DNA from: Acetoanaerobium noterae
GTDB lineage: Bacteria > Bacillota > Clostridia > Peptostreptococcales > Filifactoraceae
Assembly (NCBI RefSeq): GCF_900168025.1
Contig: NZ_FUYN01000003.1
Coordinates: 186,001 to 250,000 of the forward strand
Direction of reading: 5' to 3'
DNA length: 64,000 bases
Shown: piece after piece, positions 1-64,000 of the stretch
Numbering within the stretch: position 1 is the first letter of the stretch
How the letters are laid out: each line of letters begins with the position of its first letter
Notes under the pieces: model-generated
Databases searched by the model: none
Told to the model about the DNA's origin: nothing
The model's input: only the letters and a program-made list of their open reading frames with translations
Translations under genes and position numbers: made by a program

Positions 1-257
1 GAGATTGATAAAACCCCTGCTAAAGCTAAAACTGATGCTGATGAAAGATCCAACATTCCCGAAATGATTAAAATAGTTTGTCCAAATGCTAGAATTGTGC
101 CTACTGCTATCTGAACAGAAACATTGGTGAGATTTGATTTTGTCATGAAGTTTTCATTTGCCATCCAGCTGACTACAAATAAAACTAACAATACAAGATA
201 TATTCCATATTTGCTCAGCATATCTGGATTAATTTTTCCTTTTGCTTTATTACTCAC
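1..257 (-). CDS. Sugar ABC transporter permease, RbsC-like (N-terminal part only)
   Basis: Inner-membrane permease of a sugar ABC importer. The gene runs off the left edge, so only about 85 residues are visible. The start is a GTG at 257, preceded by AGGAGGTGTTAAG. The visible protein has a short basic N-terminus, a hydrophobic helix near residues 15-30, then a stretch ending in GQTILIISGMLDLSSASVLA, which resembles the conserved segment of RbsC/XylH-type permeases (GGIDLSVGSVLAL). It lies 15 bases downstream of the ATPase stop in the same direction, so the two are one operon. The substrate cannot be told from this fragment. Confidence 0.85.
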   Translation of the reverse strand, partial: MSNKAKGKINPDMLSKYGIYLVLLVLFVVSWMANENFMTKSNLTNVSVQIAVGTILAFGQTILIISGMLDLSSASVLALAGVLSI

Positions 258-272
258 CTTAACACCTCCTTA

Positions 273-1763
273 TTAATTTTGTGTCGCAAGATACATTATT
301 TTTTCTTGTGTTATATCTCCAGCTGAAAGCTCGCCTTTAATCTGTCCTTTTGACATAACATAAACTCTATCACACATACCAATGAGCTCAGGAAGCTCTG
401 ATGAAATCAATATTAGAGCTCTTCCCTCTGATGCCAATTTGGTTATAAGTTCGTAAATTTCATATTTTGCACCTACATCTATTCCTCTAGTAGGTTCATC
501 TAGTATTAAAATATCTGGATTAGTTACCATCCACTTTGCCAAAATAACCTTTTGTTGGTTTCCTCCGCTTAGAACATCAATTGTCGTATCCATAGTCGGA
601 GTCTTTACATTCATTTTTTTGAAATACTCCCCTATAACAGCGTTTTCCTCCGATTTATGAAGTCTACCTTTGTAAATAAACCTCTTTAGATTAGATAAAG
701 AAGCGTTTTCTTTTACACTTCTAACTGGCACTATACCAAATCTTCTTCTATCCTCAGAAAGCATTGCAATCTTATGCTTTACACTGTCTTGTGGAGAATG
801 AATCCTCACAGGCACATTGTTGATTAATATCTCTCCGCTGTCGTATTTATCAAGTCCAAACAAAGCCCTCATTACTTCTGTTCTTCCTGCTCCCATAAGC
901 CCTGCAAAGCCTATAATTTCTCCACGCTTAACTGCAAAATTTACATCCTTAAAGCTACCTTTACTTGAAAGATTTTTTACCTCTAAGGCTGTTTCTCCAA
1001 TTTCTAAATCTTGTTTCGGATATGAATCGCTTATTTCTCTTCCTACCATCTGAGAGATTACTAAATTCAAATCATAAGCTTCAACTGGTCTGGAATCTAT
1101 AACCTTACCATCTCTAAATACAGTGATTTCATCTGCAATCTCAAATATCTCTTCCATTTTGTGAGATATATAGATGATGCAAGCTCCTCTTTCCTTTAAC
1201 TCTTTAATTTTTCCAAAAAGAGTCCTAACCTCTTTGTTTGTTATAGCTGATGTAGGCTCATCCATGATGATTATATCCGAATCATAAGATATCGCCTTTA
1301 AAATCTCTAGCATCTGTACATCTGATACTGATAAATCCTTAAGCTTTGTTTTAGAATTGTAAGCTAAGCCCTCACGTTTTAGCAAATCATCAGTTTTCTT
1401 TTTGATGGATTTCCAATCGACTTTTTTTATTGAGTCTACAGGCCAGCTTCCTACAAAAAAGCTTTCCTCAATTGTCATTTCTGGTATATAGTTTAATTCC
1501 TGAAAAATCATACTTATCCCATGTTTTCTTGCATCGATAGGATTTTTTACATTAACTGGTTTTCCATCGATAACTATCTCTCCAGAGTCAGGTTTATATA
1601 TTCCGTTTATGATTTTCATAAGCGTTGACTTTCCTGCTCCGTTTTCTCCACAAAGAACATGTACAGTTCCTTTTTTTACGGAGAAGCTTACATTATCCAA
1701 AGCCTTGACTCCAGGAAAGGTTTTGGTTATGCCTTTTACTTCTAGCTTTACTGCTTGGCTCAT
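273..1763 (-). CDS. Sugar ABC transporter ATP-binding protein, RbsA/MglA family
   Basis: Energises import of a sugar with the permease encoded just downstream. The 496 residues hold two ABC domains in tandem, the usual RbsA/MglA/XylG layout. Domain 1 has Walker A GENGAGKST at residues 39-47 and Walker B IIIMDEPTSAI. Its signature is LSVSDVQ. Domain 2 has the degenerate Walker A GLMGAGRTE, signature LSGGNQQ and Walker B ILILDEPTRGIDVGAK, typical for this family where the second site is weaker. The regulator gene ends 17 bases upstream, so lacI-type gene, ATPase and permease form one unit. The solute-binding protein gene is not in the window and may lie beyond the left edge. Confidence 0.95.
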   Translation of the reverse strand: MSQAVKLEVKGITKTFPGVKALDNVSFSVKKGTVHVLCGENGAGKSTLMKIINGIYKPDSGEIVIDGKPVNVKNPIDARKHGISMIFQELNYIPEMTIEESFFVGSWPVDSIKKVDWKSIKKKTDDLLKREGLAYNSKTKLKDLSVSDVQMLEILKAISYDSDIIIMDEPTSAITNKEVRTLFGKIKELKERGACIIYISHKMEEIFEIADEITVFRDGKVIDSRPVEAYDLNLVISQMVGREISDSYPKQDLEIGETALEVKNLSSKGSFKDVNFAVKRGEIIGFAGLMGAGRTEVMRALFGLDKYDSGEILINNVPVRIHSPQDSVKHKIAMLSEDRRRFGIVPVRSVKENASLSNLKRFIYKGRLHKSEENAVIGEYFKKMNVKTPTMDTTIDVLSGGNQQKVILAKWMVTNPDILILDEPTRGIDVGAKYEIYELITKLASEGRALILISSELPELIGMCDRVYVMSKGQIKGELSAGDITQEKIMYLATQN

Positions 1764-1780
1764 CTTCCTCGCCCTTTCTT

Positions 1781-2779
1781 TTATTCCTTTGAAGTTGCTA
1801 TTTTTCCAAGAGTTGAACTCCTCTTTATAACAGTCGTTTTTAGATAATACTCTTTTTGGTCAATTTCCTCGCCATTTATGAGTCTTATCATTAAATCAGT
1901 AGTTATTTTTCCAAGCTGCTTTATAGGCTGATCTATAGTCGTAAGTGATGGAAGTAATAGCTCACCTAGGAAGCTGTTGTCGAATCCTATTATTTGAGTT
2001 TGCTCTGGTATCCTTACTCCTAAGTCATGCAGATGCTTCATAACCACTGCTGCAGAGATATCGTTGAATACAAATATGCCATCATAATCAGTTATATTTT
2101 TTATATTCTCAATGGCTGGCTCCAAGCTCTTAATATGAAAGTCTGTCTCTAGCTTGACTACATCTACAAGTGCATCCTTTTTCTTCTTGGATGCTTCTAT
2201 AAAGCCTCTTAATCTTTCGGTAGTTGCGATAAAAACCTCTGGACCTTGTATATGAAGAATCTTTCGGCATCCACCATCATACAGATGTTTAAATGCAGCC
2301 ATACCACCCTTATAGTTATCAGATGCTACTGTAATATGCTCAGGTGATATTTGATTTTCAAAAGCTATAACTGGTATATCGATATTTCTGTAGGACTCAG
2401 GTGTCATTGTACGCATAGCTACAATTCCAGCTACCCTATAGCTCCTTAGCGTTTCAATATGAAACTGCTCTTTTTCTTTGTCATCATCTGTATTGCAAAG
2501 AATTATGGTATAGTTTTGCTTCCTAAAAAGCTTTTCCATTTCAGAAACCATTTGATTGAAGAAAGGGTTTGTAATATTTGGAATCATAAGTCCTATGATT
2601 TTAGTATTCTTTTTGAATATAGCTCTAGCCAGTGCGTTAGGTGTATAATCTAATTCTTCCACAGCTTTTCTTATTTTCTCTCTCGACTCTTCGCTTACAT
2701 AACCAGAATCATTGAAGTATCTAGACACTGTAGCAATACCTATTCCTGCTCTTTTTGCTATTTCTCTTATGTTTGCCAT
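1781..2779 (-). CDS. LacI-family transcriptional regulator
   Basis: Probable sugar-responsive regulator of this operon. The N-terminus (ANIREIAKRAGIGIATVSRY) is a classic LacI helix-turn-helix with hinge (NALARAI), followed by a periplasmic-binding-like effector domain (IIGLMIPNITNPFF). I choose the ATG at 2779 because AGGGG lies 5 bases upstream. A longer frame opens with GTG at 2824, but that codon sits inside a perfect 24-bp palindrome (2805-2828) which looks like the operator, downstream of a promoter at 2839-2867. The ATG at 2782 is 3 bases away and cannot be fully excluded. First gene of the operon with the ABC ATPase and permease, so autoregulation is likely. Confidence 0.93.
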   Translation of the reverse strand: MANIREIAKRAGIGIATVSRYFNDSGYVSEESREKIRKAVEELDYTPNALARAIFKKNTKIIGLMIPNITNPFFNQMVSEMEKLFRKQNYTIILCNTDDDKEKEQFHIETLRSYRVAGIVAMRTMTPESYRNIDIPVIAFENQISPEHITVASDNYKGGMAAFKHLYDGGCRKILHIQGPEVFIATTERLRGFIEASKKKKDALVDVVKLETDFHIKSLEPAIENIKNITDYDGIFVFNDISAAVVMKHLHDLGVRIPEQTQIIGFDNSFLGELLLPSLTTIDQPIKQLGKITTDLMIRLINGEEIDQKEYYLKTTVIKRSSTLGKIATSKE

Positions 2780-2804
2780 CATATCCCCTAGTTTCTTTTT
2801 TGAT

Positions 2805-2828
2805 ATGTGTGAAACATGTTTCACACAT
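2805..2828 (-). promoter_or_regulatory. Perfect palindromic operator before the LacI-type gene
   Basis: A 24-bp perfect palindrome with half-site ATGTGTGAAACA. It starts about 10 bases downstream of the -10 box and lies between promoter and start codon, the classic place for a repressor roadblock. It is the natural binding site for the LacI-type protein encoded next, although that is inferred. Confidence 0.8.
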
Positions 2829-2838
2829 CTTTAAAAAT

Positions 2839-2885
2839 ATAATAGCATCTTAAGAAAACGTTGTCAAACGTTTAGATGCTATTAT
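2839..2885 (-). promoter_or_regulatory. Promoter for the sugar operon, embedded in a terminator-like hairpin
   Basis: Reading leftwards: -35 TTGACA (2862-2867), 17 bases, -10 TATTAT (2839-2844). The same DNA is a nested inverted repeat: perfect 12-bp arms at 2839-2850 and 2874-2885, with an inner repeat AAACGTT-N4-AACGTTT (2856-2873) overlapping the -35 box. The hairpin begins right after the stop of the PAS-GGDEF-EAL gene and is followed by a T-rich stretch, so it may terminate that gene while carrying the next promoter. The inner repeat could be a second LacI-family operator. Confidence 0.72.
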
Positions 2886-2890
2886 ACAAA

Positions 2891-4906
2891 TTAATTTATT
2901 TTTATGATTAAATCTTCTAATTCCAATGGTTTATCAAGTAAATATCCTTGTCCATAATCGCAGTCTAGCTTTTTTAATATATCAAGCTGCTCATTTTCTT
3001 CGATTCCTTCAGCTACAGTAGTAAGCCCCAAATTATGTGATAAATCAATAATTTGCTCTACTATCACCCTGCTTTTATCTGTATCAACTATTTTGTCTAT
3101 ATATGATTTGTCAATTTTTAAAGAATCAAAAGGAATGGTACTAAGATAATTAAGTGATGAATATCTCGTTCCAAAATCATCAAGTGCAATCCCAAAGCCT
3201 AGATGCTTTAGCTTACCTATTACCTCTTTACTCCAATCAATATCGAAAATCAAGGAATGCTCAGTAAGCTCAAACTCTATTTTGATTGGATTTATATTGT
3301 ATTCTTTTGTTATATTGCTTAAATAATCTATTAAATCTGGTGAAGCTATACTTTTAGCTGAAAGGTTGATAGACAGCAGAATGTCGTATTTATCTAATTC
3401 ATTTTTCATAATTTCAAAGGCTTTTTTAACTACCCATCTGTCTATTTGGAGAATCTGACCACTTTCCTCAGCTATATTAATCATTTCTCCTATATTTATA
3501 TTCAAGCTTTTGCATCTGATTAAAGCCTCTATCGAAATTATTTTTCCTGTCTTAATGCTGTAAATAGGTTGAAATACTAGCCTAAAGCTTTCATTTATAA
3601 GTGCCTGAGTTATTGTGTTTTCTAAATCCAGCTTTTTTTCTATATCCTTTTGAAAGTCTGAATGATAGGCTACGGCTAAGGATTTTCCACTCGATTTTGC
3701 TTTATATAGAGCCATATCCATGTTCTTTTTCAAGCCCTCTAAATTTTCAGCATCCTCAGGGAACTTAGTTATTCCTATACTTACAGATGGATAGTACTCA
3801 ACATTTTTATACTTCCATATATTCTTTGTAAGCAATGCTATTTCATCTATTCTCTTGGTTATATTGATATCATTTGTATCCTCTTCAATGATTACAAACT
3901 CATCTCCACACCATCTGTATACATTTGTTCTATCGAAAATAGTAAGCAATCTCGAAGCATAATCCTTTAAAAACATATCTCCACATTTATGTCCATGTAT
4001 TTCATTAAGATGCTTGAAATTATCCATATCTAGATAATATAAAGTAAAGCTTGTTTTTTTATTAATTTTAGAATTTATATCATTTTCAAAAGCAATTAAG
4101 TTTTTAAATCCAGTTAATTTATCATTATAAGCAAGCTCATATATCCTTCTCTCATTTTGCTTTTGCATAGTAAGGTCAATCCCAAATGAAACTACTATTG
4201 TCAAATCATCTTGAGGATTGTAAATCATGGCATTATTCCAAAGCATATCAAATATACGCCCATCCTTTGCCAAGGCTTTATTTTCGTAGTTTTGAACCTT
4301 TCTATCTGATTCAAGCTTCGAAGTCAGCTCATAATACTTATATTTTTGTTCTTCAGGAAGTAAAATTTCGTACCATTTCTTACCTATGATATCTTGTCTA
4401 TCATATCCCATAAGCTCAGTAAAATGATTGTTTATATCTAGAACTTCACCGTCAAGTCCCCAGGTAACAATACAGGTGTTGCTGTTTTGGAATATATCAT
4501 CAGTAAACTGTTTTTGCTCGTTTATGCTTTTCATAGCAGTATTTAATGATTCAATCTTTTGCTGTAAATCTTCATCCATAGCTATTAATTCCTCTGAAAA
4601 ACTGACAAGCTCTTCATTTTTTTCAGAAACATCATTTGTAAGCTTCATTATCTTCGAGTAGTCATATTTGATTAAATAAAACAATATCACAGCTGTGACA
4701 ACTACATAAAATACTCCTTTGTAGGACTGCATTAATTTATATGTTTCATGGCTATCAGCAAAAATATCTACAAACCTATCTGAAAATAATATCCACAAAA
4801 ATCCCAAAATCATATATATCACAATTGTTTTCCAAGGTGATTTTTCTTTAATAGTATCAGCTTCTGAGATTGCTAAGTTTGATATATCGTAATCTTTTTT
4901 GTCCAT
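2891..4906 (-). CDS. Membrane PAS-GGDEF-EAL protein (c-di-GMP turnover)
   Basis: A 671-residue c-di-GMP signalling protein. Two hydrophobic helices lie near residues 26-46 and 76-96 with a short extracytoplasmic loop, then a short coiled coil, a PAS domain (about 135-255), a GGDEF domain (about 260-420) and an EAL domain (about 430-670). The EAL part keeps EALIR, DDFGTRYSS and AEGIEENEQ, so it should be an active phosphodiesterase. The GGDEF motif reads CGDEF and no RxxD inhibitory site precedes it, so cyclase activity is uncertain. Single gene with GGGGGAG before the ATG. The hairpin at 2839-2885 probably terminates it. Confidence 0.93.
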   Translation of the reverse strand: MDKKDYDISNLAISEADTIKEKSPWKTIVIYMILGFLWILFSDRFVDIFADSHETYKLMQSYKGVFYVVVTAVILFYLIKYDYSKIMKLTNDVSEKNEELVSFSEELIAMDEDLQQKIESLNTAMKSINEQKQFTDDIFQNSNTCIVTWGLDGEVLDINNHFTELMGYDRQDIIGKKWYEILLPEEQKYKYYELTSKLESDRKVQNYENKALAKDGRIFDMLWNNAMIYNPQDDLTIVVSFGIDLTMQKQNERRIYELAYNDKLTGFKNLIAFENDINSKINKKTSFTLYYLDMDNFKHLNEIHGHKCGDMFLKDYASRLLTIFDRTNVYRWCGDEFVIIEEDTNDINITKRIDEIALLTKNIWKYKNVEYYPSVSIGITKFPEDAENLEGLKKNMDMALYKAKSSGKSLAVAYHSDFQKDIEKKLDLENTITQALINESFRLVFQPIYSIKTGKIISIEALIRCKSLNINIGEMINIAEESGQILQIDRWVVKKAFEIMKNELDKYDILLSINLSAKSIASPDLIDYLSNITKEYNINPIKIEFELTEHSLIFDIDWSKEVIGKLKHLGFGIALDDFGTRYSSLNYLSTIPFDSLKIDKSYIDKIVDTDKSRVIVEQIIDLSHNLGLTTVAEGIEENEQLDILKKLDCDYGQGYLLDKPLELEDLIIKIN

Positions 4907-5105
4907 AATACTCCCCCAAGCTTCAAATTAATTTATCCTTTAAACACTCTATCAATACAATACCACATTAATCAAATTATAATCAAATCAATAGTTACAA
5001 AACAATTTTAATTAATTATCATTTAAATTTGTGCATAAAAAATAAGCAACCACAAATTGATATTAACCCCTAATTCCATTTTCGAATTAAAGAATTTACA
5101 TCAAA

Positions 5106-5131
5106 ATAGTAAGTGCTTATTTTTACTATTG
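5106..5131 (-). terminator. Possible terminator after acr3
   Basis: Inverted repeat AATAGTAA / TTACTATT with a 10-base loop, 18 bases beyond the acr3 stop. The stem is AT-only and the T-run is short, so this is tentative. The rest of 4907-5149 is AT-rich and shows no gene. Confidence 0.4.
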
Positions 5132-5149
5132 ATATATTAATTGTTCAGA

Positions 5150-6196
5150 TTATGACTCGAACCAAGCTTTAGTGTTATTAGCTATTTTTACTAATATGAG
5201 CATTACTGGAACCTCAACCAAAACTCCTACAATAGTTGCAAGTGCTACTGGACTAGTAGTTCCAAAAAGTGCTATAGCTACTGCTACTGCAAGCTCGAAA
5301 AAGTTAGATGCTCCTATCATTCCAGCTGGTGCTGCAACATTATGCGGCAGTTTAAGAAGCTTTGCTGCTATATATGCTACGAAGAAAATGAAAAAGGTCT
5401 GGATTGTAAGTGGTATGGCAATTAATAAAATGTGGAGTGGATTTTCTAAAATAACATGGCCTTGGAAAGAGAAAATGATAACTAAGGTTAAAAGCAAGCC
5501 TCCAATTGTGATATTGCTAAACTTAGGTATAAAATTCTTTTCAAAATACTCTACTCCTTTATTTTTAGTAATTACATTTCTAGTAATTACCCCTGCTGTA
5601 AGTGGCACTACCACAAAGAGTACAACAGATAGAATCAAAGTATCCCATGGTATACTTATCCCACCTATTCCAAGCAAAAATGCAACGATAGGTGTAAATG
5701 CTGCCAATATAATAAGATCATTTGTCGCTACTTGAACTACTGTGTAGGCTGGGTTGCCTTTAGTAAGATGGCTCCATACAAAAACCATCGCAGTACAAGG
5801 CGCCGCCCCTAGTAACACAGCCCCTGCCAAATAATCTCTTGCTAGCTCTGGAGAAATAAAACCTGAAAATACTTTATAAAAGAAAAATGATGCAATAGCA
5901 AACATAGTAAATGGTTTTATAAGCCAGTTTGTAATCCATGTAACATAAAGCCCTTTTGGATTTTTACCTACATTCTTAACACTGTGAAAATCTACTTTCA
6001 TCATCATCGGATAAATCATAAGCCATATTAAAACAGCAATAGGAATTGAAACATTTGCATATTCAAATTTACCTAAAAATGCTGGTATAGCAGGTATAAA
6101 CTTCCCAATTAAAACACCTATAACCATACAAAGTGCTACCCAAATGGTAAGATATCTCTCAAAAAAACTGATACCCTCTAACTTTTGTTTACTCAT
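5150..6196 (-). CDS. acr3: Arsenite efflux permease, Acr3 family
   Basis: Exports As(III) through the cytoplasmic membrane by proton motive force. About 348 residues with some ten hydrophobic helices, the normal Acr3 size. It carries the family signature APCTAMVFVWS, including the conserved Cys needed for arsenite transport. The ATG at 6196 is preferred because AAGGAG lies 8 bases upstream. An in-frame GTG at 6205 overlaps that ribosome site. It follows an ArsR-family gene by 60 bases in the same direction, the common arsR-acr3 pair, so it should be induced by arsenite or antimonite. Confidence 0.95.
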   Translation of the reverse strand: MSKQKLEGISFFERYLTIWVALCMVIGVLIGKFIPAIPAFLGKFEYANVSIPIAVLIWLMIYPMMMKVDFHSVKNVGKNPKGLYVTWITNWLIKPFTMFAIASFFFYKVFSGFISPELARDYLAGAVLLGAAPCTAMVFVWSHLTKGNPAYTVVQVATNDLIILAAFTPIVAFLLGIGGISIPWDTLILSVVLFVVVPLTAGVITRNVITKNKGVEYFEKNFIPKFSNITIGGLLLTLVIIFSFQGHVILENPLHILLIAIPLTIQTFFIFFVAYIAAKLLKLPHNVAAPAGMIGASNFFELAVAVAIALFGTTSPVALATIVGVLVEVPVMLILVKIANNTKAWFES

Positions 6197-6256
6197 ATCC
6201 CTCACTCCTTCTTATTAAATAATAATATTTTGTATGTAATATCAATATCTTAAATA

Positions 6257-6565
6257 TTAATCCTCACATATGCAAAAACTACTGTAATTTTCACTTTTAG
6301 TAAGAATCTCACTAAGAGTATTCTTTGCAAGCTCACTTCCGCTATCAGATAAAGAATAGTAGGTCCACTTCTTGTCTTTTCTTGCCTCTACTACTTTACT
6401 CTCAATTAAAATTTTCATGTGGTGAGACAATGTCGACTGAACAATAGTGAGTTCATCTTGAAGTGTACACGCACATTTTTCTCCATCTTTTAAAAGGTCT
6501 ATAATTCTCAGTCTATTCTCATCACAAAACGCTTTAAATAGTCTAGCATTGCTTTCATAATCCAA
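6257..6565 (-). CDS. arsR: ArsR-family metalloregulator controlling acr3
   Basis: Winged-helix repressor released by As(III). It shows the family fold (FCDENRLRIIDLL, then a recognition helix VQSTLSHHMKIL) with a Cys pair in EKCACTL at the metal-binding position and CIC at the C-terminus. I place the start at TTG 6565, because AAGGAGAG lies about 9 bases upstream of it. The in-frame ATG at 6583 has no ribosome site and falls within a palindromic operator only about 20 bases after the -10 box. The product is then about 102 residues, normal for ArsR. If the ATG is used, the protein gains six residues. Confidence 0.88.
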   Translation of the reverse strand: MDYESNARLFKAFCDENRLRIIDLLKDGEKCACTLQDELTIVQSTLSHHMKILIESKVVEARKDKKWTYYSLSDSGSELAKNTLSEILTKSENYSSFCICED

Positions 6566-6583
6566 TTTATTTCTCTCCTTCAT

Positions 6584-6632
6584 ATCGATATCTATCGATA
6601 TATATAATAACATAGGCTTGATATTAAATCAA
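6584..6632 (-). promoter_or_regulatory. Promoter and operator of the arsR-acr3 operon
   Basis: Leftward -35 TTGATT (6627-6632), 17 bases, -10 TATTAT (6604-6609). Directly downstream, 6584-6603 holds two copies of the self-complementary ATATCGAT, a site typical in form for an ArsR dimer. Its position between promoter and gene supports autoregulation and the downstream TTG start. Confidence 0.7.
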
Positions 6633-6755
6633 CAATAAACCATATCTATTATCCTAATGTTAACAAATAATAATTCTATCTAAAAAATCTCGAATTATAA
6701 GCGTATTATGGTTACTAATTTCTAAGACAAGTTTTTATTCTGAAATTTATTTTTA

Positions 6756-6803
6756 TTGACATATATTTATCCAAACTGTATCATCTATATATTGCAATAT
6801 ATA
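6756..6803 (+). promoter_or_regulatory. Promoter and palindromic operator for the split permease genes
   Basis: Rightward -35 TTGACA (6756-6761), 17 bases, -10 TATCAT (6779-6784). It is followed at once by an 18-bp perfect palindrome centred on TTGCAA (6786-6803). The AT-rich dyad just after the -10 box suggests control by one of the neighbouring ArsR proteins. Confidence 0.7.
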
Positions 6804-6852
6804 AATATATCATTTTAGTATATTATTACTAGAAGACAGAAAGGAGACTTGA

Positions 6853-7335
6853 ATGAATATAATCTTATATTCTTTAGCTATCATACTGCTAGCTGCTTCA
6901 TACTTAAAGGACAAATCAAAAACAAAAAAGGCACTAAAAAAAGCTTGGAAGTCATTTGAAAACATACTTCCAGAATTACTTGTAATAATGCTTCTGATAG
7001 GAGTACTTCTAGCAGTAGTAGATCATGAATTAATTTCTAGCTTGCTAGGTGAAAGTTCAGGGTGGTTTGGAGTTATATTAGCTTCCATTATAGGAGCGAT
7101 TACACTTATTCCTGGATTCGTTGCTTTTCCTACTGCTGCTCTTCTTTTAAAGGGTGGAGCTGGCTACATGCAAATAGCTGCTTTTGTATCTACACTTATG
7201 ATGGTTGGAATTGTAACATTACCAGTTGAAGTTAAGTATTTTGGCAAGAAAATTTCTTACACTAGAAATGTGCTCGCTTTTATGTTTTCTTTTATTGTTG
7301 CAATTGTTGTAGGAATGGTGGTGACTAACTTATGA
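6853..7335 (+). CDS. Half-size membrane permease, first of a split pair
   Basis: A 160-residue membrane protein with about four to five hydrophobic helices and a basic cytoplasmic loop after the first. It contains GAITLIPGFVAFPTAALLLKGG and resembles one half of DUF318/ArsP-type permeases, though it has no cysteine and lacks the TPFCSCS motif. AAAGGAG precedes the ATG. Its stop overlaps the start of the next gene (ATGA), so the two halves are translationally coupled and probably form one transporter. Placement divergent from arsR-acr3 and behind an operator-like palindrome suggests a role in metalloid or metal export. The substrate is unknown. Confidence 0.7.
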   Translation: MNIILYSLAIILLAASYLKDKSKTKKALKKAWKSFENILPELLVIMLLIGVLLAVVDHELISSLLGESSGWFGVILASIIGAITLIPGFVAFPTAALLLKGGAGYMQIAAFVSTLMMVGIVTLPVEVKYFGKKISYTRNVLAFMFSFIVAIVVGMVVTNL

Positions 7336-7868
7336 TACCTATATTAAAAAGATACAGAGCTTTTTTAATCGTACTTCTTGCTGTACTTATATTGACTTTT
7401 ATTAATAAATCATTAGGTAAAGAAATCATAGGTATAACTAGCTTTTCATTAAAGGAAATGCTTCAAGTAATACCACCTATTTTCTTATTACTAGGACTTC
7501 TCGATGTGTGGGTTCCAAAGGAAACTATGACAAAATTCATGGGAGAGGGCTCTGGCCTTAAAGGAATTCTTTTGGCAATGTTTATAGGCTCAGCTGCTGC
7601 TGGCCCACTTTATGGTGCCTTTCCTGTAGCTGCAGTATTTATGAAAAAAGGTGTGTCACTAAAAAACATACTCATATTCATAGGAGCCTGGTCTACAACA
7701 AAAATTCCACTTATTTTATTTGAAATAACATCTCTAGGTCCTAAGTTTGCCTTGACGAGATTCCTTATTAATATCCCTGGAATCATAATCATAGCTACCA
7801 TACTATCTAAAATAGTCCCTCAAGATGAAATCAATGAAATTTATAAAAAAGCACACGAATCAATATAA
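7332..7868 (+). CDS. Half-size membrane permease, second of a split pair
   Basis: A 178-residue membrane protein with about five hydrophobic helices. Motifs such as GSAAAGPLYGAFPVAAVFMKK mirror GFVAFPTAALLLKGG in the preceding protein, so the two look like related halves of one permease of about 338 residues, the length of the full-size ArsP-like protein encoded at 8507. There is no cysteine. The ATGA overlap with the upstream gene implies coupled translation and a 1:1 complex. A frameshifted single gene is less likely because the second half has its own proper start and basic N-terminus. Confidence 0.7.
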   Translation: MIPILKRYRAFLIVLLAVLILTFINKSLGKEIIGITSFSLKEMLQVIPPIFLLLGLLDVWVPKETMTKFMGEGSGLKGILLAMFIGSAAAGPLYGAFPVAAVFMKKGVSLKNILIFIGAWSTTKIPLILFEITSLGPKFALTRFLINIPGIIIIATILSKIVPQDEINEIYKKAHESI

Positions 7869-7979
7869 TGTAACAACAAATTGTATGATATTTCTTTAGT
7901 AATTGTATGATATTTTTTTAATAATAGCATAATTATCTTTTACTTTTTTAAAATCCATAATCTATACAGAAACTTATTA

Positions 7980-8041
7980 TTGACAAAGTAATATTTTAGA
8001 TTTAATATGTACATATTCTTATATGAGAATATGTACATATT
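7980..8041 (+). promoter_or_regulatory. Promoter and tandem operator of the second arsR operon
   Basis: Rightward -35 TTGACA (7980-7985), 17 bases, -10 TAATAT (8003-8008). A long perfect inverted repeat with 16-bp arms lies at 8004-8041. Each arm itself contains the palindrome ATATGTACATAT (8005-8016 and 8029-8040), so two dimer sites sit 24 bp apart, the first overlapping the -10 box. In RNA it would also fold as a hairpin followed by T residues, so it may attenuate transcription as well. Confidence 0.72.
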
Positions 8042-8130
8042 TTTTATTGCGAATAAGATTACATTCCTTAGATTAATTAATAAGCTTTATTGTTCTAATA
8101 GGCATTGTTCTTATTGTAAAGGAGATTTTC

Positions 8131-8481
8131 ATGAACCAACTTATTAATTTATTTAAACTTTTATCTGATGAATCAAGGCTAAGAATAATAATGATGCTAT
8201 ATCATCAAGAGCTCTGTGTATGTCAATTAACTGGAATACTTGAACTATCTCAGCCTACTATTTCGAAGAATCTTTCTAAGCTAAGAGATTTAAATTTAGT
8301 AAAGGATACTAGAAAGGAAAAGTTTGTTTTTTACTCTTTAAACTTAGATAATAAAGTATTTATAAAATTACTAGACGATATAGCAGAAACTATTGAACTA
8401 TATCCTCAACTAGTACTTGATAAATCAAGACTTTCAGATAAAGATATCTATCTCAATCAATGCTGTAACCCAGTTTTATAA
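8131..8481 (+). CDS. ArsR-family metalloregulator
   Basis: A 116-residue winged-helix repressor. It has LLSDESRLRIIMML, the metal-binding motif ELCVCQL at the start of the recognition region, and LSQPTISKNLSKL as DNA-recognition helix. The C-terminus ends with a vicinal pair CC, an extra possible As(III) ligand. AAAGGAG precedes the ATG. It is 25 bases upstream of the ArsP-like permease and should repress it together with itself through the tandem palindromes at 8004-8041. Confidence 0.93.
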   Translation: MNQLINLFKLLSDESRLRIIMMLYHQELCVCQLTGILELSQPTISKNLSKLRDLNLVKDTRKEKFVFYSLNLDNKVFIKLLDDIAETIELYPQLVLDKSRLSDKDIYLNQCCNPVL

Positions 8482-8506
8482 TCTTATTTAGAGGGGAGAT
8501 AATTTA

Positions 8507-9511
8507 ATGATTGTTTTTCAATGGCTTAACAATCAGCTGTTAAAAATGGTCTGGCTTTATGATTTGGTAGAGCTTTTTGTAAACAAAGCATTCAAGCTAG
8601 ACATAGATACACAACTAGGAGGAAGTATACATTTTTTTATTTATGATGTAATAAAAATATTCATTCTTCTATCTGTACTTATATTTACAATTTCATATAT
8701 TCAAAGCTTTTTCCCTCCAGAAAGAACTAGGAAAATATTAGGTAGATTTGACGGAATCACTGCTAATATACTAGGTGCACTCCTTGGAACAGTTACTCCA
8801 TTTTGCTCTTGTTCTTCTATCCCGCTGTTCATTGGCTTTACAAGTGCAGGGCTCCCTATAGGAGTTACATTTTCATTTTTGATATCTTCACCTTTGGTAG
8901 ATTTAGCTTCTGTTCTTCTACTCGCTAGTATATTCAACTGGAGAATCGCTATCGCTTATGTTGTTGTTGGACTTATTCTTGCAGTTATTGGAGGAAGCTT
9001 AATAAGCAAGTTTAAACTAGAGAAATATGTAGAACCCTTTGTTTATGGCAACAAGCTAAGAGAAATTGAGCTAGAAGAAATGACTACTAAAGATAGAATT
9101 GATTTTTCTAAAGAGCAAGTTATAGATATAATAAAAAAGGTTTGGTTATATATCATTATAGGTGTAGGAATAGGAGCCGCTATTCATAACTGGATTCCTG
9201 AAAATGTCATTTCCGCTTTACTAGGTCAGGATAAATGGTATTCAGTTTTACTAGCTACAGCAGTAGGAGTACCTATGTATGCAGATATATTTGGAACCCT
9301 TCCTATAGCTGAGGCATTAGTTTCAAAAGGTGTAGGAATAGGAACAGCTCTTTCGTTTATGATGGCTGTTACTGCACTATCTCTTCCATCTATGATACTT
9401 CTTAAAAAAGTAGTTAAAACTAAGCTTTTAGTTATTTTTGCAGGAATAGTAACTACTGGAATACTTATAATAGGCTACACGTTTAATGCGTTTGGATATC
9501 TACTACTTTAG
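8507..9511 (+). CDS. ArsP/DUF318-family permease (putative organoarsenical or metalloid efflux)
   Basis: A 334-residue membrane protein with about eight hydrophobic helices in two repeats joined by a charged loop near residues 180-205. The first repeat carries TPFCSCSSIPLFIGF, the thiol motif of ArsP/YraQ-type permeases. The second carries GVPMYADIFGTLPIAEAL. Known members export trivalent organoarsenicals; others are uncharacterised. The ribosome site is GAGGGGAG. It follows an ArsR gene and precedes a small CxxC protein, a linkage often seen for this family. The exact substrate cannot be read from sequence. Confidence 0.85.
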   Translation: MIVFQWLNNQLLKMVWLYDLVELFVNKAFKLDIDTQLGGSIHFFIYDVIKIFILLSVLIFTISYIQSFFPPERTRKILGRFDGITANILGALLGTVTPFCSCSSIPLFIGFTSAGLPIGVTFSFLISSPLVDLASVLLLASIFNWRIAIAYVVVGLILAVIGGSLISKFKLEKYVEPFVYGNKLREIELEEMTTKDRIDFSKEQVIDIIKKVWLYIIIGVGIGAAIHNWIPENVISALLGQDKWYSVLLATAVGVPMYADIFGTLPIAEALVSKGVGIGTALSFMMAVTALSLPSMILLKKVVKTKLLVIFAGIVTTGILIIGYTFNAFGYLLL

Positions 9512-9605
9512 TAGTATCAACTCTAATATTCAAAATATGGCTCTTTTCTTAAAGAGTACTGTTTAAATTTCAAAATATAATTATTATTATGAGGAGGTAT
9601 TTTTT

Positions 9606-9833
9606 ATGGTAATTAAAATACTTGGATCTGGATGTGCAAATTGTAAGAAGCTAGAGCAAAGTGCTCAGCAGGCAGTAAAAGAGCTTGGGCTGGAGGCTAC
9701 TATTGAAAAGGTAGAAGATTTTCAAGAAATCATGGCTTATGGTGTTATGAAAACTCCTGCGCTAGTAGTTGATGAAGTAGTAAAATCATCAGGAAGAGTT
9801 TTATCTGCTGAAGATGTGAAAAAATATCTATAA
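9606..9833 (+). CDS. Small thioredoxin-fold disulfide protein
   Basis: A 75-residue protein of the 'redox-active disulfide protein 2' type (TIGR00412-like). It begins with a beta strand and the active site GSGCANCKKLE, then a helix, and ends with the cis-Pro segment VMKTPALVVDE as in glutaredoxin/thioredoxin folds. GAGGAGG precedes the ATG. It is the last gene of the arsR-arsP unit and is followed by a strong terminator. It may keep the permease thiols reduced or bind the exported metalloid; both are inferences from position. Confidence 0.85.
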   Translation: MVIKILGSGCANCKKLEQSAQQAVKELGLEATIEKVEDFQEIMAYGVMKTPALVVDEVVKSSGRVLSAEDVKKYL

Positions 9834-9876
9834 AAAAATGGATGCTAGAGGTTGATTCCTCTACATCCATTTTTTA
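9834..9876 (+). terminator. Rho-independent terminator after the arsP unit
   Basis: Stem TGGATG-c-TAGAGG / CCTCTA-CATCCA with a 6-base loop, flanked by A6 and T6. It starts right at the stop of the disulfide protein gene and can work in both directions, also serving arsA which converges from the right. Confidence 0.9.
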
Positions 9877-9948
9877 ATTTTGAAATTACTGAATATCTTT
9901 ATATCACAGATTTATGAGCTATAAACAAATTGGATTTGATTTACTCTA

Positions 9949-11685
9949 TTAAAGAGTTTTCAAGTTTTCATCTTTTAAGTCTTCATCTGTCCATTTTATA
10001 AGTGCATAGTTTCCGTCAGAATGCTTTCCAATATGATTTATCCACTTTATTTCATTGCTTGCTTTAGCTTTAAGAATGGTATTTGTAGTATTTGCTGCAT
10101 ACATTGATGAGTTAATTATCCACCAATTAGCCGATATTCCTGCTCTTTTAAGGTCTGTTTCAAGTCTTTCAGCTTCATATACCGGAGTCATCTCTGCAAG
10201 AGTTACAATAAGTACCTCTGTATCCTCATGATTTCTAAGTTTAGGAAGTAGTTTTTTTACTGATTCTGGAATATCTCCTTGTGAGCGTTCTATTTCTCTA
10301 TGATAGCTCTGAGTAGAATCAAGCAGTAGCAATGTATGCCCTGTAGGAGCTGTATCTATGACAACAATTTCATCCTGGTCATTGTCTACTATCTGAGCAA
10401 AAGCTCTAAAAACTGCTATCTCCTGGGTACAAGGTGAACGTAAATCCTCCTCAATATAAGCAAGATCGCTTTCAGATATACTTCCCCTTACTTTTGAAAG
10501 AACATCTTCTTTATATTTTTCTAGCTGTTCCTCTTCATCTATATGACTTAGTCTTATATTATCCATTTCATCAATTACATGTCTTAAATGAGCTGCTGGA
10601 TCTGTTGTTGTCAGGTGAACCTTTTTTCCTTTACTAGCTAGTCCAATTGCTATCGCAGCTGCTATAGTGGTTTTTCCTACCCCACCCTTTCCCATAGTAA
10701 AGATAACTTTTTTATTTGTGGCGTAAAGCTTATCTATAACATCTTGAAGTTTCTTAGGTATTTTACCCTGTAACTCACTTGCTTCTATAACATAGGAGTC
10801 TTCTGTCAAAAATTTTCTAATATTATCTATTCCGGTAATATTATAACTCCTTAAAGGAATCATATATTTTTTTATATTATTTAAAGCTTCAGGCATTTGT
10901 TTTATAGCTGATTGCTGTTTATCAAATAGACTTTTTGATATATCATCATCATGACTTTCTAGTACTCCATTAATTACCATTATCTGATTACTCACACCTA
11001 ACTCCAGTAGTTCATTAGAAGCTCTGCTTGCTTCATCTAGTGGAGATTTTTCTGGTCTAGAAACTAAAATTAAAGTAGTAATATTGGAATCAGACAAAGT
11101 TTCTACTGCCTGCTTATATATATTTTTCTTGTCCTCTAGCCCCGATAGCTGACCCAAACAAGAGGCTCCATGAGTATTTTCAGCTATAAAATCAGTCCAA
11201 GCTGATGGAAGCTGAAGCATTCTAAGTGTATGTCCTGTAGGTGCAGTATCAAAAATGATATGGTCATAGTATAATTTTGCTTCCTTATCCGTTATAAAAT
11301 TTGAAAACTCATTAAATGCTGCTATCTCTACAGTACAAGAGCCGGATAACTGTTCCTCCATATTTTGAATCATAACCTCAGGAAGCTTTCCTCTATACGG
11401 TCCAATTACACTTTCCTTGTATTCTAAAGCTGCAGCTATTGGATCTAAGTTAGCAACAAATAAATTTGGTACCTCTGGAATCTCAGTAGCTTTATTTGTC
11501 AAAGCCCTTCCAAATACATCTTGAAGATTTGATGCTGGGTCTGTACTTATAAGTAGTACCTTCTTGCCTGAATCTGCTAAATTCACAGCTACAGCGCAGG
11601 CTGTTGATGTTTTTCCTACGCCGCCTTTTCCTGTAAAAAATAAATACTTGCTGATATTCATGTCTAAAGGATTAAAGTACATCAT
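9949..11685 (-). CDS. arsA: Arsenite-stimulated ATPase ArsA
   Basis: Cytosolic ATPase that receives As(III) from ArsD and drives the efflux pump. 578 residues with two homologous halves, each with a P-loop (TGKGGVGKTS near residue 18 and GKGGVGKTT near 333) and the signature DTAPTGHTL. Cysteines in SGSC (residue 117), ASC and SPC correspond to the three metal-site cysteines of E. coli ArsA. It overlaps arsD by 14 bases, implying coupling. No arsB is adjacent, so it probably works with the Acr3 pump encoded at 5150. Confidence 0.96.
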   Translation of the reverse strand: MMYFNPLDMNISKYLFFTGKGGVGKTSTACAVAVNLADSGKKVLLISTDPASNLQDVFGRALTNKATEIPEVPNLFVANLDPIAAALEYKESVIGPYRGKLPEVMIQNMEEQLSGSCTVEIAAFNEFSNFITDKEAKLYYDHIIFDTAPTGHTLRMLQLPSAWTDFIAENTHGASCLGQLSGLEDKKNIYKQAVETLSDSNITTLILVSRPEKSPLDEASRASNELLELGVSNQIMVINGVLESHDDDISKSLFDKQQSAIKQMPEALNNIKKYMIPLRSYNITGIDNIRKFLTEDSYVIEASELQGKIPKKLQDVIDKLYATNKKVIFTMGKGGVGKTTIAAAIAIGLASKGKKVHLTTTDPAAHLRHVIDEMDNIRLSHIDEEEQLEKYKEDVLSKVRGSISESDLAYIEEDLRSPCTQEIAVFRAFAQIVDNDQDEIVVIDTAPTGHTLLLLDSTQSYHREIERSQGDIPESVKKLLPKLRNHEDTEVLIVTLAEMTPVYEAERLETDLKRAGISANWWIINSSMYAANTTNTILKAKASNEIKWINHIGKHSDGNYALIKWTDEDLKDENLKTL

Positions 11686-11989
11686 CGCTCAGCTCCAATA
11701 AAGCAATAAATTCTTCATTTGTAGGGTATCCACCTGTTTTAACAATCTTTCCATCTAAGATAGTAACTGGTAGTATATCCATCCCTTTGTCCATTATAAG
11801 TTTATTTAGCTCCATATTCAGCATAAATTCTCCAGGGTTGTTTGAAAGGTTAAATCTTCCAATTTCAATTCCCTTTTTTTCTAAATTATTAAGCACTGTA
11901 GATATTCTAAGTAGTTCTGGATCAACACCTACTCCGCACACACCTGTCGGGCAGCACATAGCAGGTTCATATATATTCATCTTTTTCAT
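11672..11989 (-). CDS. arsD: Arsenic metallochaperone ArsD
   Basis: Carries As(III) to ArsA. 105 residues, thioredoxin-like fold. The three ligands needed for transfer are at the canonical positions Cys12, Cys13 and Cys18 (AMCCPTGVCG). The C-terminal vicinal Cys pairs of the E. coli protein are absent, as in many homologues. AAGGAGAG lies 7 bases before the ATG. Second gene of arsR-arsD-arsA; its end overlaps arsA. Confidence 0.95.
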   Translation of the reverse strand: MKKMNIYEPAMCCPTGVCGVGVDPELLRISTVLNNLEKKGIEIGRFNLSNNPGEFMLNMELNKLIMDKGMDILPVTILDGKIVKTGGYPTNEEFIALLELSDDVL

Positions 11990-12015
11990 GGTTTATCTCT
12001 CCTTTTATTATGGTT

Positions 12016-12363
12016 TTATTTGCAAATAAATTCTCTAGAATCTAATTTTTGTAATCTAGCTATATCATCAATAAGTAGGCTTTCATTTCGAAAGGTCGCT
12101 ATTAAATAATTAATTAGCTCCATATTATTATCTCTAAAATTTTCACTTATTTTGTAGTACACCCACTGGGAGTCTTTTCTTGAATCTACTATTCCAGAAG
12201 TTTTGAGCTTTGTTAGGTGTCTTGAAACATTTGATTGTGACATCTCAAGAGAAGCTTCAATCTCACATACACACAATTCTTTAGTCAGTAGTAAGCTAAT
12301 AATTCTAAGTCTATTTTCATCAGCTAGGGCTTTAAAAATATCTACGCTCTTTATAATTTTCAC
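12016..12363 (-). CDS. arsR: ArsR-family repressor of the arsDA operon
   Basis: A 115-residue winged-helix As(III)/Sb(III) sensor with ALADENRLRIISLL, metal motif ELCVCEIE and recognition helix MSQSNVSRHLTKL. The only reasonable start is GTG at 12363. There is an in-frame stop four codons upstream and no ATG, and the sequence before it (ATATGAG) is a weak ribosome site. This suggests low or unusual translation of the repressor. It lies 26 bases upstream of arsD. Third ArsR homologue of the cluster; each seems to have its own operator sequence. Confidence 0.93.
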   Translation of the reverse strand: MKIIKSVDIFKALADENRLRIISLLLTKELCVCEIEASLEMSQSNVSRHLTKLKTSGIVDSRKDSQWVYYKISENFRDNNMELINYLIATFRNESLLIDDIARLQKLDSREFICK

Positions 12364-12400
12364 CTCATATTCTTATATTCATATATACTCATATACAGAC
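12364..12400 (-). promoter_or_regulatory. Possible operator of arsR-arsD-arsA
   Basis: AT-rich stretch directly before the GTG start, with three ATATGA-like repeats and an imperfect dyad (ATAT...TATATA...ATAT). It has the look of an ArsR operator, but I could not assign clear -35 and -10 boxes. The remainder of 12401-12598 holds the divergent upstream regions only. Confidence 0.4.
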
Positions 12401-12598
12401 TACCATCATAAATACATTTTGTAAATACAGTAGCTAACTCTTTATAATAATGAGTTACAAACATTTATTTGCCTTTCGTTTTAACTTAATTTACTTCAGA
12501 TTATTGAATTTAAAGTTCATATCCCAAAGGTTTTGCTATATAATATAAATAGACAGATAGTCTAAAATTTATATGCAAAGCGAAAGGAGAGATGCTTA

Positions 12599-12979
12599 TT
12601 GAAAAACTCCATGAACACTAAGACTAAATTTATCTTCATTGCTATTCTCATATTTATTTGCATCTTTCATATTTCTGCCCCAGAAATTTCTAGAGATTAT
12701 CTAAAACCTTTTTCTGAGAAAACCACTGAATTTAATGAGCTAAGGTCATCAAACACATATATTGCTGTATCAAATACTATGCTTAGTCTTTATAAACCTT
12801 TAGATACCTATACAGCTATTTTTCTTTTCATGATTTTAGAATCCATATTATTAAGTAAGATTAAGATGCAATTTTTTCAGTATAATATATATTTTTCCTA
12901 TATATATTTTAAGCTTCGGAAAATAACAAATATGGTGTTTTATCAAAGTAATTACAAAGGTTTACTTCCTAATTTATAG
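12599..12979 (+). CDS. Small membrane protein of unknown function
   Basis: Not recognised. 126 residues with a basic N-terminus, a hydrophobic helix (residues about 10-26), an extracytoplasmic segment of about 45 residues, a second helix (about 70-86) and a basic, aromatic-rich tail. The start is TTG at 12599, chosen because AAAGGAGA lies 9 bases upstream; ATG 12611 is an alternative. It is 26 bases before the antiporter gene in the same direction and likely cotranscribed, so it could be an accessory subunit. A TATAAT box lies near 12539 with a weak -35. Confidence 0.6.
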   Translation: MKNSMNTKTKFIFIAILIFICIFHISAPEISRDYLKPFSEKTTEFNELRSSNTYIAVSNTMLSLYKPLDTYTAIFLFMILESILLSKIKMQFFQYNIYFSYIYFKLRKITNMVFYQSNYKGLLPNL

Positions 12980-13005
12980 TAAAACTATATTTAGGAGGTA
13001 ATTTA

Positions 13006-14421
13006 ATGATAAATGCGTTACTTTTTTCAGGTATTTTACTCATCATAAGTGTGCTATCAAGCAAACTATTATACAGATTTGGAATTCCCACCCTACTTAT
13101 TTTTATAAGTCTTGGTATGCTTTTAGGTTCAGACGGAATCGGTGGAATTTACTTTGACAACTATGAAATAGCTCAGCAGCTATCAACTTTAAGCTTAGTC
13201 TTTATAATGTTTTATGGAGGATTTGGTTTTAACTGGAAAACTGGTAAGCCTGTAGCTGCTCAATCTATTTTACTTGCGACCTTTGGTGTTGCAATCACAG
13301 CATTTTTAGTCGGAGCCTTTGCTACCATAATTTTCAAAACATCATTGATGGAAGGAATGCTTTTAGGAGCAGTCATTTCGTCTACTGATGCAGCCTCAGT
13401 ATTTTCAATTTTGCGTTCCAAAAACCTAAATCTCAAAGGCGGACTTGCTTCCATGCTCGAAATGGAAAGTGGCAGTAACGACCCTATGTCCTACATGCTC
13501 ACGATAATTGTCCTTGCGTTTATGAAAAGTAGTGGTCAGATTTCAGTAATTGAGCTGCTATCAAAACAAATTTTCTTTGGGCTTGCTGTAGGAGTTGCCG
13601 TTTCTATAGTAGCAGTATTTGTTTTTAACAGAATTAAAATTTCTATTGAAGGGCTATATCCTATATTTACAATCGGTATAGTGCTCACAGGCTACGCTTT
13701 AAGTGAGCTTCTTTCTGGAAATGGTCTTCTATGTGTTTACGTTATTGGAATAATCATGGGAAACACTACCCTAATTCATAAAAGAAGCTTGGTGCATTTT
13801 TTTGATGGAATGTCTTGGCTTATGCAGATTATTCTGTTCTTTACTTTAGGGCTATTGGTATTTCCATCTCAGCTTCCACCAGTTTTTTTTGAAGGATTTT
13901 TAGTTTCAATATTTCTAGTATTAATCGCAAGGCCTATAGCTGTTTTTAGTGTTTTATCCTGGTTTAAAGTCCCAATAAAGCAACAGCTTCTCGTTTCATG
14001 GGTAGGCTTAAGAGGAGCTGCCTCTATTGTGTTTGCAACTTATGCTCTTACTAGTAATCTTCCATTTGCAAATACTATTTTTAACATGGTATTTTTCATA
14101 TGCTTGGTCTCAATATTGATTCAAGGCACTTTAATTCCTTTTATAGCGAAAAAATTGGATTTAGTAGAGCAATCTGTTTCTGTATACAAAACCTTTAACG
14201 ATTATCAAGATGAGGTATACACAAAATTAATTGAATATAAAATTGAAAATGACCATCCTTGGGCTTGGAAAACTATAATGGAAGCAAATATCCCTGAAGA
14301 TATCCTTGTAGTTATAATAAAAAGAAAGAAAACTGTAATTACTCCAAAAGGCTTTACTGAAATTCAGCCAGGAGATATCATGGTTCTAAGTAGCAACAAT
14401 TTTGAAAGTCTTCCAAGCTAA
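13006..14421 (+). CDS. K+(Na+)/H+ antiporter, NhaP2/CvrA type
   Basis: CPA1-family cation/proton antiporter. 471 residues with about 12-13 hydrophobic helices over residues 1-385, including SSTDAASVFSIL and EMESGSNDPMSYM, the ion-site helices with the characteristic ND pair. The C-terminus (about 390-471) ends with GFTEIQPGDIMVLSS, a TrkA-C/RCK_C-type regulatory domain as in potassium/proton antiporters. AGGAGG precedes the ATG. Probably used for cation and pH homeostasis. The small membrane protein before it may be cotranscribed. Confidence 0.92.
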   Translation: MINALLFSGILLIISVLSSKLLYRFGIPTLLIFISLGMLLGSDGIGGIYFDNYEIAQQLSTLSLVFIMFYGGFGFNWKTGKPVAAQSILLATFGVAITAFLVGAFATIIFKTSLMEGMLLGAVISSTDAASVFSILRSKNLNLKGGLASMLEMESGSNDPMSYMLTIIVLAFMKSSGQISVIELLSKQIFFGLAVGVAVSIVAVFVFNRIKISIEGLYPIFTIGIVLTGYALSELLSGNGLLCVYVIGIIMGNTTLIHKRSLVHFFDGMSWLMQIILFFTLGLLVFPSQLPPVFFEGFLVSIFLVLIARPIAVFSVLSWFKVPIKQQLLVSWVGLRGAASIVFATYALTSNLPFANTIFNMVFFICLVSILIQGTLIPFIAKKLDLVEQSVSVYKTFNDYQDEVYTKLIEYKIENDHPWAWKTIMEANIPEDILVVIIKRKKTVITPKGFTEIQPGDIMVLSSNNFESLPS

Positions 14422-14432
14422 TATTATCTAAA

Positions 14433-14528
14433 AAAACCACTAGAGTTTAAGGCTCCTCTCTATGTATATAATCTAATTTCACTTAGACTATACAGTTTTG
14501 GGGAGTCCTTAATACTAGTGGTTTTAAT
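14433..14528. terminator. Long nested inverted repeat between convergent genes
   Basis: Outer arms AAAACCACTAG (14433-14443) and its complement (14515-14525), middle helix TTAAGG-CTCC (14447-14456) with GGAG-t-CCTTAA (14502-14512), then TGTATA/TATACA and TCTAA/TTAGA further in. The outer arm is followed by T4 on one strand and, on the other, T-rich sequence, so it can end both the antiporter gene and the chemoreceptor gene. It is much longer than an ordinary terminator. Confidence 0.6.
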
Positions 14529-14594
14529 TATTTCTAGTATCTTATCTGAGCTTCAGCTAGATACTTGTATTATTTTTCAAGTTATATTGGATTT

Positions 14595-16241
14595 CTATAT
14601 CTTAAATCTAGATACTATGTTCGTTAAGTCGTGTGCCATATCATTGATAGAATTGATGTTTGACGACACTTCTTGGAAGGATGCGGTTTGCTCTTCAACT
14701 GCAGAGGCTACATCTTGTGTGCTTGATGAATTTTGAACTGCTACATCCTTTATCTCAGATGCCGACATTGTAATACTATTGAATTCACTTTTCACTTCTG
14801 ATGAAATATCCATTATGGAATTTGACTCTTCTACAGTTCTTTTAGCTCTAGTTAATATATCCTTTAATTTCGCTTTTAAGGTTTCCATAGACTTTTCCTG
14901 AACCTTGGTTCTATCCACTAGCTGATCCATTGATGTTTTAACATTAATTGTCCTATCTCCTATGTTATCCACGATTGTACTTATCTTTTGCGCTGAGCTA
15001 GAAGTCTCTTCTGCTAGCTTTCTTATCTCATCTGCAACAACTGCAAAGCCTCTTCCTGCTTCTCCTGCCCTTGCCGCTTCTATAGATGCATTAAGTGCAA
15101 GCAGATTTGTTTGGGATGAAACGCTATGAATTAAGTCAACCATAGCTTTTATTTCTTCAGAGGATTTATTTAATTCCTCTACGGTTACAGAAGCATCTTT
15201 TATAGAGCTTATAAAATCAGCAAGCTCTCTTGACTGAATTTCTACTTGCTTATCTCCAAACATAACATATTTTTGAGACTCTTCTGATGATTTTAAAGTT
15301 TCCTGAGCTCTACTTGATACATTTTCTATATTACTTTGAATCTTAACTACTAACTCATTTAAATCTTCTAGTTTAGTATTTTGAAGCATAGAGCCTTCAG
15401 CTACATCCATTGATGACATTGCTATCATCTCAGTTGATTTTGTAAGCTCCTCTGTAGTATTACTTATAGTTTCCATATTGCTCGATAATACTCCAGATAT
15501 ATTAGAGATATCTTTGACTATATTGTGGATATTTTCGATAAAAGTATTGAAATAAATAGTCATTTCTCCTACTTCATCTTTTGATTTTACCTCTATTCTC
15601 TTTGTCAAATCTCCATTGCCTTCTGATAAAGCTCTTAAGTCCTTGCTTAGCTGTTTTATGGGACTAACTATTCCTCTATTTAATATAACAAGTGCAAGCA
15701 CTCCAATTATTAATGCTATAACAACTAAAGCAAAATTCATCATTTGAGCTTTTACAACTTTTTCATGAGAATATCTTGAGTAGTCATTAACGATTTCACT
15801 TATTTGTGAAACATAGCTATCTACATTTGAATTAATAAATTCCATGTCGGCTTCACTTGAGGCTTTGATAATATTTTCTATAGCTGGCCTGAACTCCTTG
15901 CTCCATCTAGAATTAATTTGCTCTAATCCTGCTGCAGTAGCTTCATTTGTTGGTTTTTTAAGCATCAATTCCTTATTGCCACTGCTTACATCACTTAAGG
16001 TTTTTTCAAAATTAGCCATAGTTTCTTCTAAATCCGACTTTGCTTTAGAGCTATCTCTGTACACTGTTTGATTTGCTAGCTCAGTCATTTTGTAGTTCAT
16101 CGCTCTTAAGCTTCCCGCTTGATTTACGAAGCTTGAGTCACTTTCCATAGTTTTGAATGTAGTGATATTTATGCCAACAATTATAACTGATACTAAAATC
16201 AATATTCCAAAATTAAGTATTAATTTGTTTTTTATTTTCAT
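14595..16241 (-). CDS. Methyl-accepting chemotaxis protein with NarX/PilJ-like sensor
   Basis: Membrane chemoreceptor, 548 residues. First helix about 7-27, extracytoplasmic sensor about 28-165, second helix about 170-190, HAMP about 190-245, then a long coiled-coil signalling domain with the conserved tip ([20 protein letters not shown], then [12 protein letters not shown]). The sensor starts with [13 protein letters not shown], which resembles the P-box of NarX/PilJ-type sensors where nitrate or nitrite binds in NarX; ligand identity here is only a suggestion. GGAGG precedes the ATG. Single gene with no other chemotaxis genes nearby. Confidence 0.94.
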
Positions 16242-16449
16242 GATTGCCTCCTAAATAATTATGATGTATATAAACTGTTATGCTTTTTATATGCACAAGA
16301 AATTTTATACCCTTTGAGTATAGTTTCCAAACAAATTAATCAAAAAAAGTATTATTTTTTTACTATAAAACTTATATTCATATAGTTCTTTATAGCTATG
16401 TTTTTCCATTACTCATGTAATTGCTTTTTTATCGCTTTGTTTTATCCAT

Positions 16450-16495
16450 AAAAAAACTTCTGTTAATCCTAAGAATGATTAACGGAAGTTTTTTT
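16450..16495. terminator. Rho-independent terminator
   Basis: Stem AAACTTC-t-GTTAATC / GATTAAC-g-GAAGTTT with an 8-base loop, flanked by A7 and T7. It ends the asparaginase gene, which reads leftwards. The rest of 16242-16559 is AT-rich leader DNA of the chemoreceptor gene with nothing else recognised. Confidence 0.88.
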
Positions 16496-16559
16496 GATTA
16501 AATAAGATTTTCTATACTCGTCAGCAGTCTTTTACTGCCTTAATAATATAGTTTTTACT

Positions 16560-17570
16560 TTATATTCTATTAAATTCAAAGCAAGGCTCAATATAGCCTA
16601 TTACTTCATTTTTATTGTTGTAATTAGGTATTCTTGAGAAGCTTTTTAGATTTTCAAGCTCACTAGGCTCCAAAACCTGCATATCCTCTAGGCATTTCAT
16701 TACTGCTGGATTTATCGCTCTAGAATAATTTCCGTCTTCTATTTTAACTGCAAGTCCAATATTTTTTCCTTTTATACCTATGCAGTAAATCCCCTCTGCT
16801 CCTAGCTTGCCAACTAATTTACCATTGGTATGCCTTATAAGCTCAGTACAAAAGCCATCTGTACCAGACACCATCTCCGGAGAATTATTCATTGCATCAA
16901 AAATTCTTTCACAAGCAGCTTTATAATCAGAGTCTAGATTTTCTGGATTAGCTAGCTTTGCAAATCCAAGTGCCATATTATAAATAGGCATGGCATGTAC
17001 TGGAACTGTACACCCATCGACTCCTATACTGATTTTTTCCGGTTCAATTTCGCACATATATGAAAGGCTATTTAATATATCTTTTTGAAGCTCATGTTCA
17101 AACTTGGTGTAGTTCTCTAAGCTATATCCTTTTACCAAGCAAGAAGCTAGCATTCCGCAGTGCTTACCTGAGCAATCGTTGTTTGCTTGAGTAAGTACAT
17201 GATTTTCCTTTAATTGTCTTTCATAATGCTTCGGGCTAATGGAATAAATACTGCCACAATCTAGATTATTAAGGTTAAGTCCAAGCTTTTCAAGCATAGA
17301 ATCAATTACCTTTAAATGAAAATCTTCACAATAATGCGATGCACACATAATGGAAATTTCGCTGTCATCAAATTTATATTTATCTACTGCTCCGCTTAAA
17401 AATACATTTATAGTTTGAAGTGGCTTTGCTGATGATCTAAGATATGTAACCTTATATGGGTCACCTATTTGATATAATATCTTTCCTTTGTTGTCTACAG
17501 CAACTGCATCTCCTCTATGCATTGATTCTACTACTGGCCCTCTTGTAACATTAATCAAAACTTCAGACAT
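16560..17570 (-). CDS. Asparaginase, asparaginase II (AnsA-like, Rhizobium) family
   Basis: Hydrolyses L-asparagine to aspartate and ammonia. 336 residues matching the Asparaginase_II family typified by the Rhizobium etli thermolabile enzyme: N-terminal VTRGPVVESMHRGDAVAV, then YLRSSAKPLQ, NDCSGKHCGMLASC and GVDGCTVPVHAMP. These Ser-Lys and Cys-rich motifs are the active-site signature. No signal peptide, so cytoplasmic. It lies 3 bases after the small gene at 17574 and is surely cotranscribed. It fits an amino acid fermenting lifestyle. Confidence 0.92.
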   Translation of the reverse strand: MSEVLINVTRGPVVESMHRGDAVAVDNKGKILYQIGDPYKVTYLRSSAKPLQTINVFLSGAVDKYKFDDSEISIMCASHYCEDFHLKVIDSMLEKLGLNLNNLDCGSIYSISPKHYERQLKENHVLTQANNDCSGKHCGMLASCLVKGYSLENYTKFEHELQKDILNSLSYMCEIEPEKISIGVDGCTVPVHAMPIYNMALGFAKLANPENLDSDYKAACERIFDAMNNSPEMVSGTDGFCTELIRHTNGKLVGKLGAEGIYCIGIKGKNIGLAVKIEDGNYSRAINPAVMKCLEDMQVLEPSELENLKSFSRIPNYNNKNEVIGYIEPCFEFNRI

Positions 17571-17573
17571 AGC

Positions 17574-17861
17574 TTATCCCTCCATCTCAGCAAGTGATGA
17601 AGGTAGCTTCTCTTTTTGGTTATCAGCTCTTACAAATAGCCACTCTATAGTTTCTCCTTCATCTTCACTAAAGCCTATAGCTCCACTAGGAGCAACTACA
17701 TAAAAACTATCCTCATCAGCCATGCTATCTTCATCGTACACCTGTGCTATACCTGGAAAATTTTCTTTATAGTAGATTTCATCTGCATACATAAATCTCC
17801 AGCTGTCACATAAATTAATGGCATCTTTTACTGCTTCAAAAAGTGTAGGATACTTCTTCAT
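17574..17861 (-). CDS. Small acidic protein of unknown function upstream of asparaginase
   Basis: Not recognised. About 95 residues, acidic, soluble, aromatic-rich (DSWRFMYADEIYYKENFPGI), without membrane segment or cysteine-based motif. The start ATG 17861 is chosen because GGGGAGG lies 6 bases before it; an ATG at 17876 contains that ribosome site. It stops 3 bases ahead of the asparaginase start, so the two are translated from one mRNA. It could modulate or assemble with the enzyme, but nothing in the sequence proves this. Confidence 0.75.
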   Translation of the reverse strand: MKKYPTLFEAVKDAINLCDSWRFMYADEIYYKENFPGIAQVYDEDSMADEDSFYVVAPSGAIGFSEDEGETIEWLFVRADNQKEKLPSSLAEMEG

Positions 17862-17942
17862 AACAGACCTCCCCATTTATTATTTAATCTCAAAGCATTA
17901 CTATGAGCTTATACTAATTATATCAAATGTGATAAAAAATAT

Positions 17943-19508
17943 TTATAAATCTTCTACATCAAAATAACTAACTTTATTTCTGCCTGTTTCTTTTGACTCA
18001 TACATCGCATCATCAGCTCTTTTTACTGCATCTGAAGCCTGTCTATCTGATTTAGAAAAATAAGTCACACCTATAGACATTTCTATTTTTACTATATCAT
18101 CTATTTCGCTAGTTTTCACTGGAATCTCAATAGAATTTATTTTATCCAATATCCTTTGAGCAATTTCTATAGCTTCCTCTTTCTTTAAGCCATAGAATAC
18201 ACCAATAAATTCATCTCCACCCCACCTGATTATAATGTCAGTATCCTTTATAATTTCATTTATAGCCTCTACAGTTCTTCTAAGAACCACGTCTCCAATA
18301 TCGTGACCAAAATTGTCATTTATAAGCTTAAATCTATCTAGGTCAAACATCATAAGCGTAGGATTCTGGCTACCTTTGACAAACGAGCTATAGGCATTGG
18401 CTAGCTCTTCAACCCCTCTTCTTCTGCTGTAAGCATTTGTAAGAGCATCGTAGTCAGCTTCATTTTTCAATCTTTTGTTCATTTTTTTTGAGTATATTCC
18501 TTCAGTATGAACAACAAGAGCAATTCCTGCTGACATTACAATTAGAATCACTAGCATTAATTGAAGCACTATTTCTCTTGCCAATGACTTGCTCTTAATA
18601 TTAGTATTTTCAACGTAGGCATCAACCTCATCAATATATACACCTGTTGCAATTACCCAGTCAAAATCCTTATATAGCCTCGAATATGAGAGCTTCTCTG
18701 CAATTTCATCACTATTTAATTTCTTAAAATAATATGAAAAAAATAATTCTCCATTTTTATTTATTCCATCTAATTCCTCAAGATAAGGCTTATTGCCTCT
18801 AGTATCCATAGTCGACGTACTTAAAAAGCTCCCTTCAGTTTCTGGAAGATTAGGGTGAACTATCCTAATTGCATAATTGTCTCCGCCATTATAATTTAAT
18901 ATTTGACTTACCCATATATATGAGTCATCATCAAATCGCTGCCTTCTTATTTTTTCTGCTGTGATTAGCTTGATTTTATCATCAACAAATTTAGTTTTCA
19001 CGCCAAAAATACCTGATACTCTACCATGCTTTACTTCTTCATAGGAAAGAAGCTCAGACTTAAGTCTTTCAATAACAAAATCTAAATCGTCGCCATTTTT
19101 ATACTCACTTTGAGGATTGTAAATTACTTCATTCGTGATGTTATCCCAAAATAATATAGTCCAATAATTATCCTTCCCTAAATTTTTTATATCAGTATCA
19201 AACCTATTAGTAAAAAATTTTATAAATTCATCATCATCCTCAGACGCAAAATCCAATGAAATTCCTCTTTGCTTAGTAAAGTATTTATATCTTTCGTATT
19301 CCAGTTCTCTTTCTACATCAATCTCGACAAAAAGATTATTTATAGTGTCTTTTAGAAAGGTCTTTTTTATTTCTATTATTGTATTTCTAGTTTCTTCTTG
19401 ATATATTTTCCCAAAAGCATTGTGTGAAACTAGATAAAAATAAGATATCGCTGAACACATTAGGGTTATTAGTATAACGGATAAAATCCTTATTTTGCTG
19501 ATTTTCAT
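17943..19508 (-). CDS. Cache-domain diguanylate cyclase
   Basis: Membrane c-di-GMP synthase, 521 residues. Helix about 7-26, large extracytoplasmic Cache-type sensor (about 30-305, ending with the typical FDWVIATGVYIDEVDAY), second helix about 313-333 and a C-terminal GGDEF domain (about 345-520). The active site IIRWGGDEFIG is intact. The inhibitory-site position reads KDTD instead of RxxD, so product inhibition may be weak. It follows the thioredoxin-like gene by 15 bases and may be cotranscribed with it. Small amino-group ligands are common for such Cache sensors, but the ligand is unknown here. Confidence 0.94.
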   Translation of the reverse strand: MKISKIRILSVILITLMCSAISYFYLVSHNAFGKIYQEETRNTIIEIKKTFLKDTINNLFVEIDVERELEYERYKYFTKQRGISLDFASEDDDEFIKFFTNRFDTDIKNLGKDNYWTILFWDNITNEVIYNPQSEYKNGDDLDFVIERLKSELLSYEEVKHGRVSGIFGVKTKFVDDKIKLITAEKIRRQRFDDDSYIWVSQILNYNGGDNYAIRIVHPNLPETEGSFLSTSTMDTRGNKPYLEELDGINKNGELFFSYYFKKLNSDEIAEKLSYSRLYKDFDWVIATGVYIDEVDAYVENTNIKSKSLAREIVLQLMLVILIVMSAGIALVVHTEGIYSKKMNKRLKNEADYDALTNAYSRRRGVEELANAYSSFVKGSQNPTLMMFDLDRFKLINDNFGHDIGDVVLRRTVEAINEIIKDTDIIIRWGGDEFIGVFYGLKKEEAIEIAQRILDKINSIEIPVKTSEIDDIVKIEMSIGVTYFSKSDRQASDAVKRADDAMYESKETGRNKVSYFDVEDL

Positions 19509-19523
19509 CTAATCCTCTCCATC

Positions 19524-19844
19524 TCATAGAAGATTTAATATCCTTTCCAGCTTGCTAAAATCTATAAATCTACTTTCTCTAAGAATTTCACTATTTTCAT
19601 TAAAAATTAATATAGTTGGAATATTAAACACTAGATGCTGTCCAGCTATCTCCAAATTTTGATTTACATCAATCCTTCCTATAGGCAGCTTAGCAGTCTC
19701 ATTAAGCTCAAGAAGCTTTGGAAATACACTATGGCACACGTTGCAATCCTCTGAACTAAAATACAAAATATATACAGGATTTTGCTTCATTCTTTCCAGT
19801 TCTTCAGCAGAATTAATATATACATAGGTATTATTTGAATTCAT
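19524..19844 (-). CDS. Thioredoxin-family protein
   Basis: A 106-residue thioredoxin-fold protein with active site SSEDCNVCHSVFPKLLEL (CxxC) and a cis-Pro segment FNIPTILIF. The CNVC active site differs from the CGPC of housekeeping thioredoxin, so a special substrate is likely. Start ATG 19844 is preferred because AGGAG lies 8 bases upstream; a longer frame reaching 19994 would add a hydrophobic stretch overlapping the divergent promoter region and the start of the flavodiiron gene. It is divergent from that gene and 15 bases before a diguanylate cyclase. Confidence 0.85.
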   Translation of the reverse strand: MNSNNTYVYINSAEELERMKQNPVYILYFSSEDCNVCHSVFPKLLELNETAKLPIGRIDVNQNLEIAGQHLVFNIPTILIFNENSEILRESRFIDFSKLERILNLL

Positions 19845-19971
19845 TTTAATCACTCCTATTATCCATATGTTTACAGCTATAAATAAATGGATAGTTATAA
19901 TATGTATATATACCACAATAGTCCTATAAAAATCTATTAATATTATTATAACGAAAAAGGAGACTGCGAAA

Positions 19972-21159
19972 ATGAAAAAACATCTGAAAAACAATGTTCA
20001 TTGGGTAGGAAAAGTAGACTGGGAGCTGAGAAAATTCCATGGAGATGATTATTCTACTCACAAAGGCTCAACCTATAACTCATACCTTATTCAAGAGGAA
20101 AAAACTGTACTTGTGGATACTGTTTGGATGCCTTTTGCAAATGAATTCGTGGAAAATCTCAAAAGTGAAATCGACCTTAACTCCATAGACTACATAGTGA
20201 TAAACCATGGAGAGGTAGACCATAGTGGAGCTCTTCCAGAGCTAATGAAGCACATTCCAAATACCCCTATTTATTGCAGTGCAAATGCAGTTAAATCACT
20301 AAAAGGTCAATACCACCAAGATTGGAATTTAAATGTAGTAAAAACTGGTGATACTCTAGATGTAGGAAACAATAAACAGCTTATTTTTGTTGAAATGCCA
20401 ATGCTTCACTGGCCAGACAGCATGGCTTCATTCTTAACTGGAGATAATATTTTATTTAGCAATGACGCTTTTGGTCAGCATTATGCTACAGAAATGCTTT
20501 ATAACGATTTAGTTGATCAATGCGAGCTATTTAGCGAGGCTTTAAAATATTATGCAAATATCCTAACTCCATTTAGCGCTATTTTGAAAAAGAAGCTCGA
20601 AGAGGTTATAGCTCTTAATCTTCCTATCGAGATAATAGCTACTAGTCACGGTGTTATCTGGAGAGATAATCCAATGCAAATAGTTGAAAAATATGCTAAA
20701 TGGTACGATAACTATCAAGAAAATCAAATCACAATAATCTACGATACTATGTGGAATGGAACTAAAACATTAGCTGAAAAAATAGCTGAAGGAATAGCTT
20801 TGGAAGATAAAGATGTTACTGTGAAAATATTCAACCTCGCAAAATGCGATAATAATGATTTGATATCTGAAGTATTCAAGTCAAAAACTGTGCTAATAGG
20901 CTCTCCTACTGTTGGAAATAGTGTGCTTCATCCAGTGGCTGGCTTTATTCACTTCATGAAGGAGCTAAAATTCAAAAATAAAAAAGCAAGTGGCTTTGGT
21001 TGCTATGGCTGGAGTGGAGAAGGAACTAAGGTTATAAACGATATGCTTAAAAATGCTGGTTTTGAAATCATAGGCGAAGGCTTCAAGCACCAGTGGAATC
21101 CTGATGAAGAAGCTAAGCAAAAAGCTGTTGATTTTGGTAAAGAAATAGCTAAAGCATAA
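19972..21159 (+). CDS. Flavodiiron protein, FprA type (O2/NO reductase)
   Basis: Reduces oxygen to water or nitric oxide to N2O and protects anaerobes. 395 residues: an N-terminal metallo-beta-lactamase-like domain with the diiron ligands in NHGEVDHSG (H-x-E-x-D-H), plus further His in MLHWPDS and SHGVIWRDN. From about residue 250 follows a flavodoxin domain (IIYDTMWNGTKTLAEKIAEG). AAGGAG precedes the ATG. No rubredoxin domain is fused. Its divergent neighbour is a thioredoxin-like protein. Single-gene unit closed by a terminator. Confidence 0.96.
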   Translation: MKKHLKNNVHWVGKVDWELRKFHGDDYSTHKGSTYNSYLIQEEKTVLVDTVWMPFANEFVENLKSEIDLNSIDYIVINHGEVDHSGALPELMKHIPNTPIYCSANAVKSLKGQYHQDWNLNVVKTGDTLDVGNNKQLIFVEMPMLHWPDSMASFLTGDNILFSNDAFGQHYATEMLYNDLVDQCELFSEALKYYANILTPFSAILKKKLEEVIALNLPIEIIATSHGVIWRDNPMQIVEKYAKWYDNYQENQITIIYDTMWNGTKTLAEKIAEGIALEDKDVTVKIFNLAKCDNNDLISEVFKSKTVLIGSPTVGNSVLHPVAGFIHFMKELKFKNKKASGFGCYGWSGEGTKVINDMLKNAGFEIIGEGFKHQWNPDEEAKQKAVDFGKEIAKA

Positions 21160-21206
21160 ATGAAATATTGAAAAAATATAAACCACATTCTCAATGAACT
21201 AAACTT

Positions 21207-21255
21207 AAAAAAAGGAAAAGTCTAGACCTTCGTAGTCAAAGCTTTTCCTTTTTTA
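21207..21255 (+). terminator. Rho-independent terminator after the flavodiiron gene
   Basis: Stem AAAAAAGGAAAAG / CTTTTCCTTTTTT with inner loop bases 21221-21241. Located 47 bases beyond the stop, and usable in reverse for the convergent nuclease gene. Confidence 0.85.
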
Positions 21256-21301
21256 TTCTATAATATTTCTATAAGTGGCATTGTTAATGAAATAAAACTT
21301 C

Positions 21302-22507
21302 TTATTTATTAAGTAATTCAATAATTTTCGCAGCGCACTTAGTTGTAAACTTTTCTAAGAAAGTTTCATTAAAAAGTTTTAAATAAGCATCGTTTGCTGC
21401 TTTGAAGTTTGGGCATAGTTCATCATTGCCATCTGGTACATATTCCCAGTATGCCCACCAATCGTCAATATGTGTTTTTACTCCAAGGATTTGTTCTATT
21501 TCATCTTGCGTCAATGCTTGCTTTACAGATTTTCCATCAACTGGGCAACAGTATCCAATAAATATCCGATTATCAATTTCTATTCTAACCCAGATATCTA
21601 TATTTGGCTTAACCTTTGATTTATACTCATAGCTGATTCCAGGATATGTTGAATATTTATATTTATAGAAATCATTGCAATTTTTATAATCATCAGAAGC
21701 ATAATCATATTCATTTTCCAACTTAATTCTGCCAACCTTGCTTTCAATTTTGGCAAATAATTGCTTCATCAATTTCACTCTAGCTTGATTAACACAATTC
21801 TGAATGTCTAAAGCACTTTTCATGTTCTCAGGTGATTTCATAAGTATATCTACTATTTCCATTTCTTTTTCATCCTCCATCTGATTCGTAAATTTTCGAA
21901 TAGTCATCATAAATTGAAACAAAACTTCCCGAATTGGAGCTATTTTTATCGTCTCAGATTGAGAAGCACAGCTCTCCAGCCAATTTATGATATCTTCAGA
22001 AAATGAAATACAAGAAATTTCTAAATATCCATTACCTTGCTTAGTCAAACCATTGGCACTGTAGTCACTTGGAAAATCGCCAAATCTCGTCAAATAATAA
22101 ACCTTAGAATTCTTGGCTGTTTTGGCATAGTCAAAGCATTGATTTGCTTGTTCTCCTGCATAGATTTTGACCTCAATAGGAATAAAATGATTTATAGTCG
22201 AAATAGCTATATCAATACGTCTATTATTATCTATTCTGTATTCCCTAAATACTTTTGCACTCTCTAGCTCTTCTTCTGACATATCCATCTTAAGAACATC
22301 CTTAATGAATCTCTTCAAATACTTATTTCCTTGAAAATGAGTCCCTTCTGGAGAAAGAATTTCATGCAATACTCTGCAAACTATAACCTCATCAGACCAA
22401 ATGTCTGTAATCTCAAATATATTAAAGTATCCACCAGTTTTTTGGTTGATCAGCTCAAATTTTTTAGACACTAATGATAATTCTTGCAATAATAATTCTA
22501 CATTCAT
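21302..22507 (-). CDS. PD-(D/E)XK nuclease superfamily protein
   Basis: A 401-residue protein whose N-terminal 140 residues fit the PDDEXK_4 family: FREYRIDNNRRIDIAI followed by FIPIEVKIYAGEQANQC. The Asp of RIDIAI and the E-x-K of IEVKI form the nuclease core, and GEQ is a usual extension. The C-terminal half is a second domain rich in aromatic residues (YPGISYEYKSK, WVRIEIDNRIFIGY). No helicase or methylase partner is nearby. Homologues are found as orphan genes in variable regions and are suspected of phage defence; the role is unproven. GGAG precedes the ATG. Confidence 0.8.
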   Translation of the reverse strand: MNVELLLQELSLVSKKFELINQKTGGYFNIFEITDIWSDEVIVCRVLHEILSPEGTHFQGNKYLKRFIKDVLKMDMSEEELESAKVFREYRIDNNRRIDIAISTINHFIPIEVKIYAGEQANQCFDYAKTAKNSKVYYLTRFGDFPSDYSANGLTKQGNGYLEISCISFSEDIINWLESCASQSETIKIAPIREVLFQFMMTIRKFTNQMEDEKEMEIVDILMKSPENMKSALDIQNCVNQARVKLMKQLFAKIESKVGRIKLENEYDYASDDYKNCNDFYKYKYSTYPGISYEYKSKVKPNIDIWVRIEIDNRIFIGYCCPVDGKSVKQALTQDEIEQILGVKTHIDDWWAYWEYVPDGNDELCPNFKAANDAYLKLFNETFLEKFTTKCAAKIIELLNK

Positions 22508-22550
22508 TTCATAATCTCCTTATTTGAGTGTAATTATCTAGCATCCCCAG

Positions 22551-23255
22551 CTATAAACTGTATTTCCAGCCTTTGTCGTTATGATATATCATCATATGTG
22601 ACATTCCGCCATCTATGGTAATATTTTCTCCAGTTATAAAACCTGCCTTGTCACTTAGCAAAAACATTATCATATTTGCTATATCCATGGAATTTCCTAC
22701 TCTCCCTGCTGGGTGCTGCACATTATCCAGAACTGAATGCTCAGCATCTTGAGTTTCTATCCAGCCGGGACTTATAGAGTTTACTCTTACTTTTCCAGAA
22801 AGACTTACAGCAAGTGCATGAGTAAGAGCCGATATAGCCCCTTTTGCGGCAGAATAGGATTCTGTGTTAGCTTGGCTCATTATAGCTCTAGTAGATGAAA
22901 TATTTATAATGCTTCCACCTTGATTAAAGCTATCCTTGAATAGCTTTGTAAGCATAAATGCAGAGCTTACTCCTACTTTTAGTGCATAGTTAAAATCTTC
23001 ATAAGAGTAATCGTCTAGTCCTCCCATTGGTGGCGCTGCATTGTTGATTAAAAAGTCTATATTTCCATATTCAGCTTTTACTTTATCTGCAAAAGAAATC
23101 AAGGCTTTTTCATCAGCTATATCACCAACAAAATATTCATTATCCTTAATATCTATAATACAAACCTTGGCATTACTTTTTCTTAATTCATCACAGATGA
23201 CTTTTCCTATACCACTTGCTCCTCCTGTTACTACTGCAACCTTATCTGTAAACAT
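22551..23255 (-). CDS. Short-chain dehydrogenase/reductase
   Basis: NAD(P)-dependent oxidoreductase, about 234 residues. N-terminal cofactor motif TGGASGIG, then NNAA, catalytic Ser in NISSTRA and the YSAAK active-site Tyr-Lys, and C-terminal ITIDGGMSHMM. Classical SDR of the FabG-like type; the substrate is unknown. The ATG at 23255 has AAGGAGG six bases upstream; the ATG at 23261 abuts that site. It follows sbcC by about 26 bases in the same direction and could be read as the end of that operon. Confidence 0.9.
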   Translation of the reverse strand: MFTDKVAVVTGGASGIGKVICDELRKSNAKVCIIDIKDNEYFVGDIADEKALISFADKVKAEYGNIDFLINNAAPPMGGLDDYSYEDFNYALKVGVSSAFMLTKLFKDSFNQGGSIINISSTRAIMSQANTESYSAAKGAISALTHALAVSLSGKVRVNSISPGWIETQDAEHSVLDNVQHPAGRVGNSMDIANMIMFLLSDKAGFITGENITIDGGMSHMMIYHNDKGWKYSL

Positions 23256-23281
23256 AAGCATCCTCCTTATTAATCCATATT

Positions 23282-26200
23282 TTAGTTATGCTCTATTTTT
23301 ATAGTACTTCCACAGATGCCTGATTTTGCTGGAGTAACTATAAGCTTAACTGGAACTCTTTGCTTTACAGATTCCACATGAGAAATTAATCCTATCTTGA
23401 GCTTGTCATTGTGAATTTTTTCAAGTGAGCTCATCAGCACTTCAAGTAAATTATCATCTAGAGTCCCAAAGCCCTCATCTAGGAAAAATAATTCTAAAGG
23501 AGCTGTCCCTTTTAGCTGAATCTCTGCTGATAGAGAAAGTGCAAGTGCAAGAGATGCTAGGAAGGTCTCTCCACCAGAAAGAGTCGAGGTATCTCTTAGC
23601 ACACCTCCATTTTTATTGTCTCTTATTAAGAAAATACCATCGTCATCAGTTTCTAAGCTATAGCCTCCCCCAGTGATATCAAGCAGTCTTTTCGAGGCTT
23701 CTCTTGAAACATATTTGAGTCTTTCTGTAGCTACGAACTCAACAAACCTATTTCCTTTAAATAGAGTTTCTAATTCCTTTAATATAGCTTGCTTTTTTTC
23801 AATCCTATTTTTCTTCTCCAAAATTTCTTTTATCGACTCAAGCTTAAGCTTTAGCTCATCTAATTTCTTGCTTTCCAAAATCAAGCTTTTGTTTAAATCA
23901 GAAAGAGCTATTTGCTTTTCTTTTGCTTCAATTTCAAGCATTTTAAATTCCTCTTCATCTACACCTCTGCTAGCAAGCTTAGAGTCTAGGGTCTGGATAA
24001 TAGAGCTTAGATTAGACAGTTTATTTTCATAGGCTTTGATTTCTTTTTCAATAGCATCAAGCTCTATTTGATCTTTGAAATTCAACTTAACAGCTTCAAT
24101 ATCCCCAAAGCCTAGCTCAGCAAGTCTAATATGAAGATTCTTATCTATATCTTTAATTCTTAAATCAAGTCCGATAAGCTTTTGGTTTTCTTTGATGAAT
24201 TCTTCGTTTAAAGAACTATATTCGTTTTCAGCTTCTGTTTTTAACTTGCTTTGCTCTTTGTAGTTTGATTGAACATCAGTTATTTTAGACTCTGTATCTT
24301 TTAAAAATCCTGCTACTGAATCTAGCTCACCCACCTTAGAGATTAAAGATGATTTTTGTTCATTGTAACTAGACTCCCAGCTGTCTTTTCTTGTAGATAC
24401 AGTAGATAAATCGTTACTCGATAGATTTATTTCTTTTTCTATATCTTTTAATAAGTTCTCTGTCATACTGCAAAGCTTATTTTTTTCTGTTAAGTCTTTT
24501 TCATAGGCTTCTCTTTTGCTTTCCATCTCAATTATTTTCTTATATTCAAGCTCAAAATCCTCAACTTTTAAATCCTCTTTTAGCATTGATAGATTATCTT
24601 GACTTAATTTTAATGACTCAGAAAGCTCAGCCATATCTTTTTCTAAAATTTCTAATCTTCTACTACTCGCTTCAAGTTTTGATGTGATTGAAGCGTTTTT
24701 ATTTTCATAGCTAGAAATTTCTTTTAAGCAAGCTTTTTCATTTATCTCTAGCTCTTGTTTCTTCTTTTCAAAATCTTTAATCCTAGTATCTAAAGCTTCA
24801 TATTCTAATTTGATATCGCTAGGAGAAGCTGCAAGTAAGCTTTTATCTATGTCAGCTATTTCTGAGGTATCCTCTTCAATCTGCTTGCTTAATATAGCAA
24901 GCTCTGTATCTAGCTTATTAATTTTTTCATCATAATTTGTTACTAATTTTGTAGCTTCTTCTATCTTTGATTCATAAATTGCTAAATCATCAGAATAAGA
25001 CTCTAGATTATTAGCTTCATCATGAAGATATGGATGCTCTACTGCCCCACAAACTGGACAGTTTTCCCCATGACTTAAACTTTTTCTTAGCTCTAGAGCT
25101 AGATTTTCTATTTTGGCCTTTTCTAGCTTTTTACTCTCTTCTTCTAAAATAAATTTTTGCTCAGCTCTTGCTTTATTTAGCTCCTGCACTTGATTTATTA
25201 GCAGATTAGCCTTATGATTTGCTTCCTCTATGCGTCGACTTTTTTCTTCATTTAATTTCCATGCCTGAGATACTAAATTAAATCTTTCATTTAGTTTGAT
25301 TAAATCATCCCTGTTACCTAGAGGCATTTCATTTAATACAAGCATTTCTTTCTGAATAAGGAGGTCTTTGGCTTTTAATTCTTTTAGCTTAGAATTTATA
25401 GCTTCTACTTCCTTATTATCTGCTTCGCACTCTTTAGATATATTAGCTTTTTCTATTTCAAGCTTAGTCTTTCTCTCCGCTTCCTTAGTTATATCTTTGC
25501 TCAGCTGATATCCTGTCTCCACTTTAGACCTAAACAAAGCACTTACTTTTAGCTCAGCAATCACAGAAGTTATCTCTTCAATATCCTTTTTTAAACTCTC
25601 TAGCTCTTTGTGCTTATATTCTTTATCCATATTTAGTTTGTTTAGCTTTTTATTAAACTCTATTTCCTGAGCCTTGCACTCATCAATTTTTAGCTTTAGA
25701 GTATCTAACTCCTTTACTTTTTCTAACGCCTCTATATATTTCACTTTTCTTGCTAAAAGATTTGGAAGCTCGGTTTCATAGGCTTGTTTTGCCATATTAT
25801 ATTTAGCTTCAATCTCAGTTTTTTTCTCAGCGCAGTCTTTTCTTTTTAATTCAATTTCAAACAATTTGTTATTACTGCTTTCAAATTCTAATTTAGTTTT
25901 TTCAAAATCAGCTATCATATCCTTTAGCTGATTTGCATTTTTAAAAATTGATAAAGACCTAGCTTTATTTTCTATTTCAGGCTTTTTAGCTAGAGCTTCA
26001 TCAAGCTGACTTACATAGGTTTTCTTTTCATTTTGTAGCTTAAATACTTCAGTTTGCTTATTAAGCTTTTCTAATATTAGCTCAGCTTCTCTACTTGCTC
26101 GCTTATATTCTTCTTTTTTTGATTTAACTAAAATCTCTTGGTTTTGTAAATCATCAGGCTCTACAGCGCCTATACCAGAAAGCTCTCCTTCTAGCCTAGT

Positions 26201-26794
26201 CAATTTACTTTTTTCTATATCCATACTATTACTTAGCTTTTTTCTCAGCTCATCCCCATATTCATACAGGTTAAAAAGCCTTTCTAGCATATTCCTTCTA
26301 TCTGCTCCATCTAGCTTTAGAAACTCGCTAAATTTACCTTGAGGAAGAACCACAGTTCTTAGAAAATCATCTTTTTTTAGGCCTATTATAGCCTCGCATT
26401 TTTTCGTTATTGCTGTTACACTTTCTTCTAAAATCTCAGGCTCATCGTAGGTTACATCTACTAGCTTACACTTATCACTTCTAAGACTTCCTGATTTTTT
26501 ATCTCTTCTAAACTCTCTGCTGACTCTATATTTTCTATTTTCTGCCCCCGAAATTTGAAACTCAAATTCCACATAGGCTCTATCGCTATTTAGATTGATA
26601 AAATTTACTTTACCCCTTGGAATATCTCCATATAAAGCTAGGCAAATTCCATCTAGTATAGTTGATTTTCCACTTCCTGTAGGACCAAAAATACCAAAAA
26701 AACCATTTTGAGTAAGCTTCAAAAAATCTATATGTTGCTCTTCTTCAAAGCTATTTAGCCCTTTGATAGATAAACTAATTGGCTTCATTGTCAT
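23282..26794 (-). CDS. sbcC: Nuclease subunit SbcC (Rad50 homologue)
   Basis: SMC-like ATPase of the SbcCD double-strand DNA nuclease, which opens hairpins and processes broken ends. 1170 residues: Walker A GPTGSGKST at 37-45, long coiled-coil arms, central zinc hook ENCPVCGAVEHP, then signature TLSGGETFLASLAL and Walker B LELFFLDEGFG near the C-terminus. Length is normal. It overlaps sbcD by 20 bases, so translation is coupled. A second ATG six bases in (26788) has a better distance to GGGGAGG. Confidence 0.96.
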   Translation of the reverse strand: MTMKPISLSIKGLNSFEEEQHIDFLKLTQNGFFGIFGPTGSGKSTILDGICLALYGDIPRGKVNFINLNSDRAYVEFEFQISGAENRKYRVSREFRRDKKSGSLRSDKCKLVDVTYDEPEILEESVTAITKKCEAIIGLKKDDFLRTVVLPQGKFSEFLKLDGADRRNMLERLFNLYEYGDELRKKLSNSMDIEKSKLTRLEGELSGIGAVEPDDLQNQEILVKSKKEEYKRASREAELILEKLNKQTEVFKLQNEKKTYVSQLDEALAKKPEIENKARSLSIFKNANQLKDMIADFEKTKLEFESSNNKLFEIELKRKDCAEKKTEIEAKYNMAKQAYETELPNLLARKVKYIEALEKVKELDTLKLKIDECKAQEIEFNKKLNKLNMDKEYKHKELESLKKDIEEITSVIAELKVSALFRSKVETGYQLSKDITKEAERKTKLEIEKANISKECEADNKEVEAINSKLKELKAKDLLIQKEMLVLNEMPLGNRDDLIKLNERFNLVSQAWKLNEEKSRRIEEANHKANLLINQVQELNKARAEQKFILEEESKKLEKAKIENLALELRKSLSHGENCPVCGAVEHPYLHDEANNLESYSDDLAIYESKIEEATKLVTNYDEKINKLDTELAILSKQIEEDTSEIADIDKSLLAASPSDIKLEYEALDTRIKDFEKKKQELEINEKACLKEISSYENKNASITSKLEASSRRLEILEKDMAELSESLKLSQDNLSMLKEDLKVEDFELEYKKIIEMESKREAYEKDLTEKNKLCSMTENLLKDIEKEINLSSNDLSTVSTRKDSWESSYNEQKSSLISKVGELDSVAGFLKDTESKITDVQSNYKEQSKLKTEAENEYSSLNEEFIKENQKLIGLDLRIKDIDKNLHIRLAELGFGDIEAVKLNFKDQIELDAIEKEIKAYENKLSNLSSIIQTLDSKLASRGVDEEEFKMLEIEAKEKQIALSDLNKSLILESKKLDELKLKLESIKEILEKKNRIEKKQAILKELETLFKGNRFVEFVATERLKYVSREASKRLLDITGGGYSLETDDDGIFLIRDNKNGGVLRDTSTLSGGETFLASLALALSLSAEIQLKGTAPLELFFLDEGFGTLDDNLLEVLMSSLEKIHNDKLKIGLISHVESVKQRVPVKLIVTPAKSGICGSTIKIEHN

Positions 26795-27998
26795 AGTCCT
26801 CCCCGTAGTAAAGTTTATATATCGTCTCCTTGGTTTCCTCTGATGGCTCTACTTTATTTTGTTTTATATAAAATGCTTGAAATAGCTCTTCAAACGACTG
26901 GGTTCTATGGTCATTTATCATTTCTTCTCTTTTTATATCTTCAGATGTAATAGGTCTGATGCTTAGAATATCTTTTTTAAGTAGCTTTAATTCCTTTATC
27001 TGATCTTCCCTGATATATTCATCCGTTTTGATTTCTAAATAAACCCAACTAGATTCATCCTTTTTCGCTTCACACATTTCAAGAGCCTCTGCGTAATTTT
27101 CACATTTCCACACCTCTATAGGCTTGTATACAGGTAGAGCAATTCTCTCAATTACAGCATCTCTACCTGCCACTACATCAATTCGCTCCACACTTTTAGT
27201 AAAATTAATCTCAGTCTTGTTATAGTGGATAGGCGAACCAGAATATCTCGCCTTGCCACCAGTTCCATGAACTATCTGAGGCTTATGAACATGACCTAGT
27301 GCAATGTATTGAGCTTTCTTCGGGAAGATACTGCTATTTATAAGGTAGCTCCCTCCTAGCTGAATACTTCTCTCTGAGCCACTTTCCTCACTTCCCATAA
27401 CAAAAATATGAGACACAAGCAGATTTATAGTATTATCTCTATAATGCTTTTCAAGTTCAGTGAATAACTGTATCATCCTAGCTTCATAGCTTTCTAGCTT
27501 TTCTTCATCCTCATCTGTTCCTAGATAAAGAACTTCATTGAGTCTTTTCTCGCTAGGAAAAGCAATAGCAGCTATTACAGCTTTTTCCTCTCCTATCATA
27601 ACTTCAACTATTCCAGGCTCAGACTTTATCACTTCATGTCTCCCATAAGTGCCTATAGGTACTGTTGATTTTGGAGTTCCTAGCATGATAATTCCATGTG
27701 GCTGGGCTAGCGGCCATGCCGCTACTAATCTATCTGGGCTATCGTGATTGCCAGCTATAACGAGTATCAATCTTTCCCCATCTTTAGATAATCTCTTAAG
27801 AGTATTATAAAAAAGAACCTCTGCTTTTGCTGATGGAGTAAAGCTATCATAAACGTCTCCAGCTATAATAACTAAATCAGCTCTATTATCCTCTACAATT
27901 GTAATAAAATCCTCTAAAAATTCAGCTTGCTCTTCCAATCTGCTCATGCCCTCTAGATTTTTTCCTAGATGCCAATCTCCAGTGTGAATTATCCTCAT
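26775..27998 (-). CDS. sbcD: Nuclease subunit SbcD (Mre11 homologue)
   Basis: Metallophosphoesterase nuclease partner of SbcC. 407 residues with the five phosphoesterase motifs: HTGDWHLGK, AGDVYDS, AGNHDSP, VSHIFVMG and ALGHVHKPQ. A capping and SbcC-binding region follows from about residue 280. AGGAGG precedes the ATG. First gene of the sbcDC pair; it lies 12 bases after the sigma-54 activator gene, which reads the same way, so some read-through is possible. Confidence 0.96.
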   Translation of the reverse strand: MRIIHTGDWHLGKNLEGMSRLEEQAEFLEDFITIVEDNRADLVIIAGDVYDSFTPSAKAEVLFYNTLKRLSKDGERLILVIAGNHDSPDRLVAAWPLAQPHGIIMLGTPKSTVPIGTYGRHEVIKSEPGIVEVMIGEEKAVIAAIAFPSEKRLNEVLYLGTDEDEEKLESYEARMIQLFTELEKHYRDNTINLLVSHIFVMGSEESGSERSIQLGGSYLINSSIFPKKAQYIALGHVHKPQIVHGTGGKARYSGSPIHYNKTEINFTKSVERIDVVAGRDAVIERIALPVYKPIEVWKCENYAEALEMCEAKKDESSWVYLEIKTDEYIREDQIKELKLLKKDILSIRPITSEDIKREEMINDHRTQSFEELFQAFYIKQNKVEPSEETKETIYKLYYGEDYDNEAN

Positions 27999-28010
27999 GA
28001 TTACCTCCTG

Positions 28011-30017
28011 CTATAGTCGTTTACTTAATTCTTCCAAGCCTTTTTGTGTTATATATGTTCCTGCTCTGCCTTTTCCCGAATCTACAAAGCCTTGATTTTT
28101 TAAAAAGGTAAGTATTTTTTTTAGTTCAGCTTCTTTTATTGGTACATTTTCCTTTTCAGCCAAACGTATGAGCATATTTCTTCCTATAGACCCATGATTA
28201 TTTATCGTCTCAAGAATAAATCTAGCTTTATCTACTTTACTATTTGACTGAGTACTATATATGCATTCTAGCTTAACTGACTGATTTTGCTTGTTTATTA
28301 TATACTCTGGCAAGTCCTTATACTTAATTATATCATTACTGGAAATTGCTTTAGCATAATTTAAAATATTTATTAGCTCTCTTATATTTCCTCTATAATC
28401 ATGATTTAGCAAAGTACCCTTTACACTATTATCTATTTTATATTCATTTCCTAAAAAATTTTCAGCTATTAATACAATGTCACTTTTTCTATCTCTAAGA
28501 GGTGGTAGATTAATCTGGCAAGTGTTGATTCTATAATACAAATCTGTTCTGAATTTATCCTCTAGTGAAAGCACTTCCAGATTTTTATTCGTAGCAACTA
28601 TAAATCTTATATCTATATCCATAATACTAGACGATCCTAGAGCCATAATTTGTTTTTCTTGTAGTACTCTTAGTAGCTTTGTTTGAAGATGAATCGACAT
28701 ATCGCCTATCTCATCCAGAAAAACAGTCCCATGGTTAGCTTGAGCTAGCAAGCCTTTTTTTCCGCCTTTTAACGCTCCAGTAAAAGCTCCTTCTTCGTAT
28801 CCAAACAATTCACTTTCAAGTAAATTCTCTGGCATAGCTGCCGAATTTATAGCAATAAAAGGCTGATTCTTTCTGTTTGACTCATTGTGAATAGATTGTG
28901 CCAGCATTTCTTTTCCTGTACCACTTTCCCCTATTAATAGTACAGTTAAATCCGTCTTTGCTATTTTTTTGCAAACCTCAATAGTTTTCTCCATCGAGTC
29001 AGATTTTGCGATTATATCATCAAAAGTATAATTAGCAACATGTCCTAGATTTCTAAGCTTACTCGATAAACTTTGCTCTAGCTGCTTTATATAAGTTAAT
29101 TCTTGAAAAATATAATAATATCCATATGTAGAATTTAAATACGTCAGTGGCTTTTTGTTTATATTAAACACCTTTTTATCATTTTCAAATAAAGTATTAT
29201 CTAAAACATCATCAGTTTGAAGCTTACTAATCCATTTTTGAGGGAGTAATTGCTTCATATTCCTATCACTAATTTCTTCAATATTAAATAACTCACAAAA
29301 TTTTCTATTTGCATGTCTTATTTCTCCATTTTTATTTGTAATCAAAATACCATCGTTTGCTAATTCAAATAGAGTAGATAGCTCTTGTTTTTTTACAAAT
29401 ATTTCTCTGACCTTTTCTTTCATTCCTGAATATAAGCTTACGATTAATTCCAAATATTTCTTTAGTTCTATTATTATTTCATCATGATTTAGTGATAATT
29501 TTGAAATAATGACAAAAAAAGTTGATATATCTATATATCTATTACCTATATCAATAACTTCATCCAAATAGTATGGTACATGTCTTTTCTCTCCTGGTGT
29601 AATTGCAAGCTGCATGTTTTTATATTTTCCTTCTTTTTCATAAGGAATTAAATTAATGTGTGTAATCCCTAACTCAATTAATAGTTCAACTGTCTCTTTT
29701 GTAGTTTCATCATCGTCATTAACTACCAAAACATCAATCCCTGCAGGAATATTTAGCAATTCATGGTAAGCTGATAACATAATAGTCCTCTCAATAACAA
29801 TTACATTATCCTTGCTCTTTATATGCTTTGATATATCTTTGAGCTTTTTATCAATCATTATAAGTATTAAATCATCCTCTATTACAAAATCATCCTTCAA
29901 GCTTTTAATATAATAGTTATTAATCTGTACATGATTTTTCAATACCATTTCAAGATTTTCTTTTAGGAACTTTCCTAACTCGCTGACTCCGTCAGTTACT
30001 ATCCCAATACTTTTCAT
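28011..30017 (-). CDS. Sigma-54-dependent transcriptional activator with PAS domain
   Basis: Enhancer-binding protein of about 668 residues. An N-terminal sensor region (about 1-200), a PAS domain (about 210-325), and the AAA+ domain (about 340-570) with Walker A GESGTGKE, the sigma-54 contact loop GAFTGA and Walker B GTVFLDEIGDM. The C-terminus is a winged-helix (ending KGRAGTYITQKGLEEL), not the usual Fis-type helix. ATG 30017 is chosen because GGAGGG lies just upstream; ATG 30029 contains that site. It is divergent from a permease gene with a -24/-12 promoter, its obvious target. The PAS or N-terminal region should sense the inducer. Confidence 0.95.
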   Translation of the reverse strand: MKSIGIVTDGVSELGKFLKENLEMVLKNHVQINNYYIKSLKDDFVIEDDLILIMIDKKLKDISKHIKSKDNVIVIERTIMLSAYHELLNIPAGIDVLVVNDDDETTKETVELLIELGITHINLIPYEKEGKYKNMQLAITPGEKRHVPYYLDEVIDIGNRYIDISTFFVIISKLSLNHDEIIIELKKYLELIVSLYSGMKEKVREIFVKKQELSTLFELANDGILITNKNGEIRHANRKFCELFNIEEISDRNMKQLLPQKWISKLQTDDVLDNTLFENDKKVFNINKKPLTYLNSTYGYYYIFQELTYIKQLEQSLSSKLRNLGHVANYTFDDIIAKSDSMEKTIEVCKKIAKTDLTVLLIGESGTGKEMLAQSIHNESNRKNQPFIAINSAAMPENLLESELFGYEEGAFTGALKGGKKGLLAQANHGTVFLDEIGDMSIHLQTKLLRVLQEKQIMALGSSSIMDIDIRFIVATNKNLEVLSLEDKFRTDLYYRINTCQINLPPLRDRKSDIVLIAENFLGNEYKIDNSVKGTLLNHDYRGNIRELINILNYAKAISSNDIIKYKDLPEYIINKQNQSVKLECIYSTQSNSKVDKARFILETINNHGSIGRNMLIRLAEKENVPIKEAELKKILTFLKNQGFVDSGKGRAGTYITQKGLEELSKRL

Positions 30018-30075
30018 AATTCCCTCCATAGATAAACTTTGCTCATAATTTTATATTCTTTATAAATAGAATTAT

Positions 30076-30122
30076 ATAGGATAAATAGTATATTATGTTG
30101 TATTAATCCTATTTAATCCTAT
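30076..30122 (+). promoter_or_regulatory. Putative upstream activator sites for the sigma-54 regulator
   Basis: Two head-to-tail copies of TTAATCCTAT (30103-30112, 30113-30122), exactly one helical turn apart, plus an inverted near-copy ATAGGATAA at 30076-30084. They lie about 130-175 bases before the -24/-12 promoter, the usual distance for enhancer sites, and next to the activator gene. Confidence 0.6.
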
Positions 30123-30251
30123 TATTTTTTCTTTTATATTATTCTTTTACTGTAGTATTATAATCGTAAATCAATATTCACTTTTAAAGAATACCTATAT
30201 TTCAACGCTTATAAATTATTTTTATATAATATAATTATTATTTTAACAATT

Positions 30252-30267
30252 TGGCATCAATAATGCT
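30252..30267 (+). promoter_or_regulatory. Sigma-54 (-24/-12) promoter
   Basis: TGGCAT-N5-ATGCT matches the consensus TGGCAC-N5-TTGCW with the required GG-to-GC spacing. It lies about 55 bases before the permease start and faces it. No good sigma-A boxes compete with it in this gap (30018-30322). Confidence 0.82.
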
Positions 30268-30322
30268 TAATAGAACAATAAATTCTGAACTTTATAAATA
30301 ATCACAAAAGGAGATGATTGAC

Positions 30323-31747
30323 ATGAACAAAAAATTTGGTTTTTGGTCTATAGTGTTATTGACCATCAACGGCATTATTGGTACAGGTATTTTCTTATCA
30401 CCCGCAGGAGTTGTAAAAGTTGCAGGAACTTATACTCCTCTAGTTTATATTTTAGCTGGATTATTCGCTATTATATTAGCAATTACATTTGCTTCAGCCG
30501 CTAAGTATATTTCTAAAAATGGCTCTGGTTATGCATATTCAAAAGCAGCCTTTGGAAATGAAGTCGGTTACTATGTGGGTATCACTAGATTCGCAGCTGG
30601 CTCAATTGCTTGGGGTGTAATGGCGACTGCTGTAGTACGTACTACACTTGGAATCTTTGGTGGACCAGATGCCCAAACGCAAGGCAATATAACTCTTGGA
30701 TTTTTAATACTTATGGGAATACTTTTAGCAATTGTATTTTCTGGATCTTACATAACAAAAATAGCCAGCAATATTTCTACTATAGGAAAAATAACTGCTT
30801 TATTAGTTGCAGTATTTGCTGGACTTGCAATATTTTTAAAAACTGGACAAAACAATTTTATGTCTATTAATCAAGCAGTGGATACTGCAGGTGAGCTTAT
30901 CGTAAAACCAATGGATGCTTCAATCTTTGTAGGTGCAATTTTAGCTGCTTTTTATGCCTATACAGGCTTTGAATCAGTTGCATCTGCTGCTTCTGAAATG
31001 GAAGAACCAGAAAAAAATCTTCCAAAAGCAATTCCTTTAGCTATAGGAATAGTTGCTCTAATCTATGTAAGTGTAGTGAGTATAGCTATGATAATAAATC
31101 CTGAAGGCATACTAAATTCAACTGAACCTGTAATTTTAGCTTCTGCTTTTGTAAACCCACTCATCAAAAACATAATTATCTACGGAGCAGTTATATCTAT
31201 GTTTGGTATCAATATAGCTGCAGCTTTCAGTACTCCAAGAATTTTTGAAGCTATGGCTGATGAGGGACAGCTACCTATGTTTCTTTCTAAAAAAACTAAG
31301 CAAGGAGTTCCCCTATTCGCTTTCCTAGTTACAGCATCAATGGCCATCGCAGTTCCTATGGCTTTCCAGTACAATATGCGTGGAATCATGATAATAAGCT
31401 CAGTATCTAGATTTATTCAATTTTTAGTAGTTCCTATGGCTGTAATAATGTTCTACTATGATAAAAATAAAGAACCAAAGATAGAAACAGCACAAAAAAT
31501 GTTCTTTACAGATGTTGTAATTCCTATAATAGCTTTTGTAACATCAGCATTCTTACTTTACAAATTCTCATGGGCAGAGCAGTTTTCAATGGTAAACGAT
31601 AACGGAGAAACTGTAACAAATACCTATGCTATATGGGCTATGATTATAGGATATGTAATCCTACCTATAGGAGTATACATTCCTTACAAAATGGGACTAT
31701 ACAAAGAAAAGAAGGTAGTTTCTAGCAGTAATAGAAGCGTTTCATAA
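30323..31747 (+). CDS. APC-superfamily amino acid permease
   Basis: Membrane transporter of about 474 residues with 12 predicted helices. It opens with FGFWSIVLLTINGIIGTGIF, the APC helix-1 motif GIIGTGIF that binds the amino-acid backbone, and has AYTGFESVASAASEMEEPEKNLPKAI, another family hallmark. ATG 30323 is 9 bases from AAAGGAG; ATG 30314 abuts that site. Cotranscribed with the gamma-glutamyl hydrolase gene 33 bases downstream, from the sigma-54 promoter. The pair suggests uptake of gamma-glutamyl compounds, glutamate or polyamine-related amines. Confidence 0.93.
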   Translation: MNKKFGFWSIVLLTINGIIGTGIFLSPAGVVKVAGTYTPLVYILAGLFAIILAITFASAAKYISKNGSGYAYSKAAFGNEVGYYVGITRFAAGSIAWGVMATAVVRTTLGIFGGPDAQTQGNITLGFLILMGILLAIVFSGSYITKIASNISTIGKITALLVAVFAGLAIFLKTGQNNFMSINQAVDTAGELIVKPMDASIFVGAILAAFYAYTGFESVASAASEMEEPEKNLPKAIPLAIGIVALIYVSVVSIAMIINPEGILNSTEPVILASAFVNPLIKNIIIYGAVISMFGINIAAAFSTPRIFEAMADEGQLPMFLSKKTKQGVPLFAFLVTASMAIAVPMAFQYNMRGIMIISSVSRFIQFLVVPMAVIMFYYDKNKEPKIETAQKMFFTDVVIPIIAFVTSAFLLYKFSWAEQFSMVNDNGETVTNTYAIWAMIIGYVILPIGVYIPYKMGLYKEKKVVSSSNRSVS

Positions 31748-31780
31748 AAGACTAAATTAATTTAAGCGAGGAGAAAAATT

Positions 31781-32509
31781 ATGAGCAAACCTATTGTTGG
31801 TATATTTACAAATATAGAAATGGATAAAAATTATTTATTCCCAGGCTATCCACGCATAACTATAAATCAAGATTACTCTAGGTCAATAGAAGAAGCTGGT
31901 GGAGTTCCAATATTAATCCCTACTAGTCAATATTTTGAGAACTTAGAAAGACAAATCTCTATGTGTGATGGCTTACTATTTAGTGGAGGTCAAGACCTAA
32001 ACCCAATTCTATATAATGAACAGCCCTGTGATAAGCTAGGAGACTTATCTCCTATGAGAGATAGCTTTGAATTCATGGCTTATGAAATAGCAAATAAACT
32101 TCAAAAATCTATATTTGGTATCTGTCGTGGAAGTCAGCTTACTAATGTTTTTCATGGAGGAAGTCTATATCAAGATAACAGCTTCCAAGGTACAGACCTA
32201 AAGCATATGAACTATGCTAACCCTGATATGCCAGTTCACGATATCATAATAAACGAAGATTCATTCTTATTTAAAGCAACAGGAAAATCTAAAATTTCAA
32301 TCAATAGCTTCCATCATCAAGCTATCAAAAACTTGGCACCAGGATTTAAAATATCAGCAAGTGCCCCAGATGGAATAATTGAAGCAATCGAAAAAGAAGA
32401 TGATAGTCAGTTTATCGCCGCTGTTCAGTGGCATCCAGAAATGATGAGCAGAACTAACGAAGATTCTCAAAAAATATTCAAATATTTTATAGACAAACTT
32501 AAAAAATAA
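31781..32509 (+). CDS. Gamma-glutamyl-gamma-aminobutyrate hydrolase family protein (PuuD-like)
   Basis: Class I glutamine amidotransferase-fold hydrolase, 242 residues, that frees glutamate from gamma-glutamyl compounds. The triad is visible: nucleophile Cys in GICRGSQLTN, and His-Glu in AVQWHPEMM. Sequence GGQDLNPILY is typical for the PuuD family (peptidase C26). The substrate may be gamma-glutamyl-GABA or another gamma-glutamyl amide. GAGGAG precedes the ATG. Second gene of the sigma-54-driven unit, then a strong terminator. Confidence 0.92.
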   Translation: MSKPIVGIFTNIEMDKNYLFPGYPRITINQDYSRSIEEAGGVPILIPTSQYFENLERQISMCDGLLFSGGQDLNPILYNEQPCDKLGDLSPMRDSFEFMAYEIANKLQKSIFGICRGSQLTNVFHGGSLYQDNSFQGTDLKHMNYANPDMPVHDIIINEDSFLFKATGKSKISINSFHHQAIKNLAPGFKISASAPDGIIEAIEKEDDSQFIAAVQWHPEMMSRTNEDSQKIFKYFIDKLKK

Positions 32510-32526
32510 GTTCAAAATATTTCTAC

Positions 32527-32577
32527 AAAAAAAAGCTATAATCTCTTCTGTTCTATATGAGATTATAGCTTTTTTTA
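32527..32577. terminator. Bidirectional rho-independent terminator
   Basis: Perfect stem AAAAGCTATAATCTC (32531-32545) with its complement (32559-32573), 13-base loop, flanked by A-run and T7. It separates the hydrolase gene from the convergent TPR-like gene. Confidence 0.92.
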
Positions 32578-32579
32578 TT

Positions 32580-33140
32580 CTAAAGCTTCACTTCAGAAAG
32601 CTCTTGCAAATATTTTTCATCTGTATACTCAGTTTTTAGTTTTCCAAGTAGCTCCCTTGCAGTATCTAGCTCTTTTTTAGCCTTTAGATAATATACCTGA
32701 TTTAATTTTATATGTTTGCCTAGTAATGAGTGGTTCTGATATAAATCAAACTCTTTTTTATTATCCTCTACTATCTTTATAGCTTCCTTTGTCTCAGCTA
32801 ATTTAAAATGATAGTATGCAAGATTGCTAAAATACACAACTCTGTTTATTCCTCTTAATCCTTTTTCTGGAATATTCTTTAGTGCTTCCTTTGCTTTTCT
32901 GTAGCTTTTCTTCACTGCATGTCCAGCAGAAATATTGATATAAATCAGTGACTTGTTATATAGATTCTTAGTAGTTTCAAGTAGTTTTGTATTTTCCTCT
33001 ATATACTTGTCAGGATTATTTTCTGTTATTAGTATAGCCTGCAAAGAGTTAAGCTTCTTTTGGAATGCTTTTTGGGAGAGCCAGTTTATAAATAGTATTA
33101 AAAATATTGCCAAGATGATTATTTGTATAATGTAGTTCAA
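32580..33140 (-). CDS. Single-helix membrane protein with TPR-like repeats, unknown function
   Basis: 186 residues. One N-terminal membrane helix (about 3-22), then a soluble helical part with TPR-like pairs (IYINISAGHAVKKSYRKAKEAL, VVYFSNLAYYHFKLAETKEA, KLNQVYYLKAKKELDTAREL). The start is TTG at 33140 with AGGAGG seven bases upstream. Such proteins often act as scaffolds; no partner is evident. It stands alone between two terminator-bounded units. Confidence 0.7.
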   Translation of the reverse strand: MNYIIQIIILAIFLILFINWLSQKAFQKKLNSLQAILITENNPDKYIEENTKLLETTKNLYNKSLIYINISAGHAVKKSYRKAKEALKNIPEKGLRGINRVVYFSNLAYYHFKLAETKEAIKIVEDNKKEFDLYQNHSLLGKHIKLNQVYYLKAKKELDTARELLGKLKTEYTDEKYLQELSEVKL

Positions 33141-33300
33141 GGTGGTTCCTCCTGTCTGTTTATATGTTTTTGGATTTATCTTTAAACTTAAATTTCTTGC
33201 ATATGTCTTTTTATATTAGACAATAATTAACTTTATTCTTTTTACTACCGATAAATTTATTTAACTTTTCAATTTTCAGTTATAAAATTTTAATTCTCGA

Positions 33301-35715
33301 TTATCTACAAATATAATCATTAGATCTAAAAATTCTATTTAATAATTCTTCTTCCAAATTGTTCCATGAAACTAATGTTTCATCTATAGCTAAAAACTTT
33401 CTATTTTTAATTTCTATCTTTGTAGTATTGATTAAAAAATGGTCTGATCTCCTTATAAGTTTAATATTTTTACTAAAACTTATTCTTTTTAATATCTTAT
33501 AAAGTTCTATCTCTAGTCTGTTTTTAAAATGGAGTTCATGAAGTGTCTCTGCATTCTTTAATAAATACATTGTGGTATACGTTATTAGTTCTACTCCATA
33601 TTCTACTGTCTGAATAGGTCCAACCTTTTCAAAATCTTCTAACTCAAATCTTAAATATTCTTTTTCTGGATTCCCTTTAATTACTGGCAGTTCCTTGCAT
33701 TCATTTCTTTTATATTTTCTAACATCTCTTATTTTAGCAAAATAATAAATACCAGCATCTTCTTTAAAAATATTTTTAGGTTGATAAAAAGCGATGTATT
33801 GTACACCTAATCTTACATTCGATAATTTAACTAACGGGATATGGAAAAAATGATTTTTTAAATATGAAGCAAGATGTTCTTTTGTCGGTACATTTACGAC
33901 CATAACATTTGAATGTTTGAATTTAAGATTATCGTCATCCTCTTCATAAGTAGGAAGATTCGCTATTGACTCTATATATGACTCGTTAACAATCTTATTT
34001 ATATGATTTTCAATCAAGGATGTAGACCCTGGCAACATAGGAAAAGCTCCTATATTAACTTTTTCAATACTTTTAAAATATTTATGCTTTTTGAATGATA
34101 CTTCATCGCTATATGGAAACATAACATATGCACCAAATGTGTTATATTTAAATTGTAATTTTTCATCCAATTCACTTACTATTGCATCTCTATATCTATG
34201 CATCACATTTATATCTTCTTCCATGGGTCCCACAATGTTTTCTGAATCTATTTTTAACCTATACTTTGCATCAAATATATATATCCTATCATTTTTGTCT
34301 AAGTTTCTTAAGCAAAGTACAGTGTCTGGTCTCTGACTTGTTGTTGGTAGATAAGAATAGGTTCTGTTGTACCATAATTCTATATTTTTACCTGTAGAAT
34401 TTGAATATGTAATTTTAGATGTTTTATTTGTTGTCAATGATAATGATATTCCATTGTCTGTAGTTTCTATAATTCCATTATGAACTGTGCTGAAACCCAA
34501 TCTATTCAAAATGTTGTGTATTTTCAAGTAACACCATATTTCATAAAGATTCCAGATTTTTTTGGGTGTTATTTTATATAAACCTTCAGTAATATCAAGC
34601 CCTTTTTTTAACATCATAAAATTAAAAAATATTTCTCTATATCCTTGAGTCATCTTAAAAGATAGTGTTATGTTTTGTTTTACATTTACATCTGATATTT
34701 TACTAAAGAAGCCTTGTAGATGCTTATTTAAGTTGTTTTCTAATTTATTTAAAGCTTCATAATAATAGTTGTCAATTTTATAAATTAAACTAATATTCTG
34801 CTTAACACTTCTAATTCTATGAATAATCATTTTTATAATGTGCTTTACATACTGATTTTCATAAATATCATAGGTTATATCACTTTTCTTTTCAATAACC
34901 TTTAGAGGTAAATACTTATTGTGATTAATATTAATAATTCCTTTTTCATGAGGATACAACAAATGACTTTTCTTTCTTATATAATTTACTGTTGCTCTGG
35001 ATATTACTTTTGATTTATTAGCTTGATGTATATTTTCACTTCTTACAATATCATGTTTTGGATGATTTTCTATGTATTCAAGTGCTTTATTGAAATTGTT
35101 ATAAATCTGAATTAAAATCTCAGTAAATTCTACGCCTGTTTGATTGTTTACATCAACTAGATTAGCCCTTTGAAACGTTTTTCCTAAAAAATCGAACACT
35201 AATGAAGAAATTTCTTCATTTACTTCACTCAAAATTTCTTTATAATCTTTGACATAATCTAATTTTGAAGGAAAAATCTCTATAGTTAATTTCATTAATT
35301 CATTATCATTTGACAACACTTTAAAAGTCGTATAACCTATCTCTCCATTAAATACTATATTTCCATACAGATTATTTCCTACTTCAATGAATGACTCTCT
35401 TATTTCTTTATCTATATGGTAGATTCTAAATGAATCATTTGTTTTGGGTTCAAGTATAATTTGATAGTTTGAATCCTCAAAAAAACTGGGTCTCATGCTA
35501 TTGAAACTATTTTCCTCAAGTTCTCCCAATACATTGATAGTTTTTACAATTTGAGCATATGGATATTCAATAAATAAATACCCTTTGATATTATTGTTAG
35601 TATTTATAATATCAAATTTTCTATTTCTAGTTTTACCTACAAAGTAAAGTTTAAACATACTATTTTCTATCAATAATAATGTTTCATTAGAACCAAAATG
35701 TTGCAAAGCCGTCAT
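33301..35715 (-). CDS. DUF2357-type nuclease, McrC-like partner of the AAA+ ATPase
   Basis: Probable nuclease subunit of a McrBC-like restriction system. 804 residues: an N-terminal region of DUF2357 type (about 1-350) and a central PD-(D/E)XK domain with RPDTVLCLRNLDKNDRIYIF followed by DAKYRLKI; the Asp of RPDT and D-x-K of DAKY are the catalytic set, as in McrC. A C-terminal stretch of about 200 residues may be a further nucleic-acid contact. AGGGG lies 8 bases before the ATG. It overlaps the ATPase gene by 29 bases, so the two are coupled. Several homologous pairs occur in defence islands. Confidence 0.85.
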   Translation of the reverse strand: MTALQHFGSNETLLLIENSMFKLYFVGKTRNRKFDIINTNNNIKGYLFIEYPYAQIVKTINVLGELEENSFNSMRPSFFEDSNYQIILEPKTNDSFRIYHIDKEIRESFIEVGNNLYGNIVFNGEIGYTTFKVLSNDNELMKLTIEIFPSKLDYVKDYKEILSEVNEEISSLVFDFLGKTFQRANLVDVNNQTGVEFTEILIQIYNNFNKALEYIENHPKHDIVRSENIHQANKSKVISRATVNYIRKKSHLLYPHEKGIININHNKYLPLKVIEKKSDITYDIYENQYVKHIIKMIIHRIRSVKQNISLIYKIDNYYYEALNKLENNLNKHLQGFFSKISDVNVKQNITLSFKMTQGYREIFFNFMMLKKGLDITEGLYKITPKKIWNLYEIWCYLKIHNILNRLGFSTVHNGIIETTDNGISLSLTTNKTSKITYSNSTGKNIELWYNRTYSYLPTTSQRPDTVLCLRNLDKNDRIYIFDAKYRLKIDSENIVGPMEEDINVMHRYRDAIVSELDEKLQFKYNTFGAYVMFPYSDEVSFKKHKYFKSIEKVNIGAFPMLPGSTSLIENHINKIVNESYIESIANLPTYEEDDDNLKFKHSNVMVVNVPTKEHLASYLKNHFFHIPLVKLSNVRLGVQYIAFYQPKNIFKEDAGIYYFAKIRDVRKYKRNECKELPVIKGNPEKEYLRFELEDFEKVGPIQTVEYGVELITYTTMYLLKNAETLHELHFKNRLEIELYKILKRISFSKNIKLIRRSDHFLINTTKIEIKNRKFLAIDETLVSWNNLEEELLNRIFRSNDYICR

Positions 35716-37348
35716 ATTTATAACCCCTTAACATCTCAATTATTTTTGATGCACTCTTTTTATATATAGCATTATCTAAATTTTTAAATGCATCCTCAAG
35801 GTAGTCCACTTCCGATACAACAACTTTATTACCTATACAAATATTAAATAAATCTACTAATATATCCTTAACTATAACTTGACTCCCATTAATTAATGGA
35901 AGAATTTTTTGAGATAATTGATAATCAAAGGCTACATTTTCATCTAATAATGATAATTTCTTATTTTCAACCATATAATATAGTATTTCTTCTCTAACTC
36001 TATACCCAAAATGTCTTTTACCTTTTTTTAATATCTCATTAATTTCTGCAATCCTATTATTAACTGTTATTGAATATTCTCTATATTCTTCTTCTATTTC
36101 CTGTGGAGAAAGATAAGTCGATTTTATAAAATCATTATGTATAACTATATCTCCTTTATCTTCTAAATACTCATTTTCTAAAAAAAGTTTATTTAAATTA
36201 ACATCATTAAATTCTAAAGTATTAGCTCTGTCTAATACTTTTCTGCTAAATCCAAAAGTCGTATCGTCCATATTTACCGTTCCAACAATATATAGATTTT
36301 CTGGAATATAAATTTTATTTTCTATTCTAGATGGATTTTCTCCATTATTTATAGAATCACTTACAATAAAATTCCCATGCCTTCTTCTACTTTCTATCAA
36401 ACTCAAATATTCACTAAAATAGTATTCTACTCTTGCTAGATTCATTTCATCTAAACATATAAAATATGGTAAATTTATATTTTTCAAAGCATCTTCTATA
36501 GCTTCAGTAAGAACTCCTTTTATGAATTTATCAGTTATATTCTTATATCCAAACAAATCAGCGCTATCATTCCAATCAGGTTTAACAGAAATCATACGAA
36601 ATCTTTCATTTGTAGTGTTGGCACCTAATGCTTCTGCAAAAAGCCTAGTAAGTCTTGATTTACCAGTACCACTAATTCCTGCTAAAATTACAAATGGTTT
36701 TGTCTTTAAAGATAGATAAAAATTGCATAAATCGTTAAATTCATAAATGAATCCCACTGAATTTATATATTGGCTCACACCATTCAGGTATTCTTTTATT
36801 TCATGAGGTTTTAAATTTTCCCATTGTTTGTTTGAAACAAGTTCTTTTGATTTTTCATTTTTATAAAAAGATTGATTATCATCAATTAATGAAATATATA
36901 ACGGATTCGTTTGATTACCTACCGCAACGCTTCCTCCTTCTGTCCCATATCTTTCAAATTTATTAATTATGTCTGAATCTATTAATGTTATATCTTCAAG
37001 AAGAACTCCAGATACACATCTATCTAAATCTTTATGATAATATTCAGGAACTAAATATATTTTATCTGAAACTTCCTCTTTTGATAAAATATCAGCAATC
37101 TTCCCTTTAGCTCTAACTTTACCTCCTGTTACAAAAAATGCCCATGTTTCAATATTGTTTGAAATTTGATCTTTTATTTTAATTACTTTATCCTTAGCAA
37201 CTCCTGGACTATTTTCACTAGGTTTTATTATTCCCCATACAACCTTCCCTTTAGTTTCGATTATTGATCTATGCTTGTTAATAGTATCCACTGCATATAC
37301 ATTATTATTATATTTTAGTATTATGTGCATAACCTGATTGTTATTCAT
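35687..37348 (-). CDS. McrB-like AAA+ ATPase with possible PUA/EVE-like reader domain
   Basis: Motor subunit of the McrBC-like pair, 553 residues. The AAA+ domain (about 215-480) has Walker A GISGTGKSRL, Walker B FICLDEMNLARVEYYF, a sensor segment VGTVNMDDTTFGFSRKVLDRA and the McrB-like NAR motif. The N-terminal 115 residues (KGKVVWGI... AFFVTGGKVRAKGKI) look like a PUA/EVE-like fold, a type used in such systems to read modified bases; this is inferred from weak similarity. AAAAGGGG precedes the ATG. GTP versus ATP preference cannot be judged. Confidence 0.85.
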   Translation of the reverse strand: MNNNQVMHIILKYNNNVYAVDTINKHRSIIETKGKVVWGIIKPSENSPGVAKDKVIKIKDQISNNIETWAFFVTGGKVRAKGKIADILSKEEVSDKIYLVPEYYHKDLDRCVSGVLLEDITLIDSDIINKFERYGTEGGSVAVGNQTNPLYISLIDDNQSFYKNEKSKELVSNKQWENLKPHEIKEYLNGVSQYINSVGFIYEFNDLCNFYLSLKTKPFVILAGISGTGKSRLTRLFAEALGANTTNERFRMISVKPDWNDSADLFGYKNITDKFIKGVLTEAIEDALKNINLPYFICLDEMNLARVEYYFSEYLSLIESRRRHGNFIVSDSINNGENPSRIENKIYIPENLYIVGTVNMDDTTFGFSRKVLDRANTLEFNDVNLNKLFLENEYLEDKGDIVIHNDFIKSTYLSPQEIEEEYREYSITVNNRIAEINEILKKGKRHFGYRVREEILYYMVENKKLSLLDENVAFDYQLSQKILPLINGSQVIVKDILVDLFNICIGNKVVVSEVDYLEDAFKNLDNAIYKKSASKIIEMLRGYKYDGFATFWF

Positions 37349-37390
37349 AATTTCCCCTTTTAAATATTATTATTTTGTATACATTTGTAT

Positions 37391-37459
37391 AAAAAGACTT
37401 ATACATGAATATTATCTCATATATAAGACTTTGGTTGTAGGTGTATATTCAATTATTCT
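37391..37459 (-). repeat. Hairpin repeat, copy 1
   Basis: About 69 bp downstream of the NERD/membrane gene pair. Hairpin arms near AGACTTAT and ATAAGACT, conserved loop with ATTATCTCAT, followed by a conserved tail TTGGTTGTAGGTGTATAT. Read leftwards it ends in T5 and can act as a terminator. It matches copies at 38626 and 41208; identity with copy 2 continues beyond the stem, which ordinary terminators do not show. Confidence 0.75.
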
Positions 37460-37461
37460 GC

Positions 37462-37794
37462 TCATATTATTCTCATATATACTAATATAACCAAGAAAAA
37501 TGCTGATAATATAAAATTCGACACTGCCCATATCAATCCTCTAAAAAATTGCTGTTTATATGTATACGCTGTCTTTTGAACAAACATAGCAGAAATAAAA
37601 GCAACTATTAGAATTATGCATCCATACCATGGAATTCTAAAAATTATAAATGCTGCCAATAAGTTAATAGCTAACATGATAACCATAGGATAAAAGTATT
37701 CATCTTCTCTTACTTTTCTCAAGTAATCTTCATAGCTCATTTCATAATTATAAACTTTGATGGTTAGATTTATTATATCCAAAAATGGCTTCAT
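37462..37794 (-). CDS. Small membrane protein next to the NERD gene
   Basis: Unrecognised, about 110 residues with three to four hydrophobic helices after a charged N-terminal segment (SYEDYLRKVREDEYF). Candidate starts are ATG 37848 (overlapping the upstream gene), 37812 and 37794; I prefer 37794, which has AGGA six bases before it. The final codons and stop resemble sequence next to the hairpin repeat at 38626, so the 3' end may derive from the repeat. Likely cotranscribed with the NERD gene. Confidence 0.6.
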   Translation of the reverse strand: MKPFLDIINLTIKVYNYEMSYEDYLRKVREDEYFYPMVIMLAINLLAAFIIFRIPWYGCIILIVAFISAMFVQKTAYTYKQQFFRGLIWAVSNFILSAFFLVILVYMRII

Positions 37795-37813
37795 AAATAT
37801 TCCTGCTTCCATC

Positions 37814-38500
37814 TTATTTTTTATTAAAAGCTTTTGATATATTTTCAATATGAGTAAGTTTCAGTTCATCTGTGACCGCTGATAGTTGTAATAGTTTCCT
37901 AAAGTATATCTCATCTATTTTTTCTCTGGTTAATATCTGTGTTGAGTTTGAAATATCTTTGTTGATAGTACTAATTAAATTTTGTCTTTTTATAACTTTT
38001 ACATCAGCAGGTTCTATAATTATTTTTTTAAGCTCGCATCTCTCACTAAAAATGATATATGACTTAAATGAAGTTCTTGGAACTTCTGGTAAAAAATTTG
38101 CTAATGCTCTGATATGAGCACTATTTTGCCATATAGGATTAAAAAAATAGTTTTTATTATTACCTTTTAAAGTCTGAGTCCATGATTTATTTTTCTCATC
38201 TCCAAATATCCAGCCACTATAGTTTTTAGACTCAAAAACATAGATTCCAGTTTCATGAAGCATTACCAAATCTATTTCAGTAGTTTTTCCATCTTCTTTT
38301 TTTACATATATATTTGTTACTATTTTTTTATATCCTGGTAATTTCTCCAAGTAAGAAAAATTCAGATACTCACCATAGTTGCCTTTATTAAAAATTGTTT
38401 TTGCAAAGCTGTTCCTACTTCTTATACTGTATTCTGATTTACTAAATTTTATGTATTTAATTAAGAAAAATCCTACAATCAAAAAAAATATAAGTTCCAT
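37814..38500 (-). CDS. NERD-domain (nuclease-related) membrane-anchored protein
   Basis: 228 residues with one N-terminal membrane helix (about 2-18) and a NERD domain (about 38-150): GEYLNFSYLEKL, then TEIDLVMLHETGIYVFESKN and WTQTLKG. The Glu, the Asp in EIDLV and E-S-K match the PD-(D/E)XK-like core of this family. NERD proteins are suspected nucleases acting on DNA or RNA; few are studied. GGGGAG precedes the ATG. It forms a pair with the membrane protein at 37462 and lies within the accessory region, so a defence function is possible. Confidence 0.82.
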   Translation of the reverse strand: MELIFFLIVGFFLIKYIKFSKSEYSIRSRNSFAKTIFNKGNYGEYLNFSYLEKLPGYKKIVTNIYVKKEDGKTTEIDLVMLHETGIYVFESKNYSGWIFGDEKNKSWTQTLKGNNKNYFFNPIWQNSAHIRALANFLPEVPRTSFKSYIIFSERCELKKIIIEPADVKVIKRQNLISTINKDISNSTQILTREKIDEIYFRKLLQLSAVTDELKLTHIENISKAFNKK

Positions 38501-38625
38501 AGTAAGCTCCCCTATCTCTTTCTCAATTTTTTGAAAAAATTATTAATAACTATAATAAAGGTGTCGAATTGCACACGGTTAGAATTTGGATTATAAATTT
38601 ATGTATGTTTATACTAAAAATGCAT

Positions 38626-38692
38626 AAAAAAGTCTTATTATATGATTATTATCTCATAAATAAGACTTTGGTTGTAGGTGTATATCAATTAT
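38626..38692 (-). repeat. Hairpin repeat, copy 2
   Basis: About 67 bp, same element as at 37391. Stem AAGTCTTAT / ATAAGACTT, inner loop with ATGATTATTATCTCAT, tail TTGGTTGTAGGTGTATAT, followed by CAATTATT as in copy 1. It lies about 100 bases beyond the AbiEii gene and, read leftwards, finishes with T6. The remainder of 38501-38787 is AT-rich with no gene seen. Confidence 0.75.
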
Positions 38693-38787
38693 TATTCTCA
38701 AATTATATAATATAATTTATTCTTAATGTTGTTCACAAATATACTTATATCACTCTTAATTTAAGTAAATTTGTAAAGAATGATAAT

Positions 38788-39627
38788 TTATATATTTTCT
38801 CGTGTTTGAAATAAATTATTCAACACATCAATAATATTTTCATAAGATATATTAACAGCATACTTATAGTTTTTAGTATATTTAATCCATCTTTCTTTCA
38901 ATGTTTCACTTTCACTTAATTCATAAATTCGCCTACTTATATTACTAAGAATATGTATTGATGCTCTGTGCTCTGATGTTCTTTTAAGTGCTTCATAAAA
39001 TAACACTCTATCATACGGCTGAGTTTTAGCTAAAATATATACATCATAAAAATCTCTAGGGCGTGTATTTAACTGACCTCTTCTTAATATAGTTTCTACT
39101 TTTTCCGCTAAAATCGTCTCAATATTGTATGCCCATACTTCAATACTCTTATTATCAAACATCATTTTGAATAGATAATGTATTTCTTTTGGTGTAATTA
39201 CATCACCTGATGTAATATCGATATGAATAGGCGTAATAATGCTGTCATATTTTGAAATAATTCCTACTCTATATCCACCATAGTCATCATCATCTCTAAT
39301 AGCTTCTATTCTAGAGAATGTAAAGGTTACATCATCATCAATATAAATATTGCAGATTTCAGAGATTGCTTTAGTTATTGATTCTATATTTATTGGGTAG
39401 TTCTTTATGGTAGCATCAATATCCATAGTTGCCCTATTGTCGATTCCTACAATCGCTGCAATCAAAATTCCTCCTTTAAGTATAAATTTATCCTTATATA
39501 TAGATTTCGATAATCTTTCTAGAAAACGCTCAAACATATAATTTTGTAGGAATACTTGAGCCGATATGCCTTTCTCTTTAGAGAGATTTTTTATTTTTGC
39601 TTTCAAGCTCATTGCTTTACTGCTCAT
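38788..39627 (-). CDS. AbiEii/AbiGii-family nucleotidyltransferase toxin
   Basis: Toxin of a type IV-like AbiE toxin-antitoxin pair that gives abortive phage resistance in other bacteria. 279 residues: FILKGGILIAAIVGIDNRATMDIDATIKN contains the nucleotidyltransferase GG and D-x-D core (split here by reading positions 45-75), and AEKVETILRRGQLNTRPRDFYDVY is the family's C-terminal hallmark. GGAGG lies before the ATG, which overlaps the antitoxin stop (ATGA). Known members modify tRNA; its target here is untested. Confidence 0.9.
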   Translation of the reverse strand: MSSKAMSLKAKIKNLSKEKGISAQVFLQNYMFERFLERLSKSIYKDKFILKGGILIAAIVGIDNRATMDIDATIKNYPINIESITKAISEICNIYIDDDVTFTFSRIEAIRDDDDYGGYRVGIISKYDSIITPIHIDITSGDVITPKEIHYLFKMMFDNKSIEVWAYNIETILAEKVETILRRGQLNTRPRDFYDVYILAKTQPYDRVLFYEALKRTSEHRASIHILSNISRRIYELSESETLKERWIKYTKNYKYAVNISYENIIDVLNNLFQTRENI

Positions 39628-40217
39628 ATCAGCACCTCCAAATAATTTTTTAGTATTTTCTCTACTTTTAACATTTTTGCATATTCCATAAGTAATGAGT
39701 AATCAGTAGTTTTTAATTTTACAAATCGTTTAAATGAATCATTAATTATTTGTATATCTATACGATTTCTACTTCTAATTAAATCACACATAGTTCTTTC
39801 AATATTGTATACACTAATTGAGTTTCCAAATGAACTAATAGCTGAAATAATCCCCATTTGATGTAAATCGTTTTTTATATAGTAAATTTTGCATTTGTCT
39901 GCCACGTTTGGAACAACTTTATAACCACTTGGAAAAGACACTGAATATTCAAATGGCGTCCTATCAGTTAATCCATGAATATATAGTGCCGTCTCATGTG
40001 AGTAAATAATTTTTGAATACTTTGTTTGTAGAGAATACATTTCATCTTCTATAGAATCAATAGACACATAAACTCCTCTATCTGCCTTTTCAAGTTTCCC
40101 TTCAGCAACCATTTTTTGAAGATAAATTCGTGGTATCTTGTTTTCATCAATATCAGCACTCAATATAGTTCCATTGTGTTTTTCTAATAGTTTTTCAAGT
40201 TTATTTTGGTAGTTCAT
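39624..40217 (-). CDS. AbiEi-family antitoxin (transcriptional regulator)
   Basis: About 197 residues. An N-terminal winged helix (ILSADIDENKIPRIYLQKMV, then RGVYVSIDS) binds the operator, followed by the AbiEi domain (YSHETALYIHGLTDRTPFEY). ATG 40217 is preferred as GGTGAT lies just upstream; a GTG at 40226 overlaps that site. First gene of the pair and probably autoregulating. It neutralises the AbiEii toxin indirectly by repression and perhaps by modification. Confidence 0.88.
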   Translation of the reverse strand: MNYQNKLEKLLEKHNGTILSADIDENKIPRIYLQKMVAEGKLEKADRGVYVSIDSIEDEMYSLQTKYSKIIYSHETALYIHGLTDRTPFEYSVSFPSGYKVVPNVADKCKIYYIKNDLHQMGIISAISSFGNSISVYNIERTMCDLIRSRNRIDIQIINDSFKRFVKLKTTDYSLLMEYAKMLKVEKILKNYLEVLI

Positions 40218-40314
40218 GTACATCACCCGTTTTACTAATTTACTTACATTATATATTATTTAAGTATTTTTGTAAAATTGTTCGAAAAAATTATTTATTA
40301 GATCCTTGTCTATC

Positions 40315-41184
40315 TTAAAAAAAGCTCAGCTGCTCAAATTCAGTCTTGTCCTCGAACTCATTGAGATAGCCAAATATTTTATCTGGCTTATGCTCAATTT
40401 TATTTTTCTCGCAGAATTCATGGAATATTTTCATGAGTTTTGCGTTATTTTTGCTATTTATTATATAGCTATTTCCATATTCTTTAATATACTGCTCTTT
40501 TAGGTTTGGAAATTTTTTATCTAGCTGAGCATAGAAGTATTCTCTATTTCCATCACGTAGTGTCACTCCTATTCCAAAGCAAATAATTCCATACACTTTT
40601 GCTTCTTTGCAATAATTCAGTATTCCTAATAGGTTCTCTTCTGTATCATTTATATGAGGTAGGAGTGGTGTAAGCCATACTACTGTAGGGATTCCTGAAT
40701 CTCTTAATGTTAATAGGGCTTCAAATCGTTCTTTTGTAGTTGATACATTTGGTTCTATTTTTTTGCATAGCTCTTCATCGTAGGTCGTGAGTGTCATTTG
40801 AACTACGCATTTAGTTTTTTGATTTATTTCTTTTAGTAAATCCAAATCTCTGAGTACTCTATTCGACTTGGTTATAAGGGTAATTCCAAATCCATATTTA
40901 CTAACTACTTCTAAAGCTTTTCTTGTGTGTTTTAGATTGATTTCTTCTGGTATGTAAGGATCTGTCATTGCACCCATGCCAATCATACATTTTTTTCGTT
41001 TTCTTTTTAAGGCATCTTCTAATAGCTCAATTGCATTTTCTTTTACTTCTATGTCTTCGAATTTATGGTTCATTTGGTAGCAGGTGCTTCTTGAGTCACA
41101 GTATATGCAGCCATGTGTACATCCTCTATATAGGTTCATTCCATTTCTGGGTGAAAGAATTCCTTTTACTTTTGTAAAATGCAT
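40315..41184 (-). CDS. SPL-family radical SAM protein
   Basis: A 289-residue radical SAM enzyme. The cluster motif is C22-x3-C26-x2-C29 (GCTHGCIYCDSRS), as in the Rv2578c/spore photoproduct lyase-related group. GMGAMTDPYIPEE and LITKSNRVLRDLDLL follow the TIM-barrel pattern. The group has no established reaction. AAGGAG precedes the ATG. It stands alone between the AbiE pair and a hairpin repeat and is also found as a single gene in other Clostridia. Confidence 0.88.
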   Translation of the reverse strand: MHFTKVKGILSPRNGMNLYRGCTHGCIYCDSRSTCYQMNHKFEDIEVKENAIELLEDALKRKRKKCMIGMGAMTDPYIPEEINLKHTRKALEVVSKYGFGITLITKSNRVLRDLDLLKEINQKTKCVVQMTLTTYDEELCKKIEPNVSTTKERFEALLTLRDSGIPTVVWLTPLLPHINDTEENLLGILNYCKEAKVYGIICFGIGVTLRDGNREYFYAQLDKKFPNLKEQYIKEYGNSYIINSKNNAKLMKIFHEFCEKNKIEHKPDKIFGYLNEFEDKTEFEQLSFF

Positions 41185-41207
41185 ATCAATCTCCTTGAAA
41201 AAATAAA

Positions 41208-41262
41208 TAAAAAAGTCTTATCCATGATTATTATCTCATAAACAAGACTTAGGTAGTAGCTC
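41208..41262 (-). repeat. Hairpin repeat, copy 3
   Basis: About 50 bp. Stem AGTCTTAT / AAGACT and the loop CATGATTATTATCTCATAA match the copies at 37391 and 38626; the tail diverges (AGGTAGTAG). It lies right after the HesB-like gene and reads as a terminator leftwards. Confidence 0.7.
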
Positions 41263-41267
41263 TTGAT

Positions 41268-41564
41268 TTAGCTTTCAACTATTTTAATATTTGTAAGAAT
41301 TATTTCTTTTAGAAATAAAAATCCTCTTAAATCAACTTCTGCATGCTCTTTTGTAAATTCAAAGCCTTTGTCTATATATACTTTGATTCCTTCTACTTCA
41401 TATTGATTAAAGTCCTCTCCAGCCTGGGGAGGTGTAGGCGATACTATAGCCTCTACCATTGGCCCTGCTCAGCCACGGGAACAGACTCTTTTTTCGAAAG
41501 TTATTGTGCTGATTGATTTTTGATTCATATATGCTTTAGCTTTTTCTGTTATATCAATTTTCAT
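41268..41564 (-). CDS. HesB/IscA-like protein with in-frame UGA, probable selenoprotein
   Basis: A 98-residue frame containing one UGA at 41471-41469 (codon 32). It has a strong ribosome site (GGGAGGAA) 5 bases before ATG 41564. Around the UGA it reads FEKRVCSRG-U-AGPMVEA, and it continues in frame to VEGIKVYIDKGFEF and VDLRGFLFLKEIIL, a HesB/IscA-like beta fold. HesB-like selenoproteins with Sec in this Cys position are known in anaerobes. A small hairpin (41431-41457) begins 11 bases past the UGA. If UGA were a real stop the two halves would be a 31-residue peptide and a 63-residue remnant. Function likely concerns Fe-S or metal binding. Confidence 0.75.
41431..41457 (-). promoter_or_regulatory. 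Candidate bacterial SECIS hairpin
   Basis: Downstream of the UGA the RNA can pair GGU...AGGC with GCCU...ACC around a 9-base loop (UAUAGUAUC). Distance from the UGA is within the range of bacterial SECIS elements. The loop does not clearly match the E. coli consensus with an early G, so this is a weak call. Confidence 0.35.
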
Positions 41565-41734
41565 ATAGATTCCTCCCTGCCACGTTAGTATGCTCAGTTT
41601 ATATATACCCTTTTTGTATACTTTAAATTAATAGGTTTTGAAAGGATAAATTATATATGCTAATATATTTATACAATAATTTTTAGTTACCTCAACGTTT
41701 CTATTAATTTCAATTTTGAAAAGGAGTTACTATT

Positions 41735-41956
41735 ATGAAAGAATGGATTATAACTAATATAGGTTTTGAAAAATTTATTCTTATATACTCTTATTTTGTT
41801 TTAATATATAGTTTAATATCACTTTGTGCTTATTTTTTTTATTATGATAATTTAATTATACGTTTGGTTTTTGGCATAGGTCAAATCATCACCTTATTAG
41901 GTTACATTTACCTTGAAAATTTAGAAAAGCATTATAATAACAAAAAATTAGAGTAA
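41735..41956 (+). CDS. Small two-helix membrane protein, unknown
   Basis: Not recognised. 72 residues with two hydrophobic helices (about 13-35 and 42-60) and a charged C-terminal tail (ENLEKHYNNKKLE). A good AAGGAG site lies 9 bases before the ATG, which supports a real gene. Single gene between a divergent HesB-like gene and a convergent lipoprotein gene. Confidence 0.6.
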   Translation: MKEWIITNIGFEKFILIYSYFVLIYSLISLCAYFFYYDNLIIRLVFGIGQIITLLGYIYLENLEKHYNNKKLE

Positions 41957-41986
41957 TTTTTATGAAATTCACTGGTTATAATTTTT

Positions 41987-42493
41987 CTATTCATTATTTT
42001 TATATGCATGATACAGTTTTTCATATTCTTTCATCTTGTCTGCTATGTTTGTAATCTCATCAAAATAAGCTTGTTGAACTTCATCTGTTTTCTCTGTATT
42101 TCCAAGCTCTGAATATTCAAGATGTATTTTTTTATATTTTATTACATTCTCAGCAGATAAAGTCATTTGTTCTATAAGTTCTTTAGCTTCTTGAGAAAAA
42201 GCATGCTTGCCTTCTTTGTCATTTAGTTTTAATAATACCTTATTTATCTCTTGTTCACCTTTTTCAAACTCTTCAAAAGTTTCGACTGTTGGTAAACTCG
42301 ATGTTACAAAATATAAATCAAATGTATCACCTACGGGCTCATCAACCATTTGTTTTACAATCTCAAGAGTCTTCTTTTCTGGTGATTCCTCATCGTTCAT
42401 ATTTAGTTTTTCGCTTCCATTTTCAGCCTTACAAGCAATCAAATTAATAGTACAAATAAAAACTATCAAAGAAAGTAGAATTAATTTTTTCAT
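41987..42493 (-). CDS. Putative lipoprotein, unknown function
   Basis: 168 residues. A signal peptide with lipobox (LINLIAC-type; Cys21) directs lipid anchoring to the outer face of the membrane. The mature part is charged, helical and without recognised domain (TVETFEEFEKGEQEINKVLL). AAGGAG precedes the ATG. Encoded next to another lipoprotein gene that points away from it. Confidence 0.72.
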   Translation of the reverse strand: MKKLILLSLIVFICTINLIACKAENGSEKLNMNDEESPEKKTLEIVKQMVDEPVGDTFDLYFVTSSLPTVETFEEFEKGEQEINKVLLKLNDKEGKHAFSQEAKELIEQMTLSAENVIKYKKIHLEYSELGNTEKTDEVQQAYFDEITNIADKMKEYEKLYHAYKNNE

Positions 42494-42604
42494 ATATTTC
42501 TCCTTTTTTACATTATTTAATATATTAGCAAAGTAGTTGTGATGTTGTAAATATGGGTATAGTTTTAAATATACATATATGTTGCGATTAAGGGGTGGTA
42601 TTAA

Positions 42605-43534
42605 ATGAGAAATAAAAAATTATCTTTTGTTCTAGTTTTATTTCTAGTTTTTAATCTTATTTTTGCTGGATGCTCATCAAACAAAAATGAATCTGCCACC
42701 GAAGAGGTTCAAAACTCAGCTCCTGATATGGCTACTGATTCAGGCAGTGTAGCTCCTCAACCAGAAATGGAAGGTATCGATTATATCAGTGACCCTAAAA
42801 GTATAGAGCCTGATAAAATTATTACCACTGTGTCTATCTATATGCAGACCAAGGATTTTATGCCTACTGTAGAAAAGCTTAATTCATTAATCGAAAAACA
42901 CAAAGGCTATATAGAGACCTCTAATATATCCTATAACAACTATGTCTACAGCAGTGCCTTAAAACACTCTGAATACACCATAAGAATTCCTAGAGAAAAT
43001 CTATCGAATTTTAAAAATGAACTAACTGAAATTGGAAACATTATTTCTGAAAACACTTCAAAAATGGATATAACTAAGCAGTATAGAGATACTCAGTCTA
43101 GACTTAAGGTACTAGAAACAAAGGAAGCTAGAATTCTTGCTCTGCTAGAAAAAGCTGAGAAGATGGAGGATATTATAGCACTTGAAAATCAGCTTAGCAC
43201 TATAATTTATGATAAAGAAAATCTAACTGCAAATATTATGAATATGGATGACAGCGTAAATTACAGCACAGTTAATTTTCAGCTAGAAGAAGTTGCAAAG
43301 CTTAGCTCTGGAGATAATATCAAAACTCCATTTGGCACTAGAGTTATGAATGCACTTAAAGAATCAGCTTATTACGCTAGAAGGTTTTTTGAAGATGCTA
43401 TCATAGCACTTATATATTTCTTTCCATATGGAATTGTGATTTCCATCATAGGATATCTTGTACTAAAAATTATTAAAAGAAGAAAAGGCAAATCAATTAG
43501 AAAAGATGCAAATAAAGACCAAACTCCACATTAG
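42605..43534 (+). CDS. DUF4349-family lipoprotein
   Basis: 309 residues. Signal peptide with lipobox FAGCS, an acidic linker, then the DUF4349 domain (KIITTVSIYMQTKDFMPTVE, YIRIPRENLSNF-like) with a central coiled coil (LKVLETKEARILALLEKAEKMED), and a C-terminal membrane helix followed by a basic tail. So it is anchored both by lipid and by a helix. Function of the family is unknown; envelope stress or signalling roles are guessed. AAGGGG precedes the ATG, and a terminator follows. Confidence 0.85.
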   Translation: MRNKKLSFVLVLFLVFNLIFAGCSSNKNESATEEVQNSAPDMATDSGSVAPQPEMEGIDYISDPKSIEPDKIITTVSIYMQTKDFMPTVEKLNSLIEKHKGYIETSNISYNNYVYSSALKHSEYTIRIPRENLSNFKNELTEIGNIISENTSKMDITKQYRDTQSRLKVLETKEARILALLEKAEKMEDIIALENQLSTIIYDKENLTANIMNMDDSVNYSTVNFQLEEVAKLSSGDNIKTPFGTRVMNALKESAYYARRFFEDAIIALIYFFPYGIVISIIGYLVLKIIKRRKGKSIRKDANKDQTPH

Positions 43535-43539
43535 AATTT

Positions 43540-43584
43540 AAAAACAGGTTTGCTTAATTTTATCTTAAGCTAAACCTGTTTTTA
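43540..43584 (+). terminator. Rho-independent terminator (shared sequence type)
   Basis: Stem AAAACAGGTTT-g-CTTAA / TTAAG-c-t-AAACCTGTTTT, then T-rich. The right arm TTAAGCTAAACCTGTTTTT is repeated exactly in the terminator at 55356-55403. Confidence 0.88.
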
Positions 43585-43637
43585 TTTTGCCATTTCTACA
43601 TTTCTTAATGTTCAATAACCTTTCATATTTTATTGCT

Positions 43638-45542
43638 TTAGAGTTCATATATTCTTCTTATAGCTCCTAATTCATTTAGAAAAACCTCTACTAAATTTGG
43701 ATCAAAGTGTTTTCCTGCACCTTTTTTAATAGTTTCAACTGCATCATTGAATCCATGGGCATCTTTATAAACTCTTTTTGATGTGAGTGCATCAAATACA
43801 TCTGCTATTGCTACTATTCTAGCTGAAAGAGGTATTTCATGGCTTTTTAGCCCTTCTGGATATCCTGAGCCGTCCCATTTTTCATGATGATATCTAGCAA
43901 TTTCTTCAGCAACTTTGAAAAAATCTTTATCAAACATTTTCAAGCTTTCTCTTATTTCTCTAAATATATCAGCTCCTACAGCTGCATGAGTTCTCATCTC
44001 CTGCCATTCCTCTGGAGTGAGCGCTCCTGGTTTTTTAAGTATTGCATCTGGAATAGATACTTTTCCTATATCATGAGAAGCTGCATTACGCTCTATTTCT
44101 AAAATATATTTCTCAGAAATATCATATCCTGGTATATTTTGAGCTTTTAATCCTTTTGCCAAGATAACTGAGTATTTTACCATCCTTTGTATGTGTTCAC
44201 CTGTAGATGTGTCTTTTCCTTCTACTAGCTCTGCAAAGCTCGATGTCATTTTAGAAAATACTACTTTTGTAAAGTATGCTCTATTCATCAAGGTTTCAAT
44301 TTCATTGATTATGCCTTTTCCTATTCTCAAGGTTTCACTGTTAAAGAATGCCTTTTTTCTAGAGCTAAAGAACACCATTCCAAAAACTGAACCACTCACC
44401 ATAAGTGGGATTATCATATTGGAGAGCATACCTTCTCTTCTGATGAGTTCTAGTGATGGACTATATGGTCTATCTTCATGTTCAGCTTCCAAATCATCTA
44501 TTATCATAGGCTCACCAGAATCTATGATTTTCTTTAGTCTTGTAGATTCAATAGATACTTCGAATCCTGGTCCTAGCTTAATCTCACCAGACTTAATCAC
44601 CCCATGCTCGGCTATGATTTTTCCGCCCTCATAGTCTACAAAAGCAACCCCTATTCTATCAATTTCAAGTCTTTCTCTTAATTTATAAAATAAAGCATCT
44701 ACTACATCATCTACTATATAGTACTTTGTTAGTAAGGTGCTTATTTCATCTGAGAAGTTTTTTTCTGCAGTTATTGTTTCTACATAATCCATCATTTGAA
44801 CTTCTTCATCAAAATATGGCTTTATTTTAGGAAGTGAGTCTTCTAAATTTTTACGGCTTGATATTACCTTTAGGCTTTTCATCATGTAAGAAAAATCGTA
44901 TTGAATAAAACGAAGTATTACTACTCCTAATAAAAACAGTATTCCTATCAGGGTAATTATGACTGCATTTATAATTAAAGTAATATCTTTAACCATTAAA
45001 TTCTCAATATTCTTTTGATATTCTATTAGATTTTTTATAGATTTATCTTGCTCTGCAAAAAGCTTAGCTAGTTTTTCGACATCAGTATCAACTATATAAG
45101 CCACAGATACCGTAGAATTTATATCATTTAGCTTATCTGTTAGTTCATCAACCGTGCTTTTCATAGGTGCCAAATTATTGCTATGTCTTCCTAGTGTCTG
45201 CTTGTCTATTTTGGTAAGATTATCCCCCAGCTCCCCATAAAGCTTATTAAACTTTTTTATATTCACTTGTATTATGAGCTTATTTTTTGCATATGCATTT
45301 TTTAGAGCATCATTCATTTTTGCAGATTCATCTTTTTCTACTTGAGTTTTTATATTTTCTATTACTGCTATAGGAAGCCTAGTTTCTGCGTGAAGAACGC
45401 TTATTTCATCTACTAAGGATCTATTTGATTCATAGTAGGTTTTTATTTGTGGCACTAAAATAAAATTAGACACAATAGCTACAATAGAAGCTATGCATAC
45501 TAATCCTACACTAAATTTTATGATGTTTTCTATTTTTCTCAT
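43638..45542 (-). CDS. HD-GYP phosphodiesterase with GAF domain
   Basis: Predicted c-di-GMP hydrolase, about 634 residues. Two membrane helices (about 10-30 and 195-215) flank an extracytoplasmic helical sensor. A GAF domain (about 270-420) and the HD-GYP domain (about 440-630) follow, with ASHDIGKVSIPDAIL, THAAVGADI, YHHEKWDGSGYPEGL and ADVFDALTS, so all metal ligands are present. ATG 45542 is chosen for AGGTGG six bases upstream; a longer frame to 45581 lacks this. Single gene. Together with the two GGDEF proteins it shows active c-di-GMP signalling. Confidence 0.93.
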   Translation of the reverse strand: MRKIENIIKFSVGLVCIASIVAIVSNFILVPQIKTYYESNRSLVDEISVLHAETRLPIAVIENIKTQVEKDESAKMNDALKNAYAKNKLIIQVNIKKFNKLYGELGDNLTKIDKQTLGRHSNNLAPMKSTVDELTDKLNDINSTVSVAYIVDTDVEKLAKLFAEQDKSIKNLIEYQKNIENLMVKDITLIINAVIITLIGILFLLGVVILRFIQYDFSYMMKSLKVISSRKNLEDSLPKIKPYFDEEVQMMDYVETITAEKNFSDEISTLLTKYYIVDDVVDALFYKLRERLEIDRIGVAFVDYEGGKIIAEHGVIKSGEIKLGPGFEVSIESTRLKKIIDSGEPMIIDDLEAEHEDRPYSPSLELIRREGMLSNMIIPLMVSGSVFGMVFFSSRKKAFFNSETLRIGKGIINEIETLMNRAYFTKVVFSKMTSSFAELVEGKDTSTGEHIQRMVKYSVILAKGLKAQNIPGYDISEKYILEIERNAASHDIGKVSIPDAILKKPGALTPEEWQEMRTHAAVGADIFREIRESLKMFDKDFFKVAEEIARYHHEKWDGSGYPEGLKSHEIPLSARIVAIADVFDALTSKRVYKDAHGFNDAVETIKKGAGKHFDPNLVEVFLNELGAIRRIYEL

Positions 45543-45843
45543 TGAGCACCACCTATCAGATGATTTTATCAGATTAGCCATTATTTATCTTTAAAAATTT
45601 ATAAATTTTATTTACCCCTTTAGATAATAGCTTTATTTCACTCTATTAATCTTATTTTTTTTGTAAATTTTAACTTTGGCTTTCGTGTTATTATGATTTT
45701 ATCATAAATTAATCTAGATATTATATTTTATAGTTCATTTTCTCTATCAAATATTTAATTTTTAGTTCATTCTCTTCAGGAATTAATTGGGCTATTATTG
45801 TACTTGTTTCTAATAAACTAATTTTGAAAGGAAGTTCGATGTT

Positions 45844-46578
45844 ATGGAGCAAAAAAATTCTGCATGGATCATCGTATCAATTATTTTAGGAATATCCTTA
45901 TTTGCATCAGCTTTTGTGTTAACACAAGGAATAAAGAGCATCAGATCATCTGGAAATGAAATTTCACTTAAAGGCTCAGCAAAGGAAGAGATTAAATCAG
46001 ATTATGCTGTTTGGTCTGGATCATTTAGTTCAAACAATGTAGAATTACAAACTGCGTATCAGGATTTGGAATCTACCGCCCAGCAAGTTAAGGACTTTCT
46101 TATTTCAAAAGGATTTTCTGAAAAGGACTTAATCTTTTCAAGCGTAAGTACCATGCCTATAAATGCTATCATGCAAAATGGTATGTATTCAAACTCAATA
46201 GAAAGCTACAGATTATCACAAACTGTGGAAATCCGCTCTGATGATGTGGACAAAATTGCAGAAATATCTAGAATTTCTACTGAGCTGATAAATCAAGGAA
46301 TAACCTTTGAATCCTATCCACCACAGTATTTCTACACCAAGCTAGCCGATAAAAAAATTCACATGATAGAGATGGCTACTCTAGATGCTAAAGCTAGAGC
46401 AGATGCTATGCTAAAATCATCTGGAAAATCAGCAGGGCAACTTAAGAGTGCATCTGTTGGAGTATTTCAGATAACCCCACCATATTCAAATGAAATCTCT
46501 GATTATGGTATTAATGATACTTCCTCTATAGACAAAGAAATTACTGCTGTAATTACTTGTACTTTTGAAATCAAGTAA
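45844..46578 (+). CDS. SIMPL (DUF541) domain protein
   Basis: 244 residues. N-terminal membrane anchor or uncleaved signal (about 9-30), then the SIMPL domain: GNEISLKGSAKEEIKSDYAVW, YRLSQTVEIRSDDVDKI, and near the end MATLDAKARADAML. Family members are exported proteins with unclear role, some linked to outer-surface or oxidative stress. AAAGGAAG precedes the ATG. Single gene. The preceding 262 bases are AT-rich with no gene. Confidence 0.88.
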   Translation: MEQKNSAWIIVSIILGISLFASAFVLTQGIKSIRSSGNEISLKGSAKEEIKSDYAVWSGSFSSNNVELQTAYQDLESTAQQVKDFLISKGFSEKDLIFSSVSTMPINAIMQNGMYSNSIESYRLSQTVEIRSDDVDKIAEISRISTELINQGITFESYPPQYFYTKLADKKIHMIEMATLDAKARADAMLKSSGKSAGQLKSASVGVFQITPPYSNEISDYGINDTSSIDKEITAVITCTFEIK

Positions 46579-46630
46579 AAAACAACAAATAATTATAAAA
46601 CGTATTTTTTGATATTATCACAAAATTGCT

Positions 46631-46673
46631 AAAAGGAGTTATATAGAAATTTACTTTCTGATAACTCCTTTTA
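46631..46673. terminator. Bidirectional terminator between SIMPL gene and jetC
   Basis: Stem AAAAGGAGTTAT / ATAACTCCTTTT with an 18-base loop (partly paired AGAAA/TTTCT). It separates the convergent SIMPL and Wadjet units. Confidence 0.82.
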
Positions 46674-46699
46674 AATTAGCGTTCAAACGTTTAATTTTG

Positions 46700-49600
46700 T
46701 TATGTTTTTATAACTCTTCCTCCATGTATTACTTTTCCATTATCTAATTTCAGTTCCCAAAATACTGGAAATCTTTCACTGATTTCAACTTTTATAATTT
46801 CTGGAGCTGCGAAGCAAATCATCTGAAAATTAAGTTTATCTGCTATTTCAAATATAGGATCTAATACATGTTTTGCTGAAGCCTTACCAAAAGGATTATC
46901 TAGTACTAAAACTGTAGATGGATTTTCATTTCCTATATTTTTCTTCTTATAACTCATAATCATCATTATTACGAAAGTGTTTACAGAAAGAGTCTGTCCT
47001 CCTGAACCTTCAGGTAAGTCTCCTTCGCCTTTATTTATTGCTTCCCATGTTGTGTAATATTCTTCCCTAGCTCTGGCATATCTAAACTCGTTTTTTTCAG
47101 TCATTTTATATACAAGTAATGTTGGATATCTGCCTTGAAGCGCTTTAGAATATAAAACCGTATCATCCATCAGCTCTTTGTATACTTTGTCGTCTATTTT
47201 CGAAATGTCTTCTTTCTTTTCTAAAATTTTGGATATAGCCTGGACGAAATATTCCTCTAGCAAGTAGATTATTTCAGCTTCTTCTTTAGGTAATCTTTCC
47301 ATGCCTTTAAGTTTTACAAGCGGGAAAATATGACCTTGGTCATTTGTATAATTCATTGATGCAATCATGCTTTTTAATGAATCTATCATTCGTATGATAT
47401 GTATAGATGCTCTACTTGTCCAGTTTTTCATAGCTTCTTCAGCTTTTTGTTTATCCTTAGATAAATTCATAAGTTCCTTTTGAAAATGGTTTTCCATACT
47501 AGTAAAAGAAATAAGATTACTTTTAAAATTTAATATATTTGCTTCTTTAATTGTAGATATAACTTTTTCTTTTAACTTATCTTCTTCTAATTTCAAGTTG
47601 ATTTCTCTAATAAAATCGCTTCTTCTTTTTTCTCCATCGTCTATTTTTTCTTTAATTTTGCGTTCATTGTCATCAAATTCATTTAACCAATCTTGTATTA
47701 TATTTTCTAAATTTTCCTTTATCCTTTCTTTTAAAGCAATATCTTCTTTACCTTTAGAAAAATCGAGAGTATATATTGATTTTATTTTAGCTATATTTAT
47801 ATCAAGCTTGGCTTTATAATCTTTATATTTCTCTAAACCATCGATGCATACTGAGTAAAATTTATTATTTAATTGAATATCTCTACTCACTATATCCATA
47901 TCACTTTGAATATTTATTATAGCTACATCTAGATTCATCTCTGTATCTTGAATTTCAATAAATACTACTGATTTTTTATGCTTATCATATATTTGATTTT
48001 CTTTTGCTTCTAATTGCTGTTTAAATGCCAAAATACTCCCTCTACTTGTATCATAGCTTGACTTAATACTGCTTCTATCAATTTCTAGGTTACCAAGTAT
48101 GATTTTTAGCTGACTTATTTTTATTTGAATTTCATTTAGAGAATTCTCTAGCCTAGGATAGTCCTTCCAATCTTTACTTATCTTATTTAAATCACCGATA
48201 TGCCTTTTCAGTTCAAGATTTAGATGCTTTATATCCTTGTCTAGTAATGCTATGTTATTATTTTTACTAGAAATATCTTCTTCTAATATTTTTCTTTGAT
48301 TTACTAGGCTCATGATGGCAATATTTTGTATAAGTAAAGTTGGAATTTTATCAGTAAGTTCACTAGTTCTTACCCCAAATTCATAGGATGCTTTATTAAA
48401 AATATCTTTTATCTGCTTTATATCATTTTCAATTTCTAGCTTCCATTTACTGTATGAATCTTTAATCATGCTTCTTTTGCCTTCTACATCTTCTATGCTT
48501 AATTCAACTTCTCTTTTGCCTTTTTCCAAATCTAATATGTCTATTTTTATTTTATCTACTATTATTTTTTCCTCATAAAGCTCTTTACTTTTATTTAGAT
48601 ATGACTTCATTTCAATTATAGATTTTTTTGAGTCCACCAGCTTTTTATCTTCCTCTTTCAATGCGTATCTTACCTGATTTAAATTATTGTCAATACTGAG
48701 CTGCTCTTGCTTTTTTATCCTGATTTCATCTATTAAACTTTGTTTTTCCTCTTCATATTCCTTTAACAGAGTTCTAAGCTCTAAAGTAGTCTTTGTTCTT
48801 AAAATTATATTTAAGTCCTGCTTTATTTCTGACATTTTTAAAATATCATTTTTAATGCTAATTTGAATCTCCGTCATTTTACTCATTTCACTTGTTAGTT
48901 CCTCTTTCCAAGTGATATAGTCATTCTCATCAATTAGCTTATATGCCTTATTTACTAAAGTTTTAATAAGATTATTTTTTCCCTTCATTTCGGAGCGAAT
49001 ATAAATAGGCACCATATTATTTAAGAATATTGATTTATCTATATTAGTTTCGATAAGCTGCCAATCTTTCTCACTTCCAATTACAACTGAATATATAAAG
49101 CCAGGATAATCATTTAATATCGTAAGCTTGGCATCATCATCAAGTTCTTTAATAAATTCGCTTCCTGTCTCAACATGTATGCCTAGGTTTTCAACCATTT
49201 CTTTTACAAGAGTTATGTCTTTATTTGCAATAAAAAAATCGTATTTGTTCAATGCTCTATCTATATTCTTTTCCCATATCAGCCTTTGTATTTCTTCTAA
49301 TTTATGATTTTTTTCTTTTTCTTTATTTTCTATTTCTTCTAACTTTTTACTGAACCATAAATTGTTTCTTAGGCTGCCATCGTTATTTTCTAATAAAATT
49401 TTAGATAATTTTTTAACTGTTTCTTTTTCAAAAGCTTCTTGTTTTAGTATTTCTTGATTTAATTTATCCATTTTGATTTCATATTCTTCAAGCTTACTTT
49501 CTAGTATTCCTATACTAGTATTTAGCATAAATAATCTTTTATTATAATCTTCTTTTTCTTCTGTATATTTTTCTATATTTTCTTGAATATCATTTTGAAT

Positions 49601-51172
49601 TATATTTAAATCTTCAAGAATTCGTTCTGGAAATTCAAGACTTAGTAAACTATACTGACTTTCTAATTTAAGTTTATCTTTTAATAGGTCTTTTTCTTTA
49701 AAATCAAATTCAATTATTTTTTTATCTAGTTCTTTGATTTTGAGCTCGTAATTATTCTTTTTATTTTTATATTCTTCTATAGCTCCCTGAACATAATTAA
49801 TATAGCTTTCATAGCTTCTTTCATTTTCTTTCCATATAGCCACATTTTTTTCCCACTCTAATTCTATTGCATTGTCTAATGACTTTGCTTTATCTTTTAT
49901 GTCTTTAATATCTAGGTCTTCAATCAAACTCTCTTTTTCTTTTGTTTTAGCTACGAGGCTTTGCTCAGTTTGTTTTTTCTCATAAAGTAACTCATTTATT
50001 TCATATAATTTTAGGGATTCTTTTTCTGCTTTTATTGTTTCTTCTTTCTCACTAAGCTGCTTTTCTAATTTCTTGACTTCATTTTCTTTTGATATTAACT
50101 TTATTCTTTGCTGATTATACTCAAGATTATCTTTTTTAAATGCCAGTTCATATTTTTCATCTTCTGCCCTTTTTAAATCAGTCTTTAGTTTTTCTAACTC
50201 CTGAGCAACAAAATTTTCTTCCTCTTTTAGGGTGAAATATATATTATTGCCCTTTATTATCAATCTATTTTTTCTATCTATATATCTAGAGCCTGCATCA
50301 GCATTTGCTATAAGAGGTTTTATATATTCTTGTAGATTTTTATATGAACTCTCACGTTTGATTAATACTGGCAAATCTTTCGTGATTGATAGATTGCTTT
50401 TAAACATCTCAATCAAGTTATTTTCACCGTCATGAATATAATTTCGTATATTTTCACTAATTGCAGGCAAGATGATTTTATCGAAAATAGATTTATTGTC
50501 ATTTGCTCCAATAAAATAATCTCCTACTCCTCCTTCAGATTTATTAATGCTTTTTAGATTAATCCACTCACTTCTATAAATCCCTCGGTCTTCTAAATAG
50601 CTATAGTAAGGGCCATCTTTTTTTCTAGCACTAGACTGACTATATTTCGTAAATATACGCTTATTGTCATCTATAAACTTCTCTAAAGTTTCAAGCTCTA
50701 CTGCTTTTTTGTTCTCCAAGTCGTATAATGGTAGATTTTCTACTGTAAAATATCCATCATTTTCATGCTCATATGTATATAAAAAATAATTTAGTCCTGC
50801 ACTTTCTTCTTCATCTGAACCTGTGTTTTTTATTGAAGATTTAAATGCTATCCCATTAATAAGTCTTTTTTCTGGTACCGTGTCTAATACCCATTCTAAA
50901 ACTACATGAAATGTGAAAGAATGTAAGTTTTTTCTTTGGTCATAAAACATACCAATAATCTTATTCCCATTGCTTTTTCCCCACTTAGTTTCAGGTAGTA
51001 ACAGCTGAAAAATAAGCTGCATCATTACTCCCTTTCCTCCACCATTAAATAATGTAAATAAGGTATGATCTACTTTACCATCTTTAGTCAAGTCAAAAAT
51101 CGAATTTTCATGTTCTTTTCTAAGTCCATCGTATTTACATCCAGTAAGCCTAATTTTAGATAGTTTTGGCAT
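46700..51172 (-). CDS. jetC: Wadjet JetC, SMC-like ATPase
   Basis: Core SMC motor of the Wadjet anti-plasmid complex, about 1490 residues. The N-terminal head has an unusual P-loop FNGGGKGVMM (residues 44-53), then long coiled coils over about 300-1240 and a C-terminal head with signature GSGGQTLSVNTFVIMM and Walker B VLVLDNPFGKASA. Two features differ from a standard SMC: the P-loop and an Asn in place of the Walker B Glu, both usual for this branch. ATG 51172 is preferred since AAGGAGG lies 6 bases upstream of it. It overlaps jetB; last gene of the operon. Confidence 0.92.
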   Translation of the reverse strand: MPKLSKIRLTGCKYDGLRKEHENSIFDLTKDGKVDHTLFTLFNGGGKGVMMQLIFQLLLPETKWGKSNGNKIIGMFYDQRKNLHSFTFHVVLEWVLDTVPEKRLINGIAFKSSIKNTGSDEEESAGLNYFLYTYEHENDGYFTVENLPLYDLENKKAVELETLEKFIDDNKRIFTKYSQSSARKKDGPYYSYLEDRGIYRSEWINLKSINKSEGGVGDYFIGANDNKSIFDKIILPAISENIRNYIHDGENNLIEMFKSNLSITKDLPVLIKRESSYKNLQEYIKPLIANADAGSRYIDRKNRLIIKGNNIYFTLKEEENFVAQELEKLKTDLKRAEDEKYELAFKKDNLEYNQQRIKLISKENEVKKLEKQLSEKEETIKAEKESLKLYEINELLYEKKQTEQSLVAKTKEKESLIEDLDIKDIKDKAKSLDNAIELEWEKNVAIWKENERSYESYINYVQGAIEEYKNKKNNYELKIKELDKKIIEFDFKEKDLLKDKLKLESQYSLLSLEFPERILEDLNIIQNDIQENIEKYTEEKEDYNKRLFMLNTSIGILESKLEEYEIKMDKLNQEILKQEAFEKETVKKLSKILLENNDGSLRNNLWFSKKLEEIENKEKEKNHKLEEIQRLIWEKNIDRALNKYDFFIANKDITLVKEMVENLGIHVETGSEFIKELDDDAKLTILNDYPGFIYSVVIGSEKDWQLIETNIDKSIFLNNMVPIYIRSEMKGKNNLIKTLVNKAYKLIDENDYITWKEELTSEMSKMTEIQISIKNDILKMSEIKQDLNIILRTKTTLELRTLLKEYEEEKQSLIDEIRIKKQEQLSIDNNLNQVRYALKEEDKKLVDSKKSIIEMKSYLNKSKELYEEKIIVDKIKIDILDLEKGKREVELSIEDVEGKRSMIKDSYSKWKLEIENDIKQIKDIFNKASYEFGVRTSELTDKIPTLLIQNIAIMSLVNQRKILEEDISSKNNNIALLDKDIKHLNLELKRHIGDLNKISKDWKDYPRLENSLNEIQIKISQLKIILGNLEIDRSSIKSSYDTSRGSILAFKQQLEAKENQIYDKHKKSVVFIEIQDTEMNLDVAIINIQSDMDIVSRDIQLNNKFYSVCIDGLEKYKDYKAKLDINIAKIKSIYTLDFSKGKEDIALKERIKENLENIIQDWLNEFDDNERKIKEKIDDGEKRRSDFIREINLKLEEDKLKEKVISTIKEANILNFKSNLISFTSMENHFQKELMNLSKDKQKAEEAMKNWTSRASIHIIRMIDSLKSMIASMNYTNDQGHIFPLVKLKGMERLPKEEAEIIYLLEEYFVQAISKILEKKEDISKIDDKVYKELMDDTVLYSKALQGRYPTLLVYKMTEKNEFRYARAREEYYTTWEAINKGEGDLPEGSGGQTLSVNTFVIMMIMSYKKKNIGNENPSTVLVLDNPFGKASAKHVLDPIFEIADKLNFQMICFAAPEIIKVEISERFPVFWELKLDNGKVIHGGRVIKT

Positions 51173-51911
51173 CTTCATCCTCCTTTTTATATTTAATCAG
51201 CTCTTGAATTTCCTCGTATCTATCTCCCCCATGATAAAGATTTTCAAGCCGTTCATATAATTCATATTTAGGAATAATTCTATTTTCCTCTTCTAAAGCT
51301 ATAATTAAATTTTCTTGCACTAAAGGTTTAAGAGCTTCATGAATAAACCCTAGCCTAGTCTGCGATGAAAGGCTAAACCCAGCTTTATCTTTCAATTCTT
51401 TGGAATGCGACATTTCAACTGTCCATAGATAATGTATTTCATCTATTGCAATTGCAAATTCTTTAGAAAAGCTATCTTCTTTTTCACTTCTTTTTTTCCA
51501 CGAGTCCAAGGTGTTTGTTATTAATTCTTCTAGCTTATAATAGGATATACCAGAATCTTCATATTTAAAAAAAATATCATTATCTCTATCTATTTCAGAT
51601 AGAAAAACACAGATTATTATATTAGCTAGATAGAAATGTTTTTTCCTATAGAGTTTATTATATTTTTCTTTCATTTGTGTATATGTAGTTGCAAAAATAG
51701 AGCCTTCTCCTCTTGAAACCAGATGAAGATTTTGCCTAGTACTAAGAACAGTTAACCCGCCCTCTTCTGCCATATTTTTTACAATTTCGCTTATAGCATT
51801 GTTTTCATAATATTCATTTGCAAGTACATCACTTGAAGGCACAATCTTCTTATCTAATAAATAAAAAAATAATTCACTTGCTTTTTTTATATCTTCACTG
51901 GTATAGCTCAT
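51156..51911 (-). CDS. jetB: Wadjet JetB, KITE-like subunit (DUF6063-like)
   Basis: 251 residues, small MukE/KITE-like winged-helix protein that bridges JetC heads to JetA. Helical N-terminus (SEDIKKASELFFYLLDKKIV), central FLSEIDRDNDIFFKYEDSG, and an acidic C-terminus. Assigned mainly from its place between jetA and jetC and from size. GAGGAG precedes the ATG, 4 bases after jetA stops. Its stop region overlaps jetC, so translation is coupled. Confidence 0.85.
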   Translation of the reverse strand: MSYTSEDIKKASELFFYLLDKKIVPSSDVLANEYYENNAISEIVKNMAEEGGLTVLSTRQNLHLVSRGEGSIFATTYTQMKEKYNKLYRKKHFYLANIIICVFLSEIDRDNDIFFKYEDSGISYYKLEELITNTLDSWKKRSEKEDSFSKEFAIAIDEIHYLWTVEMSHSKELKDKAGFSLSSQTRLGFIHEALKPLVQENLIIALEEENRIIPKYELYERLENLYHGGDRYEEIQELIKYKKEDEDAKTI

Positions 51912-51915
51912 ATCT

Positions 51916-53388
51916 TCACTCCTCTAAATAAATGGTATATGGAGAGATGAATAGTTCTTTCCATGAAAAAGGTTCATTTGTATCTTCTATTTTGGATAAA
52001 ATTTTCTTTCCATCTAATGTTATAAATATAGGATTTTTCTCACATAGCTTTTTATACAGCTTTAATCTTTCATCATCACCATTGTGATTCACATCTAATT
52101 TAAGGCTAGAAATCACAAACATCATAAATAAATCTATATTTTCATTTTGACTGAGCCATTTTGCTTTAACCTCTTCATTTTTTTCATTTAATTCGAGTAT
52201 AGAAAATTTCCCTTTTTCAACTAGTGACATGAATACTTCTTCATAAAGCTCTACTAATAAATCCCAGTCTATTTCTCTAAATTTCCAATCTTCCTCAATA
52301 AAATCATCTATCTTGGGTTTTAGAGTTTTCTTATGTTTTATATTTTGCTCAGCCCATGCCCAATCAAGAGGATAAATGAAATCTTTTTTTGGTGAAAATA
52401 AAGGTGCTATTATTTTTTCAATGTCATCTATATTATTTAAACCATTTTTTACAATATTATTTTGCCAGATATCCTTTTTAAAGCTAAAGCTAGAAATATT
52501 CCAAAAACTTTCTGGATATTTCACTCTTATTTCTAGCTCAAGTGCTAAATTTTCCATAACATGCTTTGCTAAACTATCATGTAATAACCTTGCTCGCTCT
52601 AATTTTTCAAACATTCTTTCTGCTTCTATCTTTTTTTCATCTGGTAGACTGTTGTATCTATTTTTCCAAGAAAACATATTTGCAAAAACTTTTTGTTCCT
52701 CTTCGAATTGTTCTTTAATTTCATCCTCTGACTTTTTTCCTCTTATATTTCTATCAAAAAATATATTTTGCGGTTCTCTTATGATCACTGTTTTATATTC
52801 TTTTTCTCTGTTTATAAGAGTCTTTACTCTAGCTATTAGGTTGTCTATGCTATTTTTTGCCTTAGAAAAATTTCCTGTTTTTATCAATTGAAGTGTGTAG
52901 AACTGCTCTAAATCAAATCCAAATTCCTCTAAAATTTCTCTAGTAATAAAAACCATTTCTTGGCTTTCCTCAGTTAACATGTAAACTGTAGAGCCGCCTT
53001 GTTCCCACCTGCTATGTTCTCTATCAACTTTAAAATATCTAAATATATAGTCCTGCTTATTCCCTTTTGATTCATCATAAATCCTAGATTTAAATCCTTC
53101 CTGTTTTGTAGGGTCTCTATACCAAAGAGTTCCGTCTACTATTCTTTCAACTATTTCTTGCGTGTAGTTCAGCTTCATAGTGGCTAGAATTTTTTCAGTG
53201 ATAAAAATCATATCATTTCTGGTTCTATTACTATCCTCACTGAGTTCTTTTAGAAAAATATTTTGAATTAGCAAAAAGCTAATTTCATATGCGTACTCAT
53301 TTAGTTCTCCTATATCCATACCTGAACCAAGCATACGAATAATTTGAAGTTTTTTCATTCTGTTAAAAAATCCTTTTTCGATAATCAT
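51916..53388 (-). CDS. jetA: Wadjet JetA, kleisin-like subunit (DUF5716-like)
   Basis: 490 residues, MukF-like kleisin of the complex. N-terminal winged-helix region (IIEKGFFNRMKKLQIIRML), central helices (QEGFKSRIYDESKGNKQDYI, GGSTVYMLTEESQEMVF), and C-terminal part ending with LFISPYTIYLEE. Assigned from similarity to DUF5716-type JetA and from operon position. Its ATG overlaps the jetD stop (ATGA). AGGTGA lies upstream. Confidence 0.88.
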   Translation of the reverse strand: MIIEKGFFNRMKKLQIIRMLGSGMDIGELNEYAYEISFLLIQNIFLKELSEDSNRTRNDMIFITEKILATMKLNYTQEIVERIVDGTLWYRDPTKQEGFKSRIYDESKGNKQDYIFRYFKVDREHSRWEQGGSTVYMLTEESQEMVFITREILEEFGFDLEQFYTLQLIKTGNFSKAKNSIDNLIARVKTLINREKEYKTVIIREPQNIFFDRNIRGKKSEDEIKEQFEEEQKVFANMFSWKNRYNSLPDEKKIEAERMFEKLERARLLHDSLAKHVMENLALELEIRVKYPESFWNISSFSFKKDIWQNNIVKNGLNNIDDIEKIIAPLFSPKKDFIYPLDWAWAEQNIKHKKTLKPKIDDFIEEDWKFREIDWDLLVELYEEVFMSLVEKGKFSILELNEKNEEVKAKWLSQNENIDLFMMFVISSLKLDVNHNGDDERLKLYKKLCEKNPIFITLDGKKILSKIEDTNEPFSWKELFISPYTIYLEE

Positions 53389-54458
53389 GCTCTCACCTTC
53401 ATCAAATATTCATAGTCTATTAGTTCTTGTGGCACTCTAAAATCATTGCTCCAAATCTCAGTTATTTTTTCTAATTTAGAACTTTCTAAATATGGCTTCA
53501 TATCTTGTAAAAAAGCCTCTAAATAAATTTCGTTTTTATTTTGACCTTCAGCTGGATAGTTCCTAGTGCAGAGATTTAGTAAATTTTTATAGGCCTCATA
53601 TTGCAAGCTCATATTCAAATCTTTGTATTTATCTTTTAGTCTGTAATATATACCTAATCCCTCAGCATCTATATCTCCAAAATACAGTATCTCCACTTCC
53701 AAAGAGTCTGTTATTTCGTCGATAAACGATAGGCTATCTTCTATCTTCTTACCTTCTCCATATATAATCGCATCTGGTACAAACCCAAAAATATCTCCCA
53801 TAACTTGCGCAGCTCTTTTATATGTAAAGAAGGTAGAATGATTTTCTAATATTATTACTTTTTTAATATGTTCTACTCCTTTATTCCAATATATAAACAT
53901 TTCACCATATTTTTTCATTTTTAAATCTTCTCTAGTTATTTTTAATCGGTTTAATATTCCATACTTGCCTTTAGTAATATCCTTTTTATTTTTAAGATAT
54001 TTTTCATCATAAAAAAGCTCTAATGAGCGTTCTTCTATACTTGCCCATTCTCTTTTATCTCTTGATACTAAAAATTTATAAATATTTTCTATATACTCCC
54101 ATTCTACATCAGTTTGATAAGATGGATTTTTGATGTAATAGCTAAAATCTAGATAGTTAGATAATTTAAGGATTTTTGACTTATCCCAATTAGAATTATT
54201 TACCTGTGATAATATCTGCCACTTAGTTTTTAATGGCGGATTATATCCATTGTACATAGACGAAGCTATCTCTTTTATAATATTATTTTCTTTTAAAAGC
54301 ACCATTTGACTATAAAATGCTTTATAACCTCCGTGCTTTAAATATGTTTGATTATCTTTATAATTTGCCATTATATATTTTTCTAGAGATTGCAAATCAA
54401 ATCTTTTTTTATTTTTATTTCTATATTCTAATAAAAACTTATTGATTATTTTCTCCAT
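53385..54458 (-). CDS. jetD: Wadjet JetD, Toprim nuclease (DUF2220)
   Basis: Endonuclease that cuts DNA once the complex has extruded a small circle. 357 residues: N-terminal arm and winged helix, then a Toprim domain with catalytic Glu in VIILENHSTFF and the D-x-D of YFGDIDAEGLGIY, like topoisomerase VI A. AAGGAG precedes the ATG. Here jetD is the first gene of the operon (D-A-B-C), in contrast to the A-B-C-D order of type I. It overlaps jetA by 4 bases. Confidence 0.9.
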   Translation of the reverse strand: MEKIINKFLLEYRNKNKKRFDLQSLEKYIMANYKDNQTYLKHGGYKAFYSQMVLLKENNIIKEIASSMYNGYNPPLKTKWQILSQVNNSNWDKSKILKLSNYLDFSYYIKNPSYQTDVEWEYIENIYKFLVSRDKREWASIEERSLELFYDEKYLKNKKDITKGKYGILNRLKITREDLKMKKYGEMFIYWNKGVEHIKKVIILENHSTFFTYKRAAQVMGDIFGFVPDAIIYGEGKKIEDSLSFIDEITDSLEVEILYFGDIDAEGLGIYYRLKDKYKDLNMSLQYEAYKNLLNLCTRNYPAEGQNKNEIYLEAFLQDMKPYLESSKLEKITEIWSNDFRVPQELIDYEYLMKVRA

Positions 54459-54479
54459 GATATCTCCTTAATCTTCGTC

Positions 54480-54509
54480 ATAACTTAATATAATTCTATC
54501 ATAAGTTAT
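54480..54509 (-). promoter_or_regulatory. Inverted repeat upstream of the Wadjet operon
   Basis: ATAACTTA (54480-54487) and its complement TAAGTTAT (54502-54509), 14 bases apart, 22 bases before jetD. The spacing between half-sites is about two helical turns, suiting a repressor dimer. I could not pick clear -35/-10 boxes. Confidence 0.45.
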
Positions 54510-54623
54510 AAGGAATTAAATTGAATTTATAAACTAGCAAAGATAACTAAAACTACTTTTCTATTAGAATAAACATAATTAAAATTCCTTGTCGCTATAT
54601 ATAATTTAGTATAAATAATAAAG

Positions 54624-54679
54624 AATCCTAGATTATTTTATCCATTTACATTTCTGTAAAGGTTAAACCATCTAGGATT
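54624..54679 (-). terminator. Terminator-like hairpin after the YoeB-type gene
   Basis: Perfect arms AATCCTAGAT (54624-54633) and ATCTAGGATT (54670-54679), with an inner TTTAC/GTAAA hairpin. Read leftwards it is followed by CTTTATTATT, a weak T-run. Confidence 0.65.
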
Positions 54680-54686
54680 TATAATT

Positions 54687-54983
54687 TTAGATTATATTTT
54701 CAAAAATACTACTTTTTAAATTAGAATCATAATGAGACCACATGCTGATTATTTTAATTGTTTTTATATCCTCTAAAATCTGGTACACAAGTCTATGCTG
54801 TATATTAATTCTTCTTGAGTATGCTCCCTCAAGGTCACCAACTAATTTTTCATCTGGCGGTGGAGATTGATAAGGATTAAGTCTTAATATATCAATTAAT
54901 GACTTAGTTTTTTTGTCAAGATTGGTTGATTTTAACTTTGGAATGTCCTTTAATGCTCTTTTGTCATAAACAATTTTATACAT
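54687..54983 (-). CDS. Txe/YoeB-family toxin
   Basis: Ribosome-dependent mRNA interferase, about 98 residues. RelE fold with KIVYDKRALKDIPKLK, RLNPYQSPPPDEKLVGDLEGAYSRRINIQHRLVY and the C-terminal MWSHYD, matching the YoeB active residues (Arg, His-Tyr end). The ATG at 54983 shares its A with the antitoxin TAA stop, the usual coupling. Confidence 0.92.
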   Translation of the reverse strand: MYKIVYDKRALKDIPKLKSTNLDKKTKSLIDILRLNPYQSPPPDEKLVGDLEGAYSRRINIQHRLVYQILEDIKTIKIISMWSHYDSNLKSSIFENII

Positions 54984-55231
54984 TACCAATCGACCTCGTC
55001 TTCTGCTACACATTCATCTACAGAGGTATTTATACTGCTCATGATTTTTTCTCTCATATTTGGAATTGAACAAAGATACAAAGTCTCCATCAAACCATTA
55101 TAGTCTTCTTCACTTATTATAACTGCATTTCCATCTTTTGTACTTATATTTACTGGTTCATTATATTTTATGGTCTGTTCTAGGATATTGAATAAATTTT
55201 TTCTAAAATTAGTGACATTCGTATTAATCAC
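54983..55231 (-). CDS. Phd/YefM-family antitoxin
   Basis: About 82 residues. N-terminal DNA-binding Phd fold (NVTNFRKNLFNILEQTIKYNEP, VIISEEDYNGLMETLYL) and an acidic C-terminus (DECVAEDEVDW) that masks the toxin. Start is GTG 55231, with AGGAGG seven bases upstream. A longer frame reaching 55270 would start inside the promoter. It autoregulates with the toxin through the operator at 55251-55270. Confidence 0.9.
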   Translation of the reverse strand: MINTNVTNFRKNLFNILEQTIKYNEPVNISTKDGNAVIISEEDYNGLMETLYLCSIPNMREKIMSSINTSVDECVAEDEVDW

Positions 55232-55250
55232 ATCAACACCTCCTTTTCTT

Positions 55251-55285
55251 ATGTACATAATAGCGTACATTTAAAAACAGGTCAA
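55251..55285 (-). promoter_or_regulatory. Promoter and operator of the yefM-yoeB pair
   Basis: Leftward -35 TTGACC (55280-55285), 17 bases, -10 TATTAT (55257-55262). The operator ATGTAC-N8-GTACAT (55251-55270) overlaps the -10 box. TGTACA cores are the known target of YefM. A separate hairpin ATTGTTCC / GGAACAAT lies further upstream at 55308-55329, of unknown role. Confidence 0.78.
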
Positions 55286-55355
55286 TTATTAACTTAAAAA
55301 TGTCCATATTGTTCCTATATCGGAACAATGTAAACCTTCTTGTACTATTCGCAAT

Positions 55356-55403
55356 AAAAAACAGGCTAGCATAAACTCAGTTTAAGCTAAACCTGTTTTT
55401 TTA
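55356..55403. terminator. Structured terminator after the Cho-like gene
   Basis: Stem A6-CAGG / CCTG-T7 with further pairing TAGC/GCTA and TAAACT/AGTTTA inside. It shares TTAAGCTAAACCTGTTTTT with the terminator at 43540-43584. Serves the leftward gene at 55417. Confidence 0.85.
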
Positions 55404-55416
55404 TTTCAATATTGTT

Positions 55417-56376
55417 TTATTTGTATTCTAAAAAAACTGTTCCTTTTGAAGCTAGGTCTTGAAGCTCTAGGCTTACTATTTTTCTAAAATCCAAACTTCT
55501 TTTTTCATCTGTAAAGCTTGCTCTTATTTTAGCTAAAGCTTTACCCTCAGCTTTAAATTTTATTATATCTTCATCAGTCAAATCATCATAAGTTCTTTTT
55601 AGGATTATAAGTCCTGACACAATGTAGAATAGTTTTATTCCTCTATCTATTTGTTCTCCTACTACTACAGCTTTTTTCATAGTTCTATAATTAGACTTTA
55701 GATTATTATTATATAGATATTCTAAGCCACTTATTATATCCCTAAATTCTTTTGCTGTTTCAAAACGATGATTTTTACTTGCCTCTATCATTTTTTTCCT
55801 AACTACAGATATAAAATTAGCATTAGCTTTTTCATTTCCTAAAATTTCAATTAAAGATGCTCTATTTTCTAGAAATTCCTTATCATTCATTTTTATAGGA
55901 AATACATTGTAATCAAATATATATCTACCACTATCCTTTGTTATAGGATAAATGTTTTCAAGCTGTTTTAATAGTTGATTTACAAATGAGCGCCCTCTAT
56001 ATGCTCCATAGCTGTCAAAGGGCTGTTTTTCAGAGTATATTAGCAATGGCTTTTTTCTACTGTCAGTTCCTACATTTAAGTAGAAATAGTTCTGGTGATT
56101 TTTAAACTGAACGTTATATATCGGCTTTAGCTTTTTTATCAAAGCACATTCAAGTATCTGAGCTTCCATATGAGTATCAGTAATTATCCAGTCTACATCT
56201 TTTAGATTATGCACCATTCTAATTATTTTCTCTGGCTTTTCACCTTTAGTAAAATAGCTTCTTACTCTAGCTTTTAGGTTTTTACTTTTTCCAATATATA
56301 CTACCCCATCATTTTTGTCCTTCATCAAGTATACGCCTGGACTTTGGGGTAGATTTTTCAGCTTATTACTCAGCAA
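55417..56376 (-). CDS. UvrC-like GIY-YIG nuclease, Cho-type (no C-terminal half)
   Basis: 319 residues against about 600 for UvrC. It has the GIY-YIG domain (SPGVYLMKDKNDGVVYIGKSKNLKARVRSYF, positions about 13-45) and a UVR-like motif (MIEASKNHRFETAKEFRDIISGL, about 200-222), but lacks the RNase H-like nuclease and the HhH pair. This is the layout of E. coli Cho, an alternative 3' incision enzyme in nucleotide excision repair. The start is TTG 56376 within the last codons of deoD, an 11-base overlap, with only a weak ribosome site, so it depends on deoD translation. Confidence 0.85.
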   Translation of the reverse strand: MLSNKLKNLPQSPGVYLMKDKNDGVVYIGKSKNLKARVRSYFTKGEKPEKIIRMVHNLKDVDWIITDTHMEAQILECALIKKLKPIYNVQFKNHQNYFYLNVGTDSRKKPLLIYSEKQPFDSYGAYRGRSFVNQLLKQLENIYPITKDSGRYIFDYNVFPIKMNDKEFLENRASLIEILGNEKANANFISVVRKKMIEASKNHRFETAKEFRDIISGLEYLYNNNLKSNYRTMKKAVVVGEQIDRGIKLFYIVSGLIILKRTYDDLTDEDIIKFKAEGKALAKIRASFTDEKRSLDFRKIVSLELQDLASKGTVFLEYK

Positions 56377-57079
56377 GTTCCAGCGCTATCTTCATCATAT
56401 TGGTAAATGCATTTTGTCTTTCCTCAGATGTTGTAGCTTCATGAGTTGCTAGGTTATCAGACACTGTAAGAAGGCAAGCTGCATTTTTTCCAAGTACCTT
56501 TGCATTATGGAAAAGTGCAAAAGCTTCCATCTCTACAGCCACGCATCCATGCTTTGAGTATATTTCCTTATACTCATCAGAAGTTTCTCTATAGAAAACA
56601 TCAGATGAATGTATTCTTTCTACGTGCATAGGAATTCCAAGCTCGTCAGCATAGGTTTTTAGCTTATCGTTAAGCTCCTTGCTTCCTTCTATTGCATCCT
56701 TAGTATATCCGCCTTGAACCTTTGCATAGCTTGACTCACTCCATGCATCCTTTGCTAGGATTACATCATATAGGTTTACATCTGCTGTATATCCTCCGCA
56801 AGAGCCTATTCTGATTATATTTTCAACCTCATAAAATTTATATAGCTCATACGAATAGATTCCGATGCTAGGCATACCCATTCCACTTGCCATTACTGAT
56901 ATTCTTCTTCCTTTGTAGGTTCCAGTATATCCTAGAACATTTCTTACTCCATTGAACTGAACTACATCTTCTAAAAATGTATCTGCAATAAATTTCGCTC
57001 TTAAAGGGTCTCCTGGCATAAGAACGGTTTTCGCTATTTCCTCTTTGCTTTTAGCTTCAATATGTGGTGTTGGTATCAT
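56366..57079 (-). CDS. deoD: Purine-nucleoside phosphorylase DeoD
   Basis: Phosphorolyses purine (deoxy)nucleosides to base and (deoxy)ribose-1-phosphate in purine salvage. 237 residues with PHIEAKSKEEIAKTVLMPGDPLRAKFIA, MGMPSIGIYSYEL, RIGSCGG and VAVEMEAFALFH, all typical of the hexameric type; catalytic Asp is in TVSDNLATHE. AGGAGG precedes the ATG. Its end overlaps the Cho-like gene. Confidence 0.97.
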   Translation of the reverse strand: MIPTPHIEAKSKEEIAKTVLMPGDPLRAKFIADTFLEDVVQFNGVRNVLGYTGTYKGRRISVMASGMGMPSIGIYSYELYKFYEVENIIRIGSCGGYTADVNLYDVILAKDAWSESSYAKVQGGYTKDAIEGSKELNDKLKTYADELGIPMHVERIHSSDVFYRETSDEYKEIYSKHGCVAVEMEAFALFHNAKVLGKNAACLLTVSDNLATHEATTSEERQNAFTNMMKIALELAE

Positions 57080-57154
57080 TTTTTGTTTCCTCCTAATAAA
57101 TTTCTAATTGCAAAATATATTATACCAAAAACAAATAAATTTATCTAAATTAAT

Positions 57155-57910
57155 CTAACTATCTATAGAATTGCTAAATAGCATACTGATATATTTATTC
57201 GTCAATTTTTGGAATTCATCATCTTCAGTGATTTCACAACTTTGTTCTTTATTGTCATTTTCAAATTTGAGTTTTTGCATTTGCATATGAATTTGCTCCA
57301 TTTTATAATCCAGCTGAGAAATCTGATCTGCTGCATCTTTTAAATCGTTTTTTAAGTTCTCTGGTATTTCTTTATCGTATTTATAGTATATTTTATGCTC
57401 TAAACTCGCCCAAAATTCCATAGCTATAGTTCGAATTTGTACTTCTACAAAGGCTTCCTCAACTCTATCTGACATAAAAACAGGTATTTTTAGTATCATA
57501 TGAAGACTCTGGTAGCCGTTTGGCTTTGGATTTTTTATATAGTCCTTGTATTCTACTACCTCTATATCTCTTTGGTTTACTAGCATTTTTGATACACTGT
57601 AAATATCTGATGTAAATGAGCAGATGATTCTAATTCCAGCTATATCTAGCACATTTTTTCGAATTGAATCTATAGTGAATTCATATCCTCTTCTATGCAC
57701 CTTGTTGATGATGCTTTGAGGAGTTTTTAGCCTAGATTTTACATGCTCTATTGGGTTGTATGAATGAACATATTGAAATTCCTGCTGGAGTATACTGATT
57801 TTAGTATTTATTTCCTCCATTCCAAACTTATAATACATCATATATTTAGTTAGAGTTTTTTGGAGATTTTCTATTTCTTCTAGTTGTTTATAGTTATTGC
57901 ATTCAACCAT
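57155..57910 (-). CDS. Small alarmone synthetase (RelQ/YjbM-like)
   Basis: GTP pyrophosphokinase that makes (p)ppGpp without a hydrolase domain. 251 residues with the RelA/SpoT synthetase motifs: RVKSRLKTPQSIINKV-like basic region, AGIRIICSFTSDIYSV, PNGYQSLHMILKIPV and EVQIRTIAMEFWASLEHKI. The C-terminal helix (about 190-250) is for tetramer formation. GGGAGG precedes the ATG. Single gene. Confidence 0.93.
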   Translation of the reverse strand: MVECNNYKQLEEIENLQKTLTKYMMYYKFGMEEINTKISILQQEFQYVHSYNPIEHVKSRLKTPQSIINKVHRRGYEFTIDSIRKNVLDIAGIRIICSFTSDIYSVSKMLVNQRDIEVVEYKDYIKNPKPNGYQSLHMILKIPVFMSDRVEEAFVEVQIRTIAMEFWASLEHKIYYKYDKEIPENLKNDLKDAADQISQLDYKMEQIHMQMQKLKFENDNKEQSCEITEDDEFQKLTNKYISMLFSNSIDS

Positions 57911-58032
57911 AAATTCCTCCCAAACTTCATTTTTTATGCAACCGTTTTCCTTTAACTATTATACCCAATGCTAGTCATAAAAATCTAATAATTCATATCA
58001 AAGCTAAGAAAAATACTTGCCATTATTTAGTT

Positions 58033-59319
58033 TTAATAGTCGGTATTTGTAAATGGTCTTTGGCTTAAATGAAATAATTTATCTACTTTTTCTGTGAGGC
58101 TTTTATCACTTATACTTACTATTCCAAGCCTTACCATAGGAGCAAAATCAGCACTTCCCATAAATAAAGAAGATAAGTCTGACAGCTTAATTTTTATTTC
58201 TAAATCTGAATCAATATTTTCACTTTCAAAGCTCCAAGAGCTGTATGAATTCGATTCATCTGTACTAAATAATATAGCAAAGCTATGATTTTCACCTTTG
58301 AATTCATCATAAACTGTAAAGCCTATTTTTATATTATCTGCTGGAAATTTTCTATAGCTAGTTTTATCTACAAAGCTTTTTACATTAGGTATTTTGTACA
58401 TATTTCCTATAGCTGATATATTTGTTTGGATGAAGCCGTAGTTAATATAATTGCCTGAGGTATCCTCTGGTGAGTCAAGTAAATGATAGAAATCAGCTTC
58501 CCCAGTTCTTATGACTATATTTTGAGCCAAATCCGCCTGCATGCGAAGTCCAGCTAATAGCTTCTTAAGAACCTCTCCATCACTATATACCAGCTCTGAT
58601 ACTATCATTGAATTTAATGTATAGTTCACTTCACTATCTCTTGTAAAGCAAAATGCAACATAGCCTTTTAATTCCTCTGCTTCAAAATAACCTATTCTTC
58701 TAGTTTCATCGTCTTCATTTATTTCTCTAATTTCCTCTTCAAATTTACATACTGCACCATGATAACTACTTACAAAGCTCGAATAACAAGAAATCACTTT
58801 ATGAATTTCATCTTTTTTTATCAGTCTTAGATTAGATATATCCTTGCAAGACGGAAGCTGCAAAGTAGGTATTCTATATTCGTCTAACTTTGTTCCATAG
58901 CCATATCCCATTTTTCTATAATATTCTATTCTAAATGGAAGGAGCATTGAGCAAAGTCCACCAGAACTTACGGTATAATCTTCAAAGAATTTCACCATAT
59001 CTCTAGCTACACCTTTTTTCTTATGAAGAGGATGAACTGCTAAAGACATAAGCCCAGTAGCCTTGTTCATTTGACCAAATAGATTAATATCAAAATCTAT
59101 TAATTTCATAATCGATATAAGCTCATCATCTTCAAATAATCCATAAAAATTCACATGGTCATATTCTAGTAGTGACTGCATATTGCGATTATAATATTTA
59201 TCGTAACACTCCTTTGAAATATCCTTGCCTGCTGGATATGCATTAAGGTAAATATCCACATAGGTATCCATATCATCTGGCATTAATCTTCTTATAACTC
59301 TTTTGCTTTCTTTACTCAT
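58033..59319 (-). CDS. GNAT acetyltransferase, Eis-like
   Basis: 428 residues. An N-terminal GNAT domain (about 1-150) with the acetyl-CoA motif VHPLHKKKGVARDMVKF, a second, degenerate GNAT domain, and a C-terminal SCP2-like domain, the three-part layout of Eis family members. Substrate unknown; homologues acetylate amines of antibiotics or proteins. The C-terminus of the family acts as general base in the active site. GGGAGG precedes the ATG. It lies 18 bases after ywbE and is cotranscribed. Confidence 0.9.
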   Translation of the reverse strand: MSKESKRVIRRLMPDDMDTYVDIYLNAYPAGKDISKECYDKYYNRNMQSLLEYDHVNFYGLFEDDELISIMKLIDFDINLFGQMNKATGLMSLAVHPLHKKKGVARDMVKFFEDYTVSSGGLCSMLLPFRIEYYRKMGYGYGTKLDEYRIPTLQLPSCKDISNLRLIKKDEIHKVISCYSSFVSSYHGAVCKFEEEIREINEDDETRRIGYFEAEELKGYVAFCFTRDSEVNYTLNSMIVSELVYSDGEVLKKLLAGLRMQADLAQNIVIRTGEADFYHLLDSPEDTSGNYINYGFIQTNISAIGNMYKIPNVKSFVDKTSYRKFPADNIKIGFTVYDEFKGENHSFAILFSTDESNSYSSWSFESENIDSDLEIKIKLSDLSSLFMGSADFAPMVRLGIVSISDKSLTEKVDKLFHLSQRPFTNTDY

Positions 59320-59337
59320 AAAGACTCCTCCCTTTTA

Positions 59338-59529
59338 CTATAGTATTTCTTTAACTCTGCCCACTATTCCACTTTCTAGCATTACCTTAATACCATGAGG
59401 ATGATTAGCTGAATTGGTGAGGATTCTTTTTACTACCCCTTCAGTTAATTTTCCTGTTCTTTGGTCTTGCTTTTGTACTACCATAACTTTTGATCCAATT
59501 TGTATATTAGTTCTTTGTGTTCCATTCAT
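59338..59529 (-). CDS. ywbE: YwbE family protein (DUF2196)
   Basis: 63 residues, small basic beta-rich protein. The pattern IQIGSKVMVVQKQDQRTGKL, then TEGVVKRILTNSANHPHGIKV is the family hallmark. No function is established. GAGG precedes the ATG. First gene of a unit with the Eis-like acetyltransferase. Confidence 0.9.
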   Translation of the reverse strand: MNGTQRTNIQIGSKVMVVQKQDQRTGKLTEGVVKRILTNSANHPHGIKVMLESGIVGRVKEIL

Positions 59530-59652
59530 ATTTAAAATTCCTCATCTCACAAAATTAGCATTATGATATCATTTTTGTTGTTTGGTAAAAATATTATAAT
59601 GCTGTGTATATCTATTTTACTATAGTTTACCTTTCTCATCACTAAATACTTA

Positions 59653-59681
59653 TTGACAGTTATTAATCTTATGATTATAAT
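59653..59681 (+). promoter_or_regulatory. Consensus sigma-A promoter for the Rrf2-type gene
   Basis: -35 TTGACA (59653-59658), 17 bases, -10 TATAAT (59676-59681), a perfect consensus. It faces the Rrf2 gene, whose ATG is about 44 bases after the -10 box. Such a strong promoter suggests repression by the product. Confidence 0.85.
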
Positions 59682-59724
59682 TATGGATAAATGCAGTCTG
59701 TAATATCTTTCTTGGAGGAAAATC

Positions 59725-60111
59725 ATGAAATATACAAAAGCAACAAATTATGCTTTGCATATTATGACCTATTTTGTTTCGCAGGATGGGAAGGAAAACT
59801 TTAGCCTTTCTCCACTAGCAAGCCATATGAATATTTCACCTACCTATCTTTCTAAAATATTAACCCAGCTTGTTAAAGCAAATCTTATTCAATCTTCACC
59901 GGGAGTCAATGGGGGGTATAGTCTAAGAAAACCTAAATCTGAGATTAGTTTTTATGACGTAATTCAAGCTATTGAAGGTAGTAACGCATTATTTACCTGC
60001 GAATTAAATGAAGACAACTTATGCAAAATTGAGCTTGCTATGCAAGAAGCAGAAGAAAAAATGGTGACATATCTTAAGGAAAAGCTTATTTTAGATGTTG
60101 CTAATGTTTAA
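59725..60111 (+). CDS. Rrf2-family transcriptional regulator
   Basis: 128 residues. Winged-helix of Rrf2 type: MKYTKATNYALHIMTYFV, HMNISPTYLSKILTQLVKANLI and GVNGGYSLRKPKSEI. The C-terminal region has two cysteines (FTCELNEDNLC) where IscR and NsrR have three, so an Fe-S cluster is possible but not evident. GGAGG precedes the ATG. It is 88 bases before a methyltransferase gene, which may be its target. Confidence 0.93.
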   Translation: MKYTKATNYALHIMTYFVSQDGKENFSLSPLASHMNISPTYLSKILTQLVKANLIQSSPGVNGGYSLRKPKSEISFYDVIQAIEGSNALFTCELNEDNLCKIELAMQEAEEKMVTYLKEKLILDVANV

Positions 60112-60199
60112 AATACTAAAGCAGTGAAGCATGCTGCTTAATTTTTTAAGACAATTGCAGACATTTACACTCTGTATTATATATTATTAGGAGGTTTAT

Positions 60200-60793
60200 A
60201 TGAATAAGATAAAAAAATCGCACGATGAAGATCAAAAGTTTTTAAATAAAATTGCATTTTTAGAGAGTAAGCAAAGAGAAAGACTCCTTCCTCCTGAAGT
60301 GCTAATAGATGAAATGCCTATAAAAGAGAGTCATACTCTACTGGATATTGGTGCTGGTTCTGGTTTTTTTACTATTCCTATGGCAAAAAAGACTAAAGAA
60401 ACAGTTTATGCTCTTGATTTTGACAGCCGTATGCTAAATGTCATATCGGAAAAAGCTATCAAAGAAGATTTGCAAAATATCAAGCTCATTGAGTCTACTA
60501 TTGAAGCATTATCTTTAGAAGACGAAAGCATTGATTTTGTCATGGCATCACTTATACTACACGAAGTAGAGTCATTATCAAAAGTACTTTCAAAGCTTTA
60601 TGAGGTAACTAAAATAGGAGGCCATCTACTATGCCTCGAGTACGAAAAGGACGAGAAAATAATAGAAGGACCTCCTATGGATATACGAATATCATCAACT
60701 GACCTTGAACAATCACTGCTTAATTCTGGATTTAAATCTACAAAAATCACTAGAATCAATGATTCAATATATACTATCTTAGCCAAGAAATAA
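60200..60793 (+). CDS. Class I SAM-dependent methyltransferase
   Basis: 197 residues. SAM-binding motif I LLDIGAGSGFFTIPMA, then ALDFDSRMLN (motif II) and DFVMASLILHEVESL. Substrate unknown; small-molecule type (Methyltransf_11). AGGAGG precedes the ATG. Possibly cotranscribed with the Rrf2 regulator. It converges on the AraC-type gene with only 7 bases between stop codons. Confidence 0.9.
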   Translation: MNKIKKSHDEDQKFLNKIAFLESKQRERLLPPEVLIDEMPIKESHTLLDIGAGSGFFTIPMAKKTKETVYALDFDSRMLNVISEKAIKEDLQNIKLIESTIEALSLEDESIDFVMASLILHEVESLSKVLSKLYEVTKIGGHLLCLEYEKDEKIIEGPPMDIRISSTDLEQSLLNSGFKSTKITRINDSIYTILAKK

Positions 60794-60800
60794 TTCTCTA

Positions 60801-61676
60801 TTAAGCTTTCTTCCTCACTGGAATCCAAATTTGACTTTTATATTTTGGATTTCCAGTGTCGGGATTTTCATTCCATAAAATTTCTGGTCCTACCACGGTC
60901 TCGTAGCCTGAAGACGGAAACCATTCTGAATATATTCTTCCCCAAACATCCTGCAAAGTCTCTGGAAACGGTCCAATTGCTTCAAATACTGCCCAAGTTC
61001 CTGAATTTACATTTAATACATCAAAGGAAGCAGTGTCATCGCTATTACTAGCTACTCCAATATAATGATCGAGCTCACCTTTTCCTTCCATTCTTTCTTC
61101 GGAAAAATTTGTGGATGCACTTATTATTCCTAGTGGTTCGACATTTGAAATTGATTTAAGCTGCTTTATAATTTCTGGTGTTAAAAGGCTCGTCATATCT
61201 GCAATTTCAGGATTTATACCTTTAAATACCATTGACACTCTTTTTTTAAATCCCACTATTTTAAATGATTGTTTCTCTACGATTTTGTAATTCATTTCAT
61301 TTCCTCCTTTAATTGATAGCTGGAAGGTCATCTTCGGATACGCTTTTATTTGAGCATCTTCTTTTCTAGCTTCTGAAGGCAATATTCCGTGTAGATTTTG
61401 AAAAGCTCTACTAAATGAATCCGCCGAAATGTATCCATATTTTACGGCTATATCGATAATTCTTAAATTCTTGTTCTTTAATTCAATCGCTGCTAAAGTT
61501 AGCCTTCTTCTTCGAATATACTCTGCTAAACTTATCCCTGCTAAAAATGAAAACATTCTCTTAAAATGATATTCTGAGCAAAATGCTATTTTAGAAATTT
61601 GACTATAATCGAGCTCATCAGTTAAATTTTCTTCAATATACTCTAGAGCTTTATTCATGCTCGTCAAGGTATCCAT
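60801..61676 (-). CDS. AraC-family regulator with GyrI-like effector domain
   Basis: 291 residues. N-terminal pair of AraC helix-turn-helix motifs ([20 protein letters not shown] and [19 protein letters not shown]) and a C-terminal GyrI-like small-molecule domain (about 130-290, [16 protein letters not shown]). Architecture as in Rob/BltR-type multidrug regulators, so it probably responds to toxic organic compounds. AAAGGAGG precedes the ATG. No efflux gene is next to it. Confidence 0.92.
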
Positions 61677-61773
61677 AAAACGACCTCCTTTCTATATCAA
61701 TATTATCAAAAGCAAGAAAATCAAATCCGACAATATATGCACATTTATGTCGCATACATCCTAGAGCTAATTA

Positions 61774-62748
61774 TTATTTCAAGGTTTCTTTTATGACTCT
61801 TAGCATATTTTGGTGTGTCAATTTTTCTAGCTGTGTTTCACTCCATCCATTGTTTTTTAATGCATCAAATAATTTTGGCATTTCGTGAGAACCACTTATT
61901 TCTAAGTTGCCTTGTATTCCATCAAAATCTGAGCCTAGGGCAATTACATCTTCTCCACCTATATTTTTAATATAGTTTAGATGATTTATCATAAGCTCTA
62001 TTTTACAATGTGTATTTGTAATATCTTTAGCTAAAAACTCTGGTGCAAAGTTTAGACCTATAGCTCCACCTTTTTCTGCTATTATTTTAATCATTTCATC
62101 TGTAAGGTTTCTATTATGTGGTGATAGTGCTCTTGAATTTGAATGAGATGCTACAAATGGCTTCTTTGCTATGCTTGCTACATCATAAAACCCTCCATCT
62201 GAAAGATGTGAAACATCTACAAGCATACCTATTTCATTCATGTATTCTACAGCTTCAAATCCATAGTTTTTCAGTCCTTTTTGCATTATAGTTTTGTCAT
62301 CAGAGTTAGGATATCCTATGCTGTTTTCAAAATTCCAAGTAAGTGTAATAAGGCGTATTCCTAAATCATGGTAGTGTTTAATTTTTTCTATGCTAGTAGC
62401 TGAACGTCCATCTTCTATGGTGAGTAAAGCTGAGATTTTATCATTTGAGCTATTATTCATCAAATCATTATAGTTATATGCCATCTCCATATAGTTTGTA
62501 TTTTTGACTGCTTCTTTTAGCATATTAACAGACCTAAGAATATACTCATCATCAGGAATGTACTTTTTACCTTCTTCTTTAAACATTTCTTCATTCATAA
62601 GAAAAATTGCATAAAATTGTGCCATAGCATCAGATTGTCTTAATCTGTCAAAATCCACACTTGCTTTTGGATTGTTAATAAGTAATTCAGAGCTGCCATC
62701 ATCTGGAACAGTAAGTATTGTATCGCAGTGCATATCAATATATTTCAT
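61774..62748 (-). CDS. Membrane dipeptidase family protein (peptidase M19)
   Basis: Zinc dipeptidase, about 324 residues. Metal and catalytic motifs: DMHCDT at the N-terminus, LLTIEDGRS, DVSHLSDGGFYDV, ASHSNSRALSPHNRN and GSDFDGI. No signal peptide, so a cytoplasmic enzyme that can cleave dipeptides including D-residue ones. ATG 62748 is preferred for its 9-base distance to AAGGG; ATG 62757 abuts that site. Suits an amino-acid-using organism. Confidence 0.93.
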   Translation of the reverse strand: MKYIDMHCDTILTVPDDGSSELLINNPKASVDFDRLRQSDAMAQFYAIFLMNEEMFKEEGKKYIPDDEYILRSVNMLKEAVKNTNYMEMAYNYNDLMNNSSNDKISALLTIEDGRSATSIEKIKHYHDLGIRLITLTWNFENSIGYPNSDDKTIMQKGLKNYGFEAVEYMNEIGMLVDVSHLSDGGFYDVASIAKKPFVASHSNSRALSPHNRNLTDEMIKIIAEKGGAIGLNFAPEFLAKDITNTHCKIELMINHLNYIKNIGGEDVIALGSDFDGIQGNLEISGSHEMPKLFDALKNNGWSETQLEKLTHQNMLRVIKETLK

Positions 62749-62900
62749 TTCTATCATCCCTTCTTTTTATTGTGAATACAACAAGTAATATTTATTTCCA
62801 ATATACGAGGTCTTATTAAAAATTTGAATAAATTTATTATACACAACTTTGCTTACTATAAAATGAATTAAATTTATTAATTAAAGTTACTAATTTGATA

Positions 62901-62937
62901 ATGTAATATTATCATTCTCCCTATTATAATATTACAT
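62901..62937. repeat. Perfect inverted repeat in the dipeptidase-tldD intergenic region
   Basis: 12-bp arms ATGTAATATTAT (62901-62912) and its complement (62926-62937), spacer 13 bases. It is AT-only, about 135 bases before tldD. It could be an operator or a weak terminator. The rest of 62749-63071 is AT-rich with no gene or clear promoter. Confidence 0.6.
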
Positions 62938-63071
62938 AAAAAAGTTATTAAGCAGGATATTTTCATATAATATTTTTTATATGTTTTAAATTATTATTGT
63001 TATGTTTATGATTATTGGTTACAATAATATAAATATTGAATTATTCGAAAATTTATAAAAAGGAGAATCCT

Positions 63072-64000
63072 ATGCTAGATCAAAGACTGGTACACGATGT
63101 GCTAACAGCAGCACTGTCTTTTGGTGGTGATTTTGCTGAGATTTTTGTAGAAGACAGAATCGATAATACTATAGGAATGATAGAAGGTAAAATAGAACGC
63201 TCCCTCACTGGAAGAACTGGTGGTGTGGGTATAAGGATTTTTAATGGATTTAACAGCGTATATACCTATTCTCATAAAAAAGACAGAGATACTCTTATTA
63301 AATTGGCACAAAATGCTTCTAAGTCTTTAAAAGGTGTAGCTCAAAACTTAAATATTGATTTTGTTATTGAAAGCCCTAGCGTTATTCATCCTGTTATGAT
63401 ATCACCTCAGGATGTAGAAAAATCAGTAAAAATCGAGCTTATGAGAAAGGCTCATGAATCAGCTTCTTCATACTCAAATTTAATTCATCAAGTGAGAGTT
63501 AATTATCTTGATTATACTCAAAATGTCCTAATCGCAAATTCAAATGGCAAATTTGTGCAAGATAGCAGAACTAGAACTAGATTTATCGTGAATTCAGTTG
63601 CCAAGCGTGATGAAAAAATGGAGCATGGAATGATTGGAAAAGGCTCTGGAAAAGGTTTCGAGCTTTATGATGAAATATCTGTAGAAGATATCGCAAATGA
63701 AGCATCTAGAGTTGCTATAACTATGCTAGATGCAAAATCATCTCCAAGTGGAAAGTTTCCTGTAGTGCTTGATAATAAATTTGGTGGAGTAATATTTCAC
63801 GAAGCTTGTGGGCATGGACTAGAGGCAACTTCTGTTGCAAAGGGAAATTCAGTGTATGCTGGAAAGCTTGGAGAGCAAATAGCTTCTACTGTAGTGTCTG
63901 CAGTTGATGATGGCACTGTCCAAAATGAATGGGGTTCACTTAGCTTTGATGATGAAGGCAATAAAACTACTAGAAATCTATTAATAGAAAATGGAATCTT
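63072..64000 (+). CDS. tldD: TldD metalloprotease subunit (C-terminus beyond the window)
   Basis: Zinc protease of the TldD/TldE (PmbA) pair, which trims unstructured peptides and matures some ribosomal peptides. The first 309 residues are present: N-terminal FGGDFAEIFVEDRIDNTIGM, GIRIFNGFNSVYTY, and the metal motif FHEACGHGLEATSV (HExxxH). AAAAGGAG lies 8 bases before ATG 63072. The frame stays open to the right edge. tldE (pmbA) is expected downstream, outside the window. Confidence 0.95.
   Translation, partial: MLDQRLVHDVLTAALSFGGDFAEIFVEDRIDNTIGMIEGKIERSLTGRTGGVGIRIFNGFNSVYTYSHKKDRDTLIKLAQNASKSLKGVAQNLNIDFVIESPSVIHPVMISPQDVEKSVKIELMRKAHESASSYSNLIHQVRVNYLDYTQNVLIANSNGKFVQDSRTRTRFIVNSVAKRDEKMEHGMIGKGSGKGFELYDEISVEDIANEASRVAITMLDAKSSPSGKFPVVLDNKFGGVIFHEACGHGLEATSVAKGNSVYAGKLGEQIASTVVSAVDDGTVQNEWGSLSFDDEGNKTTRNLLIENGI

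Follow-up and report, generated by a model that had tools for sequence, protein, structure and literature searches.

A minus-strand frame of 98 codons in Acetoanaerobium noterae very probably encodes a selenoprotein of the NF041239 family, a distant relative of HesB/IscA proteins in which UGA codon 32 would be decoded as selenocysteine (Sec) and the resulting, nearly lone selenolate may carry the function. The frame lies within a stretch of 64,000 nucleotides that we analysed as a whole (hereafter the window). By computation we found that the frame is open on both sides of the UGA, that the genome holds the machinery for Sec insertion, that the UGA is conserved and that relatives have Cys or Sec at the same site. 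The initial annotation had proposed a probable selenoprotein here, and the sel genes, the Cys/Sec homologues, the model for bacterial Sec insertion sequences (SECIS) and the same codon in other records all favour that proposal.

The reading frame and its signals

The product of the minus strand is MKIDITEKAKAYMNQKSISTITFEKRVCSRGUAGPMVEAIVSPTPPQAGEDFNQYEVEGIKVYIDKGFEFTKEHAEVDLRGFLFLKEIILTNIKIVES*, in which the TGA stands in the context CSRG-U-AGP. A strong ribosome site and a frame open through UGA codon 32 to its natural end had been claimed without a strand; both are confirmed on the minus strand (Table 1). A plus-strand reading of the same interval was ruled out, since it meets a TGA and, in addition, three TAA/TAG stops in frame.

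The intrinsic terminator that follows the full-length frame had a z score of -5.0, with 0/200 shuffles equally stable, and a matching element lies 3' of the orthologue in A. pronyense (z -5.7). For A. noterae strain DSL2 we obtained no stable terminator fold from a folded stretch that stopped inside the likely element. A promoter scan returned three promoter-like sites, all on the opposite strand and in a number not above that in shuffled sequences.

Past the terminator sits a radical SAM gene (window 40315-41184, minus strand), beyond which the alignment with A. pronyense deteriorates; it is a relative of the families PA0069 and Rv2578c, although its scores fall far under both cut-offs. At window 38788-40226, also on the minus strand, AbiEi-like and AbiEii-like genes stand side by side as a candidate type IV toxin-antitoxin pair. 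We scanned flanking genes at 30 loci against Pfam (54 of 58 listed ORFs, four short ones omitted) and found no shared operon, with no Pfam family in more than five, so gene neighbourhood lends no support to one function over another.

Table 1. Features of the window gene, and relatives with tandem TGA codons (positions within each place)
Feature	Sequence	Position	Strand	Observation
CC/Se-motif selenoprotein gene, probable (NF041239), 98 codons + stop	Window	41268..41564	minus	Frame open except one TGA
In-frame TGA, codon 32, probably read as selenocysteine	Window	41469..41471	minus	TGA kept in relatives; Cys/Sec site
Ribosome binding site GGGAGG, 7 nt 5' of ATG	Window	41572..41577	minus	Direct reading
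Candidate bacterial SECIS hairpin	Window	41431..41457	minus	Apical loop AGU at 41445-41443, 23 nt past UGA
Intrinsic terminator 3' of full-length frame	Window	41213..41250	minus	15-pair stem + T run
Tandem TGA place	L061	692-979		
Tandem TGA place	L062	674-952		
Tandem TGA place	L064	730-1014		
Tandem TGA place	L065	585-848		
Tandem TGA place	L066	749-976		
Tandem TGA place	L067	717-935		
Tandem TGA place	L068	660-959		
Tandem TGA place	L069	708-932		
Tandem TGA place	L071	681-923		
Tandem TGA place	L111			

Membership in NF041239 and the Cys/Sec site

With Cys written for Sec, the full-length protein matched NCBIfam NF041239 at 62 bits (cut-off 40) over residues 1-89 of 98. Searched from DNA, the gene scored 55.7 bits and was the sole match within its own genome, and the 63-residue fragment that starts at Met36 reached 35.9 bits, just under the cut-off. 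Table 1 of PMC13188914 lists NF041239 (Moor_selen_rel) as a predicted selenoprotein family, with the motif CxxU and one Sec. The gene thus belongs to a known family, not a new one, and adds a member to a selenoprotein family already in print. The claim that standard annotation had missed it stands for a plain ORF caller, but an NCBIfam model that the full-length protein passes already exists. None of the eight proteins in the selenoprotein list for the relative Clostridium sticklandii (Table 2 of PMC3091704) is the window protein.

We surveyed 391 genomes of the class for the family; of the 37 with an NF041239 match at E <= 0.001, 27 exceeded the cut-off. We read 53 of the 59 survey places, one of which (L105) was unlike a family member. 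Thirty-six sequences were aligned, namely the window protein, its A. pronyense counterpart, two relatives that belong to its taxonomic family and 32 further places, which together with the window gene make up 33 of the 34 survey places over the cut-off. Of the 36 rows, 24 have a TGA. In 18 of these, among them that of the window gene, it falls in the window gene's column, and in the other six, which are Cys-Sec forms, in the next column. All 12 TGA-free rows have Cys in the column, in an alignment in which Sec was written as Cys, a choice that favours agreement at the Sec column. The idea that Sec replaces an expected Cys is supported, with Sec or Cys at the site in the 36 aligned relatives.

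Independently of the alignment, TGA-bearing members of the family occurred together with selA. Genomes with a TGA-bearing match had selA above cut-off in 25/25 cases, compared with 35/366 of the others (5/12 with stop-free matches only and 30/354 without a match; Fisher p ~3e-23, relatedness ignored). Genomes were sorted for this table by stop status, matches below the cut-off included, and the class of one genome (G111) is uncertain, its stop-free match starting past the Sec site.

In keeping with NF041239, the window protein is small, scores over the cut-off and has Sec/Cys at the same site; in contrast to the CxxU motif of PMC13188914, its Sec is flanked by Gly and Ala, and its only Cys lies at -4 (CSRGU). 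Paired Cys/Sec (CC or CxxU) is absent both from the window protein and from that of A. pronyense (KSRGU), in which Lys takes the place of C28 and which, alone among the 24 TGA rows, is without any Cys. An adjacent pair is also lacking in other places over the cut-off, L029 and L034 (Cys 2 and 4 before Sec) and L038 (Cys downstream). Since the adjacent pair is not universal above the cut-off, we did not use its absence to exclude membership.

Relation to HesB-like and A-type proteins

The gene had initially been described as HesB-like. Profile comparison upholds this as distant homology, but as a family assignment it fails, the protein having no TIGR01911 match at E <= 1 and passing NF041239 instead. 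A scan of the protein against NCBIfam at E <= 1 returned NF041239 only, with no match to TIGR01911 (cut-off 66.35 bits), IscA, ErpA or any other HesB model. Pfam PF01521 (Fe-S_biosyn) showed resemblance over residues 1-80 at 12.6 bits (E 0.16), below its gathering score of 26.3. We then used hhalign to set the profile of the 36 aligned sequences against that of 26 proteins which the HesB-like model had found, 5/26 of them above the TIGR01911 cut-off. The resulting alignment spanned 89 columns (probability 96.1%, score 52.4), with Sec standing opposite Sec/Cys. The best of 60 column-shuffled controls scored 16.2 and the reversed profile 31.1 (70%), and the probability was 94% with all Cys masked and 93% with the motif masked. 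These comparisons support a putative distant homology between the NF041239 and HesB-like families.

Searched against solved structures, the 36-relative profile gave no match besides three protein-arginine deiminase sequences (E 0.014-0.039), which we judged to be chance. An AlphaFold model built from 2 sequences had a mean pLDDT of 43.9, too low for a comparison of folds.

A closer kinship, in which the gene would encode a strict HesB-like selenoprotein (TIGR01911) acting in iron-sulphur cluster assembly, is unlikely. The window protein does have in UAGP the UxGP motif that PMC13188914 gives for TIGR01911, and it shares the profile-level homology with its aligned Sec. Against this stand the lack of any TIGR01911, IscA or ErpA match at E <= 1, a pairwise BLAST alignment of only 5 residues with the genome's own HesB-like protein, and the absence of the C-terminal Cys cluster, which the HesB-like proteins of this genome possess. 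Moreover, a genuine TIGR01911 selenoprotein with its own in-frame TGA coexists elsewhere in the genome (75.1 bits; G000:C5:131728-131994, L072 1441-1767), together with a Cys paralogue that scores 61.4 bits, under the cut-off (G000:C3:100776-101015, L073 1423-1746). A-type proteins use a C-terminal Cys pair. The window protein resembles IscA/SufA/ErpA (PF01521) weakly, and differs from them in falling under the Pfam cut-off and in having no such pair. In Methanococcus maripaludis, a HesB-like selenoprotein was found by mutagenesis and 75Se labelling (PMC11097638).

Probable decoding of the UGA as selenocysteine

The in-frame UGA had been taken to imply a Sec insertion machinery in this organism, and such a machinery is present. 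In the genome (2,814,227 bases in 19 contigs), selD, selA, selB and tRNA-Sec all lie within one stretch of ~6 kb (C5:56992-63188). The tRNA-Sec (C5:63096-63188) scored 72 bits (cut-off 47), and ARAGORN assigned it the anticodon tca (UCA). Scores were 595 bits for selA, 371 bits for selB and 387 bits for selD, which has an in-frame TGA of its own and is a selenoprotein itself. By eye, response-regulator-like and histidine-kinase-like frames lie between selB and tRNA-Sec (L106, G000:C5:56500-63500).

The TGA recurs in two further records. In that of A. noterae strain DSL2 (NZ_CP154629.1), 97.0% identity extends over 99% of 7.9 kb around the gene, the TGA is the same and the protein match is 97.9% over residues 1-96. 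The DSL2 allele (L102 3001-3288) ends two codons sooner, with TAG at codon 97. This record is labelled a plasmid despite its length of 2.63 Mb; a search of the plasmid collection returned one matching record, from A. noterae. A. pronyense DSM 27512 (NZ_JAGGLI010000061.1) has the same TGA in an orthologue of 72% identity. In Nei-Gojobori counts against this orthologue (Fisher test on rounded counts), synonymous changes before the TGA numbered 13.0 on 18.7 sites compared with 15.0 non-synonymous changes on 74.3 (p = 1e-4), and after it 22.3 on 41.5 compared with 25.7 on 156.5 (p = 8e-6). The proposed continuity of the protein across the UGA is therefore above chance, with a synonymous excess on both sides.

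It is very improbable that the UGA is a true stop, the gene being dead or yielding just a 63-residue protein from Met36. As had been predicted for gene callers, a mechanical ORF list gives only this fragment (41459-41268), and a weak AGGG precedes its Met36. However, the coding constraint on the 31 codons 5' of the UGA would be needless if only the fragment were made, and the strong ribosome site belongs to the full frame. The position of the UGA is also unchanged across three records, and selA accompanies TGA-bearing matches in all 25 surveyed genomes that have them.

Less credible still is that a changed code or readthrough places some other amino acid at the UGA. The frame does stay open beyond the codon, as this would require, but 6 of the 52 window ORFs of at least 100 codons end in TGA and readthrough would extend them by only 3-25 codons, so that UGA is an ordinary stop elsewhere. 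The residue that stop-free relatives have at the site is Cys, not Trp, Arg or Gly, and the Sec machinery of the genome is complete. A sequencing or assembly error can be dismissed, the same codon being present in both NZ_CP154629.1 and NZ_JAGGLI010000061.1.

For Sec, we infer actual insertion at codon 32: SelB and the UCA-anticodon tRNA-Sec would read the UGA as selenocysteine, probably assisted by the hairpin just 3' of it.

A candidate SECIS hairpin

The bacterial SECIS model as described in PMC13188914 has a loop of 3-9 nt with G in the first two positions, a spacing of 16-37 nt and an MFE <= -7.5 kcal/mol. The hairpin that the initial annotation had suggested fits this model marginally, with an MFE of -7.7 kcal/mol and an AGU loop at a spacing of 23 nt, and its energy is ordinary. 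Folded alone it reached -7.5 kcal/mol with a z score of -1.47, 14/200 shuffles folding as well, and longer stretches around it were no more stable than their own shuffles. When we sampled 150 of the 2564 TGA triplets in the window, seven fitted the model, a chance of ~5%.

Across the family, 14 of 26 other single-TGA places fitted the SECIS model and 12 failed it, compared with 1/13 CC places (Fisher p 0.006); these 26 leave out the window gene and the HesB-like selenoprotein of the same genome, with both of which the count is 16/28. The A. pronyense orthologue passes too, but its best-fitting hairpin differs in shape and spacing (17 nt, with an 8-nt loop).

Relatives with tandem UGA codons

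Ten relatives, spread over 9 genomes and two taxonomic families, have TGA-TGA at the Cys-Cys site, mostly in the context GUU...PSG.MGKPE (Table 1). Nine of these places came from the 391-genome survey and one (in G452) was a later addition. All of the first nine fitted the SECIS model (9/9 tested, L111 being outside the test), and selA was over the cut-off in all 8 genomes that contain them. In comparisons of close sequences (for example, L107-L111, L107-L109 and L127-L129), changes per site were mostly synonymous both before and after the two TGA codons; more distant comparisons approach saturation, and L064, the most divergent place, was outside the constraint test.

From their sequences, these relatives are candidate bacterial Sec-Sec proteins. 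An algal protein is claimed in PMC7539508 as the first Sec-Sec protein, and none of the literature matches listed for consecutive Sec was a bacterial one, which is no proof of absence. This side finding may be more novel than the window gene.

Implications for function

In the window protein, Sec would stand where HesB-like proteins have their conserved Cys/Sec, with the C-terminal Cys motif absent. This combination makes a classical iron-sulphur scaffold role unlikely, and the protein may instead be a small carrier or redox protein. Its one reactive selenolate could bind a metal or chalcogen, or exchange with an outside thiol. Because C28 is missing in A. pronyense, any partner thiol there would have to be supplied by another molecule. 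The complete lack of Cys in that protein also means that an internal redox pair of Sec and Cys, which the CxxU motif of the review (PMC13188914) suggests, is not general in the family. On these sequence grounds we favour a single selenolate that would serve as ligand, carrier or nucleophile.

We suggest tentatively, as a reading that is possible but leans towards doubtful, that the members of NF041239 form a natural series at a single site. It would begin with Cys-Cys, pass over Cys-Sec/Sec-Cys and tandem Sec-Sec, and end with a Sec that is alone or nearly so in Acetoanaerobium, the window gene standing at the lone-Sec end. If this were true, the selenol would act with no partner thiol in the same chain, and the chemistry of the family would be ligand or chalcogen binding and not that of an internal redox pair.

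The window gene is a divergent, well-supported addition to its selenoprotein family, and it illustrates that a plain ORF caller can reduce short genes of this kind to misleading fragments. A. noterae has this lone-Sec form alongside a distinct selenoprotein of HesB-like type and the Cys paralogue of the latter, and would offer a workable system for studying function.
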